A stretch of DNA of 64,000 nt from positions 1-64,000 of the forward strand of contig JACPUT010000006.1 of assembly GCA_016192145.1 (NCBI GenBank), in the 5' to 3' direction. This DNA comes from Acidobacteriota bacterium (GTDB lineage Bacteria > Acidobacteriota > Holophagae > Holophagales > Holophagaceae). The notes under the pieces were generated by a model. That model saw only the letters and a program-made list of their open reading frames with translations. It was not told the DNA's origin and did not search any database. This document shows, one piece after another, positions 1 to 64,000 of this stretch. The position numbers and the translations under genes were made by a program. Within the stretch, counting starts at the first letter, position 1; each line of letters starts with the position of its first letter.

Positions 1-2
1 AG

Positions 3-116
3 GTGCTATCGGTTTCCATTTTCGAGAAAACCGAGCTGGGAAGCGCCTTTGCATCGGTCAGCGAGGGGGTCCTGGAGGCCAACATCCCTAAACAACTGAC
101 AATGCTTGAGATTTAA
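3..116 (+). mobile_element. C-terminal end of an IS4-type transposase (partial, cut by window start)
   Basis: The frame is open from the window edge to TAA at 114-116 and encodes 37 residues beginning VLSVSIFEKTELGSAF and ending PKQLTMLEI. This pattern, a 'LSVSxFEKT' strand followed by a short tail of the N/KQLxLF/LxF type, is how many IS4-family DDE transposases end. The DDE catalytic residues lie outside the window. The stop is followed at once by CCGGACACTAGTG, which could be the right terminal inverted repeat; the left end is not visible, so this cannot be confirmed. The stretch is less GC-rich than its neighbours, as expected for an insertion sequence. Recognition rests on a short tail only. 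Confidence 0.55.
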
Positions 117-199
117 CCGGACACTAGTGGTTCATCACTGGCTTTCTTTCTTTTCCTCTTGGCCTTTTCCCTGGCGCCGTACGGCCCCATCATTGGCCC

Positions 200-868
200 A
201 TGTTCACCGGCCTGATTCGACACCTCGGCACCCTGGAAGCCCGCGCTGCCCGCCCCGGGGGCGCCCGCCTGCGCATCGCCTGCGGCCAGGAGGTGCTGGA
301 GCGCGCCGACCTGGGCGCCAGCATCGCCACCCACGGCGCCTGCCTCACGGCCGTGGCCCGGGATGGCCAGGCCTGGGAGGCTGACCTCAGCGAGGAGACG
401 CTGGAGAAGACGACCCTGGGCCGCCTGGCCCTGGGCAGCACCCTGCACCTGGAGCCCAGCCTCCAGGTGGGCGATCCCCTGGATGGGCACCTCGTCAGCG
501 GCCACGTGGATGGCATCGGCCGCCTCATCGAACGCTCCGGGGGTGAAGGCCTCTGGCGCTTCGCCATGCCCGACTTCCTCGCCCCCATGACGGCCCCCAA
601 GGGCAGCATCACCGTGGACGGCATTTCGCTCACGGTGGTGGACTGCGGCGCCGACTGGTTCAGCGTCGCCCTCATTCCCGAGACGGTGAAGCGCACGGCA
701 CTGGCCACGATGAAGCCCGGCGACGTCGTCAACCTCGAGGCGGACCCCATCGGCCGCTACGTGGCCCACGCCCTGGAGCGCCGCACCTCGGGCCAGCGCC
801 TGGGCGCCTTCGCGGAAAAGGGCTGGGGGGCGCTGGAGGGCGGCTGGGGCGTGGATCCGGAGGTTTAG
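200..868 (+). CDS. ribE: Riboflavin synthase, alpha-type
   Basis: Catalyses dismutation of two 6,7-dimethyl-8-ribityllumazines to riboflavin, the last step of riboflavin synthesis in the cytoplasm. The 222-residue product starts MFTGLI, the invariant start of the family, and has two lumazine-binding barrel repeats (about 1-95 and 96-200). The second repeat contains GHVDGIG and KGSITVDGISLTV, both signatures of the family. Length is normal (about 200-220). No Shine-Dalgarno precedes the ATG and I see no FMN riboswitch; only about 80 bp separate it from the transposase end. Other rib genes are not in the window. Its 3' end overlaps the convergent membrane protein gene by 4 bp. Confidence 0.95.
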   Translation: MFTGLIRHLGTLEARAARPGGARLRIACGQEVLERADLGASIATHGACLTAVARDGQAWEADLSEETLEKTTLGRLALGSTLHLEPSLQVGDPLDGHLVSGHVDGIGRLIERSGGEGLWRFAMPDFLAPMTAPKGSITVDGISLTVVDCGADWFSVALIPETVKRTALATMKPGDVVNLEADPIGRYVAHALERRTSGQRLGAFAEKGWGALEGGWGVDPEV

Positions 869-1278
869 GCCGTACCCGCTAACCGGCCTCCGTACCACGC
901 GCCGGGGATCATCACCGCCAGGCCCAGCACCCAGAACCAGAGTGGCGGCGGGAGCATCAGGTTGTTGGCGATCCCCGCGAGGGTGAGAAGCAGGCCCAGG
1001 CTGAGGGCCGGGGTGCCGGAATCGGTGCGGGCGATCCGCGTGGTGGCCCACCCGCCGGCGATGGCGCCGAGGAGCCACCCTGCGATCACTACCAGCAGGG
1101 CCCCCACCGGGGCCCGGGCCATGAGGGTGGCGATCTGTGCGGGGTCCTTCATCCCCTGCGCCGCGCGGCCCAGCTCCGGATAGAAGAGGTGCCCGTTCGT
1201 GAATTCGATGAGCATCATGACCGCGCTGGCCACGACGAAGCCGAGGATCACGCCGAGGATGCGGCGGAGGACGGACAT
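865..1278 (-). CDS. Small four-helix integral membrane protein, unknown function
   Basis: A 137-residue protein with four predicted hydrophobic segments (about 7-27, 58-78, 88-106, 112-132) and little soluble sequence, so an inner-membrane protein. The first helix starts right at the N terminus (ILGVILGFVVASAVMMLIEF). A strong ribosome-binding site (GGAGG, 7 nt before ATG) supports the start. It is convergent with ribE and lies about 50 bp downstream of dsbD on the same strand, so it could be read through from dsbD. I do not recognise a named family. Confidence 0.75.
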   Translation of the reverse strand: MSVLRRILGVILGFVVASAVMMLIEFTNGHLFYPELGRAAQGMKDPAQIATLMARAPVGALLVVIAGWLLGAIAGGWATTRIARTDSGTPALSLGLLLTLAGIANNLMLPPPLWFWVLGLAVMIPGAWYGGRLAGTA

Positions 1279-1325
1279 GGGAAACCTCCGGAAAAAGGGT
1301 GCCCCACCTTACCTCGATTCGGGGT

Positions 1326-3047
1326 TCAGCTCTCCAGCCACGCCCTCATGGCCGCCGGTGTCTGGAAGCCAAGGCTGCGCTTGAGTTCCTTGCCGTCGGC
1401 ATCGAGCACGAGGACCGTGGGATAGGAGCGGATGCCCAGGTTGGGGGCGAGGTCCGGGCGCACCTTGTCCGTGTCGATGCGCACGGCGATGGCATGGGCC
1501 TTCACCCAGGCCTGGACGGCGGCGTCGGGCCAGGTCTTCTCGTCCAGCTCGTGGCACTGGGCGCACCACTCGGCGTAGGTGTCCACGAGCACCACCTTGC
1601 CCTCGGCCTTGGCCTTGGCGAGGGCCTGCTCATAGTCCTGCTCGATCCAGAGGGAGGCCTTGGGGCCTTCGACGACGCCGCCGCCGGGAAGGAGCTGCAC
1701 GTTCTCGAAGCGCTCCACGGCGCGGATGCCCAGGAGGATGCCCAGGGCGAGGCTGAGGAGACCCAGGCCCTTGGCGAAGCCCGAAAGGATGGACTCCGCG
1801 GGGCGGAAGGCGCCGAGCAGGGCGGCCCCCGTGAGGGTGACGACGGCCCACATGGCCGGGTTCATCCAGGGCTCCACGACGAAGCGCACGTTCCAGGCGG
1901 CGAAGCCCAGCACGACGAGACCCATGGCCTGCTTGAAGCGGTCCAGCCAGTCGCCGCTCTTGGGCAGGGTGGCGCTGAAGGTGCCCACGGCGATGAAGAG
2001 CACGCCCATGCCCAGGGCGAAGGTGAAGAGTTGCGCGGCGCCCATTGCCACATCGCCCTTTTGCGCGATGGAGATCAGGACGGTGCCGATGACGGGGCCC
2101 ACGCAGGGCGCGGAAATGGGTCCCATGACGAGGCCCATGACGAAGGCGCCGCCGTAGCCCTTGCGGGGGCCGTCGCCCTGGAGCTTATTCTGCAGGCCCT
2201 GGGGCAAGCGGATCTCGAAGGCGCCGAAGAGGGAGAGGGCGAAGGCGCCGAAGAGCAGGGACACGGGGATGAGGAAGGCGGGCTTCTGCGCCATGGCGCC
2301 CGCGGCGGCGCCGCTGCGCGCGGCCACCACGCCGAGCACCGTGTAGGTCACTGCCATGCCCAGCACCAACGCGATGGAGAGGGCGAAGCCCTTGGCGCGG
2401 CCCGAACCCTTGGCGCCGATGATGGCCATGGTGATGGGGATCATCGGGAACACGCACGGGGTGAGGCTGGCGCCCATGCCCGCGAGGAAGACGAGGAGGA
2501 AGGCGAGGAAGACACCTTGCGATTCCGGGGCCGGGGTGGTGGTGGAAGCGGGGCGGGGAGTGCCGGCCTCCTTCGGGGCCGGAGCGGGCGCGGCCTCCGC
2601 AGGCTTCACCGCAGGGGCCTCCGCCGTCGTTGCCGCGGCCTTGGCGCCGGGGATGTCCGCCGCCTTCACCTTCAGGGTCTGCACCGTCGGCGGGTAGCAG
2701 ACGCCGCCGATGCCCTCCGTGCAGGGCTGGTAGGTGACCTTGAGGGTGACGTCGCCGCTGAGGCCCTCGCCCTTCACGGGGATGCGCACGGGGCCGTGCC
2801 AGATGTCGTCCTCCAGCTCGTCCTTGGCGTTGCCCGGGGGCAGGGGGCCCGCCTGCAGCTTGCCGGGGCCGCCCTCCTTCTCCACTTTCATGAAGATGGC
2901 CTTGAGGTGGGCGCCTTCGGGGGCGGTTGCGACGACGGCGCCCTTCTCGAAGCGCACGGTGACGCTCTTGACGGGATCGAAACCCCCCTGGGCGAGGGCG
3001 GCGACGGTCACGGCCCACACGGCCAGCCAAGCTTTGAGACGGTTCAT
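1326..3047 (-). CDS. dsbD: Thiol:disulfide interchange protein DsbD
   Basis: Transfers reducing equivalents from cytoplasmic thioredoxin across the inner membrane to periplasmic thiol partners, including cytochrome c maturation. The start is ATG at 3047 (573 aa), with GGAG 5 nt upstream and a clear signal peptide; an upstream in-frame start would add 15 non-signal residues. Domains in order: a periplasmic alpha domain (about 20-140) with a Cys pair around CTEGIGGVC; a Pro/Ala-rich linker; an eight-helix transmembrane beta domain (about 180-430) with its two cysteines in TPCVFP and APCVGP; and a C-terminal thioredoxin-like gamma domain with a WCAQC active site near residue 493. All six redox cysteines are present, so it should be functional. 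Confidence 0.95.
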   Translation of the reverse strand: MNRLKAWLAVWAVTVAALAQGGFDPVKSVTVRFEKGAVVATAPEGAHLKAIFMKVEKEGGPGKLQAGPLPPGNAKDELEDDIWHGPVRIPVKGEGLSGDVTLKVTYQPCTEGIGGVCYPPTVQTLKVKAADIPGAKAAATTAEAPAVKPAEAAPAPAPKEAGTPRPASTTTPAPESQGVFLAFLLVFLAGMGASLTPCVFPMIPITMAIIGAKGSGRAKGFALSIALVLGMAVTYTVLGVVAARSGAAAGAMAQKPAFLIPVSLLFGAFALSLFGAFEIRLPQGLQNKLQGDGPRKGYGGAFVMGLVMGPISAPCVGPVIGTVLISIAQKGDVAMGAAQLFTFALGMGVLFIAVGTFSATLPKSGDWLDRFKQAMGLVVLGFAAWNVRFVVEPWMNPAMWAVVTLTGAALLGAFRPAESILSGFAKGLGLLSLALGILLGIRAVERFENVQLLPGGGVVEGPKASLWIEQDYEQALAKAKAEGKVVLVDTYAEWCAQCHELDEKTWPDAAVQAWVKAHAIAVRIDTDKVRPDLAPNLGIRSYPTVLVLDADGKELKRSLGFQTPAAMRAWLES

Positions 3048-3147
3048 GCGCACTCCGGGGACGTTCCATTCTGCCAGGGCGGGCCTGGGCATCCAGGAAT
3101 GGGATGCCGATGGTCACCCCGGCGTTCCCTGGTGCGATAGTGAACGG

Positions 3148-3810
3148 ATGCCCCTGGAACTGCCCTGGACCCCCGCCCTCATCGCCCGGCTCGAAGCGGC
3201 CTTCGCGGCGGAGCCCTTCACCCGGGATAGCGCCCACGATCTGGCGCACATCCTCCGGGTGGCCGCCCTGGCCAAGGAGATCGCCCTGGCGGAGGGCGCC
3301 GACGTGGACACCAGCGTGGCCGGGGCCCTGCTGCACGACCTCGTCTACCGCCCCAAGAACCACCCCGAGAGCAGCCAAACGGCGGCCATGGCGGCGGAGT
3401 TGGTGCCCCGCTGGTGCCGGGAGACGCCGGGCCTGGAGAGCCGCGCCGAGGCCGTGGCCCACGCCGTGGAAGCCCACAGCTGGAGCGGCGGCGGCGCGCC
3501 GGACACGCTGGAGGCCAAGGTGGTGCAGGATGCCGACCGCCTGGAGGCCATCGGCGCCATCGGCATCGCCCGCGTCTTCGCCACGGGCGGCAGCTTCGGC
3601 TCGCGGCTCTGGCATCCCACCGATCCCTGGGCCGAAGGCCGGGAGTGGGATGACAAGACTTATACGCTGGACCATTTCTTCCGGAAGCTCCTGAAGCTGG
3701 CGGAAGGCATGCAGACGCCCTCGGGCCGCCGACTTGCGCAGGCGCGCCAACAGGTGTTGCTGGATTACCTGGCGGCCCTGCGGAGGGAGCTGGAGGGCGG
3801 AGCGCGTTAA
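3148..3810 (+). CDS. HD-domain metal-dependent phosphohydrolase
   Basis: A 220-residue soluble protein of the HD superfamily. The metal ligands are visible as H..HD..D: HDLAHILRV near residue 30, LLHDLVY near 65 and a late QDADRLEAIGAIG near 130. This arrangement is typical of small HD hydrolases with unknown nucleotide or phosphate substrates. ATG at 3148 is chosen because the HD domain begins shortly after it and the longer open frame runs back through dsbD. There is no Shine-Dalgarno; TGCGATAGT, resembling an extended -10 box, ends 6 nt before the ATG. It is divergent from dsbD and 8 bp upstream of the QueD homologue. Confidence 0.85.
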   Translation: MPLELPWTPALIARLEAAFAAEPFTRDSAHDLAHILRVAALAKEIALAEGADVDTSVAGALLHDLVYRPKNHPESSQTAAMAAELVPRWCRETPGLESRAEAVAHAVEAHSWSGGGAPDTLEAKVVQDADRLEAIGAIGIARVFATGGSFGSRLWHPTDPWAEGREWDDKTYTLDHFFRKLLKLAEGMQTPSGRRLAQARQQVLLDYLAALRRELEGGAR

Positions 3811-3818
3811 ACTGGGCC

Positions 3819-4205
3819 ATGCCCTTCGAGCTCCGCCACCACCGCCGCTTCGTCGCCGATCACTTCCACGACCTGCCGGGCTTCCAGGAAGATCGCCACG
3901 GGCACAACTGGGAAGTGGAGGCCGGTGTACGCCTGGCGGATGAGGGCCGCGAAGCCGCCTTTGTCGCCTCGTTGGAGGCGTGGGTGAAGGGCGTGGACTA
4001 CACCCTGCTCAATGACCAACCCTGGCTCGCGCAGCGCAATCCCACGGCGGAGCTGCTGGCCCAGTGGGCGGCGGAGCACCTGCTGGAAGCGGGCTTCGAC
4101 GTCACCACGGTGAAGGTGCGGGAGAAGGCGAACTACTGGGCCCTGTGCCGGCCTACCGCATCCTCGCCAACCGCTGCAGCAGCGAATCCATCCTCGGGCG
4201 GCTGA
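3819..4205 (+). CDS. queD: 6-pyruvoyl-tetrahydropterin synthase / QueD family, PTPS-III-like
   Basis: A 128-residue PTPS/QueD homologue acting on dihydroneopterin triphosphate. Zinc ligands are visible as the His before HDLPG and the HGHNW pair. Where classical QueD/PTPS has its catalytic Cys, this protein reads GFQEDRHGHNW, with Glu three residues before the first His of HGH. That is the pattern described for PTPS-III enzymes, which cut the side chain to give 6-hydroxymethyl-dihydropterin and replace FolB in folate synthesis. The VKVREKANYW region near residue 105 carries the catalytic Glu. The last 15-20 residues look non-homologous (a run of Ala, Pro and Ser) and overlap the convergent regulator gene by about 53 bp. 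The symbol follows the family; the role may be folate rather than queuosine. Confidence 0.85.
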   Translation: MPFELRHHRRFVADHFHDLPGFQEDRHGHNWEVEAGVRLADEGREAAFVASLEAWVKGVDYTLLNDQPWLAQRNPTAELLAQWAAEHLLEAGFDVTTVKVREKANYWALCRPTASSPTAAAANPSSGG

Positions 4206-4938
4206 CGCTGAGGTTGGCGCCATCCTGCATGACGGCCTCTCCCGCGCGGCCGGCGGGGTTGTGGACTTCCACGAGGTAGTCGAGGTTCACGAGACTGCTG
4301 CGGTGGATGCGCACGAAGGTGTCGCCGAGGAGCAGTTCCAGCTCATCCATGGGCTTGTCGAGGGGCACCTTGCCGCGGGCGGTGTGGGCGTAGACCTGGC
4401 GGTGTTCGGTGGTGAGGTAGAGCACCTCGGACCAGCGGAACACGAGAATGCGATCGCGGATGGCCACGGTGAAGCGCTCGGGGCCCGTGGCGTGGCTGAG
4501 GCCCTTCACGGCGGCGAGCAGGGCCTCGGGATCGGCGGCGGCGCGGCGGGCGCGGATGCGATCCAGGGAGGCCTTCACGCGGGCGGGGGAGAGGGGCTTC
4601 ACCAGGTAGTCGCAGGCGGCCCAATCGAAGGCCTTGTGGGCCTGGTTCTCGAGGCTGGTGACGAAGATGATGTCGGGAAGGGGGAGGCCGGCGTCGCGCA
4701 CGCGCTCCAGCAGGGGGAAGGCGCCTTCGGGTGGGAAGACGATATCCAGGAAGAGCACGTGCACCGGCTCGAGCATCAGGCGGTGGAAGGCCTCGACCCC
4801 ATCCGCCGCTTCCCAGGCCTTCACGGCATCGGGCGCGAGGCTGGCGAGCATGCGGGAGAGCATGTGCCGGGCGATGGGCTCATCTTCCACCACGGCGTAG
4901 CGGAAGGCGGAGGGCTGGGGGGCCTGGGCGGAGGTCAC
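4153..4938 (-). CDS. LytTR-type two-component response regulator
   Basis: A 261-residue cytoplasmic regulator with an N-terminal receiver (about 12-130; acidic VVEDEP, phospho-acceptor Asp in LFLDIVFP, Lys in YLVKPLSP) and a C-terminal LytTR DNA-binding domain (about 155-258; VLYLTTEHRQVYAHT, FVRIHRSSLVNLDYL). The start is GTG at 4938; the frame stays open upstream, but that part is a shadow of the preceding gene. It lies 7 nt downstream of the PAS-domain gene on the same strand, so the two are likely co-translated. No LytS-type kinase is present in the window, so its phosphodonor is unknown. Confidence 0.9.
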   Translation of the reverse strand: MTSAQAPQPSAFRYAVVEDEPIARHMLSRMLASLAPDAVKAWEAADGVEAFHRLMLEPVHVLFLDIVFPPEGAFPLLERVRDAGLPLPDIIFVTSLENQAHKAFDWAACDYLVKPLSPARVKASLDRIRARRAAADPEALLAAVKGLSHATGPERFTVAIRDRILVFRWSEVLYLTTEHRQVYAHTARGKVPLDKPMDELELLLGDTFVRIHRSSLVNLDYLVEVHNPAGRAGEAVMQDGANLSVSRPRMDSLLQRLARMR

Positions 4939-4945
4939 GCCCCAA

Positions 4946-5608
4946 CTATCGCATTCTGGCGGCCAGAGCGCCCCCCAGGAGCGTGTCCAAGTTACGCGTG
5001 GGAGCCGCGTTACTTGGACACGCTCCGAGGGCTTCGTTGGAGGCCTCGGGGCCTTCGAGGCTGCCGAGCAGGCCCCGGGCCCGATCCAGCAGGGCCACCA
5101 GCCCGCCGAGTCCCTCCGGCATGGGACCGGATTCGGGGTCGGGGAGGTCGGCTTCGAGCAGCGCCAGATCCAGGATGTGGCGGGCCTGGGCCGCGGCCTG
5201 CCGCAGGGCATGGGCCTGGGGCGAGGTCCGGTTCCGGGTGTTGCCGGCGCCCTCCCGCACGGGCCTGAAGCTCACGAGAAAGGTCTCCTCGGAGGCATCC
5301 GGCTTCAGACCGAGCTGGATATCCCAGTGGCTGGGCCGCAGATCGGGGACGGGCAACTCGAGCTGAAAGCGCAGGTTGCCGCGGCGGCGCGCGAGATCCA
5401 GGATCCGTTGGAGGAGGGCCTGAGCCTGGAGGAGGCCGTCCTCATCGGGAAAGATGGCGCGGAAGACCTCGTTGAGGGTCCAGAGGGCGCCCGGCGCGGC
5501 CCCCGTCATCCATCCCGCCTGCTCGACGGCGGTGGGACTGGCGAAGATGATCTCCCCCCGCTCCCGGAAGAGCATGTAGGCGGGGTATCTGGGCACGGCG
5601 GTGTGCAT
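4946..5608 (-). CDS. PAS-like sensory protein paired with the LytTR regulator
   Basis: About 220 residues. The N-terminal ~110 look like a PAS fold (YMLFRERGEIIFASPTA, then FRAIFPDEDG and a closing strand LVSFRPV). The rest is helical with no recognisable H-box or HATPase, so it is not a complete histidine kinase. ATG at 5608 is chosen because the PAS fold begins just after; no clear Shine-Dalgarno is seen. The last ~25 codons are built largely from a palindromic repeat (4978-5026), so the C-terminal tail is repeat-derived. It may modulate the downstream regulator, but this is inferred only from adjacency. Confidence 0.65.
   Translation of the reverse strand: MHTAVPRYPAYMLFRERGEIIFASPTAVEQAGWMTGAAPGALWTLNEVFRAIFPDEDGLLQAQALLQRILDLARRRGNLRFQLELPVPDLRPSHWDIQLGLKPDASEETFLVSFRPVREGAGNTRNRTSPQAHALRQAAAQARHILDLALLEADLPDPESGPMPEGLGGLVALLDRARGLLGSLEGPEASNEALGACPSNAAPTRNLDTLLGGALAARMR
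4978..5026. repeat. Long imperfect hairpin, GTCCAAGT family, copy 1
   Basis: Arms 4978-4992 and 5012-5026 (GGAGCGTGTCCAAGT / ACTTGGACACGCTCC) are a perfect 15-bp inverted repeat. After a T-T mismatch the stem continues for 5 bp around a 7-nt loop. A related element lies at 49201-49254. This copy is inside the 3' end of the PAS-protein gene. Confidence 0.9.
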
Positions 5609-5780
5609 GGTGTGGGGCCAGGTTGGAAAGGGATCCGGACTTCCCAAATTCGGCCATCCGGGCCCGGGGCCCAAGGTCAAAGAGACGAACCGCCTCCGGG
5701 GAGGGACGAACCCCGGGGTTCACCAGACCAACGGAAGGCCGACCCGGGCCGCCCCCGGGGTGGCATACACTGGGGGGGAC

Positions 5781-7301
5781 ATGCCCAGCCCCCACTCCTC
5801 CCGCCACCACGGGTTGCTGCTCCCGGTCCTCGCGGGCCTGGGGCTGCTGACCCTCCCCGGCTGTGGCCGGAAGTCCGAAGCTCCCGTGGCCGTGGCGGAA
5901 CAGGCGCCGGCGGCCCTGGCGCCGTGGACCTGGCATGGGCTGGGCAATCTCGTCGTGATCGAGGGCGAGGTGGCCGAAGACGGCGATCTGATCCTGGAGG
6001 GCCGCTCCATCCGCCACACCCGGGCGGCGGAGCTGGGGCCCGTGCGATGGGAACTGCTGCGCCCCCCCCAGGGCGAGGTGGGGATCCTCAAGGACGGCCA
6101 GGGACGGGTGCTGGCGACCTTCACCTTCAAGGGGGATGGCGAGGCTCCTGCCGAGAAGCCCCGCCTGCTCGCCCGCGCGAAGCCCGCCGTGCCTCAGCCC
6201 GTGGCGCCGCCCCGCCCCGAACCGGCTCCCCGGCCCGCGCCGACACCTGCACCGAAGCCCGCCCCGGCCCCTGCGCCGAAGCCCCCCCTGAAACCTGCAC
6301 CGAAGCCCGAACTGACCCCCGCACCCAAGCCCCCACCGGCCCCTCGCCCGCAGCCGGAGGCCCCCGCGCCCAGCTCGACCTCCCTCCGCATCGCCGCCGT
6401 CGCGCCGATGCCCAAGCCGGGGAGCCGCAAGTCGCCGCTGTCGCCCCTCACCCTGGAGCCCGCGCAACCCAAGGCGCCGGAGCCGGAGCGGGCCCGCCCC
6501 GTGCCGCCGCCGGTGCCGGTGGCCGCGCCCACCGTGGGCACCTGGCCCGGCGTCGGCGAGGCCCTGAACCTCACCCATGGGAATCGGGCCCAGCGCCGGA
6601 TCCTGCTCAGCTTCGACGGCGGCTCCAATAGCGAGGGGGCCGCGGAGATCCTCGATGCCCTCAAGGCCCGGGGCATCCGCACCACGCTCTTCCTCACGGG
6701 CACCTTCATCAAGAAGTTCCCGGCCCTGGTGCGCCGCATGGCGGCCGAGGGCCACGAGCTGGGCAACCACACGACGAACCACCCGCACTTCGCACCCGAG
6801 ATGAGGCGCGACCCCAAGTGGACGCGGGAGCGGATCCAGGAGGAGTTGCTCTCCGCGGATCGCGCCCTCGTGGAGCTGCTGGGCCGCCCCATGGATCCCG
6901 TGTGGCGGGCCCCCTATGGCGAACACACGGCGGAGATCCGGCGCTGGGTGGAGGAGCTGGGCTACCGCCACGTGGGCTGGAGCGAAGGCGCCGATTCCCT
7001 GGATTGGGCCACGCCCAAGGAGCGGAAGCTCTACCGCAGCGGCGACGCCATCCTGCAGCGCCTCCAGGCCCGCATCCAGAAGGACGGCGGCGGCCTCATC
7101 GTGCTCATGCACCTGGGCTCGGATCGGGACGAGCACGACCGTCCCTCCGGCAAGCTCGGCGCCTTCATCGATCGCGCCCGGGCCGGGGGCTGGGCCTTCG
7201 TCACCGCCGGCGAACTGCTCCAGGGCATGGGCAAGCCCGCCTGGGACCCGAACCCGAGATTGGCCCTGCTGCAGCGCAGCGGGAGCGCCGGGGCGCGCTG
7301 A
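5781..7301 (+). CDS. Polysaccharide deacetylase (NodB domain) lipoprotein with Pro-rich linker
   Basis: A 506-residue exported protein. The start at ATG 5781 (GGGGGG upstream) gives a signal peptide ending in LPGC, a lipobox, so it is probably lipid-anchored. A small beta-rich region (about 35-130) is followed by a long Pro/Ala/Lys linker (about 135-255) made of repeated APKP-like units, then a NodB homology domain (about 275-490). Motif 1 reads SFDGGSN rather than the usual TFDDG, motif 2 is HTTNH, motif 3 is WRAPYGEH and motif 5 is LMHLG. It likely de-N-acetylates a cell-wall or surface glycan in the periplasm. The changed motif 1 removes one of the two usual acidic residues, so activity should not be assumed. 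Confidence 0.88.
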   Translation: MPSPHSSRHHGLLLPVLAGLGLLTLPGCGRKSEAPVAVAEQAPAALAPWTWHGLGNLVVIEGEVAEDGDLILEGRSIRHTRAAELGPVRWELLRPPQGEVGILKDGQGRVLATFTFKGDGEAPAEKPRLLARAKPAVPQPVAPPRPEPAPRPAPTPAPKPAPAPAPKPPLKPAPKPELTPAPKPPPAPRPQPEAPAPSSTSLRIAAVAPMPKPGSRKSPLSPLTLEPAQPKAPEPERARPVPPPVPVAAPTVGTWPGVGEALNLTHGNRAQRRILLSFDGGSNSEGAAEILDALKARGIRTTLFLTGTFIKKFPALVRRMAAEGHELGNHTTNHPHFAPEMRRDPKWTRERIQEELLSADRALVELLGRPMDPVWRAPYGEHTAEIRRWVEELGYRHVGWSEGADSLDWATPKERKLYRSGDAILQRLQARIQKDGGGLIVLMHLGSDRDEHDRPSGKLGAFIDRARAGGWAFVTAGELLQGMGKPAWDPNPRLALLQRSGSAGAR

Positions 7302-7302
7302 T

Positions 7303-7402
7303 CAAGGGGCTGCGGGCTTCGGGCTCCGGGAGAGCGCCCACTTACGATTTCCTCCCAGAGCCCAGAGCCCAGAGCCCAGAGCCCAGAGCCCAAAGCCCAG
7401 AG
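7303..7402. repeat. Heptamer tandem repeat CCCAGAG x7 with degenerate inverted arm
   Basis: Seven copies of the 7-bp unit CCCAGAG (one is CCCAAAG) run from 7354 to 7402. Upstream, 7303-7332 is a degenerate G-rich inverse of the same unit (GGGCTTCGGGCTCCGGG), so the whole element looks like a palindrome with tandem-repeat arms around a 20-nt spacer. It fills the gap between the deacetylase and ftsK. A related element is at 10665-10783. Confidence 0.85.
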
Positions 7403-7432
7403 CTCCGCTCCCGTTACACTGAATCCAGAATC

Positions 7433-10069
7433 ATGGCTGCCGCGCGCTCGAAATCCCCGCAGGACCCGCCCTCCAAGGGGGGGGGCTTGGCCGCGCACGT
7501 GGGCCGGGGCCTGCTAGGCCTTTTCGCCGTGCTCCTCTTCGTCTCCCTCATCAGTTACCACCCCACGGATTCCCACCTCTTCAGCACGGGCCAAGTCTCC
7601 GGTGGGGTGCGCAACTGGTGCGGTTCCCTGGGGGCCACCTTCGCGGGCCTCCTGCAGATGGTCTTCGGGATCGGGGGCTACCTCGTGGCCTTCTACGTGG
7701 GCTGGGAAGCGTGGCCCCGGGAAGGGCGCCAGTGGCCGGGCCGCGTGGCCTGGCTGGCCCTCGTTCTCGCGGCCGGCGCCATCCTGGGCTGGGTCGGCGC
7801 CCGCACCTTCGTGGTGGATGCCGCCCAGCCCCCGATGCTCCTCCGGTGGGGAGGTTGGTGGGGCGAGGTGCTCTTCCCACCCCTTCGGGCGAGCCTGGGG
7901 CCCGTGGGCCTGCCCCTGCTGCTGCTGCCCCTCGTGGGCCTCGCCGCCCTCGTGTTGGCCCCCGCCCTCACGGAGGCCTTCGGCCGCCTGCTGGCGCGCT
8001 TCTTCGGGGACCGCGTTTGGCCGCTGCTGAAGCCCATGCCCTCCAAGGTGGCAGAGGCGGGGCTCAAGGGTTTCGTGAGCATGGTGCGCCGCCCCTTCCT
8101 GGGGTGGGGTTCCAAGGCCGCGGAGGTTCCGGATCTCGATGCCTCGGATGCCCGCAGCCTCTCGGATCTCGATCTCATGGAGCGCCAACGGGAGTCCCTC
8201 CTGAAAGCCGAGATGGAGGCCATGGCCCTGCGCAAGGCGGGGGCCGTGCTGCGACCCGAGGAGGTGCTGCCCACCATCCACTCCATGCGCCTGGATTCCG
8301 GCGCACTGCTGGATCTGAAGCCCCTGGGCTCCGAGCCGGAAGCCCAGCCGCTGGAGCGGGACGGTTTCCGCAGCCCCATCCTCGCCGCCGCGCCGCCGCC
8401 CAAGGCCCCCAAGCCCACGGTGGTGGAGCCCAGGGTGGAGAAGGACCGCTTCGGGCGCGAATTCGTGCAGCAACCGTTGCCCCTGATGGAACCGACACCG
8501 GCCAAGCCGCTGCCCTCCTTGAAGCTGCCGCCCCTCCCTCCGGCCCCACCCGTGGAGGCGCGGGAGCCATCCGCGAATCTGGATCGCGAGCAGCTGCCCC
8601 CCCGCCGCCTCTTCGATCCGCCCTCGGAGCACGGCCGCCAGGATCCCGCCGTCATCGAGCAGCACAAGGAGGCGATCCTCGCCAAGCTGGCGGAGTTCAA
8701 GATCAAGGGCGTGATGGTGGGGGCGCAGCCGGGCCCCGTCGTCACCGTCTACGAGTTCCAGCCCGACGCCGGCATCCCCCTGTCGCGCATCCTCGGCATG
8801 GAGGAGGATCTGGCCCTCGCCCTGCACGCGGAAGCCGTGCGCATGGATCGCATCCCCGGCCGCAACACGGTGGGCATCGAGATCCCCAGCCCCAAGCGCG
8901 AAGTCATCACCTTCCGGGAGGTCATCGACGCGCCCGCCTTCCGGGAGCCCTCGGCGGGCCTCCTCACGCTGGCGCTGGGCAAGGACATGGCGGGACATCC
9001 CGTCACCGTGGACCTCGCCAAGATGCCCCACCTCCTCATCGGTGGCAGCACGGGCAGCGGCAAGAGCGTGGGCGTGAACGCCATGATCTGCTCCATCCTC
9101 CTGCGCGCGCTGCCCAGCGAGGCCAAGCTCATCCTCATCGACCCCAAGATGGTGGAGATGGGCGTCTACGAGGAGATCCCGCACCTCTGGGCCCCCGTGG
9201 TCACGGACATGAAGGAGGCGGGGCGTGTGCTCAAGTGGGTGGTGGCCCAGATGGAGGACCGCTACCGCCGCCTCGCGCTCATGAGCGTGCGCAACCTCGA
9301 ACAGTTCAACGACAAGATCCGGGAGGCCGGCGGCCGCATCGACCTCTCGGGCCGCACGCCCAACCCCCGCTGGGCGGACCGCCCCAACGAGCTGGAGGCG
9401 CTGCCCTACGTCGTCGTCGTCATCGACGAGCTGGCGGACCTCATGATGGTGGCCCGCGCCGAGGTGGAAGAGAGCATCGCCCGCATCGCGCAAAAGGCCC
9501 GGGCCGTGGGCATCCACCTGGTGCTCGCCACGCAGCGGCCCAGCGTCGACATCATCACGGGCGTCATCAAGGCGAACCTGCCGAGCCGCCTCAGCTACCG
9601 CGTGAACACGAAGATCGATAGCCGCACCATCCTGGATGGCGGCGGCGGCGAGCAGCTGCTGGGCAAGGGCGACGCCCTCTTCCTCGCGCCCGGCGCCGCG
9701 CGGCCCCGCCGCATCCACGCGCCCTTCCTCACGGAGGGCGAGACCCTGCGCCTCGTGGAGTGGCTCAAGGAGCGGGGTCGCCCCGATTACAACCAGGCCC
9801 TCATCCAGGCCATGGAAACGGACGACGAGTCCGGCGATGGCGACGAGGCCCTCGCGGGTCCCGGAAGCGGCGACGAGATCTGGGACAGGGCCCTGGCCGT
9901 GGTCGTGCGCGAGAAGAAGGCCTCCACGAGCCTGCTGCAGCGGAAATTGAACTTGGGCTACGGCCGCGCCGCCCGCCTTATCGATCGCATGGAGGCGGAA
10001 GGGATCATCGGCCCGGATCGCGGCGCGGGGAAGCCCCGGGAAGTGCTGGTGGACTCCCTTCCGATCTGA
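7433..10069 (+). CDS. ftsK: DNA translocase FtsK/SpoIIIE
   Basis: An 878-residue septal ATPase that pumps chromosomal DNA and activates dimer resolution. The N terminus has four or five transmembrane helices (about 25-185). A variable Pro-rich linker leads to the alpha/beta RecA-like motor: Walker A GGSTGSGKS near residue 537 and Walker B VVVVIDELADL near 660. The C-terminal winged-helix gamma domain (about 820-875, LLQRKLNLGYGRAARL) reads KOPS-type polar sequences. ATG at 7433 follows the heptamer repeat; TTACACT lies 12 nt upstream and could be a -10 box. The linker is short compared with E. coli FtsK, as in SpoIIIE-like members. Confidence 0.97.
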   Translation: MAAARSKSPQDPPSKGGGLAAHVGRGLLGLFAVLLFVSLISYHPTDSHLFSTGQVSGGVRNWCGSLGATFAGLLQMVFGIGGYLVAFYVGWEAWPREGRQWPGRVAWLALVLAAGAILGWVGARTFVVDAAQPPMLLRWGGWWGEVLFPPLRASLGPVGLPLLLLPLVGLAALVLAPALTEAFGRLLARFFGDRVWPLLKPMPSKVAEAGLKGFVSMVRRPFLGWGSKAAEVPDLDASDARSLSDLDLMERQRESLLKAEMEAMALRKAGAVLRPEEVLPTIHSMRLDSGALLDLKPLGSEPEAQPLERDGFRSPILAAAPPPKAPKPTVVEPRVEKDRFGREFVQQPLPLMEPTPAKPLPSLKLPPLPPAPPVEAREPSANLDREQLPPRRLFDPPSEHGRQDPAVIEQHKEAILAKLAEFKIKGVMVGAQPGPVVTVYEFQPDAGIPLSRILGMEEDLALALHAEAVRMDRIPGRNTVGIEIPSPKREVITFREVIDAPAFREPSAGLLTLALGKDMAGHPVTVDLAKMPHLLIGGSTGSGKSVGVNAMICSILLRALPSEAKLILIDPKMVEMGVYEEIPHLWAPVVTDMKEAGRVLKWVVAQMEDRYRRLALMSVRNLEQFNDKIREAGGRIDLSGRTPNPRWADRPNELEALPYVVVVIDELADLMMVARAEVEESIARIAQKARAVGIHLVLATQRPSVDIITGVIKANLPSRLSYRVNTKIDSRTILDGGGGEQLLGKGDALFLAPGAARPRRIHAPFLTEGETLRLVEWLKERGRPDYNQALIQAMETDDESGDGDEALAGPGSGDEIWDRALAVVVREKKASTSLLQRKLNLGYGRAARLIDRMEAEGIIGPDRGAGKPREVLVDSLPI

Positions 10070-10178
10070 ACGGTCAGGCGCGTGACATGGTCACATCTGT
10101 GCCATTCATCACCGCCCCGGGAGCCGATCCTTAGCCATGCCCCGGTCGGGCAGGAGCTCCAGAAGGGCGAGGTGAACC

Positions 10179-10634
10179 ATGGACGCAGGCACCATCCACG
10201 ATGAACATCGCACCATCCTCGGCCAGGTCCGCGAACTCAGCGAGGATCTCGAGGGCTACGAGGTGGAGAAGCGGGCCGACCAGTTCGCCTGGAAGGTGCG
10301 GGATCTCGGGCTCAAGCTCAAGCGGCACTTCCAGGGTGAACGGGAATGCCTCTACGGCCGCCTTCTGCGGGAGGGGGACGCCGTGACGCGCAGTCTCACG
10401 CAGGTCTGCATCACCGATGCCCGAGCGGCCGAGGAGGAGTTGGACGGCTACCTTCGCCAGTGGATGGTGCCCCTGCACATCCAGCGGGACCCCCTTGGCT
10501 TCCGTATGGCTACCCGCACCTTGCTGCGCTGCGTGGGTCGTCGAACGGGGCGGGAGGAACGGGAGCTGCTGCCCCGGCTGAGGGAGCTCGAGGGGCGCCT
10601 CCAGGCTCACCGGCCTGGGGCCACCTGCGCGTAG
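10179..10634 (+). CDS. Hemerythrin-like domain protein
   Basis: A 151-residue all-helical protein resembling HHE/hemerythrin four-helix bundles: IHDEH near residue 6, KRHFQGERECLY near 49-60 and GREERELLPRL near 130 supply His/Glu pairs spaced as in the family. These proteins bind di-iron and often sense or carry O2 or NO. GAGGTG, 5 nt before the ATG, supports the start. The His count is low for a full diiron site (His8, His11, His51 and one or two others), so metal binding is uncertain. A second hemerythrin-like gene lies at 43124. Confidence 0.65.
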   Translation: MDAGTIHDEHRTILGQVRELSEDLEGYEVEKRADQFAWKVRDLGLKLKRHFQGERECLYGRLLREGDAVTRSLTQVCITDARAAEEELDGYLRQWMVPLHIQRDPLGFRMATRTLLRCVGRRTGREERELLPRLRELEGRLQAHRPGATCA

Positions 10635-10664
10635 CCCGGATCGCGCATTTGGGTTTGCCAGGAG

Positions 10665-10783
10665 TGGGCTTTGGGCCATCGGTCTAGGCTCTTGCCGATT
10701 CCCGCCTCGCATTGGTCCGTCCAATGGTGAATCGACCGGGGATGCCGTGCCCAGCTAGAGCCTAGAGCCGAAAGCCCAGAGCC
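10665..10783. repeat. Palindromic element with AGAGCC-type arms
   Basis: The left arm 10665-10692 (GGGCTTTGGGCC, GGTCTAGGCTCT) and right arm 10757-10783 (AGAGCCTAGAGCC, AAAGCCCAGAGCC) are inverse to each other and use the same CCCAGAG-like heptamer seen at 7354-7402. It occupies the gap between two convergent genes and could serve as a bidirectional terminator. Confidence 0.7.
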
Positions 10784-10800
10784 AATCGCACGATTCGAGA

Positions 10801-11805
10801 TTACCGCCGTGGGGCTTGGGGCCCCGCCAGTGCCGGCCCGGCGTAGGCGGCGATGGTTCCGCGGGGGCCCACGGCCCACCCATGATGGGCATCGGCGAAG
10901 GCCACGGCGTTGAAGGGCGTGCGGTCCAGCGGGGCCCAGGTGCGCCCGCCATCGCGGGAGAGGCCCGTGCCGGCGAGCCCCAGGGAGAGGAAGGTGGCGG
11001 CGCTGCCAGGGATGGCCACCACGGCGGAGTGGAAGCCCTGGGGATCCAGGGAGGCGGGAATCCAGGTGCGGCCGCCATCCTCCGTGCGGGCCCCGGTGAT
11101 CGGGAGGTCGGCCTTCTGTTGGTAATCGCCACCCACGGCGACGCCATGGCCGGCGGTGGAGAAGGCCACGGAGAAGAGGCCCAGCGCGGGGCCGTTCGCG
11201 GGCACGGGGGATTCGGCCACGGCCCAGGTGCGGCCGCGGTCCGACGTATGGAAGACGCGGGAGGCCTTGGCGCCGCCGGTGACGAACCAGGCGTCCCGGG
11301 CCCCCGTGGTGACGAGGCAGGTGCCGCTGGCGGCGAAGGCGCCTTCGCCCGGAAGCGCGAGGGGCAGCGCGCCGGGAGGGACGGGTTTCCAGGTGGCGCC
11401 GCCATCCTCGGTGATGAGCACCTGGAAGCGGCCCTGGAGCACGTCCCCGAGCGCGATTCCGTGCGTGGCATCCCAGAAGGCGAAGGCGTCGAGGAAGGAG
11501 GCGGGATCCGTGTTGGCGAACTGCAGGGTCCAGTGGTCACCGCCATCGCCGGTGCGGTCGAGGGCCGTTCCCTCCGGCGCGGCCTTGGTCTCCCAGCGAT
11601 GGCCATCCAGGGTGCGGAGCACGGTGCCCTTGGCCCCCGTGGCCCAGGCTACGGTGCCGCCGGGCGCGGAGATCCCGCGCAACTCGGCCTGGGAGCCGCT
11701 GGTCTGCAGCCGCCAGGCCGCCGGGGTCTGCGCGGAGAGCGAGGCTGGAATCAGGCCCAGGGCGAGGCCGGGAAACAGGCAGCGGAAGGAGGTGGGGAGG
11801 ACCAT
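10801..11805 (-). CDS. Secreted YCF48/BNR-repeat beta-propeller protein
   Basis: A 334-residue exported protein with a signal peptide (cleavage after LSAQ) and repeated Asp-box motifs (TEDGGATW, TSDRGRTW, TEDGGRTW, SRDGGRTW), typical of YCF48-like/sialidase-fold propellers of unknown substrate, often annotated as 'oxidoreductase'. Near residues 70-90 the spacing between blades is unusually short (TLDGHRWETKAAPEGTALD is followed directly by DGGDHW), as if about 25-30 residues of one blade were lost in frame. It is divergent from the TonB receptor, so a shared promoter region is likely. Confidence 0.75.
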   Translation of the reverse strand: MVLPTSFRCLFPGLALGLIPASLSAQTPAAWRLQTSGSQAELRGISAPGGTVAWATGAKGTVLRTLDGHRWETKAAPEGTALDRTGDGGDHWTLQFANTDPASFLDAFAFWDATHGIALGDVLQGRFQVLITEDGGATWKPVPPGALPLALPGEGAFAASGTCLVTTGARDAWFVTGGAKASRVFHTSDRGRTWAVAESPVPANGPALGLFSVAFSTAGHGVAVGGDYQQKADLPITGARTEDGGRTWIPASLDPQGFHSAVVAIPGSAATFLSLGLAGTGLSRDGGRTWAPLDRTPFNAVAFADAHHGWAVGPRGTIAAYAGPALAGPQAPRR

Positions 11806-11895
11806 GGATCGATCATGCCCCGAACCGCCGGGCAGTGGTCACTCTTGACTCATTTCAGACGGGAGGGTGCCGATAGGCCCCGTCTGGGGGGTCGC

Positions 11896-14034
11896 TTGAG
11901 GACAGTCCCGAGCTTGCTGCTGATCGTGCTGGGAGGCGCCGGGTCGGCGCTGGGAGCCCAACAGGATCGGGAATCCCTCAAGGCCCTGATGCAGGCGCAG
12001 GTCACGAGCGCCACGAAGCTGGAGCAGAGCCCCGCCGAGGCGCCCGCCGTGGTGCAGGTGCTGCCCCGGGATGAGATCCAGGGCTTCGGGTGGGAGACCT
12101 TGAACGAGCTGCTCTACGCGCAGCCGGGCTTCGCACCCTCCCAGGACTATGATCGCCGCACGGTGAGCGCCCGGGGCGTCTTCGAGGGGTGGAACAACAA
12201 CCACCTCCTGCTGCTCGTGGATGGCCTGCCCTTCAATGAGCCCATCTATGGTTCGGCCTTGACCATGGCGCAGACCCCGCTGGGGATGCTGAGATCCGTC
12301 GAGGTGCTCCGGGGCCCGGGCTCCGCCTTGTACGGCAGCAACGCGGTGAATGGGGTGGTGAGCCTCCGGACCCTCTCCTATGGCGACCTGCGGGGAAGCG
12401 GCGAAGCGCGCGCCCGATGGGGCAACGGTGGCATCTACGGTTCGGAAGGCGTGGTGGGCACGGCGACGGCCCGCTTCGATCTGGTGGCGGCCATCAGCGC
12501 CTCGGGCACGGATGGCAACGAATACCCGAGCCGCGATCTCTCAGGGAGGATGAACGCCGACGGCAGCCCCGCCTCCTTCCAGGTGCTGGACCACCGGGAG
12601 CAGCGCTACACCTTGATCAAGCTGGAAGGCACCGGCAGCCTTTCCGAATGGAGCTTGCAGCTGCACGATCAGCGTTGGCGCTTCAACACGGGCCATGGGT
12701 GGATCTTCCAGATCCCGGAGGTGCGCGAGCCCATGTCGGAGGCGCGGCAGATCCTCGTGCTCCGCTGGGCGCCGGAGGCCGGCCCCCGGGTCTCCCAGGA
12801 GGTGGCACTGAAGCTGCAGCGCCATGCCATCGATTGGACCCAGCGGTACGCGCCCTCGGGCACGGCGGGCATGCCGGGCGGCTTGTGGGAGATCTTGAGG
12901 ACCCACGCCACGGACGCCTTCCTTCGGGTGCAGGGAAGCCTGGCGCTGGGGCGGGGGTCCCGCCTCCTGGGGGGTCTGGAAGCCAGCCGGTTCAGTTACC
13001 GGGGGGATGACCTTCATGAGAGCAATGTGGATCTGAACGTGGGCGGCAGCGGCCTGCCCTGGAGCCCCGCCAACGAGATGAGGCCCCTCCGGCCCTGGCT
13101 GGAGTACGGGCTGGACCGCCCCATCCTCAACACGGCGCTCTACCTCCAGTGGAACAGCGGGAGCCTCCTCGGCGATTCCCTGGAAGCGACGCTGGGGATG
13201 CGGCGGGATCATGAGACGGTGGACTACCGCTCCGTGGACTTGCCGGGCGCGCCGGAGGGGCGCCGCACCTTCGCCCAGTGGAGCCCCCGCGCCGCCCTCG
13301 TGTGGAAGGCGGCTTCGAATCTCGTCTTCAAGGCCATGACGGGGCGGGCCTACCGGGCGCCGGCGCCCTCGGAATTGCTGGGCGCCAACACGTACTCCCT
13401 GGCCTCCAACGTGCGGGGCCTCCGGGCGGAGGTCGTGCGCACCACGGAACTCGCCATGGAATGGGCCACGGGCGCAGGATCCACGTGGCGCCTGAACCTG
13501 TTCCGCTCGGCGCTGGTGGATCAGATCGATTACAGCCCCGCGAACAACAACGCCAGCGCGAACCTCTTCAGCCCCACCACGGCGGGTCTCGAGGCCGAGT
13601 GGGCCTACACGCGGGGAGGCCTGAAGGCCTTCGCGAACGCGAGTAGCGCGAGGCGCCTGGACGAGCGGGTGGGGGACGCCTCGATCACCCCCGCGCCCGA
13701 TGCCATCACCTGGGTGCCCGCCTTCACGGCCAACCTCGGCGCCCTGTGGCGGACCGGACGCGGGGCGCTGTCCCTCCACCTGGGCCACCAGGGCCGGGTT
13801 CGCCGCCGGGCCTCGGACGTGGGCGCCTACGCGGCCGACCGCCCGGAAGCCATCCCGGCCTTCACGACCCTCAACGTCCAGGGCTCCCTCCACCTGGGGG
13901 GTGGCCTGGAAGCCTCCCTCTGGGCGCGCAACCTCGCCAACGCCCGGGGCCACCTGGCAAAGAAATACGACGCGCCCTTCGACTACCGGATGGAGGGAAG
14001 GACGTGGGGCGTGGCGCTGCGGCTGGCGTTTTAG
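11896..14034 (+). CDS. TonB-dependent outer-membrane receptor
   Basis: About 712 residues: a signal peptide (LLLIVLGGAGSALGAQ), a plug domain (about 35-160; VVQVLPRDEIQGFGWETLNE, LRGPGSALYGSNAVNGVV) and a 22-strand barrel ending ...LRLAF with the terminal Phe needed for BAM assembly. It probably imports a siderophore, cobalamin or another ligand using TonB energy; the ligand cannot be told from sequence. No ATG lies next to the signal peptide. TTG at 11896, preceded by GGGGGG, is the best start; ATG at 11815 would add 27 hydrophilic residues. No transporter or regulator for a substrate is adjacent. Confidence 0.9.
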   Translation: MRTVPSLLLIVLGGAGSALGAQQDRESLKALMQAQVTSATKLEQSPAEAPAVVQVLPRDEIQGFGWETLNELLYAQPGFAPSQDYDRRTVSARGVFEGWNNNHLLLLVDGLPFNEPIYGSALTMAQTPLGMLRSVEVLRGPGSALYGSNAVNGVVSLRTLSYGDLRGSGEARARWGNGGIYGSEGVVGTATARFDLVAAISASGTDGNEYPSRDLSGRMNADGSPASFQVLDHREQRYTLIKLEGTGSLSEWSLQLHDQRWRFNTGHGWIFQIPEVREPMSEARQILVLRWAPEAGPRVSQEVALKLQRHAIDWTQRYAPSGTAGMPGGLWEILRTHATDAFLRVQGSLALGRGSRLLGGLEASRFSYRGDDLHESNVDLNVGGSGLPWSPANEMRPLRPWLEYGLDRPILNTALYLQWNSGSLLGDSLEATLGMRRDHETVDYRSVDLPGAPEGRRTFAQWSPRAALVWKAASNLVFKAMTGRAYRAPAPSELLGANTYSLASNVRGLRAEVVRTTELAMEWATGAGSTWRLNLFRSALVDQIDYSPANNNASANLFSPTTAGLEAEWAYTRGGLKAFANASSARRLDERVGDASITPAPDAITWVPAFTANLGALWRTGRGALSLHLGHQGRVRRRASDVGAYAADRPEAIPAFTTLNVQGSLHLGGGLEASLWARNLANARGHLAKKYDAPFDYRMEGRTWGVALRLAF

Positions 14035-14973
14035 CTAATTCCGGCGGCCCCGGATCCGGGCCCGGTCCCCCAAAGTGCTGGCGCCGGTGGCATGGCAGGT
14101 GAGGCAGGCCTGGAGCATGGCGCCTTCGCGGAGGTAGACGCGCGCCTGGCCCCCGAACTCGGAGCGGCGTTCCTCCGGCACCCGGCCCCAGTAGAAGGCG
14201 AAGCGGGGCTTGCCGTCGGGGAGGATCTCCAGGAAGTAGAGGGGGCCCTGCTCGGGGCCCGGGCGGCCCCAGCGGCTCACCTGGGTGCTGAGCACGGCGT
14301 GGGATCCCGGGGGCAGGGGCTGGCCCGCCGTCCAGGCGGCCTTCGCGCCAGGCGTGGTCCAACCGCGGACCCAGAGCCCATCGTGGGCGGTGGAACGGAT
14401 CGGTTCGGCGTGGAGGGGCTCCAGGCTGGCGTAGTCCAGGGCCCGGAGGGGCGCTTGGGCTTCGGGATCCCGGGGCGCGGGGGGTGGGATGGGTGCCGCG
14501 GGGGCCTTGTGCGAGGCCTCCAGGGCCACGAAGCCGTGGGCCATCCGTCCGCCGAGGAGGCCCGTGATCGCCGTGGATACGGCCCAGGCCGTGCCGAGCA
14601 GCAGGGCGAGGATTCCCAGGCCCTCATGCTCCAGTCGTCCGCGATAGAGGCTCCAGAGGGTGGCCAGCCCGAGTAGGGTGGTGGCCAAGCCGCCGAGTTG
14701 ATGCCTGCGCAGCAGGACTCCGGCGGGATCTTCCATGGAGGCCAGCCATTGGCCGGGCTCGATGAGATCCAATCCCCGGCCCCAGGCATACCCCGTGATC
14801 AGGGAAGGCAGGAGGAAGATGACGCCGACCCAGGCCATGTAGCGGCAGGTGTTCCACCAGGGCTTGATGCCGCGCCCCGCGCGCTGCGCCAGCAGCAGCG
14901 GCAAGGGCAGCAGGAGGGCGGTCGCGATGGGCAGGTGCACCAGAAAGGGGTGCTTGAGGGCCAGCCATTCCAT
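14035..14973 (-). CDS. DUF2231-type membrane protein fused to a C-terminal P460-like single-heme domain
   Basis: A 312-residue protein. Residues 1-150 have four helices and the FLVHLPIATALL start of DUF2231 membrane domains. After a Pro/Ala linker (about 155-175) comes a periplasmic domain (about 180-305) with a cytochrome P460-like layout (a W..PG...W segment, AVLSTQVSRWG, PRFAFYWGRV) and one heme motif, CLTCH, near the end. The CxxCH indicates covalent heme c. It may carry electrons or handle small nitrogen species, but the substrate is unknown. It is convergent with the TonB receptor gene. The fold assignment of the C-terminal part is by motif and is less certain than the heme site. Confidence 0.75.
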   Translation of the reverse strand: MEWLALKHPFLVHLPIATALLLPLPLLLAQRAGRGIKPWWNTCRYMAWVGVIFLLPSLITGYAWGRGLDLIEPGQWLASMEDPAGVLLRRHQLGGLATTLLGLATLWSLYRGRLEHEGLGILALLLGTAWAVSTAITGLLGGRMAHGFVALEASHKAPAAPIPPPAPRDPEAQAPLRALDYASLEPLHAEPIRSTAHDGLWVRGWTTPGAKAAWTAGQPLPPGSHAVLSTQVSRWGRPGPEQGPLYFLEILPDGKPRFAFYWGRVPEERRSEFGGQARVYLREGAMLQACLTCHATGASTLGDRARIRGRRN

Positions 14974-15083
14974 GGTGGTAAAACTCCGGGGAGGATCCTG
15001 AGCAGTTTGCCAGCGCCCTGGGTACCCTCCTAGGAATTCATCCGGAAAATCCTGTCAGAATGCCAAGTCCGAGGGCCGAGGCC

Positions 15084-15647
15084 ATGAAATACACCCTTCA
15101 AGCGCACGTCCAGGAGGCCATCCAGTTGAAGACCCGCTTCTTCGAGGCGGAGCTGGATCGCGTCGTGGCCCAAGGCGAGGACATGGCCGAGCGACTGAAG
15201 CGGGGCTGCAAGATCCTCGTGTGTGGCAACGGCGGCAGCGCGGCGGATGCCCAACACCTGGCGGCCGAACTCTCGGGCCGTTACGTGAAGGAGCGGAAGG
15301 CCCTGGCGGGCATCGCCCTCACCACGGATACCTCGGCCCTCACCGCCATCGGCAACGACTATGGCTACGAGTACGTCTTCAGCCGGCAGGTGGAGGCCCT
15401 GGGCCGGCCCGGCGACGTGCTCATCGGCATCAGCACCTCGGGGAACTCCGGCAACGTGATCAAGGCCGTGGAATCCGCCAAGGCCCTGGGCATGCACACC
15501 ATTGGCCTCCTGGGCAAGGATGGCGGCAAGCTCAAGGGGCTCGTGGATGAGGCCGTCGTGGTGCCCAGCGCCGTTACGGCCCGCATCCAGGAAGTCCATC
15601 AGATGGTGTACCACTTCTGGTGCGAATGCCTGGATAGTCATTTCTAG
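15084..15647 (+). CDS. gmhA: Phosphoheptose isomerase GmhA
   Basis: Converts sedoheptulose 7-phosphate to D-glycero-D-manno-heptose 7-phosphate, the first step of heptose supply for the LPS core. A 187-residue SIS-domain protein with [29 protein letters not shown] and the C-terminal RIQEVH, all matching GmhA, including the active-site Glu and His. ATG at 15084 has GAGG about 9 nt upstream; an in-frame ATG at 15060 would add 8 residues without a ribosome site. No other heptose gene is adjacent. The downstream gene begins one base after the stop. Confidence 0.95.
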
Positions 15648-15648
15648 C

Positions 15649-16488
15649 ATGCCCGCTTCCCCGATGCTCCCCGTGCGCCCGTCCCTCCTTCGGCCGCTGG
15701 CCCTGGTGGCCTTCGGCCTCCTGGTGGCCCCCGCGCCGATGCGGGCCCAGGCGCCTCCGGCGGTCCATGGGCAGGACCCCGCCGCCCGTGCCTCAGCGCC
15801 GAAGGTCTACCGGTGGAAGGATGAGAAGGGCAAGATCCAGATCACGAACACGCCGCCTCCGCCCGGGGCCCACGTGCTGGAAGAGCCGCCGCCGCCCATG
15901 GGCCTTGAAGCCGATCGCGGCGCCAAGCTCCTGGTGCGCCAGAGCGGAGCTACCGCCCGCAGCAAGCCCACGGATCTCGCGCCGGAACAGCAAGCGGCCT
16001 GGGAAGCCCTGGACAAGGCCCTCGGCGAGGCCCGCCGCCGGGGCAACAAGGCGACCCTCGAGGCCGTCGTCTCCTCGCTCATCCACGAAAGCCGGTGGTC
16101 CAATGGCCTGGGTTTCGTGGCCCTCATGCCCCTGGTGGCCCTGGCGCTCATGGGGCTCACGGGGTGGTGGATCGCCTTCAACCTGCCCAGTTCCCAGCGG
16201 AGGCCCCTCATCGGCGCCTTCATCCTCTCGGGCCTCGTGCTGGGGCAGCTCATGCTCTCCCACTTCCTCTACCGCCCGCAGTTCTATCGCATCCGGTTGA
16301 ATCTCACGCTCCTCACGGATTTCTACCTGGGGGGCGATCTGCGCATCGGGCCCAAAAACCGCGAGGCCGTGCAAGCCCACTGGACCGCCCTGGACAACGC
16401 CTCCAGCCCCGCCGCCGCGCCCTGGCGGTTCCCCGCGGAAGTCAACGCGCTGGAAGCGACCCTCAAGCGCGTGGTGGTGGAGCCGTGA
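15649..16488 (+). CDS. DUF4124-domain envelope protein with two C-terminal helices
   Basis: A 279-residue protein with a signal sequence (hydrophobic LALVAFGLLVAPA), then a DUF4124 motif (KVYRWKDEKGKIQITNTPPPPG, split here as VYRWKDEKG and ITNTPPP) that is common in periplasmic proteins of Gram-negatives. A helical stretch with LAPEQQAAW follows, then two transmembrane helices (about 160-182 and 190-212) and a soluble tail. Function is unknown. ATG 15649 starts one base after the gmhA stop; ATG 15664 is an equally good signal-peptide start. The stop overlaps the hemW start (GTGA), so gmhA, this gene and hemW look like one operon. Confidence 0.75.
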   Translation: MPASPMLPVRPSLLRPLALVAFGLLVAPAPMRAQAPPAVHGQDPAARASAPKVYRWKDEKGKIQITNTPPPPGAHVLEEPPPPMGLEADRGAKLLVRQSGATARSKPTDLAPEQQAAWEALDKALGEARRRGNKATLEAVVSSLIHESRWSNGLGFVALMPLVALALMGLTGWWIAFNLPSSQRRPLIGAFILSGLVLGQLMLSHFLYRPQFYRIRLNLTLLTDFYLGGDLRIGPKNREAVQAHWTALDNASSPAAAPWRFPAEVNALEATLKRVVVEP

Positions 16489-17690
16489 CGGGGGCCGCTG
16501 GTCCCGTGGCGATCCCGCCGATCCTCCAACCCCACGTCGCGGCCTTGCGCGGAGCGGCCCATCGGGAGCCCCTGGGGCTCTACCTGCACGTGCCCTTCTG
16601 CAAGGACCGGTGCACCTACTGCTCCTTCGTCACCACGCGCGATGTGCAGCTGCAGTCGGCCGTGGTGGCGAGGCTCGTCGCCGAGATCCGCGTCTGGGGT
16701 GAGGCCCTGGGGCGCCCCGCCGTGGATACGCTCTACCTCGGAGGCGGCACCCCCTCGCTGCTCCGGGCCGAGGAACTGGCGGCCCTCACCGCCGCCCTGC
16801 GCGAGGCCTTCGATCTGGGGCCCCTCGTGGAAGCCACGCTGGAGGCCAACCCCGGCACCGTAGATCTGGCATGGCTGGAAGGGGCCCGGGCCCTGGGCTG
16901 GGATCGCGTCTCCGTGGGCACCCAGACGCTGGACGATGAACTGCTCGCGCGGCTGGGGCGCATCCACGGCGCCGCCCAGGCCCTCGACGCGCTGGAGCTC
17001 TGCCGCCGCGCGGGCTTCCAGCGGCGCAGCGGCGACCTCATGGTGGGCATCCCCGGCCAGGATCTTGATCGCGTGCTCGGGGACGCGCGCACCCTCGTGG
17101 GCACGGGCCTGGAACACCTGTCCATCTACCTGTTGGACCTCGACAAGGCCTGCCCCCTGAAGGCGGAAGTGGAAGCCGGGCGCTTGGCGCTGCCCAGCGA
17201 GGATGAGGTCGCGGATGTCTTCGAGGCCCTGCAGGTGGAACTGCCGAGGCTCGGCCTCCTTCCCTACGAGATCAGCAACTACGGCCGCCCCGGCGCCGAG
17301 AGCCGCCACAACCAGCGCTACTGGCAGCTGCGGCCCTACCTGGGCCTGGGCGTTTCCGCGGCCAGCCAGCTGGGCACTTGGCGCTGGACGGAGACTTCCG
17401 TGCTGCCCGCCTGGCTGGAGGGGCGCGGCGAGACGGAGCTGACGGAATTGGACGCCGCCGAATCCCTCGCGGAGATCCCCCTGCTGGGCCTGCGCATGCA
17501 TGCCGGCGTGGACTGGGAGGGCCTGCGCGCCGAAGGCCGACGCCGCAACCTGCAGCCCCTGGTGGACAGCTGGGACGAGCAGCTGCGCGTCTTCGGGGCC
17601 CAAGGGCTGGTGACCTTCGAGGGGCCGCGCGTCCGGCTCACGGATCGAGGACGCCTCCTCTCCAACGCCGTGTTCCAGATCTTCGTCTAG
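16485..17690 (+). CDS. hemW: Radical SAM heme chaperone HemW-like protein
   Basis: A 401-residue radical SAM protein. The cluster motif CKDRCTYC is at about 39-46, with the HemW-type extra aromatic LHVPFC ahead of it, GGGTPS near 85 and the HNQRYW signature of HemW/HemN-like proteins near 270. HemW binds heme and passes it to respiratory proteins; it is not the coproporphyrinogen oxidase HemN. GTG at 16485 overlaps the previous stop by 4 nt, with GGTGGAG upstream. The C-terminal winged-helix-like domain is intact. Confidence 0.92.
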   Translation: MTGAAGPVAIPPILQPHVAALRGAAHREPLGLYLHVPFCKDRCTYCSFVTTRDVQLQSAVVARLVAEIRVWGEALGRPAVDTLYLGGGTPSLLRAEELAALTAALREAFDLGPLVEATLEANPGTVDLAWLEGARALGWDRVSVGTQTLDDELLARLGRIHGAAQALDALELCRRAGFQRRSGDLMVGIPGQDLDRVLGDARTLVGTGLEHLSIYLLDLDKACPLKAEVEAGRLALPSEDEVADVFEALQVELPRLGLLPYEISNYGRPGAESRHNQRYWQLRPYLGLGVSAASQLGTWRWTETSVLPAWLEGRGETELTELDAAESLAEIPLLGLRMHAGVDWEGLRAEGRRRNLQPLVDSWDEQLRVFGAQGLVTFEGPRVRLTDRGRLLSNAVFQIFV

Positions 17691-17694
17691 CTGC

Positions 17695-18579
17695 TCAGAC
17701 TTCCTCGGGCACCACGGGTGCCGAAAGCCGGAGCTGCACCAGCGCCACGCCCATCAGGATCACCACCATGGCCACGGCCATGCGCAGGGTGAGGGTTTCA
17801 CGCAGGAAGGCGAGGCCGAGCAGCACGGCCACCACGGGGGTGAGCACGGCGTAGATGCCGAAGCGGCCGGGGGACCAGAGCCTGCTGAGGATGGCGAAGG
17901 CGCCGTAAGCCACGAGGCTGGGCACCGCCACGAGGTAGGCGATGGCGCCCATCGCCTTCGCCGTCAGGGGCGCGCTGAAGCAGCCCCCGGTGAACAGCGC
18001 CACGGAGGTGAGCGCGATCCCCGAAGCGCCCATCTGCACGGTCAGCACCCAGGGCAGGCCCGCGGCCACGGGCTGCTTGCGGTGTCGCAGCGCCGCCCAG
18101 GCGAAGCTGAAGGTGGAACCCATCATGCAGGCGAAGCCCGCCCAGGAGACGTGCTGGGCCTTCCCTGGCAGCAACAGGAGGGCCACGCCCCCCAGGCCCA
18201 AGGCCACGCCGATCCACACGCGCCGGGGATGGCGCTCCTCCGCGGCGCTGAGCAGCACGATCCAGAGGGCGATGCAGGCGTTGAGCAGGCCCGCCACGCC
18301 CGTGCTGAGGGTGCGCTGGCCGAGGGTGGCGAAGAGGTTGGCGGCGCCCACCATGAGGAGGCCATGGAAGGCGAGGCGGGGCAGCTCCGCGCGGCTGGGC
18401 CGAGCCTCGTTGCGGAGGAGGGCGATGGCGAGCATGAAGGCCGCGGCCGCGAGGTTGCGCAGGCCCACGAGGCCGAAGGGCGTGAAACTCTCCAGGGCCA
18501 GGCGGATGCCCAGGAAGCTGGAGCCCCAGCCGATGACGACGGCGGCGAAGCAGGCCCAGGCGAGCATCAGGAGGGGCAA
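17695..18579 (-). CDS. EamA/DMT-family transporter (second of a tandem pair)
   Basis: A 294-residue protein with ten predicted transmembrane helices in two EamA repeats, the usual drug/metabolite transporter layout. It begins with GWGSSFLGIRLALESF and its second repeat ends VILMGVALVQL. The start is TTG at 18579 or ATG at 18567; both lie just after the upstream paralogue (13-bp gap), so translation is probably coupled. It is the last gene of the lrp-abm-eamA-eamA operon. Such Lrp-linked EamA proteins often export amino acids, but the substrate is inferred from context only. Confidence 0.88.
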   Translation of the reverse strand: MPLLMLAWACFAAVVIGWGSSFLGIRLALESFTPFGLVGLRNLAAAAFMLAIALLRNEARPSRAELPRLAFHGLLMVGAANLFATLGQRTLSTGVAGLLNACIALWIVLLSAAEERHPRRVWIGVALGLGGVALLLLPGKAQHVSWAGFACMMGSTFSFAWAALRHRKQPVAAGLPWVLTVQMGASGIALTSVALFTGGCFSAPLTAKAMGAIAYLVAVPSLVAYGAFAILSRLWSPGRFGIYAVLTPVVAVLLGLAFLRETLTLRMAVAMVVILMGVALVQLRLSAPVVPEEV

Positions 18580-18592
18580 CCCACGAGGAGGT

Positions 18593-19459
18593 TCATGCGG
18601 CTTCAGAGGCCAGGCTGGCGCGGGGCCGCAGCTGCACGAGGGCCACGCCCCCGAGGATGAGCAGCAGACCCATGCCCGTGTTCCAGGTGAAGGGCTCCCG
18701 GAGGAAGAGGCCCCCCAGCAGCACGGCCACGAGGGGGTTCAGGTAGGCGTAGGTGCCCATCTTCGCCGGGGGCCAGACCCGGGCCAGGTACACGTAGGCG
18801 CTGAAGGCGATCACGGAGCCGAAGACCGCCAGGTAGCCCACCGCCAAGAGGGCCTTCGTGGAGACGGGGCCCACGGTGAAGCCCCCGCTGAGGGGCGCGA
18901 TGAGGCACCCGATGGCCGCAGCGGTGAGCATCTGCACGGTCGTGTTGCCCAGGGCGGAGGCGTGCTGCTTCACGTGGTGCTTGCCGTGGAGGGTGGCGAA
19001 GGCCCAGAGGATGTTGGCGAGGAGCAGGGCCCCGAGCCCCAGCCAATGCACCTGCCCGTGGAAGGGATCCGCCAGCACGGCCACGCCCACGAGGCCGAAG
19101 CCCAGGCCCACCCAGATGCGGCCCCCTTGGCGTTGCCCGCTGAACAGCGCGAGGAACACGGGCACCATGGCGCAGACGGTGGCGGCGAGGCCGCTCGTCA
19201 CATGCCGCTCGCTCCAGGTCACCAGGGCGTTGCTGCCACTGAGCATGAGGGCGCCCGTGAGCATGAGGTGGGGCAGGTCGGCCTTGGCGGGCAGGGGCTC
19301 CCGGCGGAGGCGGGAGAGCAGCAGCGCGAGGAAGCCACCCCCCAGGAAGCGAAAGGCCACCATGCCGTAGGGCGTGAAGCTCTCCAGGCCGAGGGCGATG
19401 GCGAAGTAGGTGGAGCCCCACACGAGGGCGATGGTGGCGTAGGCGAGCCAGGGCAGCAT
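18593..19459 (-). CDS. EamA/DMT-family transporter (first of a tandem pair)
   Basis: A 288-residue inner-membrane protein with ten helices and two EamA repeats (ALVWGSTYFAIALGLESF at the start, LLILGGVALVQLR at the end). Its likeness to the downstream gene (both have W-GS-F-I-L-LESFTP-G near the N terminus) suggests tandem duplication followed by divergence. ATG overlaps the stop of the upstream monooxygenase-like gene by one base (TGATG), so the two are translationally coupled. Two different DMT proteins could act separately or as a heteromeric pair; the sequence does not decide. Confidence 0.9.
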   Translation of the reverse strand: MLPWLAYATIALVWGSTYFAIALGLESFTPYGMVAFRFLGGGFLALLLSRLRREPLPAKADLPHLMLTGALMLSGSNALVTWSERHVTSGLAATVCAMVPVFLALFSGQRQGGRIWVGLGFGLVGVAVLADPFHGQVHWLGLGALLLANILWAFATLHGKHHVKQHASALGNTTVQMLTAAAIGCLIAPLSGGFTVGPVSTKALLAVGYLAVFGSVIAFSAYVYLARVWPPAKMGTYAYLNPLVAVLLGGLFLREPFTWNTGMGLLLILGGVALVQLRPRASLASEAA

Positions 19460-19800
19460 CAGGGGCGCTCGAATTCAGAGGCGCGGTGCACGGTGGCCAC
19501 GCGCAGGGTGTAGGCCTCGTAAAAGCGCTCGCGCCCCATGCGCATCACCTCGGCGTGCTCCAGGTTGCGACGCCAGGCGAGGGCGGAGCCTTCATCAGCC
19601 CAGTAGCTCACGGTGATGCCGAAGCCCTCGGTGTTGCGGGCGCTGTCCACGCCGAGAAAGCCGGGCTGCTGCACCACCAGCTCGGCCATGCGGGCGGCGG
19701 CCGCGCCGTAGCCATCCTCCAAGATCGACCCTTCATGAAGGGGGCGAAGGCTGGCGAAGATCACGGAGACATAGGGTGGTTCGGGCAGGCCTGTGATCAT
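19459..19800 (-). CDS. Antibiotic biosynthesis monooxygenase (ABM)-fold protein
   Basis: A 113-residue protein with an ABM/dimeric ferredoxin-like fold: VSVIFASLRP at the start, a central helix ending ELVVQQPGFLGVDS, GFGITVSYWADEGSALAWRRN and HAEVMRMGRERFYEAY. This pattern (AxxQPGFLG...SYW....A...W) is common in small ABM proteins near transport or regulatory genes, including heme-degrading or quinol-oxidising members; the substrate is unknown. The ATG at 19800 overlaps the lrp stop by 4 nt (ATGA), which fixes the start. The longer frame upstream is a shadow of lrp. Confidence 0.85.
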   Translation of the reverse strand: MITGLPEPPYVSVIFASLRPLHEGSILEDGYGAAAARMAELVVQQPGFLGVDSARNTEGFGITVSYWADEGSALAWRRNLEHAEVMRMGRERFYEAYTLRVATVHRASEFERP

Positions 19801-20318
19801 GCGCGCTTCCTGGCGGGGTTGATGGGCTGCACGGGCGACGTTTCCGCAGGGAAGGGGCTGGGGCCCGACTTCTGGAAGTGGGTCTGCAGGATCACCGTGG
19901 TGCGCGTGGTGACGTGGGGGCCCAGAGTGCGGATGCGCCGCAGGCGCTCGTTGAGGGCCATGGGCGTGGCGGCGCAGATCTTCAGGAGGAGGCAATCCTC
20001 CCCGGCCACCGTGTGGGCCTCGAGCACGTCGGGCTCCTGCTCCAGGGCCTTCCAGAAGCGGCGCTCCAGGGCCTCATCGTTGTCCGCTTTGTAGCGCACG
20101 GCCACGAAGGCGATGACGGGCTTCTGCACGGCGGCGGGGCTCACCTGGGCGGCGTAGCCCGCCAGGATGCCTTCGGCCTCCAGGCGCTTCACGCGGTCGA
20201 TAATGGTGGGGCGGCTCACGCCCAGCTGTTCGGCCAGTTCCGCGTGGGCCATGCGGCCCTCGGCCTGGAGCATGGCGACCAGCTTGCGGTTGAGCTCGTC
20301 ATCGAGGAGGTGCTTCAT
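19797..20318 (-). CDS. Lrp/AsnC-family transcriptional regulator
   Basis: A 173-residue regulator: an N-terminal winged helix-turn-helix (about 5-60; LAEQLGVSRPTIIDRVKRLE) and a C-terminal RAM ligand-binding domain (about 70-150; VAGEDCLLLKI). GGAGG, 7 nt before ATG 20318, supports the start. It heads a four-gene operon with the ABM-fold protein and two EamA exporters, an arrangement seen for amino-acid efflux control. Its promoter region contains repeated TTGGCA half-sites that could be its own operator. The C terminus is slightly extended with Pro and basic residues. Confidence 0.92.
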   Translation of the reverse strand: MKHLLDDELNRKLVAMLQAEGRMAHAELAEQLGVSRPTIIDRVKRLEAEGILAGYAAQVSPAAVQKPVIAFVAVRYKADNDEALERRFWKALEQEPDVLEAHTVAGEDCLLLKICAATPMALNERLRRIRTLGPHVTTRTTVILQTHFQKSGPSPFPAETSPVQPINPARKRA

Positions 20319-20346
20319 GGGGGATGCCTCCGTTCTTGGAAAACCG

Positions 20347-20376
20347 AGTTTAGGCATTGTGCCAATCAGATGCCAA
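20347..20376 (-). promoter_or_regulatory. Promoter and possible autoregulatory operator of the lrp operon
   Basis: On the minus strand, TTGGCA (20376-20371), an 18-bp spacer and TAAACT (20352-20347) form a sigma70-like promoter about 30 nt upstream of the lrp start. The half-site TTGGCA occurs twice (complements at 20360-20366 and 20371-20377, 11 bp apart), with an opposed GGCATT at 20353-20358. Spacing by one helical turn suggests a regulator site, possibly Lrp itself. It also lies upstream of divergent kdsA. Confidence 0.45.
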
Positions 20377-20437
20377 TATCCTTTTACAGAATGTTAGAAA
20401 CAGAGGAGGGCAGATAGACTGGAGGTCCGAGGCCGTC

Positions 20438-21271
20438 ATGGACTTCCACCATCCCTTCACCGACCAGAGCTTCTTCCTCATCGCGGGCCCCTGCGTCATC
20501 GAGAGCCGGGAGCACAGCCACTTCATGGCCAGCGCCTTGAAGGAACTCGCCGTGAGCCGCGGCATCCCCTTCATCTTCAAGAGCAGCTTCGACAAGGCCA
20601 ACCGCACGAGCCTCGACAGCCACCGGGGGCAGGGCATGGAGGTGGGCCTCGACATCCTCGCCGAGGTGAAGCGCGAAGTGGGCGTGCCCGTGCTGACGGA
20701 CGTGCACGAGAGCCACCAGTGCGAACCCGTGGCCGCCGTGTGCGACGTGCTCCAGATCCCCGCCTTCCTCTGCCGCCAGACGGACCTCCTGCAGGCCGCC
20801 GGCGCCACGGGCCGCACCGTGAACGTGAAGAAGGGCCAGTTCCTCGCCCCCTGGGATCTCAAGCACGCCGTGCGCAAGGTGCGGCAGGCGGGCGCCGGCA
20901 GCCCCGTGTGGGTCACGGAGCGCGGCAACTCCTTCGGCTACGGCAACCTCGTCGTGGACTTCCAGGCCTTCCCCCACCTGCGCCAGACGGGCTGCCCCGT
21001 GATCTTCGACGCCACCCACAGCGTGCAGAAACCCGGCGCCTTGGGCGACAAGACGGGCGGCGCCCGGGAGATGATTCCCACCCTCGCCCGGGCCGCCGCC
21101 ACGGCCGTGGACGGCTTCTTCTTCGAGGTGCACGACTGCCCCGAGAAGGCCCACAGCGACGGCCCCAACGCCTTCCGGCTGGAGGAGTTCGGGGCGCTGC
21201 TCGATCAGCTGCTCGTGATCTGGCGGGCCAACCGCGCGGCGACCCTCCAGGATCCCGCCGGGAAGGCCTGA
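20438..21271 (+). CDS. kdsA: 3-deoxy-8-phosphooctulonate (KDO-8-P) synthase
   Basis: Condenses PEP with arabinose 5-phosphate to KDO 8-phosphate for the lipid A-core linker of LPS. The 277-residue TIM-barrel protein carries LIAGPCVIES, SSFDKANRTS, LTDVHE, QIPAFLCRQTDLL, DATHSVQ and FFEVHDCPEKA. The Cys in GPC matches the metal-binding Cys of metal-dependent KdsA (in the E. coli enzyme this position is Asn), and the late Asp/His/Glu ligands are present. So this should be the metal-dependent type. ATG 20438 has GAGG upstream; the longer frame adds 27 residues of leader. It overlaps the next gene by one base. Confidence 0.95.
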   Translation: MDFHHPFTDQSFFLIAGPCVIESREHSHFMASALKELAVSRGIPFIFKSSFDKANRTSLDSHRGQGMEVGLDILAEVKREVGVPVLTDVHESHQCEPVAAVCDVLQIPAFLCRQTDLLQAAGATGRTVNVKKGQFLAPWDLKHAVRKVRQAGAGSPVWVTERGNSFGYGNLVVDFQAFPHLRQTGCPVIFDATHSVQKPGALGDKTGGAREMIPTLARAAATAVDGFFFEVHDCPEKAHSDGPNAFRLEEFGALLDQLLVIWRANRAATLQDPAGKA

Positions 21272-21828
21272 TGCCGCTGGAACTGAAGGCCGACAGGGAC
21301 GTGGTGCTGAGGCCCCTGCGCCTCAAACATGCTGCGACCCTGTTCGCGCTCACCCGCGAGAACGAGCGGTGGCTGCGGCGCTGGCTGCCGTGGTTGGATG
21401 CGGTCACGAAACTCGAACACACCCGCGCCTTCATCACCCGCATGCGTGAGCTGGAGCGCACGGGGGTGGCCCTCACCTTCACGATCTGGCATCGGGAGGA
21501 ACTCGTGGGGGTCGCGGGCTTCAACTGGATCGACCGGGCCAACCGCTCAGCGACCATGGGCTACTGGCTGGCGGAAGGCGCGGCGGGCCAGGGCGTGATG
21601 ACGAAGGCCGTGAAGGCCCTCACGGAGCATGCCTTCCGCACCCTGGATCTCCACCGCGTCGAGATCCGCGCCGCCGTGCGCAACCGGGCCAGCCGGGCCA
21701 TTCCCGAGCGCCTGGGTTTCCGCCATGAGGGCACCCTCCGGCAGGCGGAGTGGCTCTACGGCAAGGCGGTGAACCACGCGATCTATGGACGCCTGGCCAC
21801 GGACCGAGGCGCTTCCGGGCACCGGTGA
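21271..21828 (+). CDS. GNAT N-acetyltransferase, RimJ/RimL type
   Basis: A 185-residue acetyltransferase with the RimJ/RimL pattern: VVLRPLRLKHAATLF near the N terminus, GYWLAEGAAGQGVMTKAVKAL (acetyl-CoA pyrophosphate loop, Q/RGxG/M variant), and the C-terminal ASRAIPERLGFRHEG. Proteins of this type acetylate protein N termini or small molecules; the target here is unknown. ATG overlaps the kdsA stop (TGATG), giving tight coupling with an enzyme of unrelated pathway. Confidence 0.88.
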   Translation: MPLELKADRDVVLRPLRLKHAATLFALTRENERWLRRWLPWLDAVTKLEHTRAFITRMRELERTGVALTFTIWHREELVGVAGFNWIDRANRSATMGYWLAEGAAGQGVMTKAVKALTEHAFRTLDLHRVEIRAAVRNRASRAIPERLGFRHEGTLRQAEWLYGKAVNHAIYGRLATDRGASGHR

Positions 21829-21873
21829 CCTTCGCCCTTTCCGGGCATGGCAGGCTAGGGGGAAGGATCCCCC

Positions 21874-23502
21874 ATGACCGAAGCCAAGCTCACCCACCGA
21901 GCCGACGTGGTGTTCGTCGGCGGGGGCGTCAGCGCCCTTTGGGCGGCCTTGGAACTGGTGGAGGCGGGTCGCCGCGTGGTGATCCTGGAGGCGGGCGGCC
22001 CGGAGCGCCTGGGCGGCCAGGCCCGCGATGCCTTCGGCGGCTTCTGCTTCGTGGGCAGCCCCGAGCAGCGGCGGGCGGGCGTGCGCGATAACGCCGAGCT
22101 CGCCTGGCAGGACTGGCAGGGCTATGCCGAGTTCGGGCCCGATAGCGAGCTGGCCCAGCTTTGGGCCCGCCGCTACGTGGAACGGAACCTGCCGGATGTC
22201 CGAGAGGCCCTGGTGCGCCGGGGCCATTCCTTCTTTCCGCTCCCCGCCTGGGCGGAGCGGGCCCACGGGGGACGGGGCAACCGCCTCCCCCGCTTCCACC
22301 TGCTCTGGGGTTGCGGCGCGGGCCTGGTGGGGCGGCTGCTGACGTGGTTGCGACCCCACATGGGCGATCGGCTCACGCTGGCCTGCCACCACCGGGTGGA
22401 AGGGCTCCTTTGGCAAGGGGGCCGCGTGGTGGGCGTGTCCGGCGTGCAGGGTGATTCGAAGGGGGACTTCGAGGCGCACGGCGAACAGATGGTGATCGCC
22501 AGCGGGGGCTTCAACGGCGATCTGGATCTCGTGCGCGGACGCTGGCCCGCCGAGTGGGGGGCCGCCCCGCGGGAATTGCTCAACGGCTCCTATCCGTGGA
22601 TCGATGGCCGGATGCAGACCGCCGCCACGGAGCTCGGCGCAGCCACGGGACCCCTGGACCAGATGTGGGTCTACGCGGCGGGCATCGCCCATTGGAAGGG
22701 GGCCTTCCCGGGGCATGGCCTGGCGGTGATTCCGCCCCGCAGCGCCCTCTGGCTTCGCGCCGACGGCGCGCGATTCTCCCCGCCGCTGCTCGCTGGCACG
22801 GACACACGGGACCTCGTGGGCCGCATCGCCGCCACGGGCCAGCCCTGGTCCTGGCTCCTGCTGAACCGGCGCATCCTGGCGAAGGAGCTGGCCCTCCAGG
22901 GTTCCGAGTTCAACCCGGCCTTCCGGGAGCACCGCTGGCTGCGGCTCGTGTCCAACCTGCTCCTCGGCAACGGGGCTTTGGCCGACGAGGTGCTGGCCCA
23001 GGCCCCGGACGCCCTCTCCGCGCCGGATCTACCCACGCTGGTGGCGCGCATGAATGCCCTGGCGCCGGAGGGGACCGTGGATGCGGGATCCCTGCGGAGC
23101 GCGGTGGAAGCCTGGGATGAGGAGTTGGCCCGGGGGCCCCGCTTCCACACGGATCCCCAGCTGCAGTACCTCCGGTCCGTGCGCGCCTTCCCCGGGGATC
23201 GCCTGCGCACCCTCGCCCACCAGCCCATCCTCGAGCCCGCGGCGGGCCCCCTCGTGGCGCTGCGCCTGCGCCTCCTCTCCCGCAAGAGCCTGGGCGGGCT
23301 GCGGACCCGCCTGGACGGCAGCGTCGTGGACGCCGCCGGGGAGCCGCTGCCGGGCCTCTACGCCCTGGGCGAGGCCGCGGGCTTCGGAGGCGGCGGCATG
23401 AACGGGAAGCGCACCCTGGAAGGTACGCTGCTGGGGGGCTGCATCCTGGGGGCGGGGCAGTTCGCCTCCGCGACACTCACCGGACACCTGCCTTCGGAGT
23501 GA
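21874..23502 (+). CDS. FAD-dependent oxidoreductase (COG3573-like, FAD_binding_2)
   Basis: A 542-residue flavoprotein. The N-terminal Rossmann motif VVFVGGGVSALWAALEL is followed by an acidic ILEAGG, and the C-terminal GLYALGEAAGFGGGGMNGKRTLEG binds the flavin (shown here in two parts: LYALGEAAGFGGGG and NGKRTLEG). The pattern GGQARDAFGGFCFVGSPEQRR and the middle NRLPRFHLLWG match the COG3573 group of predicted dehydrogenases related to ketosteroid dehydrogenase and fumarate reductase flavoproteins. The substrate is unknown. The gene nearly overlaps the ThDP enzyme gene downstream, so the two probably form one functional pair. Confidence 0.85.
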   Translation: MTEAKLTHRADVVFVGGGVSALWAALELVEAGRRVVILEAGGPERLGGQARDAFGGFCFVGSPEQRRAGVRDNAELAWQDWQGYAEFGPDSELAQLWARRYVERNLPDVREALVRRGHSFFPLPAWAERAHGGRGNRLPRFHLLWGCGAGLVGRLLTWLRPHMGDRLTLACHHRVEGLLWQGGRVVGVSGVQGDSKGDFEAHGEQMVIASGGFNGDLDLVRGRWPAEWGAAPRELLNGSYPWIDGRMQTAATELGAATGPLDQMWVYAAGIAHWKGAFPGHGLAVIPPRSALWLRADGARFSPPLLAGTDTRDLVGRIAATGQPWSWLLLNRRILAKELALQGSEFNPAFREHRWLRLVSNLLLGNGALADEVLAQAPDALSAPDLPTLVARMNALAPEGTVDAGSLRSAVEAWDEELARGPRFHTDPQLQYLRSVRAFPGDRLRTLAHQPILEPAAGPLVALRLRLLSRKSLGGLRTRLDGSVVDAAGEPLPGLYALGEAAGFGGGGMNGKRTLEGTLLGGCILGAGQFASATLTGHLPSE

Positions 23503-23504
23503 CC

Positions 23505-25223
23505 ATGGCCACCCACACCGCCGCCCACCTCGCCCGCCTCGCCCTGGAGCGCGTGGGGGTGCGTACCACCTTCGGCATTCCGGGCGTGCACACCACGGAG
23601 CTTTACGACGAGCTGGGCTCCAGCGACCTCATCACGCCGATGCTCGTCACCAGCGAGTTCAGCGGGGCCTTCATGGCGGAGGCGACGAGCCGGGTGGGCG
23701 GTTCCCTGGGTTGCCTGGTGGTGGTGCCGGCGGCCGGGCTGACGCACGCGGCCAGCGGCATCGGCGAGGCCTTCCTGGATGGCATCCCGCTGCTCGTCAT
23801 CACGGGCGGCACGCGCACGGATCTGCCCTACCGCTACCAGCTCCACGAGATCGATCAGCTGGAGGTGGCGAAGGGCTTCACGAAGGGCGCCTATCGCGTC
23901 ACGCGGCACGCGGACGTGATGCCCACGATCTACGAAGCGGCACGCCTGGCCCGCCGGGGCACCCCGGGGCCCGTGCTCGTGGAGCTGCCGGTGAACCTGC
24001 AGCTGCTGACGGGCGAGGCGGACGACACGCTTCCCTTCGTGCCGGACCCGCTTCCGGCCCTGCCTTCCGCGGAGGCCCTGGACGCCGCGGCCGCGCTGCT
24101 CGCGGCGAGCCGCAAACCCGCCCTGTTCGTGGGCTGGGGGGCGCGGGGCGCCCGGCTCGTGGAGCTGGCGGAGCGGCTGGGTGCGCCCGTGGCCACCACG
24201 CTGCAGGGGCTCGCCAGCTTTCCCCATGAGCATCCACTCCACGCGGGCTTCGGCTTCGGCCGCAGCGCCGTGCCGGCGGCGCGGCACGCCGTGGGCGACC
24301 ACGATTGCCTGCTGGCCATCGGAACGCGTTTCGCGGAAATCGCCACGGGCAGCTTCGGCATCGAGCCTCCGGTGAATCTGATCCACGTCGATATCGACGG
24401 CGCGGTCCTCGGCGCGAACTATCCCGCTGCGGTCGCGCTCCAGGGGGATGCGGCGGCGGTGGTGGACGCGCTGCTCGCGCGGCTCCAGGCCAAGCCCCGC
24501 GACACGGCCCGGGAGGCGCGCATCGCCGCGGACAAGGCCGTCTATGCCTCCGCCTTCAGGGCCCATCTTTGCCCGGGCCGCGTGAACCCCGCCCGCTTCT
24601 TCGAGGCGCTCGAGGCCCAAACGCCCGCGGACACGCTCACTTGCGTGGACGATGGCAACCACACCTTCCTGGCCGCGGAGCTCTGGCCGGTGCGGGGCGG
24701 CGGCGACTTCATCAGCCCCACGGACTTCAACGCCATGGGTTACGCCGTGCCCGCGGCCATCGCCGCGAAGCTCGCCCACCCCGGCCGGGAGGTGCAGGCC
24801 ATCGTGGGGGATGGTTGTGTGCGCATGACGGGCCTGGAGCTGGCCACGGCCTCCGCGAATGGGCTGGGGCTCGTCTGCTACGTCTTCGACGACGGCGAGC
24901 TGAGCCAGATCGCCCAGGCCCAGGCGGCGCCCTACAACCGAAAGGTCTGCACGGTATTGCCGGCGCTGAACCTGGAGGGCCTCGCCCTTGCCACGGGGGC
25001 CGCCTTCGTGGCGATCGGAGAAGACGCCGATCTGGGTGCCGGGATTCGGGAGGCCAGGGCCTGGGCCGCCGAGGGCCGCCCCGTGCTCGTCCAGGTGCGC
25101 GTGGACTACGGCAAGGCCACGGCCTTCACGGCAGGGGCCATCCAGACGAACCTCGCGCGGTTCCCCCTGGGCGCCAAGGCCCGCATCCTGGGCCGGGCCC
25201 TCTGGCGGAAGGTGACGGGCTAA
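23505..25223 (+). CDS. ThDP-dependent enzyme, acetolactate synthase large-subunit-like
   Basis: A 572-residue protein with the three domains of POX/AHAS-type enzymes: an N-terminal PYR domain (FGIPGVHTTELYDEL with the catalytic Glu in LVTSEFSGAFMAEA), a central domain, and a C-terminal PP domain with GDGCVRMTGLELATA followed by the Mg/ThDP-binding DDGELSQIAQAQ. It is close in design to acetolactate synthase, glyoxylate carboligase and sulfoacetaldehyde acetyltransferase, but lacks a regulatory-subunit gene nearby. ATG 23505 with CGGAG upstream is preferred; GTG 23499 is possible. Pairing with the COG3573 flavoprotein suggests a two-step conversion of an unknown 2-oxo acid. Confidence 0.85.
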   Translation: MATHTAAHLARLALERVGVRTTFGIPGVHTTELYDELGSSDLITPMLVTSEFSGAFMAEATSRVGGSLGCLVVVPAAGLTHAASGIGEAFLDGIPLLVITGGTRTDLPYRYQLHEIDQLEVAKGFTKGAYRVTRHADVMPTIYEAARLARRGTPGPVLVELPVNLQLLTGEADDTLPFVPDPLPALPSAEALDAAAALLAASRKPALFVGWGARGARLVELAERLGAPVATTLQGLASFPHEHPLHAGFGFGRSAVPAARHAVGDHDCLLAIGTRFAEIATGSFGIEPPVNLIHVDIDGAVLGANYPAAVALQGDAAAVVDALLARLQAKPRDTAREARIAADKAVYASAFRAHLCPGRVNPARFFEALEAQTPADTLTCVDDGNHTFLAAELWPVRGGGDFISPTDFNAMGYAVPAAIAAKLAHPGREVQAIVGDGCVRMTGLELATASANGLGLVCYVFDDGELSQIAQAQAAPYNRKVCTVLPALNLEGLALATGAAFVAIGEDADLGAGIREARAWAAEGRPVLVQVRVDYGKATAFTAGAIQTNLARFPLGAKARILGRALWRKVTG

Positions 25224-25254
25224 CCCGTTCCGGATTTCCGCAGTAGACCCCTCC

Positions 25255-25701
25255 ATGCGACGTCTCCTGCTCCTGCCCTGTCTCGCCCTCGGCCTCCAGG
25301 CCCAGGCCCCCGTCCTCTCCGTGATCCGCCAGCCCCGGGCCACCCTGGGCGAGTTCACGATGCCCTTCGCCGAGTTCGACGTGAAGAGTGATGGCGACGT
25401 GGTCCGCTTCCACGTGGGCGCCGGCATCGGCGTGCGCCGTTGGAACGGGGGCGACACGGCCGTGCGCGTCATCGGCGACGCCAACGCCTTCATCAACGAT
25501 GTGTTCGTGAGCGCCGCCGTGGTCACCGAGTTCCCCTCGGGCGAATCCGCCTTCGTGGGTCCCCGTCTGCGCGTGGGCTGGGCCTTCACCCCGCACATGG
25601 CGATCTCCCTGGAGGGAGAGCACCTGGAGCGCCCCTTCGGGGATGGCCTTTCCCCCCGCCGGCGCAGCAGCTTGGGATTGGCGTATACGGTGCGGTTCTA
25701 G
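25255..25701 (+). CDS. Small secreted beta-rich protein, outer-membrane-like
   Basis: A 148-residue protein with a short signal peptide (LLLLPCLALGLQAQA). It has alternating beta segments and ends in a strand with terminal Phe (LGLAYTVRF), as in small outer-membrane barrels of the OmpA/OmpW size class. No family is recognised. There is no Shine-Dalgarno: TAGACC ends 5 nt before the ATG, so the message might be leaderless. Its stop lies at the first base of a palindromic repeat, so the natural 3' flank was replaced by the repeat. Confidence 0.6.
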   Translation: MRRLLLLPCLALGLQAQAPVLSVIRQPRATLGEFTMPFAEFDVKSDGDVVRFHVGAGIGVRRWNGGDTAVRVIGDANAFINDVFVSAAVVTEFPSGESAFVGPRLRVGWAFTPHMAISLEGEHLERPFGDGLSPRRRSSLGLAYTVRF

Positions 25702-25800
25702 GCTGGAGGCTGGAGGCTGGAGACTGGAGGAAAGGGGCGACCCATCCGTTCCGTACGCTTGGGTCGGTGTCTACTCCAGCCTGCAGTCTCCAGCCGCTGG
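25701..25800. repeat. Palindrome with GGAGGCT-type tandem arms, copy 1
   Basis: The left arm 25701-25730 is three units of GGCTGGA plus variants; the right arm 25774-25800 (CTCCAGCC, GTCTCCAGCC) is its inverse; about 43 nt of non-repeat sequence lie between. It is positioned between two convergent genes and could act as a transcription barrier. Related copies are at 27443, 31889 and 40253. Confidence 0.85.
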
Positions 25801-25806
25801 CCTGCC

Positions 25807-26664
25807 CTACTCCACGCCCGCCGCGTAGGTGAGGTTCAGGAGCGCCATGGCGCGGGTGACTTTGCCCACGCTGTTTTGCGTGGTGTCGGTGTAGGGGATG
25901 CCCCGCTTGGTCAGCGCCGGGTAGTCGAAGTTGCCCTGGCCGGAGAGGTCGAAGCAGAGGGCGCCGTCCTTGATCCAATCCGTGGGGATGCGGTAGGTGG
26001 GCTGGGGCACGGCGCTGACGATGACGTCGGCCAGCTTCACGAACTGCTGGAGGTGCTCCGCCTGGGTGTTTTGGTGGCAGAGGATGGGCGTGCCCTTGAG
26101 GTTGGCCACCATGGCGCTGAGGGGGCGGCCGATGCGCAGGCTGTCGTTGATGATGAGCACCGTCTTGCCCGTGAAGAAGGTGTCGCCGAATCCGCGCTTG
26201 GCGGTCTTGATGATGGCCCGGGCGGTGCAGGGCGTCATGCAGCGGTGGTCGTTGCCATCCACGCGCTTGCGGTACTTGTTCAGGTAGCCGAGGTTCATGC
26301 TGTGCAGGCCCTCGATGTCCTTATCGGGATCCACGAGGTCCATCACCTCGTCGTCCTTGATGTCGGTGTAGCGCAGGGGATAGAAGATGAAGATCCCGTG
26401 GGTGGCGGGATCCTGGTTGAGGCGGGCCACGGTCTTCACCAGCTCCATGCCCGACTTCACTTCGATATCGCTGGCATTGATGCCCAGCTCCTCGCAGTCC
26501 TTCATGAGCCACTTGTGGTAGACCACGCAGCCCATGTCGTCGCACCCGAGGATCACGCCGAGTCCGGGGGAGAAGCCCAGCTTTTCGATGTTGGATTTCA
26601 CCAGCCGCATGTAGTGGTTGGCGGTCTCCTGGCAATCGAGCTTTCCGGTCATCGGGCTGGACAT
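25807..26664 (-). CDS. NAD-type methylenetetrahydrofolate dehydrogenase, MTD1-like (FolD superfamily)
   Basis: A 285-residue FolD-superfamily protein that oxidises 5,10-methylene-THF. It is far from ordinary bifunctional FolD and much closer to yeast Mtd1: GIFIFYPLRY where FolD has GILVQLPLP, KDIEGLH, PCTARAIIKT, VLIINDSLRIGRPLSAM in the nucleotide site, YRIPTDWIKDGALCF and NSVGKVTRAM. The FolD cyclohydrolase motif YxxxK reads YHKWL, with Leu for the catalytic Lys; Mtd1, a monofunctional dehydrogenase, has YATWT there. So dehydrogenase without cyclohydrolase is inferred. GAGGT upstream of ATG 26664 supports the start. Confidence 0.85.
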   Translation of the reverse strand: MSSPMTGKLDCQETANHYMRLVKSNIEKLGFSPGLGVILGCDDMGCVVYHKWLMKDCEELGINASDIEVKSGMELVKTVARLNQDPATHGIFIFYPLRYTDIKDDEVMDLVDPDKDIEGLHSMNLGYLNKYRKRVDGNDHRCMTPCTARAIIKTAKRGFGDTFFTGKTVLIINDSLRIGRPLSAMVANLKGTPILCHQNTQAEHLQQFVKLADVIVSAVPQPTYRIPTDWIKDGALCFDLSGQGNFDYPALTKRGIPYTDTTQNSVGKVTRAMALLNLTYAAGVE

Positions 26665-26736
26665 GGCTTACCTCAGGATTCCTATTGTAGCGACCGACCC
26701 TGGGACCATCGGCATAAGGCCCTGTAGGCTGGTGGA

Positions 26737-28236
26737 ATGGCCCGAATCGTACCTCCCGTAGCCGAACTCATGGACCGCCTGGCCCGGGCCTATCCGGATG
26801 CCAAGTGCGCGCTGGACCACCGCAATCCCTTCGAGCTGGTGGTGGCCACGATCCTCAGCGCCCAGTGCACGGACGCCCGCGTGAACCTCACCACCCCGGC
26901 CCTCTTCGCGCGGTTCCCGGATCCCGCCAGCCTGGCGGCGGCGGACCCGGCCGATGTGGAGGCCCTCGTGAAGTCCACGGGCTTCTTCCGCAACAAGGCC
27001 AAGTCCATCCAAGGGCTCGCGCAGCGCCTCACGGCGGAGTTCAACGGCATCCTCCCCTCGGATCCGGAGCTGTTGGCCAGCCTGCCGGGCGTGGGCCAGA
27101 AGACCGCCAACGTGGTGCTCGCCAACGCCTTCGACGTGCCGGCCCTGGCCGTGGACACCCACATCTTCCGGGTGGCGCGGCGCCTTGGCCTATCCAAGGC
27201 GACCACGCCCGAGAAGGTGGAGGCGGACCTCTGCCGCACCTTCCCCCGGGCAAGCTGGATCCCCCTCCACCACCAGCTCATCTTCCACGGCCGCCGCATC
27301 TGCGATGCCCGCCAGCCGGATTGCGAAGCCTGCCCCCTGCTCGATCTCTGCCCCACGGGGCTCGGGAAGATCAAGGATCCGCACTCGGGAAAGAGGCTGT
27401 TCGTAGATCCCGGGCCGCGTCTGCGCGGCCCGGGGGAGACCGGAGACCGGAGGCTGGAGGAACCGCGCCCCTTCCTCCAGCCTCCGGTCTCTAGCCTCCA
27501 GGCTCCCCCTCGCATCGTCTCCCTCGTTCCCTCGGTCACGGAGCTGCTGGCCCAGTGGGGCCTCGCCACCCGCATCGTGGGCCGCAGCCGCTACTGCATC
27601 GCCCCCAAGTGGATCCGCGCCACGGTGCCCGCCGTGGGGGGCACGAAGGATCCGGATCTGGAGGCCATCCGCGGCCTCGCGCCGGACCTCGTGATCCTGG
27701 AGACGGACGAGAACCCCAAGGCGGTGGCCGATCAGCTGACCGCCTTGGGCATTCCCTGGCTGGCCCTGGAAGTGCGCACCGTGACCGACTGCGCCAAGGC
27801 CTGGCTGCAGTTGGGGCGGGTGGTGGGCCGGGAGGCCGAAGCCAAGGCCCGGGCCGTGGCGCTGAAGGCCCTGTTGAAGGCCCGCCCCCGCAAGGCCGGC
27901 CCCCGCGCCCTCACCCTCATCTGGCGGGATCCCTGGATGGCCGCGGGTCCCGACACCTACGTGGCCGACGTGGCGCGGCAGGCGGGTTTCCAGCCCATCG
28001 GCCCCGACCGCTACCCGGCCCTCACGGATGCGGAACTCGATGCCCTAGCGCCCGAGGTCATCCTCCTGCCCACGGAGCCCTACCGCTTCAACGCCCGCCA
28101 TGCGGCTGAACTGCGCAAGCGGTTTCCCGAGGCGGAAGTGCACCTCGTGGATGGGCAGGCCATGACGTGGTACCTGAGCCGGACGGAGGAGGGGGTGGAG
28201 CGGCTGAGGGCCCTGGCGGCGGAACCCCACCCGTAG
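26737..28236 (+). CDS. nth: Endonuclease III fused to a BtuF-like helical-backbone metal/cobalamin-binding domain
   Basis: A 499-residue single open frame. Residues 1-215 are a complete Nth DNA glycosylase/AP lyase: HhH LPGVGQKTANVV with the catalytic Lys, the Asp in AVDTHIFRVARR, and the iron-sulfur ligands in CDARQPDCEACPLLDLC. Residues about 253-499 are a BtuF/COG0614-like domain (RIVSLVPSVTELLAQWG, TKDPDLEAIRGLAPDLVI) without a signal peptide. The joining ~35 residues are encoded by two hairpins (27410-27433 and 27443-27491), and the linker contains no ATG, GTG or TTG that could start the second domain separately. TAGGCT lies 6 nt before the ATG; no ribosome site is evident. It may be a recent fusion caused by the repeat. 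Confidence 0.85.
   Translation: MARIVPPVAELMDRLARAYPDAKCALDHRNPFELVVATILSAQCTDARVNLTTPALFARFPDPASLAAADPADVEALVKSTGFFRNKAKSIQGLAQRLTAEFNGILPSDPELLASLPGVGQKTANVVLANAFDVPALAVDTHIFRVARRLGLSKATTPEKVEADLCRTFPRASWIPLHHQLIFHGRRICDARQPDCEACPLLDLCPTGLGKIKDPHSGKRLFVDPGPRLRGPGETGDRRLEEPRPFLQPPVSSLQAPPRIVSLVPSVTELLAQWGLATRIVGRSRYCIAPKWIRATVPAVGGTKDPDLEAIRGLAPDLVILETDENPKAVADQLTALGIPWLALEVRTVTDCAKAWLQLGRVVGREAEAKARAVALKALLKARPRKAGPRALTLIWRDPWMAAGPDTYVADVARQAGFQPIGPDRYPALTDAELDALAPEVILLPTEPYRFNARHAAELRKRFPEAEVHLVDGQAMTWYLSRTEEGVERLRALAAEPHP
27410..27433 (+). terminator. Perfect 10-bp GC hairpin, probable relic of the nth terminator, now inside the ORF
   Basis: CCGGGCCGCG and CGCGGCCCGG enclose a TCTG loop. 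The hairpin lies just after the natural end of the Nth domain, where a transcription terminator would stand. No T-run follows, and the sequence is now translated as part of the linker. Terminator function is inferred only from position and shape. Confidence 0.4.
27443..27491. repeat. Perfect 18-bp inverted repeat, GGAGGCT family, inside the nth fusion
   Basis: Arms 27443-27460 and 27474-27491 are exact inverse copies (GAGACCGGAGGCTGGAGG and its complement) around a 13-nt loop. Flanking bases (an extra GGAGACC before, CTCCAGGCTCC after) extend the tandem-unit pattern of this family. The element encodes part of the linker between the two domains of the fusion protein. Confidence 0.92.
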
Positions 28237-28250
28237 CCTGGGCCCTCCGG

Positions 28251-30416
28251 TTACACGGGCGCCTTGCGGGTCTCCCCCGCGCCGCTGGCCACGAGCTTGA
28301 GCAGCTCGACCACCTCGGTGGCGGTGGCGGGCCGTTCCTCCTTGGCCTTGGCCATGAGCAGCTTGAGGAGGTTCCGGAAGTCGTCCGGCAGGCCGGGATT
28401 CAACTCCCAGGGATCCGGGATCGGCGCGCCCAGGTGCATCTTCATCAGCTCGGTGATGTTGGTGTGGTCGTAGGGGGGGAAGCCCGTGGCCAGCTCGTAG
28501 AGCACGCATCCCAGGGAGTAGAGGTCGGTGCGGGGATCCACGCGCTCGCCGCGCACCTGCTCGGGAGCCATGTAGCGGGGCGTGCCGTAGATCTGGCCCT
28601 CGGCGTCGGTTCCTTTGGCGGCGGCGGGGGCGGCGAGGCCGAAGTCCATGAGCTTGGCGTCGCCCCGGTTGTCGAACATGACGTTGATGGGTTTCACGTC
28701 GCGATGCACCACGCCCACGGCATGGGCGGCCTCCAGGCCCTCGGCGATCTGGCGGCCGATGCGCAGGATGAGGGGCAGGGGCAGGCTGCCGCGGTCATCC
28801 ACGAGCTGCTTGAGGGTGACGCCCTTGAGGTACTCCATGCTGACGAAGGGGATGCCCTCCGCTTCGCCGAAGTCGTGGGTGCGGAGCACGTACTTGTGGC
28901 TGATCTTCCGGGCCAGCTTGATCTCCGATTTGAGCTGCTCCAGGAAGGCGGGATCCTGGCTGAACTCGGAGCGGATCACCTTGAGGGCCACGTCCTCGTC
29001 CAACTGGGTGTCGCGGGCCTTCAGCACGAGGCCCATGCCGCCCTGGCCGAGGATCTTCTCGATGGTGTAGCGGCCTCCGAAGGAGTCGCCCTCCTTGAGC
29101 GTGACCTTGCGGCGCACGGGCGTGGGCACGCCGCCCACGGCCAGCTGGGAGGCGCTGGGCATCATCACGGTGGCATCCACATCCACCATGGACATGCCCA
29201 CCTTGGAGAAGGCGTCCTGGCTTTGCTCGGCGGCGCGCAGGGATTCCAGCGCGGTGAGGAGATCCTCCTTGGCCTTCAGCTCCCCGAGGAGGGCGCGGAA
29301 GGCCTGGGTGAGGACGCCCACCTCGTCGGAACTTCCCCGGGGCAGCTCGGGGCGTCCGCCTTCGGCGAGTTCGGCGGTGGCCTCCGTGAGCCGGGCCAGG
29401 GGCGCGGTCACCTTTCGCGCCGTGCCCAGGGCGAGGAGCAGGGCCACGAACATGCCGGCGAGACCCACCCCGAGGATCACCCGTTGGATGACCTGGAAGG
29501 GGCGGAGGAAGGGGGACAGGGGCACGGTGATGAGCTCGGCCATGCGGAGGTCCAGGGCGTTGGCCCCGTTCATCCGCGCGAGGATCACCAGCTGATCATT
29601 CCCATCCACGGTCAGGGGCATGGGCGTGGAGCGGGGCTGGCCCAGCAGGGTGGCGCGGGCCTGGTCCGCCGCCGGGCTGGACAGCCATGCCTTCAGAACC
29701 TCCCGGCCCGGGCCCGCGGCCAGGGTGCTTCCACTGATCTCCGCGCCCGAGACGAGGGTGACGTGGGCATCGGGATCCCCCTCCCGGAGGCGGATCATGG
29801 ATTGGCGACGCAGGTGGGTGGCGGCGCCGTCGTTGAGGCGGGTGGCCAGCACCATGACGCCGATGAACTCGCCGCCGGCCGTCTGCAACCGCCGGGCGAC
29901 GCCGTGGTAGAGCCCGCCGAAGGCGCCGCCTTCGATGGCGAAGTAGCCGCGGTAGGAGGGCCCCGGATTGCCGGACTGGGCGGCCTCCTCGGGATGCATG
30001 GCCATCTGCACGATGCCCACGTCGGTGTAGTCCTGCTTGTGGCCATCGGTGGTGCAGCTGAGCAGGGCGCCGCTGGGGCGCACCACCACGGCGATATCGG
30101 ATTTGAGGTTCGCGAGGTTGTCGAGGAGGTTCTCCCGCACGGTGCTGAAGCTCTCCGCCTGAATGGAGGCGAGGTTCGCGCTGTAGGTGGTGAACACCTC
30201 CAGGCCCGCGTCCATGACCACGGCCTGGCTCTCGAGGCTCTTCTCCATGAGCTGGGCGCTGACGCGGATGCCGCCCTCGGCGTTCTCCCGGGCCCGGCGC
30301 TGGCTCTGGTCCCGGGCCACCCAGAGCACGACGGCCATGAGGCCGAGGATGGCGAGGGCCGTGCGCAAAAAGAAGCGCCAGGCCAGGGTGCGGTGCCAGG
30401 GCAGGGGGGTGGCCAT
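28251..30416 (-). CDS. Transmembrane receptor serine/threonine protein kinase (extracellular sensor-HAMP-kinase)
   Basis: A 721-residue protein. TM1 is at about 13-33, an extracytoplasmic sensor at about 34-310 (Cache-like, with IGVMVLATRLND near its end), TM2 at about 311-333, HAMP at about 334-390, a short helical linker, and a C-terminal Hanks kinase at about 450-715: GQGGMG loop, Lys in VALKV, HRDVKPIN, DFG and APE. All catalytic residues are present. Most bacterial kinases of this class have the kinase first; this layout is that of chemoreceptors or receptor cyclases, with signal flowing from outside in. ATG 30416 has GAGG upstream and sits right before TM1; longer starts are less likely. 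Confidence 0.9.
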   Translation of the reverse strand: MATPLPWHRTLAWRFFLRTALAILGLMAVVLWVARDQSQRRARENAEGGIRVSAQLMEKSLESQAVVMDAGLEVFTTYSANLASIQAESFSTVRENLLDNLANLKSDIAVVVRPSGALLSCTTDGHKQDYTDVGIVQMAMHPEEAAQSGNPGPSYRGYFAIEGGAFGGLYHGVARRLQTAGGEFIGVMVLATRLNDGAATHLRRQSMIRLREGDPDAHVTLVSGAEISGSTLAAGPGREVLKAWLSSPAADQARATLLGQPRSTPMPLTVDGNDQLVILARMNGANALDLRMAELITVPLSPFLRPFQVIQRVILGVGLAGMFVALLLALGTARKVTAPLARLTEATAELAEGGRPELPRGSSDEVGVLTQAFRALLGELKAKEDLLTALESLRAAEQSQDAFSKVGMSMVDVDATVMMPSASQLAVGGVPTPVRRKVTLKEGDSFGGRYTIEKILGQGGMGLVLKARDTQLDEDVALKVIRSEFSQDPAFLEQLKSEIKLARKISHKYVLRTHDFGEAEGIPFVSMEYLKGVTLKQLVDDRGSLPLPLILRIGRQIAEGLEAAHAVGVVHRDVKPINVMFDNRGDAKLMDFGLAAPAAAKGTDAEGQIYGTPRYMAPEQVRGERVDPRTDLYSLGCVLYELATGFPPYDHTNITELMKMHLGAPIPDPWELNPGLPDDFRNLLKLLMAKAKEERPATATEVVELLKLVASGAGETRKAPV

Positions 30417-30589
30417 GGAGGATCCTCGGGGTGATTGACCCATCTTAGACGCCTCCATTCCCATTTCCGTTCCATGCCTCGGGTCACGGGGGCCATGGGT
30501 GGACAACCCCCGAATGTCGGGGATAGTTCAGGATGGGCCCCAACGGTGGCAAGATGACCGGCATCGAACCTGGAAGACCCGGAGACTCC

Positions 30590-31132
30590 ATGACCGATCG
30601 CCGCTCCTTCCTCGCCTCCCTCGCCGGGGGCACCGGCCTCTTCCTCTTCGGCGCGCCCGGCCTCCAGGCCGGCACGGGCCGGGCCCCCTCGGACGTGGCC
30701 CTCCTCAACGTGGCCCTGGAACTGGAGCACACGGCCGTCTTCGCCTATGGGCTGGCCGCGGGCTCGGGCCTGCTCTCCAAGGGGGCCCTGGAGGTGGGGG
30801 GCCTGTTCAAGCAGAGCCATGAGGGGCACCGGACCGCCCTCACGCAGGTGATCAAGGATTTGAAAGGCCATCCCATCCCCGCCCGCAAGAGTTACGATTT
30901 CTCCGCCTTCGAATTGAAGACCGAGGCCGACGTGCTGCGCCTGGCCCTCTTCCTGGAAATGAAGGCCGCCCACGCCTACCAGGCGAGCCTGCCCCAGTTC
31001 CGACGCAAGGCCCTGCTGGAGGCCGCCGGGCGCATCATGGGCGACGAGGTGAACCACGCCGCCGTGCTGCGAAGCGCCCTGGGCAAGGGGCCCGTGGGGG
31101 GATGGGGACAGTTGGACGAGGTGGGGTTCTGA
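30590..31132 (+). CDS. Tat-exported ferritin-like (DUF4439/Ferritin_2) protein
   Basis: A 180-residue protein. The N terminus TDRRSFLASLAGG is a twin-arginine signal, so it is exported folded. The mature part is a four-helix ferritin-like domain: NVALELEHTAVFAY (Glu/His), SHEGHRTAL, FLEMKAAHAYQ and GDEVNHAAVL give the Glu-x-x-His pairs of a di-iron site. GGAG, 6 nt before ATG 30590, decides the start. Its stop overlaps the start of the cupredoxin gene (TGATG), suggesting that an exported iron-binding protein and a copper protein are made together. Confidence 0.85.
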   Translation: MTDRRSFLASLAGGTGLFLFGAPGLQAGTGRAPSDVALLNVALELEHTAVFAYGLAAGSGLLSKGALEVGGLFKQSHEGHRTALTQVIKDLKGHPIPARKSYDFSAFELKTEADVLRLALFLEMKAAHAYQASLPQFRRKALLEAAGRIMGDEVNHAAVLRSALGKGPVGGWGQLDEVGF

Positions 31133-31887
31133 TGAAAAGCATGACGCAGAGGCGCGGAGGCGCAGAGGCGCAGAGGAAAAGCAAAGGGGACGATCGGATC
31201 CCCATGCCGCTCTTCTCTGCGCCTCTGCGCCTCTGCGCCTCTGCGTTCTGCCTTTCGACCGTCCTTAGCGCGGGCGGTCTCACGGGCAAGGTGCTCCTCA
31301 AGGAAAAGGACGGGACCCCCCGCCCCGGCCCGCTCAAGGACGTGGCCGCCTTCCTGGAACCCCTGGGCGCCGCCACCCCGGCGAGGCCGCTCTCCACGGT
31401 GCGGGTGAGGACCGTGGGGAAGAAGTTCGTGCCCCGGGTGGCCATCGCCACGGTGGGCACCAAGGTGATCTTCCCCAACCAGGACCACATCCTGCATAAC
31501 GTCTTCAGCCTCAGCCCCGGCAACCGCTTCGACACGGGCCACTACGAGCCCGGCGACAGCCCGGATTGGACCTTCAAGAAGGCCGGGCTCGTGAAGCTCT
31601 ACTGCAACGTGCACCACAAGATGAACGCCTTCCTATGGGTGGTGGAGACGCCCTGGTTCCAGTTGCTGGATGGCCGCGAGGGCCTGGACTTCAAGAATGT
31701 TCCCCCCGGCACCTACCGCCTGCGGCTCTGGCACCCGGAGACGGGCGACCAGATCTGGACCGTGAAGATCGGCGAGGGCACCACCGTGGGCGAGTGGCAG
31801 CTGGGCGCGACGAACCCGCCCTTCGAACCCCACCTGAACAAGTTCGGGAAACCCTATCCGATCACGAAGGATGAGGGGAGTTACTGA
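31132..31887 (+). CDS. Exported cupredoxin-like (methylamine-utilisation/plastocyanin-type) protein with repeat-derived N terminus
   Basis: The mature domain (about 70-200) has type-1 copper features: PNQDHILHNVFSLS supplies a His, and YCNVHHKMNAF supplies Cys, His and Met. A carboxypeptidase-regulatory-like stretch (NVPPGTYRLRLWHPETG) follows. The first ~38 codons are encoded by a palindromic repeat (31144-31247), whose right arm reads as PLFSAPLRLCASAF and acts as the hydrophobic core of a signal peptide. ATG 31132 overlaps the previous stop; ATG 31204, within the repeat, gives a cleaner signal peptide and may be the real start. It likely carries electrons or copper in the periplasm. Confidence 0.8.
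   Translation: MKSMTQRRGGAEAQRKSKGDDRIPMPLFSAPLRLCASAFCLSTVLSAGGLTGKVLLKEKDGTPRPGPLKDVAAFLEPLGAATPARPLSTVRVRTVGKKFVPRVAIATVGTKVIFPNQDHILHNVFSLSPGNRFDTGHYEPGDSPDWTFKKAGLVKLYCNVHHKMNAFLWVVETPWFQLLDGREGLDFKNVPPGTYRLRLWHPETGDQIWTVKIGEGTTVGEWQLGATNPPFEPHLNKFGKPYPITKDEGSY
31144..31247. repeat. Palindrome with GCAGAGGC-type tandem arms, copy 1
   Basis: The left arm 31144-31176 (ACGCAGAGGCGCGGAGGCGC...) and right arm 31214-31247 (CTGCGCCTCTGCGCCTCTGC...) are inverse, each made of about 9-bp units. The 37-nt spacer contains CGGATCCCC. It overlaps the 5' coding part of the cupredoxin gene. A spacer of similar sequence is found in the element at 35766. Confidence 0.92.
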
Positions 31888-32881
31888 GCCTGGAGACCGG
31901 AGGCTGGAGTCTGGAGGATTCAGGCTCCGGCCTCCGGCCTCCAGCCTGATGGACCTTCCGCACCATGTAGCGCGGCCGGTCCCGGGCTTCCACGTAGATG
32001 CGGCCGATGTATTCGCCCAGGAGGCCGAAGGCGAGGAACTGGAGGCCCACCATGAAGAAGAGGATGGCGAAGAGGGTGAAGACGCCCTGCACCGTGCCCT
32101 CGGGGTGGAGGAAGCGGTACACCAGCAGGCCCAGGGCGAAGAGGATGCTGACCGCGCTGATGATGACGCCCACCACGGAGAGCATTTGCAAGGGCAGGAG
32201 GCTGAAGGAGGTGAGCAGGTCGAACTGGAGATTGATGAGCTTCCACACGCCATACTTGCTATCGCCCGCGGCGCGCTCGGCGTGGCCCACGGGCACTTCC
32301 GTGATGCGCTTGGCGAAGGAGTTGGCCAGGGCGGGGATGAAGGCGTGGCGCTCCTTGCACATGAGCATGGCGTCGATGACCTCGCGGTTATAGGCGCGGA
32401 GCATGCAGCCGTAGTCGTTGAGCTTCACGCCCGTGGTCTTGCGGGTGATGGCGTTCACGATCTTGCTGGGCAGGGTGCGGAAAAGGCTGTCGTTTTCCGT
32501 GCGGCCCTGGCGCCAGCCGCCCACCACGTCAAAGCCCTCCTCCACCTTGGCCACGAGCTTGGGGATCTCCTCAGGGGGGTTTTGGAGGTCGGCGTCCAAG
32601 GTGACCACCACCTGGCCGGAGACCTCGGCGAAGGCTCCGAAGATGGCGGCGTGCTGGCCGTAGTTGCGGTTGAATTCCACGACTTTGATCCGGGGCTCGC
32701 CCTTGGCCAGGTCCGTGAGCAGCTTGAGGCTCATGTCCCGGGAGCCGTCATCGGTGAAGATGCACTCCCAATCACGGGCCCCTTGGAAATTTTCCCGCAG
32801 CACCTTCCCGAGCCGCTCCCAGAGCTGGGGGATGTTGTCCTGCTCGTTGTAGATGGGGACGACGACGGAAAGGTAGGGCAT
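31862..32881 (-). CDS. Family 2 glycosyltransferase, DPM1/ArnC-like, membrane-anchored
   Basis: A 339-residue protein. The GT-A domain (about 1-220) shows VVVPIYNEQDN, FTDDGSRDMS, and VTLDADLQNPPEEIP with the DxD-type metal site. Two transmembrane helices at about 232-256 and 266-292 end in LLGEYIGRIYVEARDRPRY, typical of polyprenyl-phosphate glycosyltransferases that load sugars onto undecaprenyl or dolichyl phosphate. GGAG precedes ATG 32881. The last ~29 residues are encoded by a palindromic repeat and rich in Pro, Ser and Arg, so the native C terminus was probably shorter. It lies divergent from the OmpR-type regulator. Confidence 0.92.
   Translation of the reverse strand: MPYLSVVVPIYNEQDNIPQLWERLGKVLRENFQGARDWECIFTDDGSRDMSLKLLTDLAKGEPRIKVVEFNRNYGQHAAIFGAFAEVSGQVVVTLDADLQNPPEEIPKLVAKVEEGFDVVGGWRQGRTENDSLFRTLPSKIVNAITRKTTGVKLNDYGCMLRAYNREVIDAMLMCKERHAFIPALANSFAKRITEVPVGHAERAAGDSKYGVWKLINLQFDLLTSFSLLPLQMLSVVGVIISAVSILFALGLLVYRFLHPEGTVQGVFTLFAILFFMVGLQFLAFGLLGEYIGRIYVEARDRPRYMVRKVHQAGGRRPEPESSRLQPPVSRLSNSPHPS
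31889..31948. repeat. Palindrome with GGAGGCT-type arms, copy 3
   Basis: The left arm 31889-31917 (CCTGGAGACCGGAGGCTGGAG...) and right arm 31922-31948 (AGGCTCCGGCCTCCGGCCTCC...) are inverse, with only a 4-nt loop. It lies between convergent genes and runs into the 3' coding end of the glycosyltransferase gene. Confidence 0.9.
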
Positions 32882-32915
32882 GGCGGACTCCAACCGGCCA
32901 TTGTACCTGGGCGCT

Positions 32916-32944
32916 TTGGCCCCAGGGGGCGAGCCCGCTACACT
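32916..32944 (+). promoter_or_regulatory. Sigma70-type promoter of the OmpR-type regulator gene
   Basis: TTGGCC, a 17-bp spacer and TACACT lie about 25 nt upstream of the regulator ATG, leaving room for a leader with GGAG. It is the best-spaced promoter of this region. Confidence 0.5.
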
Positions 32945-32969
32945 GTCGTGACGATCGATTGGAGCCCCA

Positions 32970-33695
32970 ATGTCCGACGGACCCCGCATCCTGCTGGTGG
33001 AGGACGAGCTCAGTCTGGCTGAGGGCATCAAGCTCAACATGGAGCTGGAGGGCCTGCCCTGCACCTGGATCACCCGGGGCGACGAGGCCCTGAAGCGTAT
33101 CCTCGCCGAGAAGTGGGATCTGGTGATCCTCGACGTCATGCTGCCCGGCATGGACGGCTTCTCCGTCTGCGAGCGAGTCCGCGAGGCCCGGAACACCACG
33201 CCCATCCTCTTCCTGACCGCCAAGAACACCGAGGATGACCGCGTCCACGGCTTCGAAACGGGCGGCGACGACTATCTCGGCAAGCCCTTCCAGGTGCGGG
33301 AGCTGCTCGTGCGCGTCCGTGCCATCCTGCGCCGCGAGGCCTGGTACAAGAACCGCACCATGGGCAGCCGCCAGAAGTTCGGCCCCTTCTGGGTGGACTT
33401 CGACAACTTCTGCGGGGAGGGCCCCAACGGCCCCTTCCAGCTGGGGGTCAAGGAATGCATGATCCTCAAGCTCCTCATGGAGCGCTCGGGGCAGGTGGTG
33501 AGCCGGGCCGACATCCTGGACAAGGTCTGGGGCGAGGACGCCTACCCCACCACGCGCACCGTGGACAACTTCATCGTGCGCATCCGCCGCTCCATGGAGG
33601 CCGACGCCCACCATCCCCGGTGGATCCACACCATCCGCAGCGTCGGCTACCAGTTCGACCCCGAAGGCAAGCAACGCAAGGGCGAGGACAGCTAG
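32970..33695 (+). CDS. OmpR/PhoB-family response regulator
   Basis: A 241-residue regulator. The receiver (about 6-120) has LLVEDE, the phospho-acceptor Asp in LVILDVMLPGMDG, Thr in LFLTAK and Lys in YLGKPF. The C-terminal winged helix (about 140-235) contains ILDKVWGEDAYPTTRTVDNFIVRIRRS and IHTIRSVGYQF. GGAG, 6 nt before ATG, supports the start. No histidine kinase is next to it, so it is an orphan in this window; the hybrid kinase at 35882 is the nearest candidate partner but has its own receiver. Confidence 0.95.
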   Translation: MSDGPRILLVEDELSLAEGIKLNMELEGLPCTWITRGDEALKRILAEKWDLVILDVMLPGMDGFSVCERVREARNTTPILFLTAKNTEDDRVHGFETGGDDYLGKPFQVRELLVRVRAILRREAWYKNRTMGSRQKFGPFWVDFDNFCGEGPNGPFQLGVKECMILKLLMERSGQVVSRADILDKVWGEDAYPTTRTVDNFIVRIRRSMEADAHHPRWIHTIRSVGYQFDPEGKQRKGEDS

Positions 33696-33743
33696 AGGCC
33701 ATAGGGCCGCTGCGGGAGCGCCGACCTCGGATCTGCCTCAGGC

Positions 33744-34514
33744 TCAGGGCTTGGAGCCCTGGACAAGCTGCAGGCGCGCCAGCTCCCGCCGGGAGACCTC
33801 GGGTGTGCTTGGGTCCACGGCGAGGGCCTTGAGGGCTTTCACGGCGCCGGGATCCTGGCTGCGGAGCTGCTTCAGGGCCTTCAAGGCCTGGTCGTAGACG
33901 CAGCCGCGGGATACGGCGGGGCCCGGATTGGGATTCTTCCGCCCGTTTTCGGTCCAGGCGATGAAGGCGGGAAAGTCCGCGGCCTCGGCGAGGCCTTCCA
34001 GCAGCACCTTCAGCACCGCCGCATCCCCCGCGGCCCGATAGGCGCCCACGCATTGATCGAGGCGGCCGAGGGCCCGTTGCACTTCGTCGGGCGTGGGCTC
34101 CGGGCGGAGCAGGAGGGGGGCCCTGGAATCGGGCATCACCGGGAAGGCGCCCAGTTTTCCGCGGTAGTCATCGGGCAGGAGGATGAGCAGGTCGGTGACA
34201 TCCTCCCCCATGGCCCGGAGGACGAGCAGGGTGCTCAGGCGGCCCACCAGATCTTCCTGGGCCACGGTGGCAAGGAGCCTGGCCTTGGCCTCGGGATTGG
34301 CCCGATGGGCCTCCACAAAGAAGCTGAGCACGAGCGGCTGGGCCAGTTGGCCCAGGGTCATGGCTTCTCGAAGGGCCCCCTGCAACCGGGCGGGTTCAGG
34401 CCGGGCGTGATAACCCGACATCCAGGCGTCCAGGGCTTCGGGCGTCTTGAGGGGCTTGCCGTCGCCCGACGAGGAAACGGCCGCCACGAGAAGCAGGTGT
34501 ACGGGGAATGCCAT
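33744..34514 (-). CDS. Secreted helical protein of unknown function
   Basis: A 256-residue protein with a short hydrophobic N terminus (VHLLLVAAVSS) that could be a signal peptide. The rest is alpha-helical and Leu/Ala-rich, with ALREAMTLGQLAQPLVLSFF and KALKQLRSQDPGAVKALKAL, resembling HEAT-like or TPR-like helical hairpins but without a clear repeat. GGAGG 6 nt before ATG supports the start. A hairpin (34526-34555) separates it from the upstream secreted-protein gene on the same strand. I do not recognise a family. Confidence 0.65.
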   Translation of the reverse strand: MAFPVHLLLVAAVSSSGDGKPLKTPEALDAWMSGYHARPEPARLQGALREAMTLGQLAQPLVLSFFVEAHRANPEAKARLLATVAQEDLVGRLSTLLVLRAMGEDVTDLLILLPDDYRGKLGAFPVMPDSRAPLLLRPEPTPDEVQRALGRLDQCVGAYRAAGDAAVLKVLLEGLAEAADFPAFIAWTENGRKNPNPGPAVSRGCVYDQALKALKQLRSQDPGAVKALKALAVDPSTPEVSRRELARLQLVQGSKP

Positions 34515-34525
34515 GATCCCTCCAT

Positions 34526-34555
34526 GAAATGGGGCGCCCAGGGGCGCCCCATTTC
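34526..34555 (-). terminator. Strong 13-bp intercistronic hairpin
   Basis: GAAATGGGGCGCC and its exact inverse GGCGCCCCATTTC enclose a 4-nt loop. On the minus strand it follows the stop of the 34573-35685 gene by 17 nt and is followed by ATTTC, a weak T-rich tail. It probably reduces read-through into the next gene, whose ribosome site begins just after the stem. Confidence 0.55.
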
Positions 34556-34572
34556 GTCCGCCGGAATGGCGC

Positions 34573-35685
34573 TTACTTCACTTCAAGGTCCTTGCTGCGG
34601 CCGAGCTTGGCGGCCTCCACCATCTGCTCCGCGAGGGAGGCGGCGGGGGCTTCGAGCTTCACCTCGCCGAGGATGGCACGCTTCTCATCGCCCTTGCTGA
34701 ACTTGCTCTCACCCATGACGGGCGTGAGGCGGGACAGCAGCTTCAGTTCACCGGCCGGGCCCTCGGGGGCTGCACCGGCGGCCACCTTGACGGCGGCCTC
34801 CAGAAGCCCCTGGCCCGTGCGGCCGGGTTCGGCGTTCATGCGGCGGAGGTCGAAGTGGGCCAGCGCCGGGTTGCGGAGGATTGCGAGATCCTCCTGCTCC
34901 AGGAAGGTGACGAGGTCATTCACGGCCTTCACTTGGGCGGGGTCGGCGGCAAGGCGGCTCTTCTTCTCGCCCTTCACCTCCACCTCCTGGCGGGTGTTCG
35001 GGATGTAGGGGACGGCGCGCTTGAGCCAGAAGATGGCCACCTGTTTCTGGGCGGCGAAGCCCTCGGGGGCCTTGGGGCCCTTGGCCTTCTTCTTCCCCTT
35101 CTTGGGGGCTTCGGGCTCGGCCCAGCTGGGGGAGGCGGCATCGACCTTGGGGTCGAACATCAGGCCCTTGAGCTTGGCGAACTTGGATTCGAGGCCCTTC
35201 ACCGCTTTGCCGCCCTTGAGCCTGCCGGCGGCCTGGGCGGCCTTCTGCAGGTCCTTGAAAGCGCCTTCCATGAGGAGCTTGGCGCCATCGGCGGCATAGA
35301 GGCCGTGGGCGGCGTACACCTTGCCCAGGTAGGCCTCGGCGGCGGGAATCACCGCGGCGGCCTTCTCGGGCAGTTCGCCCTTCACGGCCAGGAGGGCCTC
35401 CAGGGCGCTGCGCACGTCCCCGGCCCTGGGATGGCTCTGGAAGTAGCCCAGCTCATGGCCCGCCAGGGCGGCGCGGTTCAACATGAAGGCGAGCTTCCGC
35501 TGACTGGGGCGCCATTGATCGAAGGGGGCGTTGACGGGGGCGGGCGTCTCCACGGCGGGAACCGCCTGCTCCGCGGGCTTGGGCTCTTGCGCGGGAGCGG
35601 GAGCCGGAGCGGGTTCGGGCTTGGGCGTTTCCTGCGCGGTCAGTAGTCCCGCGGCCAGGGCAAGGGTGATCCAGGGGCGCATCAT
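34573..35685 (-). CDS. Secreted Ala/Lys-rich protein, distant resemblance to M49-type N-terminal domains
   Basis: A 370-residue exported protein: a signal peptide (LALAAGLLTAQ), a Pro/Ala/Glu-rich spacer (about 20-50), then a helical domain. FDQWRPSQRKLAFMLNRAAL with AGHELGYFQSHP, and later LKRAVPYIPNTRQ with VNDLVTFLEQEDLAIL, recall the order of segments in the N-terminal half of dipeptidyl-peptidase III-like (M49) proteins. The zinc motif HExxGH is absent, so no peptidase activity is implied. A Lys-rich insert (EAPKKGKKKAKGPKAPEG) interrupts it. The family suggestion is weak. Confidence 0.6.
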   Translation of the reverse strand: MMRPWITLALAAGLLTAQETPKPEPAPAPAPAQEPKPAEQAVPAVETPAPVNAPFDQWRPSQRKLAFMLNRAALAGHELGYFQSHPRAGDVRSALEALLAVKGELPEKAAAVIPAAEAYLGKVYAAHGLYAADGAKLLMEGAFKDLQKAAQAAGRLKGGKAVKGLESKFAKLKGLMFDPKVDAASPSWAEPEAPKKGKKKAKGPKAPEGFAAQKQVAIFWLKRAVPYIPNTRQEVEVKGEKKSRLAADPAQVKAVNDLVTFLEQEDLAILRNPALAHFDLRRMNAEPGRTGQGLLEAAVKVAAGAAPEGPAGELKLLSRLTPVMGESKFSKGDEKRAILGEVKLEAPAASLAEQMVEAAKLGRSKDLEVK

Positions 35686-35765
35686 GGCTTCCTCCAGGGC
35701 GGGGTGGTGCGGCCATTATCCCCCGGGGGGTGGGCCTTCACCAGTGCGCTTCAAAAAAGATGCTG

Positions 35766-35867
35766 AACGCGGAGGTCGCGGAGGGGCGCTGAGGGCGCGA
35801 AGAAAAGCCCGGAGATGTCGGATCCATCCCTTTCTATCCTTTGCCCTTCTCCGCGTCCTTCACGTTC
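35766..35867. repeat. Palindrome with GCGGAGG-type arms, copy 2 of the GCAGAGGC family
   Basis: The left arm 35766-35800 (ACGCGGAGGTCGCGGAGG...) and right arm 35847-35867 (TCTCCGCGTCCTTCACGTTCC) are degenerate inverses. The spacer (GAAAAGC..., GTCGGATCCATCCC) resembles the spacer of the element at 31144-31247 (GAAAAGC..., ATCGGATCCCCATGCC). It fills the gap between the secreted protein and the GTPase-kinase hybrid. Confidence 0.75.
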
Positions 35868-35881
35868 CCCTTTGGATCCGA

Positions 35882-38266
35882 TCAGGCCGTGACCGACGCG
35901 GCCAGCTGGGCCACGGCGCCCTTGAGCTTCTTCAGATCGAAGGGCTTGCCCAGGTGGGGCAGGGCGTTCTTTTCGAGGAAGCTCTGGGTTTCGGCGTCGA
36001 AGGCGTCGCCCGTGGTGAAGAGGATGCGGCGCGTGAGCTCCGGCTTGTGCTGTTGGAGCCATGCGTAGATGTCCATGCCCGTGAGGCCCGGCATGCGGAT
36101 ATCGGAGAGGACGAAGTCGAAGTCGGCCTCCTGGAGCTTGGCCACGGCAGAATCGCCGCGAGCCGCGGTCGTGACCTCCACGCCCCAGGCTTGGAGGGCC
36201 TCCTGGAGGCATTCCAGGAGGAAACTCTCGTCATCCACCACGAGGGCCTTCAGGCCCGAAATGGAGGCGGCGGGCTTGGGCGTTGGGGCCGGGGCGGCCT
36301 CGGTGAAAGGCAGCTCCATCAGATAGGCGTTCCCGAGCCCCATCTGGCTGCGGAGGGTGAGCTTGCCGCCGTGGGTGCGGGCGATGGCCTCGGCCATGGG
36401 CACGGCGAGGTGCTCGGAGCTGGTGGCGCGGTTCGGCTTCAACAGGGCCGCGAGCTCATCGGGGGTCAGGGGATTGCCGCTGTCCTGGACCAGCACCTGC
36501 AACATCTCACCCGCCCTGCGGGTGGCGATGCGGAGCCGCTTGGTGGGGCTCTGGGCCATGGAGGCGAGGCCTTGGGTGATGAGGCTCTGCAAGGCCAGGC
36601 TCAGGAGTTCCCCATCCAGGGCGGCCAGGGGCAGGGTGGGATCCAGGCTGGATTCCAGGCTGGCGGCCTGACGCTGGGCCAGCGGCTCCATCGCCTTGAG
36701 GCACTCCTGGGCCAGGTTGTTCAGGTTCACGCCCGTGCGACGGGGGGCCGGGGGATCCAGCACGAGGAGCATCGGTTCCAGCATGGATTGGAGGGATTCC
36801 GCGGCTTTGGCGAGGCGCGTGGCCTGCTCCTGCTGATGGGGATCCATGGCGGATTCCAGGATGAGGCGGGATTCCAGGAGCACCGGCGTGAGGCGGTTGG
36901 CCACCTCATGGAAGAGGCCGGGCACGAGGCGGCCCAGGGTCTCGAACTGGCGGCTCTGCGCCAGCTGATTCTCCAGGCTCTTGGTCTCCTCGAGGTCGCG
37001 CACGAGGGCGCTCACGGCGAGCACCCGCTCGTCGGTGCCGCGCACGGGGGCATAGGAGATCCGGGCGGGGAAGGCCACGCCCCCCTTGCGGAGGCGCGTG
37101 GATTCCAGGTCCCGCATCTGCTGACCGCGGATGACCTGCTGAACCTGGCCTTCCGCTTCAGGGACGAGGGAGTCCGGCACGAGCATGGACATGGGTTTCC
37201 CCACGATCTCGGGGCGCTGGTACCCGAAGATCCGCTCGGCGGAGGCATTCCAGGTGAGGATCTTCCCCTCCGGCGTGAAGGAGACGAGGGCCTCGCCCAT
37301 GCTCTGCACGAGCCCTTCCAGATACCGGCGCGTCTTCTGGTTGTCCTGGTTCACGCGCTCCAGCTGCTGGTAGAGCTGGGCCATCTCCTCGTTCTTGCGC
37401 TCCAGGCTCTCCTTGGTGCTCTTCAGCTCCGAGTAGAGGCGGGCCGTCTCCATGTTGGATTTGAGGGCGTCTTCCAGCAGTTCCTGGGCGTCGGCCACGT
37501 GGCCCGGCTGCAAGTCGTTCACGCTCACGTTGCTGTGGCGCAGCACCGTCTGGTCCTGGTTGGCCTGCATGTGCTGGGGTGGCTCGGCGGGGGCGGGCGG
37601 CAGCTCGCGCATGGAGCCGCGGATGTTGGATTCGATGAGTCCGAGCATCTCGTCGAAGTCCTTGATCTTCTTGTCCAGGTGGTACTTCTTGAAGGTGTAG
37701 GCCACCGTCTCCTTGGTCACTGCCAGGAAGGTGTCGAGCACGCCCAGGCCCTTGTAGGCCGTGGATTCGAAGTAGGGCACGGAGCGGAAATTGAGGCGGC
37801 GGTTCATGACGCCCACGGCCATGGCGTCGGGCAGGTCCCGCTTGTTGTACTGGATGACGAAGGGGATCTGCTTGATGTTCAGGCGGTTCGCGTTGAGGTT
37901 GTGGTAGAGGTTCGAGAGCGAATCGACGTTGTCCTGCATTTTCGATTCGCTGCTGTCCGCCACGAAGACCACGCCGTCGGCCCCGCCCAGCACCACGCGC
38001 CGGCTGGCGTCGTACTGCACCTGGCCCGGCACCGTGTACACCTGCAGGTGGATGGCGTTGCCGTAGATGTAGCCGAGGTTGATGGGCAGCAGGTCGAAGA
38101 AGAGGGTGCGGTCCTCTTGGGTGTTGACGCTGAACATCTCGCCCCGCTGGCCCTCGCTGCACATGGAGTGCAGCACCTGCAGGTTGGTCGTCTTGCCGGA
38201 GAGCCCCGGTCCGTAATAGACCAGCTTGAGCAGGATCTCGTTGGCTCGGGTATTGAACTGGACCAT
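35882..38266 (-). CDS. MglA-type GTPase fused to PAS, histidine-kinase-like and receiver domains
   Basis: A 794-residue protein with an unusual architecture. Residues 1-195 form a small Ras-like GTPase of the MglA group (P-loop GPGLSGKT 19-26, TVPGQVQY, NKRD). A Pro-rich linker and coiled coil (about 255-310) lead to a PAS domain (about 315-430), a dimerisation/H-box region (GLFHEVANRLTPV, His453), a weak HATPase-like region (about 545-655, DSGNPLTPDEL, THGGKLTLRS) whose G boxes are degenerate, and a complete receiver (about 672-790; VVDDE, Asp722 in SDIRMPG, Lys in LGKPF). MglA proteins control polarity and motility in Myxococcus. Here a GTP switch is joined directly to a two-component output. 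ATG 38266 opens directly into the GTPase fold. Confidence 0.9.
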   Translation of the reverse strand: MVQFNTRANEILLKLVYYGPGLSGKTTNLQVLHSMCSEGQRGEMFSVNTQEDRTLFFDLLPINLGYIYGNAIHLQVYTVPGQVQYDASRRVVLGGADGVVFVADSSESKMQDNVDSLSNLYHNLNANRLNIKQIPFVIQYNKRDLPDAMAVGVMNRRLNFRSVPYFESTAYKGLGVLDTFLAVTKETVAYTFKKYHLDKKIKDFDEMLGLIESNIRGSMRELPPAPAEPPQHMQANQDQTVLRHSNVSVNDLQPGHVADAQELLEDALKSNMETARLYSELKSTKESLERKNEEMAQLYQQLERVNQDNQKTRRYLEGLVQSMGEALVSFTPEGKILTWNASAERIFGYQRPEIVGKPMSMLVPDSLVPEAEGQVQQVIRGQQMRDLESTRLRKGGVAFPARISYAPVRGTDERVLAVSALVRDLEETKSLENQLAQSRQFETLGRLVPGLFHEVANRLTPVLLESRLILESAMDPHQQEQATRLAKAAESLQSMLEPMLLVLDPPAPRRTGVNLNNLAQECLKAMEPLAQRQAASLESSLDPTLPLAALDGELLSLALQSLITQGLASMAQSPTKRLRIATRRAGEMLQVLVQDSGNPLTPDELAALLKPNRATSSEHLAVPMAEAIARTHGGKLTLRSQMGLGNAYLMELPFTEAAPAPTPKPAASISGLKALVVDDESFLLECLQEALQAWGVEVTTAARGDSAVAKLQEADFDFVLSDIRMPGLTGMDIYAWLQQHKPELTRRILFTTGDAFDAETQSFLEKNALPHLGKPFDLKKLKGAVAQLAASVTA

Positions 38267-38356
38267 GGGCGGCCGCCAGAAGGGGAAGGTCTAAAGATTA
38301 CAAGGCTTTTGGCCGGTCTGCCAAACCAGGCCTCAAAGGCTCCTCGGCAGGCGCTG

Positions 38357-38365
38357 TGCTAGGAT
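38357..38365 (+). promoter_or_regulatory. Extended -10 element upstream of the uppS leader
   Basis: TGCTAGGAT matches an extended -10 (TGnTAnnaT). It would start transcription near 38372, so the transcript would carry both leader ORFs and both hairpins before uppS. No clear -35 is seen. Confidence 0.4.
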
Positions 38366-38402
38366 CAAGTCCTGCGTTTCCAAGGCCAACTTGTACATCC
38401 AC

Positions 38403-38495
38403 ATGGGCAGTCCGGTTCCAGTCGCGATCATCTTCTCGGTATCCCCTGCGGGGATACGCGAGACCCATACGCAGTGGGAACGGAGCGCGGCCTAA
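38403..38495 (+). CDS. Possible leader ORF 1 upstream of uppS (30 aa)
   Basis: ATG to TAA, 30 residues beginning MGSPVPVAIIFSVSPAGIRE. It contains the hairpin at 38439-38457. Its N-terminal pattern (VPVAII) echoes UppS (VPRHVAII), and its IIFSVSPAGIRET echoes leader ORF 2 (IIISASPSGIPET). No ribosome-binding site is evident, so translation is uncertain. Confidence 0.3.
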   Translation: MGSPVPVAIIFSVSPAGIRETHTQWERSAA

Positions 38496-38571
38496 GCCGG
38501 GGAGGGGTTTTGAGCGTTCCGCGCCACGTCGGCATCATCATCTCGGCATCCCCTTCGGGGATACCTGAGAC
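38435..38571. repeat. Two ~40-bp hairpin-bearing repeats in the uppS leader
   Basis: Copy 1 (about 38425-38465) holds the perfect stem GTATCCCC-TGC-GGGGATAC; copy 2 (about 38531-38571) holds ATCCCC-TTC-GGGGAT. Both are preceded by ATCATC.TCTCGG and followed by GAGACC. The copies are about 107 bp apart, the distance of one leader-ORF module. Confidence 0.8.
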
Positions 38572-38617
38572 CGCAGGGCTTCCGGCCTTCAAGTGCTGTC
38601 TGGGCCGGGTGGCGTGA
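38510..38617 (+). CDS. Possible leader ORF 2, a degenerate copy of the UppS start (35 aa)
   Basis: TTG start with GGGGAGGGG 2-3 nt upstream, and a stop overlapping the uppS ATG (GTGATGA). The first residues, SVPRHVGIII, repeat SVPRHVAIIM of UppS; the DNA copies (38511-38541 versus 38618-38648) differ at about five positions, most of them synonymous. The downstream part encodes SASPSGIPET over a hairpin. It could be a leader peptide coupling translation into uppS, or a decaying duplication. Confidence 0.4.
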   Translation: MSVPRHVGIIISASPSGIPETAGLPAFKCCLGRVA

Positions 38618-39303
38618 TGAGCGTTCCCCGCCACGTGGCCATCATTATGGACGGGAACGGCCGGTGGGCCGCCGTCCGGGGGATGGCGCGCATCAAGGGG
38701 CACAAGGCCGGCGTGCAGGCCGTGGAGCGGATCCTGGATGAGGCCTCGGCTCTGGGGATCCCGCACCTGAGCCTCTACGCCTTCTCCACGGAGAACTGGA
38801 AGCGCCCGGCCCTGGAGGTGGCGGCCCTCATGGCCCTCCTCCGCATGTACCTCCGCATGTTCGTGCAGAAGCTCCAGAAGCGGCAGATCCGCTTCCACCA
38901 CTTGGGGGACCTTTCGGGCATGCCCGAGGGCATCCAGCGGGACGTGAAGGAACTGGAGCGGCTCACGGCCCACCACACGGGCATGACCTTCCACCTCGCC
39001 GTGAACTACGGGTCCCGCTCGGAGCTGGTGCATGCCGCCCGGGCCTGCGTCCTGGACGGCCTCAAGCCCCAGGAGATCACCGAGCAGGCCATCCAGGACC
39101 GCCTCTGGACGAAGGGCGTGCCCGACGTGGACCTCCTCATCCGCACCAGCGGCGAGCATCGCATCTCCAACTTCCTGCTTTGGCAGTGCGCCTACGCGGA
39201 GTTCTTCATGACCGACACCCTCTGGCCCGATTTCGGGCCCGAGGCCCTGCGCGCGGCCCTGGAGGATTTCTCCAGCCGCGAGCGCCGCTTCGGAGGCCTC
39301 TGA
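38617..39303 (+). CDS. uppS: Undecaprenyl diphosphate synthase (isoprenyl transferase)
   Basis: Makes C55 undecaprenyl diphosphate from FPP and IPP, the carrier lipid for peptidoglycan and LPS. A 228-residue cis-prenyltransferase: HVAIIMDGNGRWA (the Asp and Asn-Gly-Arg-Trp of the FPP site), GHKAGVQAVERI, YAFSTENWKRP, NYGSRSEL and LLIRTSGEHRISNFLLWQ. All conserved regions are present. ATG 38617 is chosen because MSVPRHVAIIM matches the family start; a GGGTGG motif lies just upstream. It is the first gene of uppS-cdsA-dxr-rseP and overlaps cdsA by one base. Confidence 0.96.
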   Translation: MSVPRHVAIIMDGNGRWAAVRGMARIKGHKAGVQAVERILDEASALGIPHLSLYAFSTENWKRPALEVAALMALLRMYLRMFVQKLQKRQIRFHHLGDLSGMPEGIQRDVKELERLTAHHTGMTFHLAVNYGSRSELVHAARACVLDGLKPQEITEQAIQDRLWTKGVPDVDLLIRTSGEHRISNFLLWQCAYAEFFMTDTLWPDFGPEALRAALEDFSSRERRFGGL

Positions 39304-40253
39304 TGTCCCATAAACCGACGCATGCGGCGGGCCGGGCGACCCCCGTGGTCGACACGAAGAACATGAAGGTCCGGGTGATCACGGCCCTCGTCTTCGCCGC
39401 CTTCTTCTTCTCCCTCCTCTACTTCGGCGGCGGCCCCACCCGCGTGGGCGGCGTGGATCTGGGCGATGGGAAGGCCTGGGGGCAGTGGGCCTACCTGGCC
39501 CTCATGGGCTTCGCCATCTTCGCCGGCGTGCGGGAGATGGTGCTCATGGCCCGGGTGCGCGGATTCAACCCCAGCCTGCCGGGCGCCGTGCTCACGGGGT
39601 GGCTGTTCCTGCTGCACTTCCACTTCGAGAAGAACGGCCTCGATCGGCTGCCCCTCTGGGCCGTCCTCTTCGCGGGGATGCTCCTCATCCACTTCGGCGC
39701 CCTGTTCTTCGACGAGAAGCTGGAGGAGGCGCTGCCCAGCCAGGCCATCGCCTGGATGGCGGCGCTGGTGCTGGGGCTGGGCCTTGGCTTCCAGCAGAAG
39801 CTCTTCCTGCTGGAGGGCACGTTGCCCAAGACGGGCAGCCGGTTGATCCTGGCCCTCTACATCATTGTTTGGTTCGGCGACTCCACCGCCTACTTCGTGG
39901 GCTCCTACTTCGGGAAGCACAAGATGGCGCCCAAGGTGAGCCCCAAGAAGACCTGGGAGGGCGCCTTCGGCAACACCCTGGGCAACGTGGGCGGCGCCGC
40001 CCTCATGAAGGCCACCTTCTGCACGGAGTGGAGCTGGGTGGACGTGGTGGCCCTGGGCCTCTTCATGGGCCTCGTGAGCCAGCTGGGCGACCTGGTGGAG
40101 AGCACCTGGAAGCGCAGCGCCGGCGTGAAGGACAGCAACGTGGGCGTGTCCATCCCCGGGCATGGCGGCATGCTGGATCGGGTGGACAGCCTCGTGCTCG
40201 CCGCGCCCGCCATGTACGCCTATCTGAGGTACGCGCAGGGGTGGACGCAGTGA
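39303..40253 (+). CDS. cdsA: Phosphatidate cytidylyltransferase
   Basis: Forms CDP-diacylglycerol from phosphatidic acid and CTP in the inner membrane. A 316-residue polytopic protein with a 20-residue soluble N terminus, about seven helices and the CdsA signature near the end: SPKKTWEGAFGN, then SQLGDLVESTWKR, KDSNVGVSIPGHGGMLDRVDS (split here as KDSNVG and PGHGGMLDRVDS) with the conserved Asp residues. ATG overlaps the uppS stop (TGATG); an internal ATG at 39363 would remove only the soluble start. A repeat arm follows its stop. Confidence 0.94.
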   Translation: MSHKPTHAAGRATPVVDTKNMKVRVITALVFAAFFFSLLYFGGGPTRVGGVDLGDGKAWGQWAYLALMGFAIFAGVREMVLMARVRGFNPSLPGAVLTGWLFLLHFHFEKNGLDRLPLWAVLFAGMLLIHFGALFFDEKLEEALPSQAIAWMAALVLGLGLGFQQKLFLLEGTLPKTGSRLILALYIIVWFGDSTAYFVGSYFGKHKMAPKVSPKKTWEGAFGNTLGNVGGAALMKATFCTEWSWVDVVALGLFMGLVSQLGDLVESTWKRSAGVKDSNVGVSIPGHGGMLDRVDSLVLAAPAMYAYLRYAQGWTQ

Positions 40254-40286
40254 GGCTGGAGGCCGGAGGCCGGAGCCTGGAGGCCT
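40253..40286. repeat. Single arm of the GGAGGCT family between cdsA and dxr
   Basis: Five head-to-tail units of about 7 bp (GGCTGGA, GGCCGGA, GGCCGGA, GCCTGGA, GGCC) fill the whole intergenic gap. No inverse arm is present. It probably supplies the GGAGG-like region in front of dxr. Confidence 0.75.
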
Positions 40287-40287
40287 G

Positions 40288-41445
40288 ATGCGCCGGCTCG
40301 CGATCCTCGGCTCCACGGGGAGCATCGGCACGTCCACCTTGGACGTGGTGGCCGCGCATCCGGAGGCCCTCTCCGTCGTGGCCCTCGCCGCCGGGCGCAA
40401 CCGAGATCTCTTCCTCGAGCAGGTGCGTCGTTGGAAACCCGCCTGCGTCTCCCTGGCATCCAAGGAGGATGCGGATTGGCTGCGATCCCAGCTGGATCGC
40501 GCACCCGAACTGCACTGGGGCTCGGAAGGGCTGAAGGCCTGCGCCCTCCACGGGGACGTGGACACGGTGATGGCCTCCGTGGTCGGGGCCGCCGGGCTCG
40601 AGAGCACGGAGGCCGCCCTTCGGGCCGGGCGTCGGGTCTGCGTGGCGAACAAGGAGTCCCTCGTGGTGGGCGGTGCGCTGATGCGCCGGGCCTTGGAGGC
40701 CGGGGGCGGCGAACTGCTGCCCGTCGATAGCGAACACGCCGCCCTGCACCAGCTCCTCGCGGATCGCCCCCCGGAGAGCATCGCCGAGGTGCGCCTCACG
40801 GCCAGCGGCGGCCCCTTCCGGGAGTGGCCCCTGGCGCGGATCCAGGCGGCCACCCGTGAAGAGGCCCTGAACCATCCCACCTGGAAGATGGGCCCGAAGA
40901 TCACCGTGGATAGCGCCACCCTCATGAACAAGGGGCTGGAGGTGATCGAGGCCTCCGTGCTCTTCGGCCTGGGCCCCGATCGCGTGGGCGTCACCGTCCA
41001 CGCCCAGAGCCAGGTGCACGCCATGGTGGGCTTCACGGATGGCACTTACCAGCTGCAGGTCTGCGCCAACGATATGAAGCTGCCCATCCAGTACTGCCTC
41101 CTCCACCCCCAAAAGGTGGCGGGCCCCGTGCCGGCCTATGACTGGACGCAGGCCCGGGCCTGGACCTTCGAAGCCCCGGATCTCCAACGCTTTCCCCTGC
41201 TCGGCCTCGCATATGCGGCCCTGCGGGCGGGGGGCACGGCCCCGGCCCTGTTGAACGCGGCCAACGAGGTGGCCGTGGCCGGCTTCCTCCAAGGGCGCGT
41301 GGGTTTCTGGGATATCCAGGCCTGTGTCTCGGAGGCCCTGCAGGCCCTGCCCAGCGAGCCGGCCCGGGACCTTTCCCAGGTGCTGGATGCGGATCGAGCC
41401 GCCCGGCGTCATGCTGAAGGGTGGGTCGCCGCCCGCGGCCACTGA
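40288..41445 (+). CDS. dxr: 1-deoxy-D-xylulose 5-phosphate reductoisomerase
   Basis: First committed step of the MEP isoprenoid pathway. A 385-residue enzyme: NADPH site LAILGSTGSIGTSTLDVV, ANKESLVV, PVDSEHAALHQ with metal-binding Asp and Glu, TASGGPFRE, HPTWKMGPKITVDSATLMNKGLEVIE (here in two parts, HPTWKMG and DSATLMNKGLE) and the catalytic-loop His. All active-site residues match. It sits between cdsA and rseP as in many bacteria; its product feeds the IPP used by UppS. The ATG follows the repeat arm directly. Confidence 0.97.
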   Translation: MRRLAILGSTGSIGTSTLDVVAAHPEALSVVALAAGRNRDLFLEQVRRWKPACVSLASKEDADWLRSQLDRAPELHWGSEGLKACALHGDVDTVMASVVGAAGLESTEAALRAGRRVCVANKESLVVGGALMRRALEAGGGELLPVDSEHAALHQLLADRPPESIAEVRLTASGGPFREWPLARIQAATREEALNHPTWKMGPKITVDSATLMNKGLEVIEASVLFGLGPDRVGVTVHAQSQVHAMVGFTDGTYQLQVCANDMKLPIQYCLLHPQKVAGPVPAYDWTQARAWTFEAPDLQRFPLLGLAYAALRAGGTAPALLNAANEVAVAGFLQGRVGFWDIQACVSEALQALPSEPARDLSQVLDADRAARRHAEGWVAARGH

Positions 41446-41481
41446 TCTCCCTGATTCCGATCCGCTCCTGACAAGGCTTCC

Positions 41482-42588
41482 ATGTTCGAATTGCTCGCCT
41501 TCGCCCTGCCCCCCAAGGTGGTGAACCTCGGCTTCGCCCTCCTCGGCATCGGCGCCCTCATCTTCCTCCACGAGCTGGGCCACTTCCTCGCCGCCAAGTA
41601 CATGGGCATGCCCGTGGAGACCTTCTCCATCGGCTTTGGCAAGCGCCTCATGGGCTTCCAATGGAAGGAGACGGACGTCCGCCTCTCCGTGTTGCCCCTG
41701 GGCGGCTATGTGAAGCTGGCGGGCTTCAATCCCGAGGATCCCGGCGCCGACGACCCCCATGGCTTCCTCCAGCAGCCCTACTGGAAGCGGATGCTGTTCT
41801 ACTCGGGCGGCATCCTCGCCAATCTGGCCGTCGCCTTCGTGCTGTTCGGCATCGTGGGGGTGAACCAGGCCCGGGTCACGAAATCCCGGGATTCCGTGGT
41901 GGCGGTGGTGACGGAGGGAGCTGCCTCCAAGGGGGGGCTCCGCAGTGGAGACGAACTGGTCGCCGTCGGGCCCCACGCCATCGAACTCGCGACGGTGGAG
42001 CAGGTCTTCCTGAAGACCCTCGTGCCCTACATCCAATCCCATGCGGGCCAGCCCATCCCCTTCAAGATCCGCCGGGGCGAGGAGCAGCTCTCCCTGGACC
42101 TCACGCCCGCGGTGGAGGGCGGCGTGGGCAAGCTCGGCTTCTGGTACGACATCAACCAGATCCCGCTGGAACGGAGGTCGGTGGCCCTGGCGGACCTGGC
42201 CTTCGGGGCCCGCTATTCGGGGCAGCGCATCGTGGGCCTCTCCGGCCTCGTGTTCCGCTTCCTCAAGAAGGTGGTCACCTTCAAGGCGACCAGCGGCGAG
42301 GTGGGCGGCCCCATCACCATCACCCGCCAGATGAGCCAGTTCGCGGGGATGGGGCTCGACCCCTTCCTCATGATCTGCGCGGCCATCAGCCTCCAGCTGG
42401 CCATCCTCAACGCCCTGCCCATCCCCATGCTGGACGGCGGCCACATGCTGATCCTCACGGCCGAGCGCATCCGCCGCCGCGACTTCAGCATGGAGTTCAA
42501 GGAGAAGGTGCTCACGGGCGGCTTCTTCCTGCTGGCGGGGCTCATGGGGCTCGTGCTGATCATGGACCTGTTCAAGCTGCGGAAGTAG
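41482..42588 (+). CDS. rseP: Site-2 intramembrane metalloprotease RseP
   Basis: A 368-residue S2P protease that cleaves membrane-anchored anti-sigma factors and remnant signal peptides. HELGH near residue 30 binds zinc in TM1; a single PDZ domain lies in the middle (about 130-215, where many homologues have two); and NALPIPMLDGGH gives the third zinc ligand in the LDG motif. The last helix ends GLVLIMDLF. It closes the uppS-cdsA-dxr-rseP operon. No anti-sigma substrate gene is in the window. It is convergent with smpB. Confidence 0.95.
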   Translation: MFELLAFALPPKVVNLGFALLGIGALIFLHELGHFLAAKYMGMPVETFSIGFGKRLMGFQWKETDVRLSVLPLGGYVKLAGFNPEDPGADDPHGFLQQPYWKRMLFYSGGILANLAVAFVLFGIVGVNQARVTKSRDSVVAVVTEGAASKGGLRSGDELVAVGPHAIELATVEQVFLKTLVPYIQSHAGQPIPFKIRRGEEQLSLDLTPAVEGGVGKLGFWYDINQIPLERRSVALADLAFGARYSGQRIVGLSGLVFRFLKKVVTFKATSGEVGGPITITRQMSQFAGMGLDPFLMICAAISLQLAILNALPIPMLDGGHMLILTAERIRRRDFSMEFKEKVLTGGFFLLAGLMGLVLIMDLFKLRK

Positions 42589-42611
42589 ACGCTCAAAGGA
42601 ACCTGACGGCC

Positions 42612-43067
42612 CTAGTCGTGGTCGCCCTTGCGGATGCGATCCATTTCCCGCTTGGCGTCCCGCTCCTTCAGCGCCTCCTTCTTGCTCGCCGAGTCCTTGC
42701 CCATGGCGAGGGCGATCTTCACCTTGATCAGGCCCTTGTCATTGAGGTAGATGGCGAGGGGCACGAGGGTGTAGCCCTTGCGATCCACGGCCTTGATGAT
42801 CTTCAGGATCTCCGCTTTGCGCAGGAGGAGCTTTCGGGGGCGCAGGGTCTCGTGGTTCGTCCAGCTGCCCTTTTCGAAGGGGCTGATGTGGGCCTGCTTG
42901 AGCCAGAGCTCGCCGGAGACGGCATCCACATAAGCGTCCTGGAGCTGCCCCTGGCCTGCCCTCAGACTCTTCACTTCGGTCCCCTGGAGGGCGATGCCCG
43001 CCTCCCAGGTCTGCTCGACATGGTAGTTGTGCAGGGCTTTGCGGTTGCGGACGAGATCCTCGGACAT
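42612..43067 (-). CDS. smpB: SsrA-binding protein SmpB
   Basis: Binds tmRNA and brings it to stalled ribosomes for trans-translation. A 151-residue protein: NRKALHNYHVEQTWEAGI, LQGTEVKSLRAG, the OB-fold strands, RKLLLRKAEI and the basic C-terminal tail ending RIRKGDHD. GGAAA upstream of ATG 43067 supports the start; the much longer frame is a shadow of the DedA gene. The tmRNA gene itself is not in the window. Confidence 0.97.
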   Translation of the reverse strand: MSEDLVRNRKALHNYHVEQTWEAGIALQGTEVKSLRAGQGQLQDAYVDAVSGELWLKQAHISPFEKGSWTNHETLRPRKLLLRKAEILKIIKAVDRKGYTLVPLAIYLNDKGLIKVKIALAMGKDSASKKEALKERDAKREMDRIRKGDHD

Positions 43068-43123
43068 GTTTCCAGCATACCCATGGGCGGGGGCCCACTT
43101 GCGCCCAGGCGTAAACTGGCGCC

Positions 43124-43543
43124 ATGGCTCCCCTGATCGCGGATCTGCGAGATCAGCACCGCAAGCTCGTCCTCCGGGCCGCCAGCCTCCGAATGTTCCT
43201 CGAACCGGGGAAGGTGGAGGCGGATCCCAAGGGCGCCCACCAGGCCCTCGTCCACTTCGGGCTGCTCCTGCGGAACCACCTGGATCTGGAGGATGGGCTC
43301 CTCTACCCGAAGGCCCGCGCCCACTCGCTCTGTGGCCCCATCGTGGCCCAGTTCGAAGAGGGCATGGGCCGCCTGCGGGCCACCTCGGATGCCTACATCC
43401 TCGGCTGGCCGGACGCGCAGAGCATCGCGAACGACCCTGCCGGGTTCCGGGATTACACGGGCGCGGTCCTGCGCGTGCTGGAGCGCCGGATCGACGCGGA
43501 GGAATCGGAGCTCTTCCCCCGATTGGAGCCGGAGGGCCTCTGA
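43124..43543 (+). CDS. Hemerythrin-like HHE domain protein
   Basis: A 139-residue helical protein: LRDQHRKL near residue 9, HFGLLLRNHLDLEDGLLYPKA (here HFGLLLRNHLDLEDG) near 44-60 and RIDAEESELFPRL near 122 form His/Glu pairs as in HHE hemerythrins, so a di-iron or NO/O2-sensing role is likely. It resembles the gene at 10179 in size and layout. No Shine-Dalgarno: TAAACT ends 6 nt before the ATG, a possible leaderless start. It is divergent from smpB. Confidence 0.8.
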   Translation: MAPLIADLRDQHRKLVLRAASLRMFLEPGKVEADPKGAHQALVHFGLLLRNHLDLEDGLLYPKARAHSLCGPIVAQFEEGMGRLRATSDAYILGWPDAQSIANDPAGFRDYTGAVLRVLERRIDAEESELFPRLEPEGL

Positions 43544-43601
43544 GCCCCCTCGGTTTCACCCCAGGGGGAGGTCGGGGTAGGCTGGAGTTTTCGGATGGTC
43601 C

Positions 43602-44255
43602 GTGCTGCATAAACTCCTCGCCCCCGTGATCAAGTGGATGACCGCCGTCATGGCGGCCACCGGCCCCTGGGGAGTCATGCTCCTCATGGGCATCGAAAGC
43701 GCCTGCATCCCCCTGCCCAGCGAAGTGATCATGCCCTTCGCCGGCTTCATGGCCTTCCAGGGGAAGATGACCCTCTTCGGGCTCGGCGCCGGGAATCCCG
43801 AGATGCAGGTGTGGATCGCGGCGATCTTCGGCGCCCTGGGATGCAACCTCGGCTCCATCCCGGCCTACGAGGTGGGCGCCTGGGGCGGCCATGCCGCCGT
43901 GCGGCGATTCGGGAAGTACATCCTCCTCCATGAGGGCCACCTGAGCCAGGCCCACCGCTTCTTCGAGCACTTCGGCTCCTGGGCCATCATCATCGGCCGC
44001 CTGCTGCCCGTCGTCCGCACCTTCATCGCGCTGCCCGCGGGCATCGCGGAAATGGATCGCACCAAGTTCCACCTCTACACCTTCATCGGCAGCCTGCCCT
44101 GGTGCTACGGCCTCGCCTGGGTGGGGTTCAAGTTGGGTGAGCGATGGGATTCCCTGGGCGCCTACTTCCACAAGTTCGACCTGGTGATCGGCGGCATCAT
44201 CCTCGCCGGCGTGGTCTGGTTCGTGTGGGATCACTGGAAGCACCGCTCCCGCTGA
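43602..44255 (+). CDS. DedA-family membrane protein
   Basis: A 217-residue inner-membrane protein of the DedA/SNARE-associated family: ESACIPLPSEVIMPFAGF near the N terminus, then GALGCNLGSIPAYEVG and the FGSWAIIIGRLLPVVRTFIALPAG signature (here GRLLPVVRTFIALPAG) with the essential Arg residues. Members act as lipid flippases (undecaprenyl phosphate or phosphatidylethanolamine) and help maintain the proton gradient. GTG at 43602 is the only start near the conserved region. The supply of undecaprenyl phosphate by nearby uppS fits but is not proof. Confidence 0.92.
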   Translation: MLHKLLAPVIKWMTAVMAATGPWGVMLLMGIESACIPLPSEVIMPFAGFMAFQGKMTLFGLGAGNPEMQVWIAAIFGALGCNLGSIPAYEVGAWGGHAAVRRFGKYILLHEGHLSQAHRFFEHFGSWAIIIGRLLPVVRTFIALPAGIAEMDRTKFHLYTFIGSLPWCYGLAWVGFKLGERWDSLGAYFHKFDLVIGGIILAGVVWFVWDHWKHRSR

Positions 44256-44262
44256 ACCTTGT

Positions 44263-46875
44263 TCAGGAGGGCAAATCGGATCCGGGCTTCGACCGCCGCA
44301 ACCCGACTTCGGGGAACAGCGTGTCCACGCAGTCGGGGCAGATGCCATGGGTGAAATCCGCCTCCGAGTGGGTGCTGATGTAGTTTTCGATCTGGTTCCA
44401 ATAGCCCTTGTCATCCCGGATCTTCTTGCAGCAGGAACAGATGGGCAGAAGGCCGGAGAGCTGCTTCACCCGGGTGAGGGCCTCTGACAATTCCCGATTC
44501 CGGGCCTGCAGTTCCTCCGTGCGCTGGGCCACGAGGGCCTCGAGCGCCGCCTTGGCCCGGGCGAGGGCGGCCAGCCTCACGCGGATGATGCCGAGAACGG
44601 CGGCCCCGGCCGCGAGCACCAACAGGAATCTGAACCCGAGGGAGTGCCACCAGGGCGGCCGGATCCTGAAATCGAGGCCCGCCACGGGTCCAAAGGGTCC
44701 CTGGGCGAGGGCGACCCGGGTTTCGAAACGGTAGGAGCCGCCTCCCAGCGCGGGATAGCGCACGCTCTTGCCCTCCACGTCGCGCCACTCGTCCTCCAGC
44801 CCGATCAGGCGGGCCTGGAAGCGGAGCTCGCTCTCGTTGAGGTAGGAGGGGGCCGTCATGCGGAAGGCGACGGTTCCATCCTGATGCCCGAAGGGCTCGA
44901 GGATCCCGAAGGGGGGTTCCTTCGCGTGCGAGCCGAAGGTGGCGGCGACGATCCGGGCTTCGGGGGCCGCGGCCGAATCGGCCACGGAACTGGCGTCATA
45001 GCGGATGAGCCCGCCCGTGGTGCCGACCCAGATGCGGGATCCTTCGGCCAGCAGGGCGTGGACGTTGCAGTCCTCGCTGACCATGCCGTCATGCCGGCCC
45101 ACATGGAGGGGCGGATCCAGGCGATCGAGGCCGAGATCGGTGCTGGCCCAGACCTGGCCCCGGCCATCCAGGGCGACCCCGTACACCATGTCGGAGCGCA
45201 AGCCGTTGCCTTTGCTCCGGTGCTCCAGGACCTGCAGCTGGCCGTGCTCCAGGCGCACTCGGGTGAGCCCCTTGGGCTCCTGGTTGTGGATCCAGGCGCT
45301 GCCATCCGGGAGGAAGACGAGGCCCCGCACGGTGCGGGGATGGAGGCCATCCCGTTCCGTGAACAGGCGCCAACCGGCATCGAGGTCGCGGATGAGGAGG
45401 CCGGCGCTGGATCCGGCCCAGATCCGCCCCTCCCGATCCTCGCGGAAACTGTAGACGCTGAGGCGCGGGGCGCGGGCGATCTCGGGGCCCACCTCCGGGA
45501 TCAGCCTCCGCGTTTCCGGGTCGAGGCGGAGGACGCCCAAGGTGGCATGTCCCACCCAAACCCGGGCCTTGGAATCCGTCATCACCGCATGGGTGTTGAG
45601 GCTGGCTTCGCCCCAGGGGGCCACTTCCGCCACCGACCGGCCCGCGGGCAGCCACATGGTCGGCCCCGTGCTGCTGGCCATCCAGAGGTTGCCCTTGGGA
45701 TCCCGCTCGAGGCACTTGATGCGGTGGCCTTCGGTGCCCGGAATGCGGCGCAACGTTCCGGAGTCGAGCCGGGCCGCCCCATCGTCGGTGCCGATGAGGA
45801 GGCTGCCATCCCGATCCCGCAGGATCGACCAGACGGCTTCCCCGGAGGATCCCCCCGAAAGGGCATAGTTGCGCAGCTGGCCGCCGCCTTGGAGGCGGGC
45901 CATGCTGGGGCCCAGCACCCAGAGGGATCCTTCCCGATCCCGGAGCACGGTGCGCACCCAGCGGAAGGGCAGGCCCGCCGCCGCATCCAGGCGGTCGGTG
46001 CGGGCCCCGGCGATGCGGAGCGCCCCGTTCTGCGTGGGCAGCCAGAGGGATCCATCGGCATCCCGGTGGGGCACGCTGTTGGGCGTGAGGCTCCCAGGTA
46101 GCAGGTGGGATTGGTCCGTGAACCGATCAGCCTCCGGCAGCCTCATGAGGAGTTTGCGTCCGGCCCCCACCCAGATGCGCCCCTCGCCATCTTCCGCCAG
46201 CAGGGTAGGGGCCGCGAGCGCGACGCCGGTGGAGGCTCCCCAGAGCCGGGAGCTGCCATCGGGAAGGTAGGCCCGCACGCCGTCGTCGGAGGCGGTCCAC
46301 AGCCATTGGCTGCGGTCCCCGGCGTGCAGGAGGATGGGCTTGCCCTCGACCCGCCAGGGGCGATGGGCGAATTCGAGCCCCTCCTTCTGGACGAAGAGCC
46401 CCTGATCCGTGAGCACCCAAAGGCGGCCCTGTTGATCCTGGGCGATGAGGTTGGGCGAGATCTTGGAGGCCGTCCCCTCGAATTGCGGCCTTTCGAAGCG
46501 CCCCTCGTGAAACCGGAGGAGCCCCTCCTGCACCGCCAGCCAGAGTCCCCCTTCCCGGGCGGGGAAGAGGGCGCTCACGAAGGGCGAGGGGAGGCCATCC
46601 TTCTCGGTGTAGGTGCGGCACTGGCCGCGGTCGTAGCGGAGCAGGCCGGATTCGGTGCCGAGCCAGATGAACCCGTCCTTGTCCTGGGCGATGGCCACGG
46701 GGCCCGTGGTGGGGATGCCCTCATCGGGCCCCAGGAGGACGAAGGGCAGGCGACCGGCTTCGGGGCGGGCCATGGCCGGGCCCTGCGCCGCCAGGGGCAG
46801 CGCGAGGATGCTGGCGAGCAGGCATCGGAGGAGGTGGGTGGGGATGCGAAATGGCATCCCCCACAGCATCGGCAT
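44263..46875 (-). CDS. Two-component-type propeller sensor with C-terminal Cys-rich module
   Basis: An 870-residue protein: a signal peptide, two large seven-bladed propellers built of 'two-component regulator propeller' repeats (for example DKDGFIWLGTESGLLRYD, and RIWVGTTGGLIRYD), then a Y_Y_Y-like domain (about 660-740), one transmembrane helix (about 745-765, FLLVLAAGAAVLGIIRV), a coiled coil (about 770-815) and a final module LLPICSCCKKIRDDKGYW...GICPDC. There is no histidine kinase, so the Cys module must be the cytoplasmic output. It is the last gene downstream of a second protein with the same module, 28 nt apart. The start is uncertain among three ATGs; ATG 46857 has GGGGG just upstream. 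Confidence 0.85.
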   Translation of the reverse strand: MPMLWGMPFRIPTHLLRCLLASILALPLAAQGPAMARPEAGRLPFVLLGPDEGIPTTGPVAIAQDKDGFIWLGTESGLLRYDRGQCRTYTEKDGLPSPFVSALFPAREGGLWLAVQEGLLRFHEGRFERPQFEGTASKISPNLIAQDQQGRLWVLTDQGLFVQKEGLEFAHRPWRVEGKPILLHAGDRSQWLWTASDDGVRAYLPDGSSRLWGASTGVALAAPTLLAEDGEGRIWVGAGRKLLMRLPEADRFTDQSHLLPGSLTPNSVPHRDADGSLWLPTQNGALRIAGARTDRLDAAAGLPFRWVRTVLRDREGSLWVLGPSMARLQGGGQLRNYALSGGSSGEAVWSILRDRDGSLLIGTDDGAARLDSGTLRRIPGTEGHRIKCLERDPKGNLWMASSTGPTMWLPAGRSVAEVAPWGEASLNTHAVMTDSKARVWVGHATLGVLRLDPETRRLIPEVGPEIARAPRLSVYSFREDREGRIWAGSSAGLLIRDLDAGWRLFTERDGLHPRTVRGLVFLPDGSAWIHNQEPKGLTRVRLEHGQLQVLEHRSKGNGLRSDMVYGVALDGRGQVWASTDLGLDRLDPPLHVGRHDGMVSEDCNVHALLAEGSRIWVGTTGGLIRYDASSVADSAAAPEARIVAATFGSHAKEPPFGILEPFGHQDGTVAFRMTAPSYLNESELRFQARLIGLEDEWRDVEGKSVRYPALGGGSYRFETRVALAQGPFGPVAGLDFRIRPPWWHSLGFRFLLVLAAGAAVLGIIRVRLAALARAKAALEALVAQRTEELQARNRELSEALTRVKQLSGLLPICSCCKKIRDDKGYWNQIENYISTHSEADFTHGICPDCVDTLFPEVGLRRSKPGSDLPS

Positions 46876-46903
46876 GGGAGGCTGATGCCCTGACTACGGG
46901 CGA

Positions 46904-47482
46904 TTAGGGTTCCCCCGGCGGCGCCTCGCCCCTCCCGACCGGTGGAATCTCCGCCCGGGCCTGCTTCATGCAATCGGGGCAGATCCCGTGGCTCACCAGG
47001 GCGCCCTTCTGGCGGGTGAGGTAGTCCTCGATCCCGCTCCAGTAGCCCCGATCGTCCCTCACCCTGCGGCACCATGCACAGACCGGGAAGAGGCCTTCGA
47101 GCGTCTTCACCTCGCTCAAGGCCTTCTGGAGGTCCCGGGTCGCGGCCTGCTGGGATTCCAGCACCCCCCGGAACCGATGCACCAGCCAGGCCATGAACCC
47201 GTAGGTGATGAGGTCGTTGGCCAGGGTCCACATACGGAGGCCCACGCGATCGTAAACCGGGCTCGTCGCATAGTTGCCGACACCCCAGGCGACGGAGGCC
47301 GCCACGGCGGCGGTGAGTCCCCACGGGAGGCCTCCGGCCCAGGTGGCCCAGGCCACGGGGAAGAAGTAAAGGGTGCCGAAGGAGAGTTGATCCGGGGTAT
47401 TCGCTTCAAGGACACAGAGTCCCCCGATGAGGAGCAGGGAGGCCGCCAGGGAAGCGGGCTTGGGTGCCGAGAGGTGGATCAT
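46904..47482 (-). CDS. Polytopic membrane sensor with C-terminal Cys-rich module
   Basis: A 192-residue protein: four hydrophobic segments (about 8-27, 35-52, 55-70, 85-105), a short coiled coil (about 107-128), then a Cys module LFPVCAWCRRVRDDRGYWSG...SHGICPDC that matches the module at the end of the neighbouring 870-residue protein (CxxC, RDD-GYW--IE-Y, GICPDC). The four cysteines likely bind zinc. GAAGG, 7 nt before ATG, supports the start. The membrane part looks like a small MASE-type sensor. Function of the output module is unknown. Confidence 0.82.
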   Translation of the reverse strand: MIHLSAPKPASLAASLLLIGGLCVLEANTPDQLSFGTLYFFPVAWATWAGGLPWGLTAAVAASVAWGVGNYATSPVYDRVGLRMWTLANDLITYGFMAWLVHRFRGVLESQQAATRDLQKALSEVKTLEGLFPVCAWCRRVRDDRGYWSGIEDYLTRQKGALVSHGICPDCMKQARAEIPPVGRGEAPPGEP

Positions 47483-47530
47483 GGGGGGCCTTCGCCCGCT
47501 TCATCGAGCGCCGGGAGCGGGGTGATGAAT

Positions 47531-48529
47531 CTAGTCGGACCGCCCCGGGGCCGCAGGCGAAGCGCCCTCGCCAAGCAATCGATCCGTGGCGGCCACCAGG
47601 GCGCGGGAGATGCCGGGCTCGCTCGCGCTATGGCCCGCGTCCGGCACCTCGAGCAACTCGGAACCCGGCCAGGCCCCGTGGAGGTCGAGGGCGTTCTGGA
47701 AGGGGCACACGAGGTCGTAGCGGCCATGGATGATCACGCCCGGGATGTGGGCGAGCCCGGCGGCGCCCCGCAGCAGCTGGCCGGCCTCCAGCCAGGCGGC
47801 ATGCTGGAAGTAGTGGCACTCGATGCGGGCGAAGGCGAGGGAGCCCTCATCCTGCCCGTAATTGGCGAGCAGCGCGGCATCGGGTACCAGGGTGAGCATG
47901 GACCCTTCGTAGCGGGCCCAGGCCTTGGCCGCCGGGAGGTTCACGGCCGGATCCTCGCTGAACAGGCGCCGGGCGTAGGCGTTCATCAAGTCGCCCCGCT
48001 CCTCCTCGGGAATGGGGGCCAGGAATTCCGCGTAGCGCTCCGGGAAGAGACGGCTGGCACCCTCTTGATAGAACCAGCGCAGCTCCCAGGGCGCGCAGAG
48101 GAAGATGCCGCGCAGGATCATCCCGGCCACACGCGCCGTGTGCTTCTGGGCGTAGGCGAGGGCCAGGGTGGAACCCCAGGAGCCGCCGAAGAGGGTCCAG
48201 GTTTCCAACCCGAGGTGTTCGCGCAACCGCTCGAGATCCGCCACGAGATCCCAGGTGGTGTTCTCCCGGATCTCGGCATAGGGGGTGCTCTGCCCACAGC
48301 CCCGCTGATCCAGGAGGATGATCCGCCACCTCCGCGGATCGAAGTAGCGCCGGTGCTTGGGCGAGGTGCCCCCGCCGGGTCCGCCGTGGAGGAAGATCAC
48401 GGGCCGCCCTTGGGGGTTCCCGCTCTCCTCCCAGTAGAGGGTGTGGAGCTCCGAGACCTTCAGGAAGCCGGTTCGATGGGGTTCAATCCCGGGGTAGAGC
48501 CAGGTGAGGGGATCCTTGGGCGGGGTCAT
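47531..48529 (-). CDS. pip: Prolyl iminopeptidase (alpha/beta hydrolase, S33)
   Basis: Removes N-terminal proline from peptides. A 332-residue cytoplasmic hydrolase: HGGPGGGTSPKHRRYFDP (oxyanion region), LLDQRGCGQSTP, nucleophile elbow GGSWGSTLALAYA, a cap domain, and GRYDLVCPF plus GHSASEP providing the catalytic Asp and His. ATG 48529 overlaps the KynB stop by 4 nt (ATGA), which fixes the start. Together with KynB and the two sensors downstream it may form one transcription unit. Confidence 0.94.
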   Translation of the reverse strand: MTPPKDPLTWLYPGIEPHRTGFLKVSELHTLYWEESGNPQGRPVIFLHGGPGGGTSPKHRRYFDPRRWRIILLDQRGCGQSTPYAEIRENTTWDLVADLERLREHLGLETWTLFGGSWGSTLALAYAQKHTARVAGMILRGIFLCAPWELRWFYQEGASRLFPERYAEFLAPIPEEERGDLMNAYARRLFSEDPAVNLPAAKAWARYEGSMLTLVPDAALLANYGQDEGSLAFARIECHYFQHAAWLEAGQLLRGAAGLAHIPGVIIHGRYDLVCPFQNALDLHGAWPGSELLEVPDAGHSASEPGISRALVAATDRLLGEGASPAAPGRSD

Positions 48530-49173
48530 GATGGTTCCGGTCCATTCCAATCAGCGGAGTCCAGGAGGATGGCCCGCACCGGCGAGGCATCCGCGCCCGC
48601 GATGCGGAGGGGCAGGGCGATGAGGGTGAAACGGCCCTCGGGCACCCCCTCGAGAAGGAGCCCCTCCAGATTGCGCATGCCCGTCCTCAGCAGGGCGTGG
48701 TGGCTCTCCAGGGCCTTGCTGGCGAAGGGATCCACGCTGGGGGTGTCCAGGCCCACCAGCACTACGCCTTGGGCGTGGAGGGCTTCGACGAGTTCCGGCG
48801 AGAGGCTTGCGAAGTCCTCGTTCCAATGCCGGGGATCGGGGAAGGTGCCGGTGCGGAAGAGCACCCGCGGAGCCTGGATGGGGGCGGTGAGGTGATGCGG
48901 GTGGATGCGTTCACCACGGCCCACCTCCACCCGCATGACTTGGCAGGGGCCCACGTAAGGTGAGAGCTCCACGGCGTCGATGCTGGCCGCGCCCAGACCG
49001 AAGTGGCTCGGAGCATCGGCATGGGCGCCCAGGTGCACCGTGGCGCGGACGCTGCTCAGATCCAAATGGGCGCCCGCGGCCATGGAAAGCGCCACCTCCC
49101 GAGAGAAGGGCCGATCTCCGGGCCACACGGCCAGGGAAGGCTCGATGAGGGGGCTGAGGTCATGGATCCGCAC
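48526..49173 (-). CDS. kynB: Cyclase family protein / arylformamidase (KynB-like)
   Basis: A 215-residue metal-dependent hydrolase. The family signature HLGAHADAPSHF (HxGxHxDxPxH) is near residues 47-58, and GLDTPSVDPF near 140 matches bacterial kynurenine formamidases, which hydrolyse N-formylkynurenine to kynurenine and formate. GTG at 49173 is the start. No kynureninase or tryptophan dioxygenase is in the window, but a 2-aminomuconate pathway operon begins less than 1 kb away, so a link to tryptophan degradation is possible. Other cyclase-family substrates cannot be excluded. Confidence 0.82.
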   Translation of the reverse strand: MRIHDLSPLIEPSLAVWPGDRPFSREVALSMAAGAHLDLSSVRATVHLGAHADAPSHFGLGAASIDAVELSPYVGPCQVMRVEVGRGERIHPHHLTAPIQAPRVLFRTGTFPDPRHWNEDFASLSPELVEALHAQGVVLVGLDTPSVDPFASKALESHHALLRTGMRNLEGLLLEGVPEGRFTLIALPLRIAGADASPVRAILLDSADWNGPEPS

Positions 49174-49200
49174 GGGGCCAGCTTACCCCGCCCACTGCCT

Positions 49201-49254
49201 CGAGGAGCCTGTCCAAGTAGCCCAGCCCCACGGGTTACTTGGGCACGCTCCTCG
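49201..49254. repeat. Imperfect hairpin, GTCCAAGT family, copy 2
   Basis: Arms 49201-49223 and 49232-49254 match at 20 of 23 positions around an 8-nt loop. The core GTCCAAGT...ACTTGG.CACGCTCC is shared with the element at 4978-5026. It lies between divergent genes, immediately before the promoter at 49257. Confidence 0.88.
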
Positions 49255-49256
49255 GC

Positions 49257-49285
49257 TTGACTTGGAAGGCCCATCTCCCGATACA
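49257..49285 (+). promoter_or_regulatory. Sigma70-type promoter giving a probable leaderless transcript
   Basis: TTGACT, a 17-bp spacer and GATACA; the -10 ends 6 nt before the ATG at 49292, so transcription would start at or next to the initiation codon. GGAGG lies directly against the ATG, too close to work as a ribosome site. Confidence 0.55.
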
Positions 49286-49291
49286 GGGAGG

Positions 49292-49876
49292 ATGCGACTC
49301 CTTCCGGTGGTTCTCCATTGCGCGGTGGCCGTCCACGGCATGGCGATGGACCGGAAGGGCGTCCCGCCCGCCACCACGCCCGTGGCCAAGGGCACGATCA
49401 CCATGCGGGAGGAATCCTACCTGGAGGTGGAATACGGCGTGGACATCCAGGCCCTCCGCAAGCTGAAGGGCGCTCCCTCCCAGGATCGGGGAAGCTGGGC
49501 CCTCGCGCAGGTGGCTGAAGGGCGGGTGGCCTCCTCCATCCGCGTGAAGGCGCTCGTGGATACCAGCGCTTCACGGCGTCGCTCCATTCTCGAAGGTCTG
49601 CTCAAACAGTGGTGGCCCACCCCGGATTTCCGTTCGGACGACCCCGAGGTGCAGGCCTTCCTAGATTTCTCCGGGCGGATCCTGAACATGCAGGATGCCT
49701 TCGAATATCGCTTCTCGAAGGGCCGCGTCTGGGTGCGCTACAAGGAAGAGGGGTGGCGCGAGTTCACCACACCCAGGCTCTGCCTGGCCGTGCTCCGGTT
49801 CAACTACCAGGTGGTTGCCGCCAACCGGGAGCCCATGAGTGCCTACGAGAGCGCCCTCGGTGAGCTACTGAAGTAG
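49292..49876 (+). CDS. Secreted protein of unknown function
   Basis: A 194-residue protein with a short signal-like N terminus (LLPVVLHCAVAVHG). The body alternates beta and helical segments: TITMREESYLEVEYGVD, a Lys/Arg-rich middle, LQQ-type helices around GLLKQWWPTPDF, and FEYRFSKGRVWVRYKEEGWR. The general order is a little like chalcone-isomerase-like periplasmic proteins, but conserved residues do not match well enough to name it. It is convergent with the aminophenol operon and has its own promoter. Confidence 0.6.
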   Translation: MRLLPVVLHCAVAVHGMAMDRKGVPPATTPVAKGTITMREESYLEVEYGVDIQALRKLKGAPSQDRGSWALAQVAEGRVASSIRVKALVDTSASRRRSILEGLLKQWWPTPDFRSDDPEVQAFLDFSGRILNMQDAFEYRFSKGRVWVRYKEEGWREFTTPRLCLAVLRFNYQVVAANREPMSAYESALGELLK

Positions 49877-49879
49877 GCC

Positions 49880-51253
49880 TCAGGCCTTGGCGATGACCTT
49901 CATCTCCACGGCGATGGGCGTGGGCAGGGCCCGCACCTCCACCGTGGTGCGCGTGGCCTGGATGCCCTCGAAATACTGGCGGTAGACCTCATTGAAGGCC
50001 TTGAAGTCGCGCTGCATGTCGATGAGGAAGCACTGGCAGTCCACGATGGCGTCCAGGCTGGAACCGGCGTCTTCGAGGATGGCCTTGATGTTCTCGATGA
50101 CGGCCTTCGTCTGGGCGGCGGCGTCGTAGTCCCTGGGGGCGCCGTCGGCGTTGCGCACGGGGCCCCCGGGGATCTCGTCCGTCTCCGGTTGGCGGGGGCC
50201 GATGCCGCTGACGAAGATGAAGTCGCCCTGGCGCCGGGCGTGCGGGTAGGCACCCACGGCCTTGGGGGCTTTCTTGGCGCTGGTGTGGATGGCGCCGGAG
50301 CTCACGGGCTTGGGCGCCGCAGCCGCGGCCGCAGGGGCAGAGGCCTCGGCCGTTTTGCCGCCGGCCAGCACGCCGCGCTCGCCGCCGAAGGTCTCCACCT
50401 CGCCCTCGTCGAATTCGCGGCTGAGGTTGCGCTCCGGCGCGGGGCTGAGCGACACGACGGCGGCTCCGCTGCCCCAGAGGGGGCCGTAGGCGAGCGCCTT
50501 CCCCGCGTAACCGTTGTGCTGCCCGAGCACGCCCGAGAGCCACCAGAAGGCCCGGCCCCGCTGATCGCCGCTGGCCTGCTGGCTGAACTCCCGGATCACT
50601 TGGGAGACGTCCTCCACGCGGCCGTCCTCCAGCATCTCCAGGAGCTTGCGGTTCCACTCGTCGTCCTTGGCGGAGTAGAGGCGATCATCCTTGGGATCGA
50701 TCATCCGGGGAAAGACGCGATTGCTGAGGGCGGTGACGGCCACCGCCACGGCCTTCTTTCCCGTGGCCTTGAGGGCATCCACGGCGGCCTTGGCGAGCAC
50801 GATCGTCTCCGCGCGGTCCGCGTACATGTTGCAGCCCACGACGCAGGCGGGCAGCGCGTTGTCGGGATTCAGCAGCTGCAGCGCCTGGATGGTGCCGCTG
50901 TCGATGGGAAAGCCCTTGTAGCTCACGGCTCGGGTGAAGAGGCCCCGGCCGCGGCCCGCGGCTTCGAAGGCCTTGGCGAAATCCGCGTCCATGCGCAGCT
51001 GGTAGGGCATGGTGCCGAAGGCGTGGAAGTCCTGGTCCACGTGGACCCATTCGGGATTCGGATCGCCCTGGATCTGGTGCCCGATGACGTTCACCCACTG
51101 CGTGCTGTAGAGGAGGATGAGGTCGGCGCCGGAGACCTTGATCTCCTCCCGGGCCTGCTCGAAGCCGCGGCGCAGCTCCGCCCAGTGGGGGTTCTTCTCG
51201 GGGGCGAGGAGGGGAAGGGGACGACCGGGAACGATGTAACCGTGCAGGATCAT
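49880..51253 (-). CDS. Fusion of an AmnA-like extradiol dioxygenase subunit with an AmnD-like 2-aminomuconate deaminase (RidA family)
   Basis: A 457-residue protein. Residues 1-~272 belong to the LigB/class III extradiol dioxygenase superfamily and match the non-catalytic alpha subunit of 2-aminophenol 1,6-dioxygenase (ILHGYIVPGRPLPLL, YSTQWVNVIGHQIQ; the PHPPH iron site of the beta subunit is absent). An Ala/Pro linker (about 295-320) follows. Residues about 330-457 are a RidA-family domain (VGAYPHARRQGDFIFVSG, TRTTVEVRALP with the conserved Arg), most like 2-aminomuconate deaminase. In known operons these are separate genes. ATG 51253 is preferred over an upstream TTG. The beta subunit gene is immediately upstream. 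Confidence 0.88.
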   Translation of the reverse strand: MILHGYIVPGRPLPLLAPEKNPHWAELRRGFEQAREEIKVSGADLILLYSTQWVNVIGHQIQGDPNPEWVHVDQDFHAFGTMPYQLRMDADFAKAFEAAGRGRGLFTRAVSYKGFPIDSGTIQALQLLNPDNALPACVVGCNMYADRAETIVLAKAAVDALKATGKKAVAVAVTALSNRVFPRMIDPKDDRLYSAKDDEWNRKLLEMLEDGRVEDVSQVIREFSQQASGDQRGRAFWWLSGVLGQHNGYAGKALAYGPLWGSGAAVVSLSPAPERNLSREFDEGEVETFGGERGVLAGGKTAEASAPAAAAAAPKPVSSGAIHTSAKKAPKAVGAYPHARRQGDFIFVSGIGPRQPETDEIPGGPVRNADGAPRDYDAAAQTKAVIENIKAILEDAGSSLDAIVDCQCFLIDMQRDFKAFNEVYRQYFEGIQATRTTVEVRALPTPIAVEMKVIAKA

Positions 51254-51275
51254 GGGCAATTCCAATAAAACGAGT

Positions 51276-51335
51276 AACCGCGAATGACGCGAATGGGCGC
51301 GAATGAATTAGCGTGAATTCGCGACATTCGCGGTT
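51276..51335. repeat. Palindrome with CGCGAATG-type tandem arms
   Basis: The left arm 51276-51309 (AACCGCGAATGACGCGAATG...) and right arm 51310-51335 (AGCGTGAATTCGCGACATTCG...) are inverse, built from 8-9-bp units. The element lies between two genes of the aminophenol operon and encodes the last ~9 residues of the dioxygenase beta subunit, including its stop. Confidence 0.88.
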
Positions 51336-52219
51336 CCAATTGATTGAATCCAACCGACCACTGCGTTGCCCGTGCCGATGACGCTGCCGTAGCCGTAGAC
51401 CTCGGCGGGGAAGCTGGGGTAGTCCAGCGCCGCCAGCAGCCAGGCGAGGCTGCCGTCCTTGGTTTCGGAGATGGCCTGCTCCGTGAAATCCGGCAGGATG
51501 TCCATGAGCTCCCGGGTGCGGCCCTGCTTCATGAGTTCGATGACGCGCATGTCCCACAGGTATTGGCCATGGTGGGTGATGTGCTCCTTGCTCATGTCCT
51601 CGGGGAGTTCGCTTTCGGTGGTGAAGTGTCGGTGGCTGAGGGAGCAGCTGGCGAGCAGCAGGGCCTTGCGCCCCGTCTGCTCGATGGCGGCGCGGGTGGC
51701 TTCGCCGAGGCGGGCCATCTCGTCCTGGCCCATCTCGTTGCTGAAATCGAAATAGGTGCTGTTGGAGCTGACGGCCACGATGGGCTTGTCCCAGGCGGGG
51801 TTGGCCAGGTGGCAGCTGATGATGGTGCCGTAGTCCACGCGGAATTCCGGGTTCTCCATGAGGCTCATCTCGAGCTTGCGGGCCTGGCCTTCCGCGTGGA
51901 TCGCCTTGGCCAACTCCACGTCGACCTTCATATCGAAGGTGTAGCGGAAGAGGTTGGGAAAGATGGGATCCACGCTGAGGCCCGAGAGCTGGGGCACGGC
52001 CAACAGGTGGTTGCCCGTGCGCGTCTTCCAGTGGGGGCTGTGCACGAGGATGACGTCGTAGTCCGTCTTCGCCAGATCCTTGCGCAGGCGTTCATAGCCC
52101 CAGCGCAGCACCTCCCAGCCGCCCTCGGAGCGGGGTTCGTTTTGCGGGGGGTTCTCGGCGTAGACGAGGTGGGGCGGGTGGGGCGCGAGGGCGCCTGCGA
52201 CGATGCGGCCGGTGCTCAT
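51308..52219 (-). CDS. amnB: 2-aminophenol 1,6-dioxygenase beta (catalytic) subunit-like protein
   Basis: A 303-residue class III extradiol dioxygenase catalysing ring cleavage of 2-aminophenol-type substrates. Iron ligands are visible: His residues in GALAPHPPHLVY and LVHSPHWKT, with a later Glu. SCSLSHRHF and GYGSVIGTGNAVVGW also match the catalytic subunit. GAAGG upstream of ATG 52219 supports the start. It should pair with the LigB-like half of the downstream fusion protein to form the alpha2beta2 enzyme. Its extreme C terminus is encoded by a palindromic repeat. Confidence 0.9.
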   Translation of the reverse strand: MSTGRIVAGALAPHPPHLVYAENPPQNEPRSEGGWEVLRWGYERLRKDLAKTDYDVILVHSPHWKTRTGNHLLAVPQLSGLSVDPIFPNLFRYTFDMKVDVELAKAIHAEGQARKLEMSLMENPEFRVDYGTIISCHLANPAWDKPIVAVSSNSTYFDFSNEMGQDEMARLGEATRAAIEQTGRKALLLASCSLSHRHFTTESELPEDMSKEHITHHGQYLWDMRVIELMKQGRTRELMDILPDFTEQAISETKDGSLAWLLAALDYPSFPAEVYGYGSVIGTGNAVVGWIQSIGTANVANSR

Positions 52220-52236
52220 GGGAAGCCTTCTTTGTT

Positions 52237-52335
52237 AACCACAGAGGTCACAGAGACCACAGAGGTAAGGAATCGAGAATAAGAGGAGGAACGGAATTCC
52301 TTCCCTTCTCTGTGGCCTCTGTGACCTCCGTGGTT
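52237..52335. repeat. Palindrome with CACAGAGG-type tandem arms, copy 3 of the GCAGAGGC-like group
   Basis: The left arm 52237-52265 (AACCACAGAGGTCACAGAG...) and right arm 52307-52335 (TCTCTGTGGCCTCTGTGAC...GTGGTT) are near-perfect inverses around a 41-nt spacer. It fills the gap between the aldehyde dehydrogenase and dioxygenase genes of one operon. Elements of this wording are common in environmental bacteria. Confidence 0.92.
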
Positions 52336-52344
52336 CATCAGTTT

Positions 52345-53796
52345 TCAATCCAATCTCACGGTGATGGTCTTGGCTTCGCTGAAGAACTCCAAGCTCCAGC
52401 GCCCGCCCTCGCGGCCCACGCCGCTGTCCTTCACGCCGCCGAAGGGCACGCGGAGGTCGCGCATGAGCCAGGTGTTGATCCACACGAGGCCCGTCTCCAG
52501 CTTCTGGGCCACGCGGTGGGCGCGGTTCAGATCCTGCGTCCAGAGGTTGGCGGCGAGTCCGTAGCGCACGCCGTTGGCCAGGGCGAGGGCCTCGTCTTCG
52601 GTGTCGAAGGGGTGGACGGTGACGACGGGGCCGAAGATCTCTTCCGTGGCCGTGCGGCAGGTGGCGGGCAGGCCCGTGATAACCGTGGGTTCCAGGAAGA
52701 AGCCCCCCGCGAATTCGGCGTCCAGGATGGGGCGCTTTCCACCGCAGCGGATCGTGCCGCCCTCTTCCACGGCGAGGCGCAGGTAGCCCTCCACCTTGTC
52801 GCGGTGGCCGGCGGAGATGAGGGCGCCGCCCCGGGTCGACTCCCGACGGGGATCGCCGGGAACCCAGGTTGCGGCCTCCTTCACGAGGGCCTCCACGAAG
52901 CGGTCGTGGAGGGACCGCTCCACGAGGATGCGCGAGCCGCAGAGGCAGATCTGGCCCGTGTTCTGGAAGGCGGCGCGGGTGACGCCCTGCACGGCCTTCT
53001 CGAAGTCGGCATCGGCGAAGACGAGGCTTGGGTTCTTTCCGCCGAGTTCCAGGGAGAGCTTTTTGAAAGCTGGAGCCGCGGCGGCGGCCACGAGGGCGCC
53101 GCTGGCGGTGCCTCCCGTGAAGCTCACGGCCTTCACGCGGGGATGGGCCACAAGGGGCGCGCCGGCCTCGGGGCCCAGGCCGTGCACGAGGTTCACGATG
53201 CCGTGGGGGGCATGGAGGGCCTGCAGCTCCTCCATGAGCAGGTGGGCCGTGAGGGGCGTGAGCTCGCTCGGCTTGGCCACCACGGTGTTGCCCATGGCCA
53301 GGGCGGGGGCCAGCTTCCAGGTGAGGAGGTAGAGGGGCAGGTTCCAGGGCGTGATGAGGGCGCAGACGCCGACGGGGGTGCGGTGCACGTAGTGGAAGCC
53401 GTCCTCCACGTGATAGGCCTCGTCGTTCCGCTGCCGCACTTCGCGGGCGAAGTGGCGGAGGTTCGAGAGGGCGCGGGGGATGTCGAGGGTGCGCGTCAGC
53501 TGCAGGGGCTTCCCGGCATCCTGGCTCTCGGCGTCGGCGAAGTCGTCGAAGCGCGCCTCCACCCGGGCGGCCAGGGCCTCGAGGAGCTCGGCCCGCTCCG
53601 CCACGCTGCTCCTCCCCCAGCCGGCCTGGGCCGCCGCGGCGGCGAGCACGGCGGCGTCCACATCCTCCGCGGATCCCCGGGCGACGCGCGCGATCACCTG
53701 CCCGGTGGCGGGTGCGAGGTCATCGAACCACTGGCCGCCCGCCGGATCCTGGAAGCGGCCGGCGATGAAGTGGGGAAGGAGGCGGGGCTGGGTCAT
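52345..53796 (-). CDS. amnC: 2-aminomuconate 6-semialdehyde dehydrogenase (ALDH superfamily)
   Basis: A 483-residue NAD-dependent aldehyde dehydrogenase that would oxidise the ring-cleavage product to 2-aminomuconate. TPWNLPLYLLTWKLAPALAMGN, VSFTGGTASG, the catalytic Glu in LELGGKNPS and the catalytic Cys in NTGQICLCGSR are all present, and PFGGVKDSGVGREGG closes the domain. GGAG, 8 nt before ATG, supports the start. It heads the operon amnC-amnB-amnA/ridA. A WYL regulator is divergent from it. Confidence 0.9.
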   Translation of the reverse strand: MTQPRLLPHFIAGRFQDPAGGQWFDDLAPATGQVIARVARGSAEDVDAAVLAAAAAQAGWGRSSVAERAELLEALAARVEARFDDFADAESQDAGKPLQLTRTLDIPRALSNLRHFAREVRQRNDEAYHVEDGFHYVHRTPVGVCALITPWNLPLYLLTWKLAPALAMGNTVVAKPSELTPLTAHLLMEELQALHAPHGIVNLVHGLGPEAGAPLVAHPRVKAVSFTGGTASGALVAAAAAPAFKKLSLELGGKNPSLVFADADFEKAVQGVTRAAFQNTGQICLCGSRILVERSLHDRFVEALVKEAATWVPGDPRRESTRGGALISAGHRDKVEGYLRLAVEEGGTIRCGGKRPILDAEFAGGFFLEPTVITGLPATCRTATEEIFGPVVTVHPFDTEDEALALANGVRYGLAANLWTQDLNRAHRVAQKLETGLVWINTWLMRDLRVPFGGVKDSGVGREGGRWSLEFFSEAKTITVRLD

Positions 53797-53986
53797 GGGG
53801 ATCTCCGATTATCCAGCAGCGGGGGACCCCTGGGCTATGCTGATTCGCGATCATGCGCCACCGGCTTGCCCTCTCATTGTTTGGCCCAGGTCGCGTGAGC
53901 TCGCGCGACGGCGCCTTCCGTCCGCGGGAGGGCCGCGTCGGGGTGCCCTTCGGCGCGCGGCCTACGGAGCCCTGGAGGCGGAACTC

Positions 53987-54661
53987 GTGAGACGCGCGGA
54001 TCGCCTCTTCCAGATCGTGCAGATCCTCCGGCGGGATCGCCTCAGCACAGCCGCGAAACTGGCGGCGGAGCTGGAGATCAGCACCCGCACGCTCTACCGC
54101 GATGTCGCGGATCTCCAGGCCTCGGGGGTGCCCATCGAAGGGGAGGCGGGTGCGGGATACCGGCTTCCGCGCCACTTCGATCTTCCGCCGTTGATGTTCA
54201 CGGTCGACGAAGCCGAGGCGCTCTTCCTGGGGTTGCGCATCGCCAGCGCTTGGGCCGATCCGGCCCTCGCCCAGGCAGCCGCCACGGCCCGCCGCAAACT
54301 GGAATCGGGACTCACCGAAGGCCTGAAGCGGGCCCTCCGGGATTCCGTGTTGGAAGCTCCGGGATTCCACGTGCCGGAAGCGCTGCGGGCGCCCTTGGGG
54401 GACCTGCGCAGGGCGGTGCGGGAGCGCCTCCGGTTGCGGGTGGAGTACGAGGATAAGGAGGGGCGCGGCAGCCTCCGGGTGCTCCGGCCCCTGGGGCTCC
54501 ACTTCTGGGGGGGCACCTGGACCCTGGCGGCGTGGTGCGAGCAGCGGGGAGATTTCCGAACCTTCCGGGTGGATCGCCTTCGTCGATGGACCCTTGAGGG
54601 TGCCTTTCCGGCGGAACCGGGCCGGGAACTGGCGGACTACCTCCGGATCACCAAGGAGTGA
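53987..54661 (+). CDS. YafY-type HTH-WYL transcriptional regulator
   Basis: A 224-residue regulator: an N-terminal HTH_11 domain (RADRLFQIVQILRRDRLSTA, then ELEISTRTLYRDVADLQASG) and a C-terminal WYL-like ligand-binding domain (about 130-215, VEYEDKEGRGSLRVLRPLGL, GGTWTLAAWCE). GTG at 53987 has GGAGG 9 nt upstream and gives the usual family length. It overlaps no gene but precedes a DinB gene by about 60 nt, a frequent pairing. It is divergent from amnC and could also regulate that operon. Confidence 0.88.
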   Translation: MRRADRLFQIVQILRRDRLSTAAKLAAELEISTRTLYRDVADLQASGVPIEGEAGAGYRLPRHFDLPPLMFTVDEAEALFLGLRIASAWADPALAQAAATARRKLESGLTEGLKRALRDSVLEAPGFHVPEALRAPLGDLRRAVRERLRLRVEYEDKEGRGSLRVLRPLGLHFWGGTWTLAAWCEQRGDFRTFRVDRLRRWTLEGAFPAEPGRELADYLRITKE

Positions 54662-54723
54662 AGCCTGCTGCCATCACGGTGGCAGGAGGACCTGGGAGCC
54701 TGGGTTTCCACAAGGAGCAACCC

Positions 54724-55245
54724 ATGTACCGATGCCTCGAAGACTTCCGTGCCCAGTTCCAGGAGGAGGTGGAGGACACCCTCAAGGTGCTCCGCGCCAT
54801 TCCGGAGGCGTCCGCCTCGCTGGCGGTGACCGCCGCCCATCGGGACCTCCGCCGCATGGCCTGGCATCTGGTGGAGAGCCTCGTCTCGCTGCCGGCCCAG
54901 CTCGGCCTCCAGGTGGATGGCCCCGCCACCGACGAGCAGGGGTCGGCCCGGGAACCGGTGCCCGCCACGCTCTCCGAGGTCTGCGCGCGCTACCAACGGG
55001 CCGCGGCCTCCCTGCTGTCGGAAGTTGCCGCCTGGCGGGACGAGGACCTGCAGATCGAGGACACGATGTTCGGGCACCTGCGGTGGGCCCGCGGGTACAG
55101 CCTCAGGGCCTTGGAAATGCATCAGGCTCACCATCGGGGCCAGATGACCGTGCTGATGCGTCAGGCAGGGCTACGGGTGCCTGCTTTCTATGGCCCGGTC
55201 CTGGAGGATTGGGCCGCCATGGCGATGGGGACCCCAAAGGTCTGA
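54724..55245 (+). CDS. DinB family protein
   Basis: A 173-residue four-helix DinB/YfiT-like protein. Metal-binding His residues are visible in RRMAWHLVESL and the C-terminal HQAHHRGQMTVLMRQAG; the third ligand fits the family layout. DinB-like proteins are bacillithiol- or mycothiol-type transferases or other metal-dependent hydrolases; the function here is unknown. AGGAG, 6 nt before ATG 54724, decides the start; the frame is open further upstream without a ribosome site. It is paired with the YafY-type regulator. Confidence 0.85.
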   Translation: MYRCLEDFRAQFQEEVEDTLKVLRAIPEASASLAVTAAHRDLRRMAWHLVESLVSLPAQLGLQVDGPATDEQGSAREPVPATLSEVCARYQRAAASLLSEVAAWRDEDLQIEDTMFGHLRWARGYSLRALEMHQAHHRGQMTVLMRQAGLRVPAFYGPVLEDWAAMAMGTPKV

Positions 55246-55250
55246 ATTGC

Positions 55251-55454
55251 CTACCGAACCTGAAGCGTGGTCGAGGGGAGGTTCCGTATCCGGAGCACAT
55301 TCGGCAGCATGCCCAGCCTGAAGGCCACGAGGTACAGCAAGCTGAACACGGCCACCCAACTGAGCCAGCTCGTGATGAACTCCCTCGGGGTGGCGATGCG
55401 GAATTCCCGGGGCGACTTGGGTCTGAACTGGGGGAGTTTCAGGATGTTCGGCAT
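55251..55454 (-). CDS. Small single-helix membrane protein (67 aa)
   Basis: ATG 55454 with GAGGT 9 nt upstream gives a 67-residue protein: a basic, Pro-rich N terminus (LPQFRPKSPREFR), one transmembrane helix (about 30-50, WVAVFSLLYLVAFRLGML) and a short basic tail. The positively charged N terminus suggests it stays inside. It is convergent with dinB. The sequence is less GC-rich than its neighbours. No family is recognised. Confidence 0.6.
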   Translation of the reverse strand: MPNILKLPQFRPKSPREFRIATPREFITSWLSWVAVFSLLYLVAFRLGMLPNVLRIRNLPSTTLQVR

Positions 55455-55506
55455 GATTTGAACCTCGTTGGAAATGCCTCGAGCGGAGAGGCCCAAGTTC
55501 CAACGT

Positions 55507-55535
55507 TTATTTTCCTCGTCAGCTGAGGGCGTCAA
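55507..55535 (-). promoter_or_regulatory. Possible promoter of the small membrane protein gene
   Basis: On the minus strand TTGACG (55535-55530), a 17-bp spacer and AAATAA (55512-55507) lie about 50 nt upstream of the ATG. The -10 is weak. This AT-rich stretch is the most promoter-like part of the 55455-55667 gap. Confidence 0.3.
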
Positions 55536-55667
55536 GACAATATTGCATGTTGGTTTTCGGTCAGGTGAAACGGCCCCGCGCGCAGCTCTGGGGCCGTTCC
55601 CGGGGGATCGAGGGGCATCCCCGGGTGCCGCCTCGCCCTGAACGGAAGGGGGCAGGCAGCGTCCCTC

Positions 55668-56213
55668 TTGGCCTGTCTCGTCACGGCCCTTCCGGGGGGA
55701 GCACAGGAGCCTGCGTCTGCACCGGTCCAGCTGAGCCGCGCGGAGAAGGCCAAGCTGCCGCGCCTGGCCATCCTCGAGTTCAAGGTCGCGCCCGAATCCT
55801 GGAGGGGTTGGCGGGCCGGGGGCTGGGGAGCGCAGATGGGCACCCTTTCGGGCCAGCTGCGGGACCTCTTCACCACGGAACTCCTGGCGCACGGGGCCGG
55901 GAAGCTTCGCCTCATCGATCGGGAGCGGCTGGAGGACATCCGCAAGGAGCTGGAGCTTCAGCAGAGCGGCGAGGTGGATGTCGCCACCGTGCAGAAGCTG
56001 GGGAAGTTGTTGGGCGTCAGCTACGTCATGACGGGCAAGGTGACCCGCTTCGCCTACCGCTCCTCCGTGGCTGGTGTCGAGCTGGTGGGCGCGGGCGTGG
56101 AGATCGCCTACGACGGCGAGTTGGTGAACAAGGTGTTCGAGCCCGTGGTCCAGCGGCTCGCGCCCCGGCTCCTCGCGGCCATCGTCCGGAACCAGGCTGG
56201 GGCCGCGGAATAG
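55668..56213 (+). CDS. CsgG-like exported protein
   Basis: A protein of about 181 residues. LAILEFKV near the start, TLSGQLRDLFTTELL, LIDRERLEDIRKELELQQSG, KLGKLLGVSYVMTGKVTRF and VVQRLAPRLL follow the order of the CsgG/LpoB-like alpha/beta fold used by envelope proteins. The N terminus is hydrophobic (LLACLVTALPGGAQ) and probably a signal peptide. No ATG or GTG is available: TTG 55668 is the nearest standard start, and a CTG at 55638 would give a better signal sequence. There is no lipobox and no curli gene nearby. Confidence 0.7.
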   Translation: MACLVTALPGGAQEPASAPVQLSRAEKAKLPRLAILEFKVAPESWRGWRAGGWGAQMGTLSGQLRDLFTTELLAHGAGKLRLIDRERLEDIRKELELQQSGEVDVATVQKLGKLLGVSYVMTGKVTRFAYRSSVAGVELVGAGVEIAYDGELVNKVFEPVVQRLAPRLLAAIVRNQAGAAE

Positions 56214-56274
56214 AGTCGCTTCCGTGAGTGGCTAGAATCAGTGCTTCCCCATAGGTGCCAACTTGGAATGTGGT

Positions 56275-59200
56275 GTGACGTTGCTCGGCCTCGCAGCCAT
56301 CGGGCTGTTCGTGTTCCTGATGATGATCCACGCCCGGGCCAAGCGCGCCCTGGACGAGGTGGAGGAGCTCAAGTCCGTCAACACGCGGGCGTGGGAGATG
56401 TTGCGCGGGCAAATCCGGGCCCTCGAAGCGGAGCTCGGTCGGTTGAAGGCCGGGGCACCCGGGATCGCCGCGCCCGAGGCGGAGCCGTCTCCCGCAGCGC
56501 CCCGCTCGGCCCCAGCGGCGGCGCGGACGCAGCCCCTCCCGGTGCAACCTCCCCCGGCGCCCGCGCCGCCTCCGCCGGTACCCATGGCGGTTCCGGTGGA
56601 CTTCGCCCCGCCCTCGCCCCGGCCCCTGCCGGAGTCCGTGCCGCAGGCCTCCCCGCGGGTGCCGGTTTCGAGCCCCGCCACTCCCCGCCCCATGGCGCCA
56701 CCTCCCGCGCCGGCGGGTCCCTCCCTCGCCGAGAAGCTCTCCACCTTCAACTGGGAAGAGCTGCTCGGCACCCAGGTCTTCCTGCGGTTGGGTGTGGCCG
56801 TCGTCGTGCTCGGCGTGGTGCTCTTCCTCGGCCTGGTGTTCACCCAGATGGGCGCCTTCGGGAAGGTGGCCATGGGCGTCGGCGCCGCCCTCGCGATGAT
56901 CCTCGGCGGCCTCTACGGTGAATCGAAGGAAGCCTGGCGGACCTTCGGCCGGGTGATCCTGGCCGGGGGCTGGGGCGTGCTGTACTTCACCGCCTTCGCC
57001 ATGCGCTTCGTGGCCGCGAGCCAAGTGATCCAGTCCACGCCCGCCGCGGTGGCGCTGCTCATGGCCGTGGCCGCGGGGGCCGTGCTTTTCTCCCTTCGCT
57101 ATAAGCAGGAATGGACGACGGCCTTCGCCTTCCTCCTCATCTACCTCAGCCTGGGCATGGCCGCCGTGGAGTTGCAGGCGCCCTTCACGCTGCCGGCGGC
57201 GCTGGTGGCCTCCGCGGCGCTGGGCTACCTCGCGTGGCACATGGGATGGGCCCGCCTGCTGGGCCTGGGCGCCCTGGCCTCCTGGGCCTGCCTGGGGCTG
57301 GGTGCCGCGAACCATGCGCCGGGTGGCCTCCCCCTTCCGCTGAACTGGCTCTGCCTCCTGGGCGTGTGGGCCGCCTTCGTCTGGCCGGTGCTGGCGTGGC
57401 GGGATGACTCCGAGGAGCCCTGGCTGGGCATGACGCTGGTGGCCAGTGGCATCGCCCTCATGGGACTGGGCCTTCAGGAGGGCTTCGCAACCGCCCCGAC
57501 CCGGGCTTGGATGCTGCCCCTGGCCTATGGCCTGCTGGGCCTGCCCGCCGCGCTGCTGCTCCGGTCCCAGTCGCGCCGCGGCCTCTTCAAGGTCCAGACG
57601 CTCCTGGGCCTGCTGGCCCTGGGCCTCGTGGGGCCCCTGCGCGTGGGCTTCCGGAACGGCTGGCTGCCCGTGCTCCGCATGGTGGGGATCGAGGCGCTCT
57701 TCGCCGCGGGCATCTTCATGCGGGAGCGGTTCTTCCGCGTCGTGGCCCTCGCGGCCTTCGCGCTCACCTTCATGGAGATCTTCTTCCTCCGCCTGGGGAT
57801 CTTCGGAGGCGGCGCGCCGGAACAGGCACGGCTCGCCATGCTCGTCGTGGTGGTCTCGCTCTCCCTCCTCAACGCCTACCTGCTGCGGGGCCCCTGGGCG
57901 GAGTCCATCGATGGGGAGGAGGCCGCCTTCGCGCCGCCCTTCTTCAACATCGGCGGCGCGACCTTCCTGGCCTGCCTCATCTGGATGCACGCGCCCCATG
58001 GCGCCGTGGCCCTGCTGCTGCTGGCCTCGGCCCTCCTCTTCCAGGAGGCGGCCCTGGCCACGGGGCACCGGGAGCTGCCCTGGCTGGCCCAGGGGCTCGC
58101 GGGGCTCTCGCTCATCGGCCTATTTGCCGTGAGCCTGCCCTCCCTGGCGGGGGATGGCCGATTGCGCGTCCTCACCTGGGCCTTCCTTTCGCTGGGGTTC
58201 TACCTGAGCCACGGCCGCGCCGCCCTGAGCGCGGGGAAGCTCACCGACCCCTTCCGCAAGGGCACCCGCTGGCTCCACCTGATGGCGGGCCTGGCCCTGG
58301 CCCTGGGGCTGGTGCTTCAGGAGGCGCCCTCGGCGTGGATCGCGCCGCTCATGGCCCTGCTGGCCCTCCTCCATTTGGGGGTGGGACTGCGCGCGTCCCG
58401 GGTGGAGTGGACGGCCACGTCCGGCGGCGCCTGGCTCGCGGCGCTCCTGGCCGTGGGCGGTTCCAGCTGGAGCCTCGGGGGCGATTTCCATGGCGTCTCC
58501 CGGCGGCTCCTCTCCGTGGGGGCCTTCCTCGCGCTGGGTTACACGGGCCGCCTGCTGGTGCGGCGGGCCCGGGTGGAAGGGACGCTGGAAACCTCCGTGG
58601 GCTGGGCCTTGGGCTGCATCCTCCCCCTCGTGCTCGCGGCGCTCATCTGGGTGGAGGCCCCCGCGCTGTGGGCGGCCCCCCTTCTCGCCTTGGCCCTCCT
58701 GATCCACGCCTGGGCCGCGGTGAAGCGTACCGGACTCGAAAGCTTGATCCAGGTGGCGGAGCTGTTCGCCGCGTCCCTCCTCGCCCTGGTGCTGTTGAGC
58801 TGGCCCGTGGAAAGCGCCGCCTTCTTCTCCCCGCGCCTGGGCACCATCGCCCTGGCGATCTTGGGTTGGTACCTCGCGCACCTGCTCTTCCTACGGGAGG
58901 AGGGACGGGGGAACACCCTCACGGCGCATGCCTTCGGATCGGCCCTGGTGGACGCCCTGCCGATGCTGGGAGCCCTGGGCGTGGCCTTGGCCGTGAAGGG
59001 CGAAGCCCTGGCCCACGACAAGAACCTGCTGGTCTCCCTGGCCTGGGGTCTCCTGGGCCTGCTGCACCTGGAAGGCGCCCGTGCTCTGGCCCGCCGCGCC
59101 TGGTTCTGGATCTCCGCCCTGGCGCTGGCCGCGGGAGCCGTGCACTTGCTGCTGGTGAACGTGCCCCAGCCCGGGGAGCTCTTCGGCCTCAGCCTGCGCA

Positions 59201-59955
59201 CCCTCACGGTGCTGCCCTTCCTGCCGCTCTTGGTCTACGCCCATGTCACGGTGGAGGCGGCGGGTGAGGAACTGGATGTAGCCCGGGCGGCCGCGCGCTG
59301 GAAGGCGCTGGGCATCTTCGCGGGGGCCATCCTCGGGGCCAGCTACCTGCTCTACGAGCTTCACCGGGCCGCCGTGATCGTGGCCTGGTCCGCCCTGGCC
59401 CTGGGCCATGGGGGGGCCTGGATCCGCTGGCGGACGCCCCAGCTGCGCCTCTCGGCCCTGGGCCTGCTCGCCGCGGTGCTGATCCGCACCGTCGGCGTGA
59501 ACCTGGCCCTGCGGGATGAGTTCCGGGGTCTGCGCCTCAACCTGTTCGCCGTGCCGGCGGCTTGCCTGCTGCTGCTCCTCGGCTTCGTCCTTCTCAACCG
59601 GGATGAGCAGGGCTCGAAGGGGGAGGCGCGCTTCGGCGTCGCGGGGAGCCGCTTCTGGTTGCTGGGCCTCCTCGCCATGGTCACCGCCTACTTCTGGGTG
59701 GAGGCCTCGGGCAAGGAACTCACCATCTGGTGGAGCCTGGAAGGCCTGGCCGCCGTGGCCCTGGGCTTCATGGTCTCCGAGCGCTGGGCGCGTCTGGCGG
59801 GCCTATCGCTGCTCAGTTTCTGCATCCTCAAACTGTTCGTCTACGACTTGCGGGGCCTGGAGGGCATGGCGCGCATCCTCAGCTTCATCGTGCTGGGCCT
59901 CGTGCTGGTCGGAGTCTCCTGGGTGTACACCCGCTTCAAGGAGCGCCTCCTGTGA
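56275..59955 (+). CDS. DUF2339 giant polytopic membrane protein
   Basis: A 1226-residue protein. TM1 lies at the N terminus (LLGLAAIGLFVFLMMI), followed by a coiled coil (about 20-55), a long Pro/Ala-rich linker (about 60-155), the conserved TFNWEELLGTQVFLRLGVAVV-like entry to the DUF2339 domain (here LSTFNWEELLGTQVFLRLG), and more than twenty hydrophobic helices to the C terminus. The function of DUF2339 is unknown; members are often next to envelope or signalling genes. Start codons are non-ATG: GTG 56275 or TTG 56263. The stop overlaps the start of the M48 protease gene, so the two are co-translated. Confidence 0.88.
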   Translation: MTLLGLAAIGLFVFLMMIHARAKRALDEVEELKSVNTRAWEMLRGQIRALEAELGRLKAGAPGIAAPEAEPSPAAPRSAPAAARTQPLPVQPPPAPAPPPPVPMAVPVDFAPPSPRPLPESVPQASPRVPVSSPATPRPMAPPPAPAGPSLAEKLSTFNWEELLGTQVFLRLGVAVVVLGVVLFLGLVFTQMGAFGKVAMGVGAALAMILGGLYGESKEAWRTFGRVILAGGWGVLYFTAFAMRFVAASQVIQSTPAAVALLMAVAAGAVLFSLRYKQEWTTAFAFLLIYLSLGMAAVELQAPFTLPAALVASAALGYLAWHMGWARLLGLGALASWACLGLGAANHAPGGLPLPLNWLCLLGVWAAFVWPVLAWRDDSEEPWLGMTLVASGIALMGLGLQEGFATAPTRAWMLPLAYGLLGLPAALLLRSQSRRGLFKVQTLLGLLALGLVGPLRVGFRNGWLPVLRMVGIEALFAAGIFMRERFFRVVALAAFALTFMEIFFLRLGIFGGGAPEQARLAMLVVVVSLSLLNAYLLRGPWAESIDGEEAAFAPPFFNIGGATFLACLIWMHAPHGAVALLLLASALLFQEAALATGHRELPWLAQGLAGLSLIGLFAVSLPSLAGDGRLRVLTWAFLSLGFYLSHGRAALSAGKLTDPFRKGTRWLHLMAGLALALGLVLQEAPSAWIAPLMALLALLHLGVGLRASRVEWTATSGGAWLAALLAVGGSSWSLGGDFHGVSRRLLSVGAFLALGYTGRLLVRRARVEGTLETSVGWALGCILPLVLAALIWVEAPALWAAPLLALALLIHAWAAVKRTGLESLIQVAELFAASLLALVLLSWPVESAAFFSPRLGTIALAILGWYLAHLLFLREEGRGNTLTAHAFGSALVDALPMLGALGVALAVKGEALAHDKNLLVSLAWGLLGLLHLEGARALARRAWFWISALALAAGAVHLLLVNVPQPGELFGLSLRTLTVLPFLPLLVYAHVTVEAAGEELDVARAAARWKALGIFAGAILGASYLLYELHRAAVIVAWSALALGHGGAWIRWRTPQLRLSALGLLAAVLIRTVGVNLALRDEFRGLRLNLFAVPAACLLLLLGFVLLNRDEQGSKGEARFGVAGSRFWLLGLLAMVTAYFWVEASGKELTIWWSLEGLAAVALGFMVSERWARLAGLSLLSFCILKLFVYDLRGLEGMARILSFIVLGLVLVGVSWVYTRFKERLL

Positions 59956-60905
59956 GCTTTCCGTTGAAACCCCGCCATGGGGCCCTGCTCGGCATCGCCG
60001 CCCTCTGCGCCCTCGTGATGGTCACCGTGGGCCGTCACGCCACCCCGCAGCAGCTGGTGACCCTCGCCCCCGTGGTGGATCGCGGCACCGAAGTGCTCAA
60101 GGCCGCCGATGAGGTGGGGCAGCGCCTCACCCGGTTGAGCCCCGCGGAGTTGGAGCAGCTGGACGCCGAGATCGAGGCCCGCTTCGCCTTCCACGGCGAC
60201 CCCGCCTCCCCGGACTTCGTGCGGGACCGGGATTACGTCCAGGAGATCCTCTCCCACCTCAGGGCCACGACCGAGCTGCAGCCCCGGCCCCGCCTCCACC
60301 TGATGCAGGCAACGGCGCCCAACGCCTTCGCGCTGCCCGGAGGCACCATCCTCATGACTACGGGGATGATCGACTTGTGCGCGAACGAGGCGGAACTGGC
60401 GGAAGTGATCGCGCATGAGATGGGGCATCACAAGCTGGGCCATCCCCTGGCACGCCTCCAGTACGAACGCGCCGCCCGGAAGCTGGGCGGCACGCTGCTC
60501 CAGGATCTGGCCTCACTGGGGTACACGCTCTATTCCCGCGGCTACAGCGCGCGGGACGAGGAGGAGGCGGACCGCCAGGGCCTCGCCATCGCGGCCCGGG
60601 CCGGTTACCACCCCCAGGCGGTGCAGCGGCTCATGACCCGCATGCAGGCCCGGTTCGGCCGATCGGAGGGTTCCCCTTCCAACGTCGTGGAGGAATCGGT
60701 CCATGCGGCTGAAACTGCCCTGAAGAATTACTTCACCACCCACCCTCCCTTCCCCGACCGCATCCTGAAGCTGGAGCGGGCGCGGGTTGAGCTGGGCCTC
60801 GGAGTCACGGACCAACGCTGGTTCCTGGGCACCCAGAACCATCGGGAGCGCGTTTCCGCTTTGCAGCACCAACGTCCGGGAGATTTTTTGCAAGGGTCGC
60901 TCTGA
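59952..60905 (+). CDS. M48-family metalloprotease, exported
   Basis: A 317-residue protein: an N-terminal membrane helix or signal anchor (LLGIAALCALVMVTVG), then an M48 domain with APNAFALPGGTILMTTGMI (here NAFALPGGTILMTTG), the zinc site VIAHEMGHHKLGH near residue 155 and the third ligand Glu in ARDEEEADRQGLAI near 198. The family includes HtpX, BepA and Oma1-type quality-control proteases; the periplasmic BepA-like group is the closest by layout. GTG 59952 overlaps the stop of the DUF2339 gene. The N-terminal region before the zinc site is longer than in HtpX, and there is only one membrane segment. Confidence 0.9.
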   Translation: MSFPLKPRHGALLGIAALCALVMVTVGRHATPQQLVTLAPVVDRGTEVLKAADEVGQRLTRLSPAELEQLDAEIEARFAFHGDPASPDFVRDRDYVQEILSHLRATTELQPRPRLHLMQATAPNAFALPGGTILMTTGMIDLCANEAELAEVIAHEMGHHKLGHPLARLQYERAARKLGGTLLQDLASLGYTLYSRGYSARDEEEADRQGLAIAARAGYHPQAVQRLMTRMQARFGRSEGSPSNVVEESVHAAETALKNYFTTHPPFPDRILKLERARVELGLGVTDQRWFLGTQNHRERVSALQHQRPGDFLQGSL

Positions 60906-60932
60906 CGGGTTTGGAGGACCGTCCATTCAATC

Positions 60933-60960
60933 CTTGAGCGGAGGGGGAGGCGGGCGATAA
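60933..60960 (+). promoter_or_regulatory. Possible promoter upstream of the Ser/Thr kinase gene
   Basis: TTGAGC, a 16-bp spacer and GATAAG, located about 180 nt before the kinase ATG. The rest of the 60906-61139 gap holds no ORF with a ribosome site that I can support. Confidence 0.35.
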
Positions 60961-61139
60961 GGGTGGGGGGATCCCTATGCCCTCATGCTCGGCTCACTTC
61001 TCAAGCCAGGCCGGATCGCGAGATCCAGGAGGTCAGGGATCGCCTTGGCGGGGAGCGGCATCGTTCACGGCGGAGAAGGGTGCCCCCGCGGGGCATTCCA
61101 TCTGGAGGCCATTCTCTTGGAACCGAATAGGGGGTTGGC

Positions 61140-63365
61140 ATGGCGACTGAGACCCTGGTCGGGACCTCCGTTTCCCACTACCGGGTCACCCGCCTGCTGG
61201 GCGCCGGTGGGATGGGGGTCGTCTACGAAGCGGAGGACACCCGGCTCGGGCGGCGCGTGGCCGTGAAGGTGCTTTCGGAGGAGCTGCAGCGGGATCCCTC
61301 GGTGCTGGAGCGCTTCCAGCGGGAGGCTCGCGCGGCCTCGGCCCTCAACCATCCCGGCATCTGCACGGTGCACTCCATCGAGCTGCACGAGGGCCAGCAC
61401 TTCATCGTCATGGAGCTGCTCGAGGGGCAGACGCTGGCCAAGCGCATCGGCAAGCAGCCCTTGGAATTGGCCGAAGTGCTCGATCTGGGGATCCAGATCG
61501 CGGACGCCCTGGAATCGGCCCACTCCAAGGGCATCGTCCACCGGGATCTGAAGCCCGTGAACCTCATCCTAAATTCCCGGGGGCAGATCAAGATCCTCGA
61601 TTTCGGCTTGGCGAAGATCGGTTCGCTGACGAATTACGCGGGGGACCTGCCCGCCGATTCCCGAATCGAGACCCAGCTGGGCCTGGCCGACCTCACCAGC
61701 GCGGGGATGGTGCTGGGGACCGTGCACTTCATGTCCCCCGAGCAGGCCCGGGGCCTGCCCACGGACGCCCGCACGGATCTCTTCTCCGTCGGTTCCGTGC
61801 TCTATCAAATGGCCACCGGCAGCCTGCCCTTCCAAGGCGACACGCCCGCGGTGGTCTTCGACGCCATCCTCAACCGCCACCCGCGTCCGGTGCACGAAGC
61901 GAACCCGGCCATGCCTCCGGCCCTGGGGCAGATCCTCGAGAAGGTCCTGGAAAAGGACCGGAACCTGCGCTGTCAGACGGCCACGGAGCTGAAGACGGAT
62001 CTGCTCCGCTTGAAGCGGGACTTCGATTCGGGTCTGCGGCGGGAGGCGGAGCTCTCGGATTCGAAGGGGAAGGCCCCCGGCCAGCGTTCCGTCGCCGTGC
62101 TCTACTTCGAGAACCTCTCGGGCGTGAAGGAGGACGAGTACTTCCGGGATGGGGTCACGGAGGACATCATCACGGAGCTCTCCAAGATCCAGGGCATGCA
62201 CGTGTTTTCCCGGCCCACGGTGCTCGCCTACCGCGATCGGCCTGTCACGCCCGCGCAGATCGGGCAGCAGTTGCGGGCCACCTTCGTGCTCACGGGAAGC
62301 GTGCGCCGCTCGGGCAGCCGCCTGCGCATCACGGCCCAGCTCGTGGACACGCAGACGGACTTCCCCCTCTGGTCCGAGCGCTATGACCGGGAGATGCAGG
62401 ACGTGTTCGAGGTGCAAGACGAGATCGCCCGGAAGATCGCGGAGGCCCTGCGCATCAAGCTCACGCCGCAGGAGCAGGAGGCCCTCTCCGCGAAGCCCAC
62501 GGAGAACCTGCAGGCCTACGATCACTACCTCCGGGGGCGCAGCTACGCGCGCCGGCTCACCCGGCAGGATCTGGAATTCGCCCTCCAGATGTTCAACGAC
62601 GCCGTGACGCAGGATCCGGAATTCGCCCTGGCCCATGCGGCCATCGCCAACGTCTGCGCCTACTACTTCAGCCACTACGATCGCGAGCCCTCCTGGATCG
62701 ACCGGGCCCGGGCCGCGTCGGAGAAGGCGGTGGCCCTGCGGCCCGACGTCCCCGAGGTGATGGTGGCCCAGGCGTGGATCCTCTACTCCCGGGGCGAGTA
62801 CCAGGACGCCGCCCGCATCCTGCGCTCCGTGGTGACCCGCAAGCGGGACTGCGAAGGGGCCTTCTACCTCCTGCTGCGCTGCCTCTTCGCTTCCGGGCAC
62901 CACGCGGAGGTGGCGGCCCTGGCCGAGGAGGCCATCGAGGCCAGCGGCACCGACTACAACGTCTACGTCCCCATCCTGAATTCCCTGGGCGCCCTCTCGA
63001 AGCGGGAATCGCGGACGAACATCATGCAGCGGGCCATCCAGGCCTTCGAGCAGCACATCCGGGAGGTTCCGGAGGATGCTCGGGCCCGGAGCCTCCTCGC
63101 GGCCTACTATGCGGACCTCGGAAGGCCAGAGGATGCCAAACGGGAGGCCACCATGGCCATGACGCTGCGCCCCAACGAATCCTCCATCCTCTACAACGCG
63201 GCCTGCACCTTCTGCATGCTCAACCAGAAATCCGAGGCCCTGGACGCCATCACCAAAGCCTGGCGGGCGGGCTTCCGGGATCCCGACTGGGTCTGGGGGG
63301 ACCCGGACCTCACCCTCCTACATGGCGAGCCGGAGTTCGAGAAGCTGTATCCGCGGAAGACCTAA
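61140..63365 (+). CDS. Serine/threonine protein kinase with TolB-like and TPR domains
   Basis: A 741-residue cytoplasmic protein without a membrane helix. The kinase domain (about 14-285) has GAGGMGVVYEAED, Lys in VAVKVL, HRDLKPVN, DFGLAK and SPEQARG; all catalytic residues are present. A TolB/FlgO-like domain (about 318-440) begins SVAVLYFENLSGVKEDEYF and includes the FVLTGSVRRSG signature. The C-terminal half (about 455-741) is TPR-like. This kinase-TolB-TPR order is widespread in Acidobacteriota. It likely acts on partners bound by the TPR part. The stop overlaps the convergent asparaginase gene by 4 bp. Confidence 0.93.
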   Translation: MATETLVGTSVSHYRVTRLLGAGGMGVVYEAEDTRLGRRVAVKVLSEELQRDPSVLERFQREARAASALNHPGICTVHSIELHEGQHFIVMELLEGQTLAKRIGKQPLELAEVLDLGIQIADALESAHSKGIVHRDLKPVNLILNSRGQIKILDFGLAKIGSLTNYAGDLPADSRIETQLGLADLTSAGMVLGTVHFMSPEQARGLPTDARTDLFSVGSVLYQMATGSLPFQGDTPAVVFDAILNRHPRPVHEANPAMPPALGQILEKVLEKDRNLRCQTATELKTDLLRLKRDFDSGLRREAELSDSKGKAPGQRSVAVLYFENLSGVKEDEYFRDGVTEDIITELSKIQGMHVFSRPTVLAYRDRPVTPAQIGQQLRATFVLTGSVRRSGSRLRITAQLVDTQTDFPLWSERYDREMQDVFEVQDEIARKIAEALRIKLTPQEQEALSAKPTENLQAYDHYLRGRSYARRLTRQDLEFALQMFNDAVTQDPEFALAHAAIANVCAYYFSHYDREPSWIDRARAASEKAVALRPDVPEVMVAQAWILYSRGEYQDAARILRSVVTRKRDCEGAFYLLLRCLFASGHHAEVAALAEEAIEASGTDYNVYVPILNSLGALSKRESRTNIMQRAIQAFEQHIREVPEDARARSLLAAYYADLGRPEDAKREATMAMTLRPNESSILYNAACTFCMLNQKSEALDAITKAWRAGFRDPDWVWGDPDLTLLHGEPEFEKLYPRKT

Positions 63366-64000
63366 GCGCGATCCGCCCCCGCGAAGTCGTGCCAGTCGTA
63401 GTACCAGCGGTCCTGATCGGGATCCCAGTCGTCCCAGGTGGCCACCTTCTCCAGGGCGGGAAGGTAGGCTTCGGGCACGATGCCAGGCACGACGAAGGCC
63501 TTCTGGCGGCGCAGGCCGTAGGGGTTGCGAAGCTCGAAGCCGAGCACGCCGAGCACGGCCCGGGCCACGTACCAGGTGGCCTGCGGGTTCCAGCCGTGGG
63601 CGATCTTGATGACGACGCCGAGGCCGTTGGGGTAGTCCGGGTGGTCGATGGCGAGGCCCAGCAGGCCGTCGGCGCCCTCCTTGGCGATGACGCGGCCTTC
63701 GCAGGCCTTCATGACCGTGCTGTCCAGGCGGTTGAAGCCGCCCACGAGGTCGGGGTGGCGCACCATGGCCTCCCAGATCCAATCCTCGTTCCGCACCTTG
63801 GCGAGGCCCGCGTAGAGCACGGCCAGCTCGCCCACGGTGTTGCTCACGGTGGGCAGGCCGCAGCCGTCCTTGGCCGTGCGCAGGGGTTCCCAGGTAGGCC
63901 CAAGGAAGCGGCGCAGCTGCTCCAGGTAGGCGAGGAAGAAGGGGTGCTGGGGCAGCATGTAGCCGGCCCGATTCCAGCCCTTGCCGCGGCAGCCGCGGAG
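63362..64000 (-). CDS. L-asparaginase II family protein (partial, runs off the window)
   Basis: 212 codons from the window edge to TAG; the true N terminus lies beyond 64000. The visible part contains CRGKGWNRAGYMLPQHPF, matching the CSGKH..GW...GY..P.HP region of the PF06089 asparaginase II family, GCGLPT, and VVIKIAHGWNPQATW. Members hydrolyse asparagine in the cytoplasm. In place of the usual CSGKHA the sequence reads CRGKGWN, a shortened version of that loop. An ATG at 63958 would start inside the domain and is not used. Confidence 0.75.
   Translation of the reverse strand, partial: LRGCRGKGWNRAGYMLPQHPFFLAYLEQLRRFLGPTWEPLRTAKDGCGLPTVSNTVGELAVLYAGLAKVRNEDWIWEAMVRHPDLVGGFNRLDSTVMKACEGRVIAKEGADGLLGLAIDHPDYPNGLGVVIKIAHGWNPQATWYVARAVLGVLGFELRNPYGLRRQKAFVVPGIVPEAYLPALEKVATWDDWDPDQDRWYYDWHDFAGADRA

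Follow-up and report, generated by a model that had tools for sequence, protein, structure and literature searches.

The leader of uppS in the window, a 64,000-nt stretch of an Acidobacteriota genome from the family Holophagaceae, probably carries, in tandem, two copies of a palindromic Holophagaceae cassette that is mobile, contains no gene, and replaces the ends of its host genes. The unit is dispersed with a stereotyped anatomy, differs precisely in presence or absence between sister species, has a foreign origin in one clear case, and leaves behind displaced gene ends, some of which have decayed.

The first-pass annotation, made from the letters of the window, had described two leader ORFs ahead of uppS with hairpins, a TTG start of ORF 2 behind a strong ribosome-binding sequence, and a TGATG overlap of ORF 2 with uppS, and each of these features is present (Table 1). 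The stop TGA of ORF 2 (38615–38617) and the ATG of uppS (38617–38619) have one A in common, and the stop of ORF 1 ends 14 nt before the start of ORF 2. Two direct repeats, both with a spacing of 107, link the units: 38404–38465 matches 38511–38572 (62 nt, 76% identity), and 38500–38541 matches 38607–38648 (42 nt, 81%). The top ungapped direct-repeat score within 38350–38700 was 27.5, compared to a maximum of 13.5 among 300 dinucleotide shuffles; the leader repeat is far beyond chance. The two unit hairpins have folding energies of −20.5 and −15.7 kcal/mol. Divergent from uppS, on the reverse strand (35882–38266), lies a gene for a 794-aa protein with Ras/MglA-like GTPase, PAS, histidine-kinase-like ATPase and response-regulator domains.

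Table 1. Positions of the uppS leader features in the window
Feature	Position	Strand	Basis or remark
Possible −10 promoter hexamer, TAGGAT	38360..38365	+	Candidate from sequence; upstream of leftmost start
T0, leftmost, decayed start copy; opens ORF 1	38403..38434	+	Sequence, repeat comparison
ORF 1, leader ORF through hairpin 1	38403..38495	+	Begins MGSPVPVAIIFSVSPAGIRET
Cassette 1, 107 nt: hairpin 1, spacer and start copy 2 to cut site	38435..38541	+	
Hairpin 1, CTCGGTATCCCCTGCGGGGATACGCGAG	38435..38462	+	Pattern search, folding
Shine-Dalgarno-like GGGGAGGGG of ORF 2	38499..38507	+	Sequence
ORF 2, leader ORF, TTG start	38510..38617	+	Begins SVPRHVGIIISASPSGIPET
Cassette 2, 107 nt: hairpin 2, spacer and functional uppS start to cut site	38542..38648	+	
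Hairpin 2, CTCGGCATCCCCTTCGGGGATACCTGAG, slightly degenerate	38542..38569	+	Sequence, folding
uppS, polyprenyl diphosphate synthase, 228 aa	38617..39303	+	TIGR00055, 267.9 bits (cut-off 109.6)

Comparison of uppS leaders among related genomes revealed an empty state, in which cassettes are lacking (L013, L018, L023, L028, L032 and others). A TAGnAT-like stretch also precedes the leftmost start in relatives. The leftmost copies have decayed in several genomes (ORF 1 of the window, L014 and L015), and T0 is probably the relic of the native uppS start. The first-pass annotation had named absence from relatives, or frameshifts, as the mark of decaying repeats without function. Many relatives do lack the units, and leftmost copies do decay, but the leader frames have been retained free of stops.

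The hairpin also occurs elsewhere in the same genome, beyond what the reader of the window could see. A search of the uppS leader against its own genome returned short matches, the strongest across the hairpin, and the pattern CTCGNTAT-N-ATACNNGAG gave nine exact copies, with none for the reversed control. The consensus is CTCGGTAT-NNNN-loop-NNNN-ATACGCGAG, and the stem covaries: among 114 distinct hairpins, pair 10–18 is GC in 59 and CG in 39, and pair 11–17 is CG in 58 and GC in 49. Under a strict pattern, the hairpin was found in 50 of the 61 family genomes, at 0 to 23 copies per genome, with the reversed-pattern control near zero. Across the GTDB representative genomes scanned it is almost confined to the Holophagaceae, named Geothrix species included. 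The window and 22 carrier loci gave no relevant match to Rfam 15 at the gathering score. In a flank logo, C[AT]T[CT][CT]T immediately precedes the hairpin, ahead of CTCGG, and the outer end of the duplicated segment shows no motif.

About half of the hairpin copies lie in non-coding foldback repeats with a different, ACAAACTGATATCTG-like right flank, whose outer arms also appear to covary; these repeats may be the ancestral habitat of the hairpin. Larger non-coding repeats with long foldback arms, which seem to covary, hold the hairpin at L051, L084, L088, L101, L109 and, in genome G012, L197–L215, the last being composite elements of roughly 260 nt. At L039, L047, L062 and L113 it sits in one arm of intergenic inverted repeats of CACCAAGACACCAAG units.

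Roughly half of the 281 distinct hairpin copies belong to a cassette of stereotyped build, located where a gene starts or ends. Its order throughout is truncated gene end, hairpin, spacer (beginning ACCTC or similar) and intact gene end; the truncated end lay to the CTCGG side of the hairpin in the cases examined. An anchored flanking direct repeat with a score of at least 15 was present at 131 of the 281 copies and at 2 of 672 control positions, although the cassette counts mix homologous genes of related species, are thus not fully independent, and yield p-values that overstate independence. Cut-site offsets cluster at 100 to 108 nt. Measured from the hairpin, the cut site mostly falls 72 to 79 nt beyond it, though hairpin length varies from 26 to 38 nt, and smaller groups lie at about 40, 125 and 140 nt. 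The codon phase at which the hairpin begins is the same for 49 of 50 cassettes at gene starts and for 30 of 36 at gene ends, a constancy due at least partly to the flank motif. Tandem arrays of two to six units exist; at L081 (G062:C7), six hairpin units stand in tandem at one gene end with a 68-nt period, compared to the usual 103 to 107.

More than 20 unrelated host genes carry the cassette; gene families were checked for ten of these, and the remainder were named from sequence knowledge. At gene starts the hosts include uppS, polA, cydB, larB and genes for a MacB-like permease, a mannose-1-phosphate guanylyltransferase-like protein, a ThiF/MoeB-like protein and an amino-acid permease, to which we add, as presumed from reading the sequence, trxB, purE, folP, rdgB and a DUF502-like gene. 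At 3′ ends they include rpsU, rpsT, uvrB and genes for biotinyl-domain proteins, 2-oxo acid dehydrogenase E2, an RqcH-like protein, a NifU-like protein and others. This range tells against the proposal that the leader is a duplicated initiation module controlling uppS: the same cassette occurs at the starts of polA, cydB and larB and at the 3′ ends of rpsT and rpsU, where initiation control cannot apply, and it is patchy and in at least one case clearly imported, not locally duplicated.

The differences between ORF 2 and uppS had been called largely synonymous. Six of the first 11 codons differ, including the start codon (TTG/ATG); three of these differences are synonymous (CCG/CCC, GTC/GTG and ATC/ATT) and two nonsynonymous (GGC/GCC and ATC/ATG), so that this pair by itself lends the statement little weight, but it holds over many loci. 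Truncated and intact ends together show 124 synonymous and 59 nonsynonymous codon differences, with no stops in 617 codons. The predominance of synonymous changes fits the joining of two ends, each of which evolved as a working gene.

The 3′ end of rpsT, where the cassette is present or absent between Geothrix sister species, provided the clearest case of foreign origin. In genome G096 (L433), the gene body is 98% identical to those of three empty sisters, one of which (L430) has a native end that matches the distal fragment at 94% identity. The cassette differs by 14% from a cassette of another species and by 33% from its own distal fragment, and, its transcription terminator included, it is closest to cassettes of other species. 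By these sequence comparisons, the L433 cassette is imported. The combination of a native distal fragment with a foreign cassette bearing a gene end indicates that cassettes spread horizontally and replace gene ends. The rpsT cassettes (L404–L433) carry their own terminator hairpin with a common TTTGTTTTG-like tail, and rpsT thereby keeps a terminator.

At polA, 14 of 29 Geothrix species are filled and 15 empty. On the polA gene tree this distribution takes eight changes, six of them forced by well-supported branches, and shuffled labels average 10. With at least six to eight changes, the trait turns over quickly. Sister pairs such as L375/L387 and L379/L386 differ by precisely one polA unit, with both sides 94 to 97% alike (95 to 97% for L375 and L387). 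The cassette starts form a separate family, MAEDRLYLI encoded with GAG-GAT-CGC-CTT; displaced starts and empty genes use GAA-GAC-CGC-CTC. The Glu-3 codon is GAG in 13 of 14 cassette starts versus 1 of 29 displaced and empty starts. In 6 of the 14 genomes the displaced start has acquired amino-acid changes, a mixture that relics of differing age should show; a test for decay of the polA T0 copies gave a modest signal (p = 0.04). Spacer distances correlate weakly with gene distances, in units too short for a firm phylogeny. The repeat ends are chimeric at L382 and L375, and these sequences suggest that recombination within gene-end homology may deliver or remove cassettes. Part of the pattern of filled and empty genomes is accounted for by loss through recombination between the copies.

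The truncated copy at a gene start retains its start codon, from which an open frame extends across the hairpin. The first stop in this frame lies between −15 and +8 nt relative to the functional start in 48 of 55 cassettes from about ten genes, compared to 6 and 8 of 55 for the control frames. MacB-like loci show this geometry with unit lengths in all three residues modulo 3, and it is therefore not one inherited length. There was no coupled stop at purE, rdgB or the APC permease gene, and a search for mirror-image coupling at gene 3′ ends was negative, as expected (3 of 36, with 4 and 5 for the control frames). Overlap of stop and start, as in ATGA or the TGATG present in the window, is a known signature of termination-reinitiation coupling (PMC6728339); in the cassettes, unlike known coupling, the upstream cistron is the gene's own truncated start, left by a mobile unit. 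Thus, of the control modes first suggested for uppS, coupling is supported in its stop-at-start geometry, but as a general property of the cassette and not one specific to uppS, and attenuation found no support. Judging from the reading frames, it is most likely through coupling that a host gene continues to be expressed behind the cassette, and not for coupling that the cassette exists.

In the model that we propose, a cassette comprises a 28-nt hairpin, a spacer and a replacement host-gene end that runs to a cut site at a fixed distance of ∼75 nt from the hairpin. Within the first or last codons of a gene, it occupies the cut site, which follows a C[AT]T[CT][CT]T-like motif. The old gene end stays beyond the hairpin as a truncated fragment, and the cassette's own copy, often synonymously different, serves as the working gene end. 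We infer that a cassette is transferred when donor and recipient gene ends recombine to either side of the hairpin, and that the same repeats mediate tandem growth and loss. Where the host end is a gene start, transcription and translation would probably enter from the old start; the truncated start would open a leader ORF that crosses the hairpin and terminates on the new start, and the gene behind the cassette would probably be translated by termination-reinitiation. On this reading, the decayed old start opens ORF 1 of the window, the start of cassette 1 opens ORF 2, and that of cassette 2 opens uppS.

A hairpin transposon with an unusually long target-site duplication (about 75 bp), in which survivors at gene ends are those restored by the duplication and gene conversion keeps the coding parts alike, is a somewhat unlikely alternative. 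It would account for the constant 72 to 79 nt at many unrelated genes despite varying hairpin length, for full-length 75-nt repeats at some rpsT loci (L255), and for the truncated and intact copies that are near-identical in some genomes (L034, L231). The last also fit local duplication or gene conversion and count against replacement by a mobile cassette; flanking repeats could be copies of the local target at L034, L231 and L255, but not at L433. Against this alternative, the spacer does not reproduce the native flank, even at loci with near-identical coding repeats (L007, L034 and L100 compared with L013), the L433 cassette is foreign and no copy of its own displaced end, and truncated copies have too few nonsynonymous changes for neutral local duplicates. 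In view of the spacer and the foreign cassette, a simple 75-bp target-site duplication was rejected as the whole story, but such duplication may describe the first insertion at a new gene.

We consider it unlikely that the unit is a REP-like single-strand transposon of the IS200/IS605 or RAYT type, in which a hairpin end and a pyrimidine-T cleavage motif define a one-ended ∼105-nt unit. The size of the hairpin would suit such an element, as would the motif C[AT]T[CT][CT]T, which abuts the hairpin and, by way of the direct repeat, also marks the opposite end of the unit. However, the unit has no GT[AG]G foot, and the Y1 transposase (PF01797) is absent from the genome of the window (G000), from G004 and G014, and from most carriers searched; the Y1 genes detected in relatives lie near no hairpin of this type. 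A RAYT/Y1 transposase was accordingly rejected as the mobilizer.

That the leader is a conserved regulator controlling undecaprenyl phosphate synthesis through uppS, by coupling or attenuation, is very improbable. In most species with the leader, its ORF does stop on or beside the uppS start, but the same unit stands at many unrelated gene starts and ends, many relatives lack it at uppS, and it matches no Rfam family; a uppS-specific device is thus largely refuted. Functionless, decaying tandem repeats from replication slippage deserve almost no credence: decayed leftmost copies and arrays of two to six units would fit, but slippage cannot explain the dispersed hairpin, the stereotyped spacing, the foreign cassettes or the stop-at-start geometry, and as the main account it is refuted by the anchored repeats at many genes and the foreign cassette at L433.

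By organization, the nearest known systems to the replacing cassette are the WHO elements of Torulaspora and Lachancea, which replace the end of FBA1 at each integration and leave fragments, the duplicated gene end serving as a homology arm (PMC7282813). Both systems show gene-end fragments beside a complete gene that ends in the element's allele, tandem clusters and discordant gene ends (PMC7282813), and a fragment next to a complete gene with another allele's end was found at rpsT L433 and at the polA cassette starts. However, WHO elements carry an endonuclease gene and use the FBA1 3′ end, whereas the cassette, at ∼105 nt, has no room for a gene and occupies both ends of many genes; homing is hypothetical for the cassette. 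REPs and REPINs with TnpA-REP are likewise dispersed hairpins of 20 to 40 nt whose structure is conserved by covariation (PMC6006769, PMC3116915, PMC3733652), but the cassette lacks their 5′ foot (GTAG or GTGG), has a low copy number, lies at coding ends in about half of cases and, unlike REP/RAYT systems, occurs in several genomes without a Y1 gene. MITE-like repeats, including Rickettsia palindromic elements and YPAL, are also small palindromic non-coding mobile units, some within coding genes (PMC2229807). YPAL target duplications are 3 to 26 bp (PMC2229807), in contrast to an apparent duplication of about 75 nt here, which in the clearest case (L433) is not a target copy. Rickettsia palindromic elements keep the hairpin in the mature protein, whereas the cassette has the intact gene end on the far side of the hairpin. 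WHO elements in organization and REP/MITE elements in size are the closest parallels, and neither fits fully. No comparable element from Geothrix or the Acidobacteria turned up in the literature searched.

The strongest case for a dedicated enzyme, or for target duplication at the first insertion, comes from the fixed 75-nt spacing at unrelated genes. We tentatively entertain, at somewhat short of an even chance, a form of protein-free bacterial homing, in which a ∼105-nt hairpin cassette, mobilized by an enzyme that acts at a fixed distance, would spread by substituting a recoded end of its own for those of essential genes, and would keep gene-start targets expressed through coupling to the displaced start. 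The stereotyped spacing and the single hairpin consensus offer a concrete handle for a search for that enzyme. For annotation, cassette leaders mimic short genes and regulatory upstream ORFs. If correct, replacement of gene ends by a mobile cassette would account for patchy, synonymously recoded gene ends across a bacterial family, and would represent a strategy by which small selfish DNA occupies essential genes (uppS, polA and ribosomal protein genes) without breaking them.
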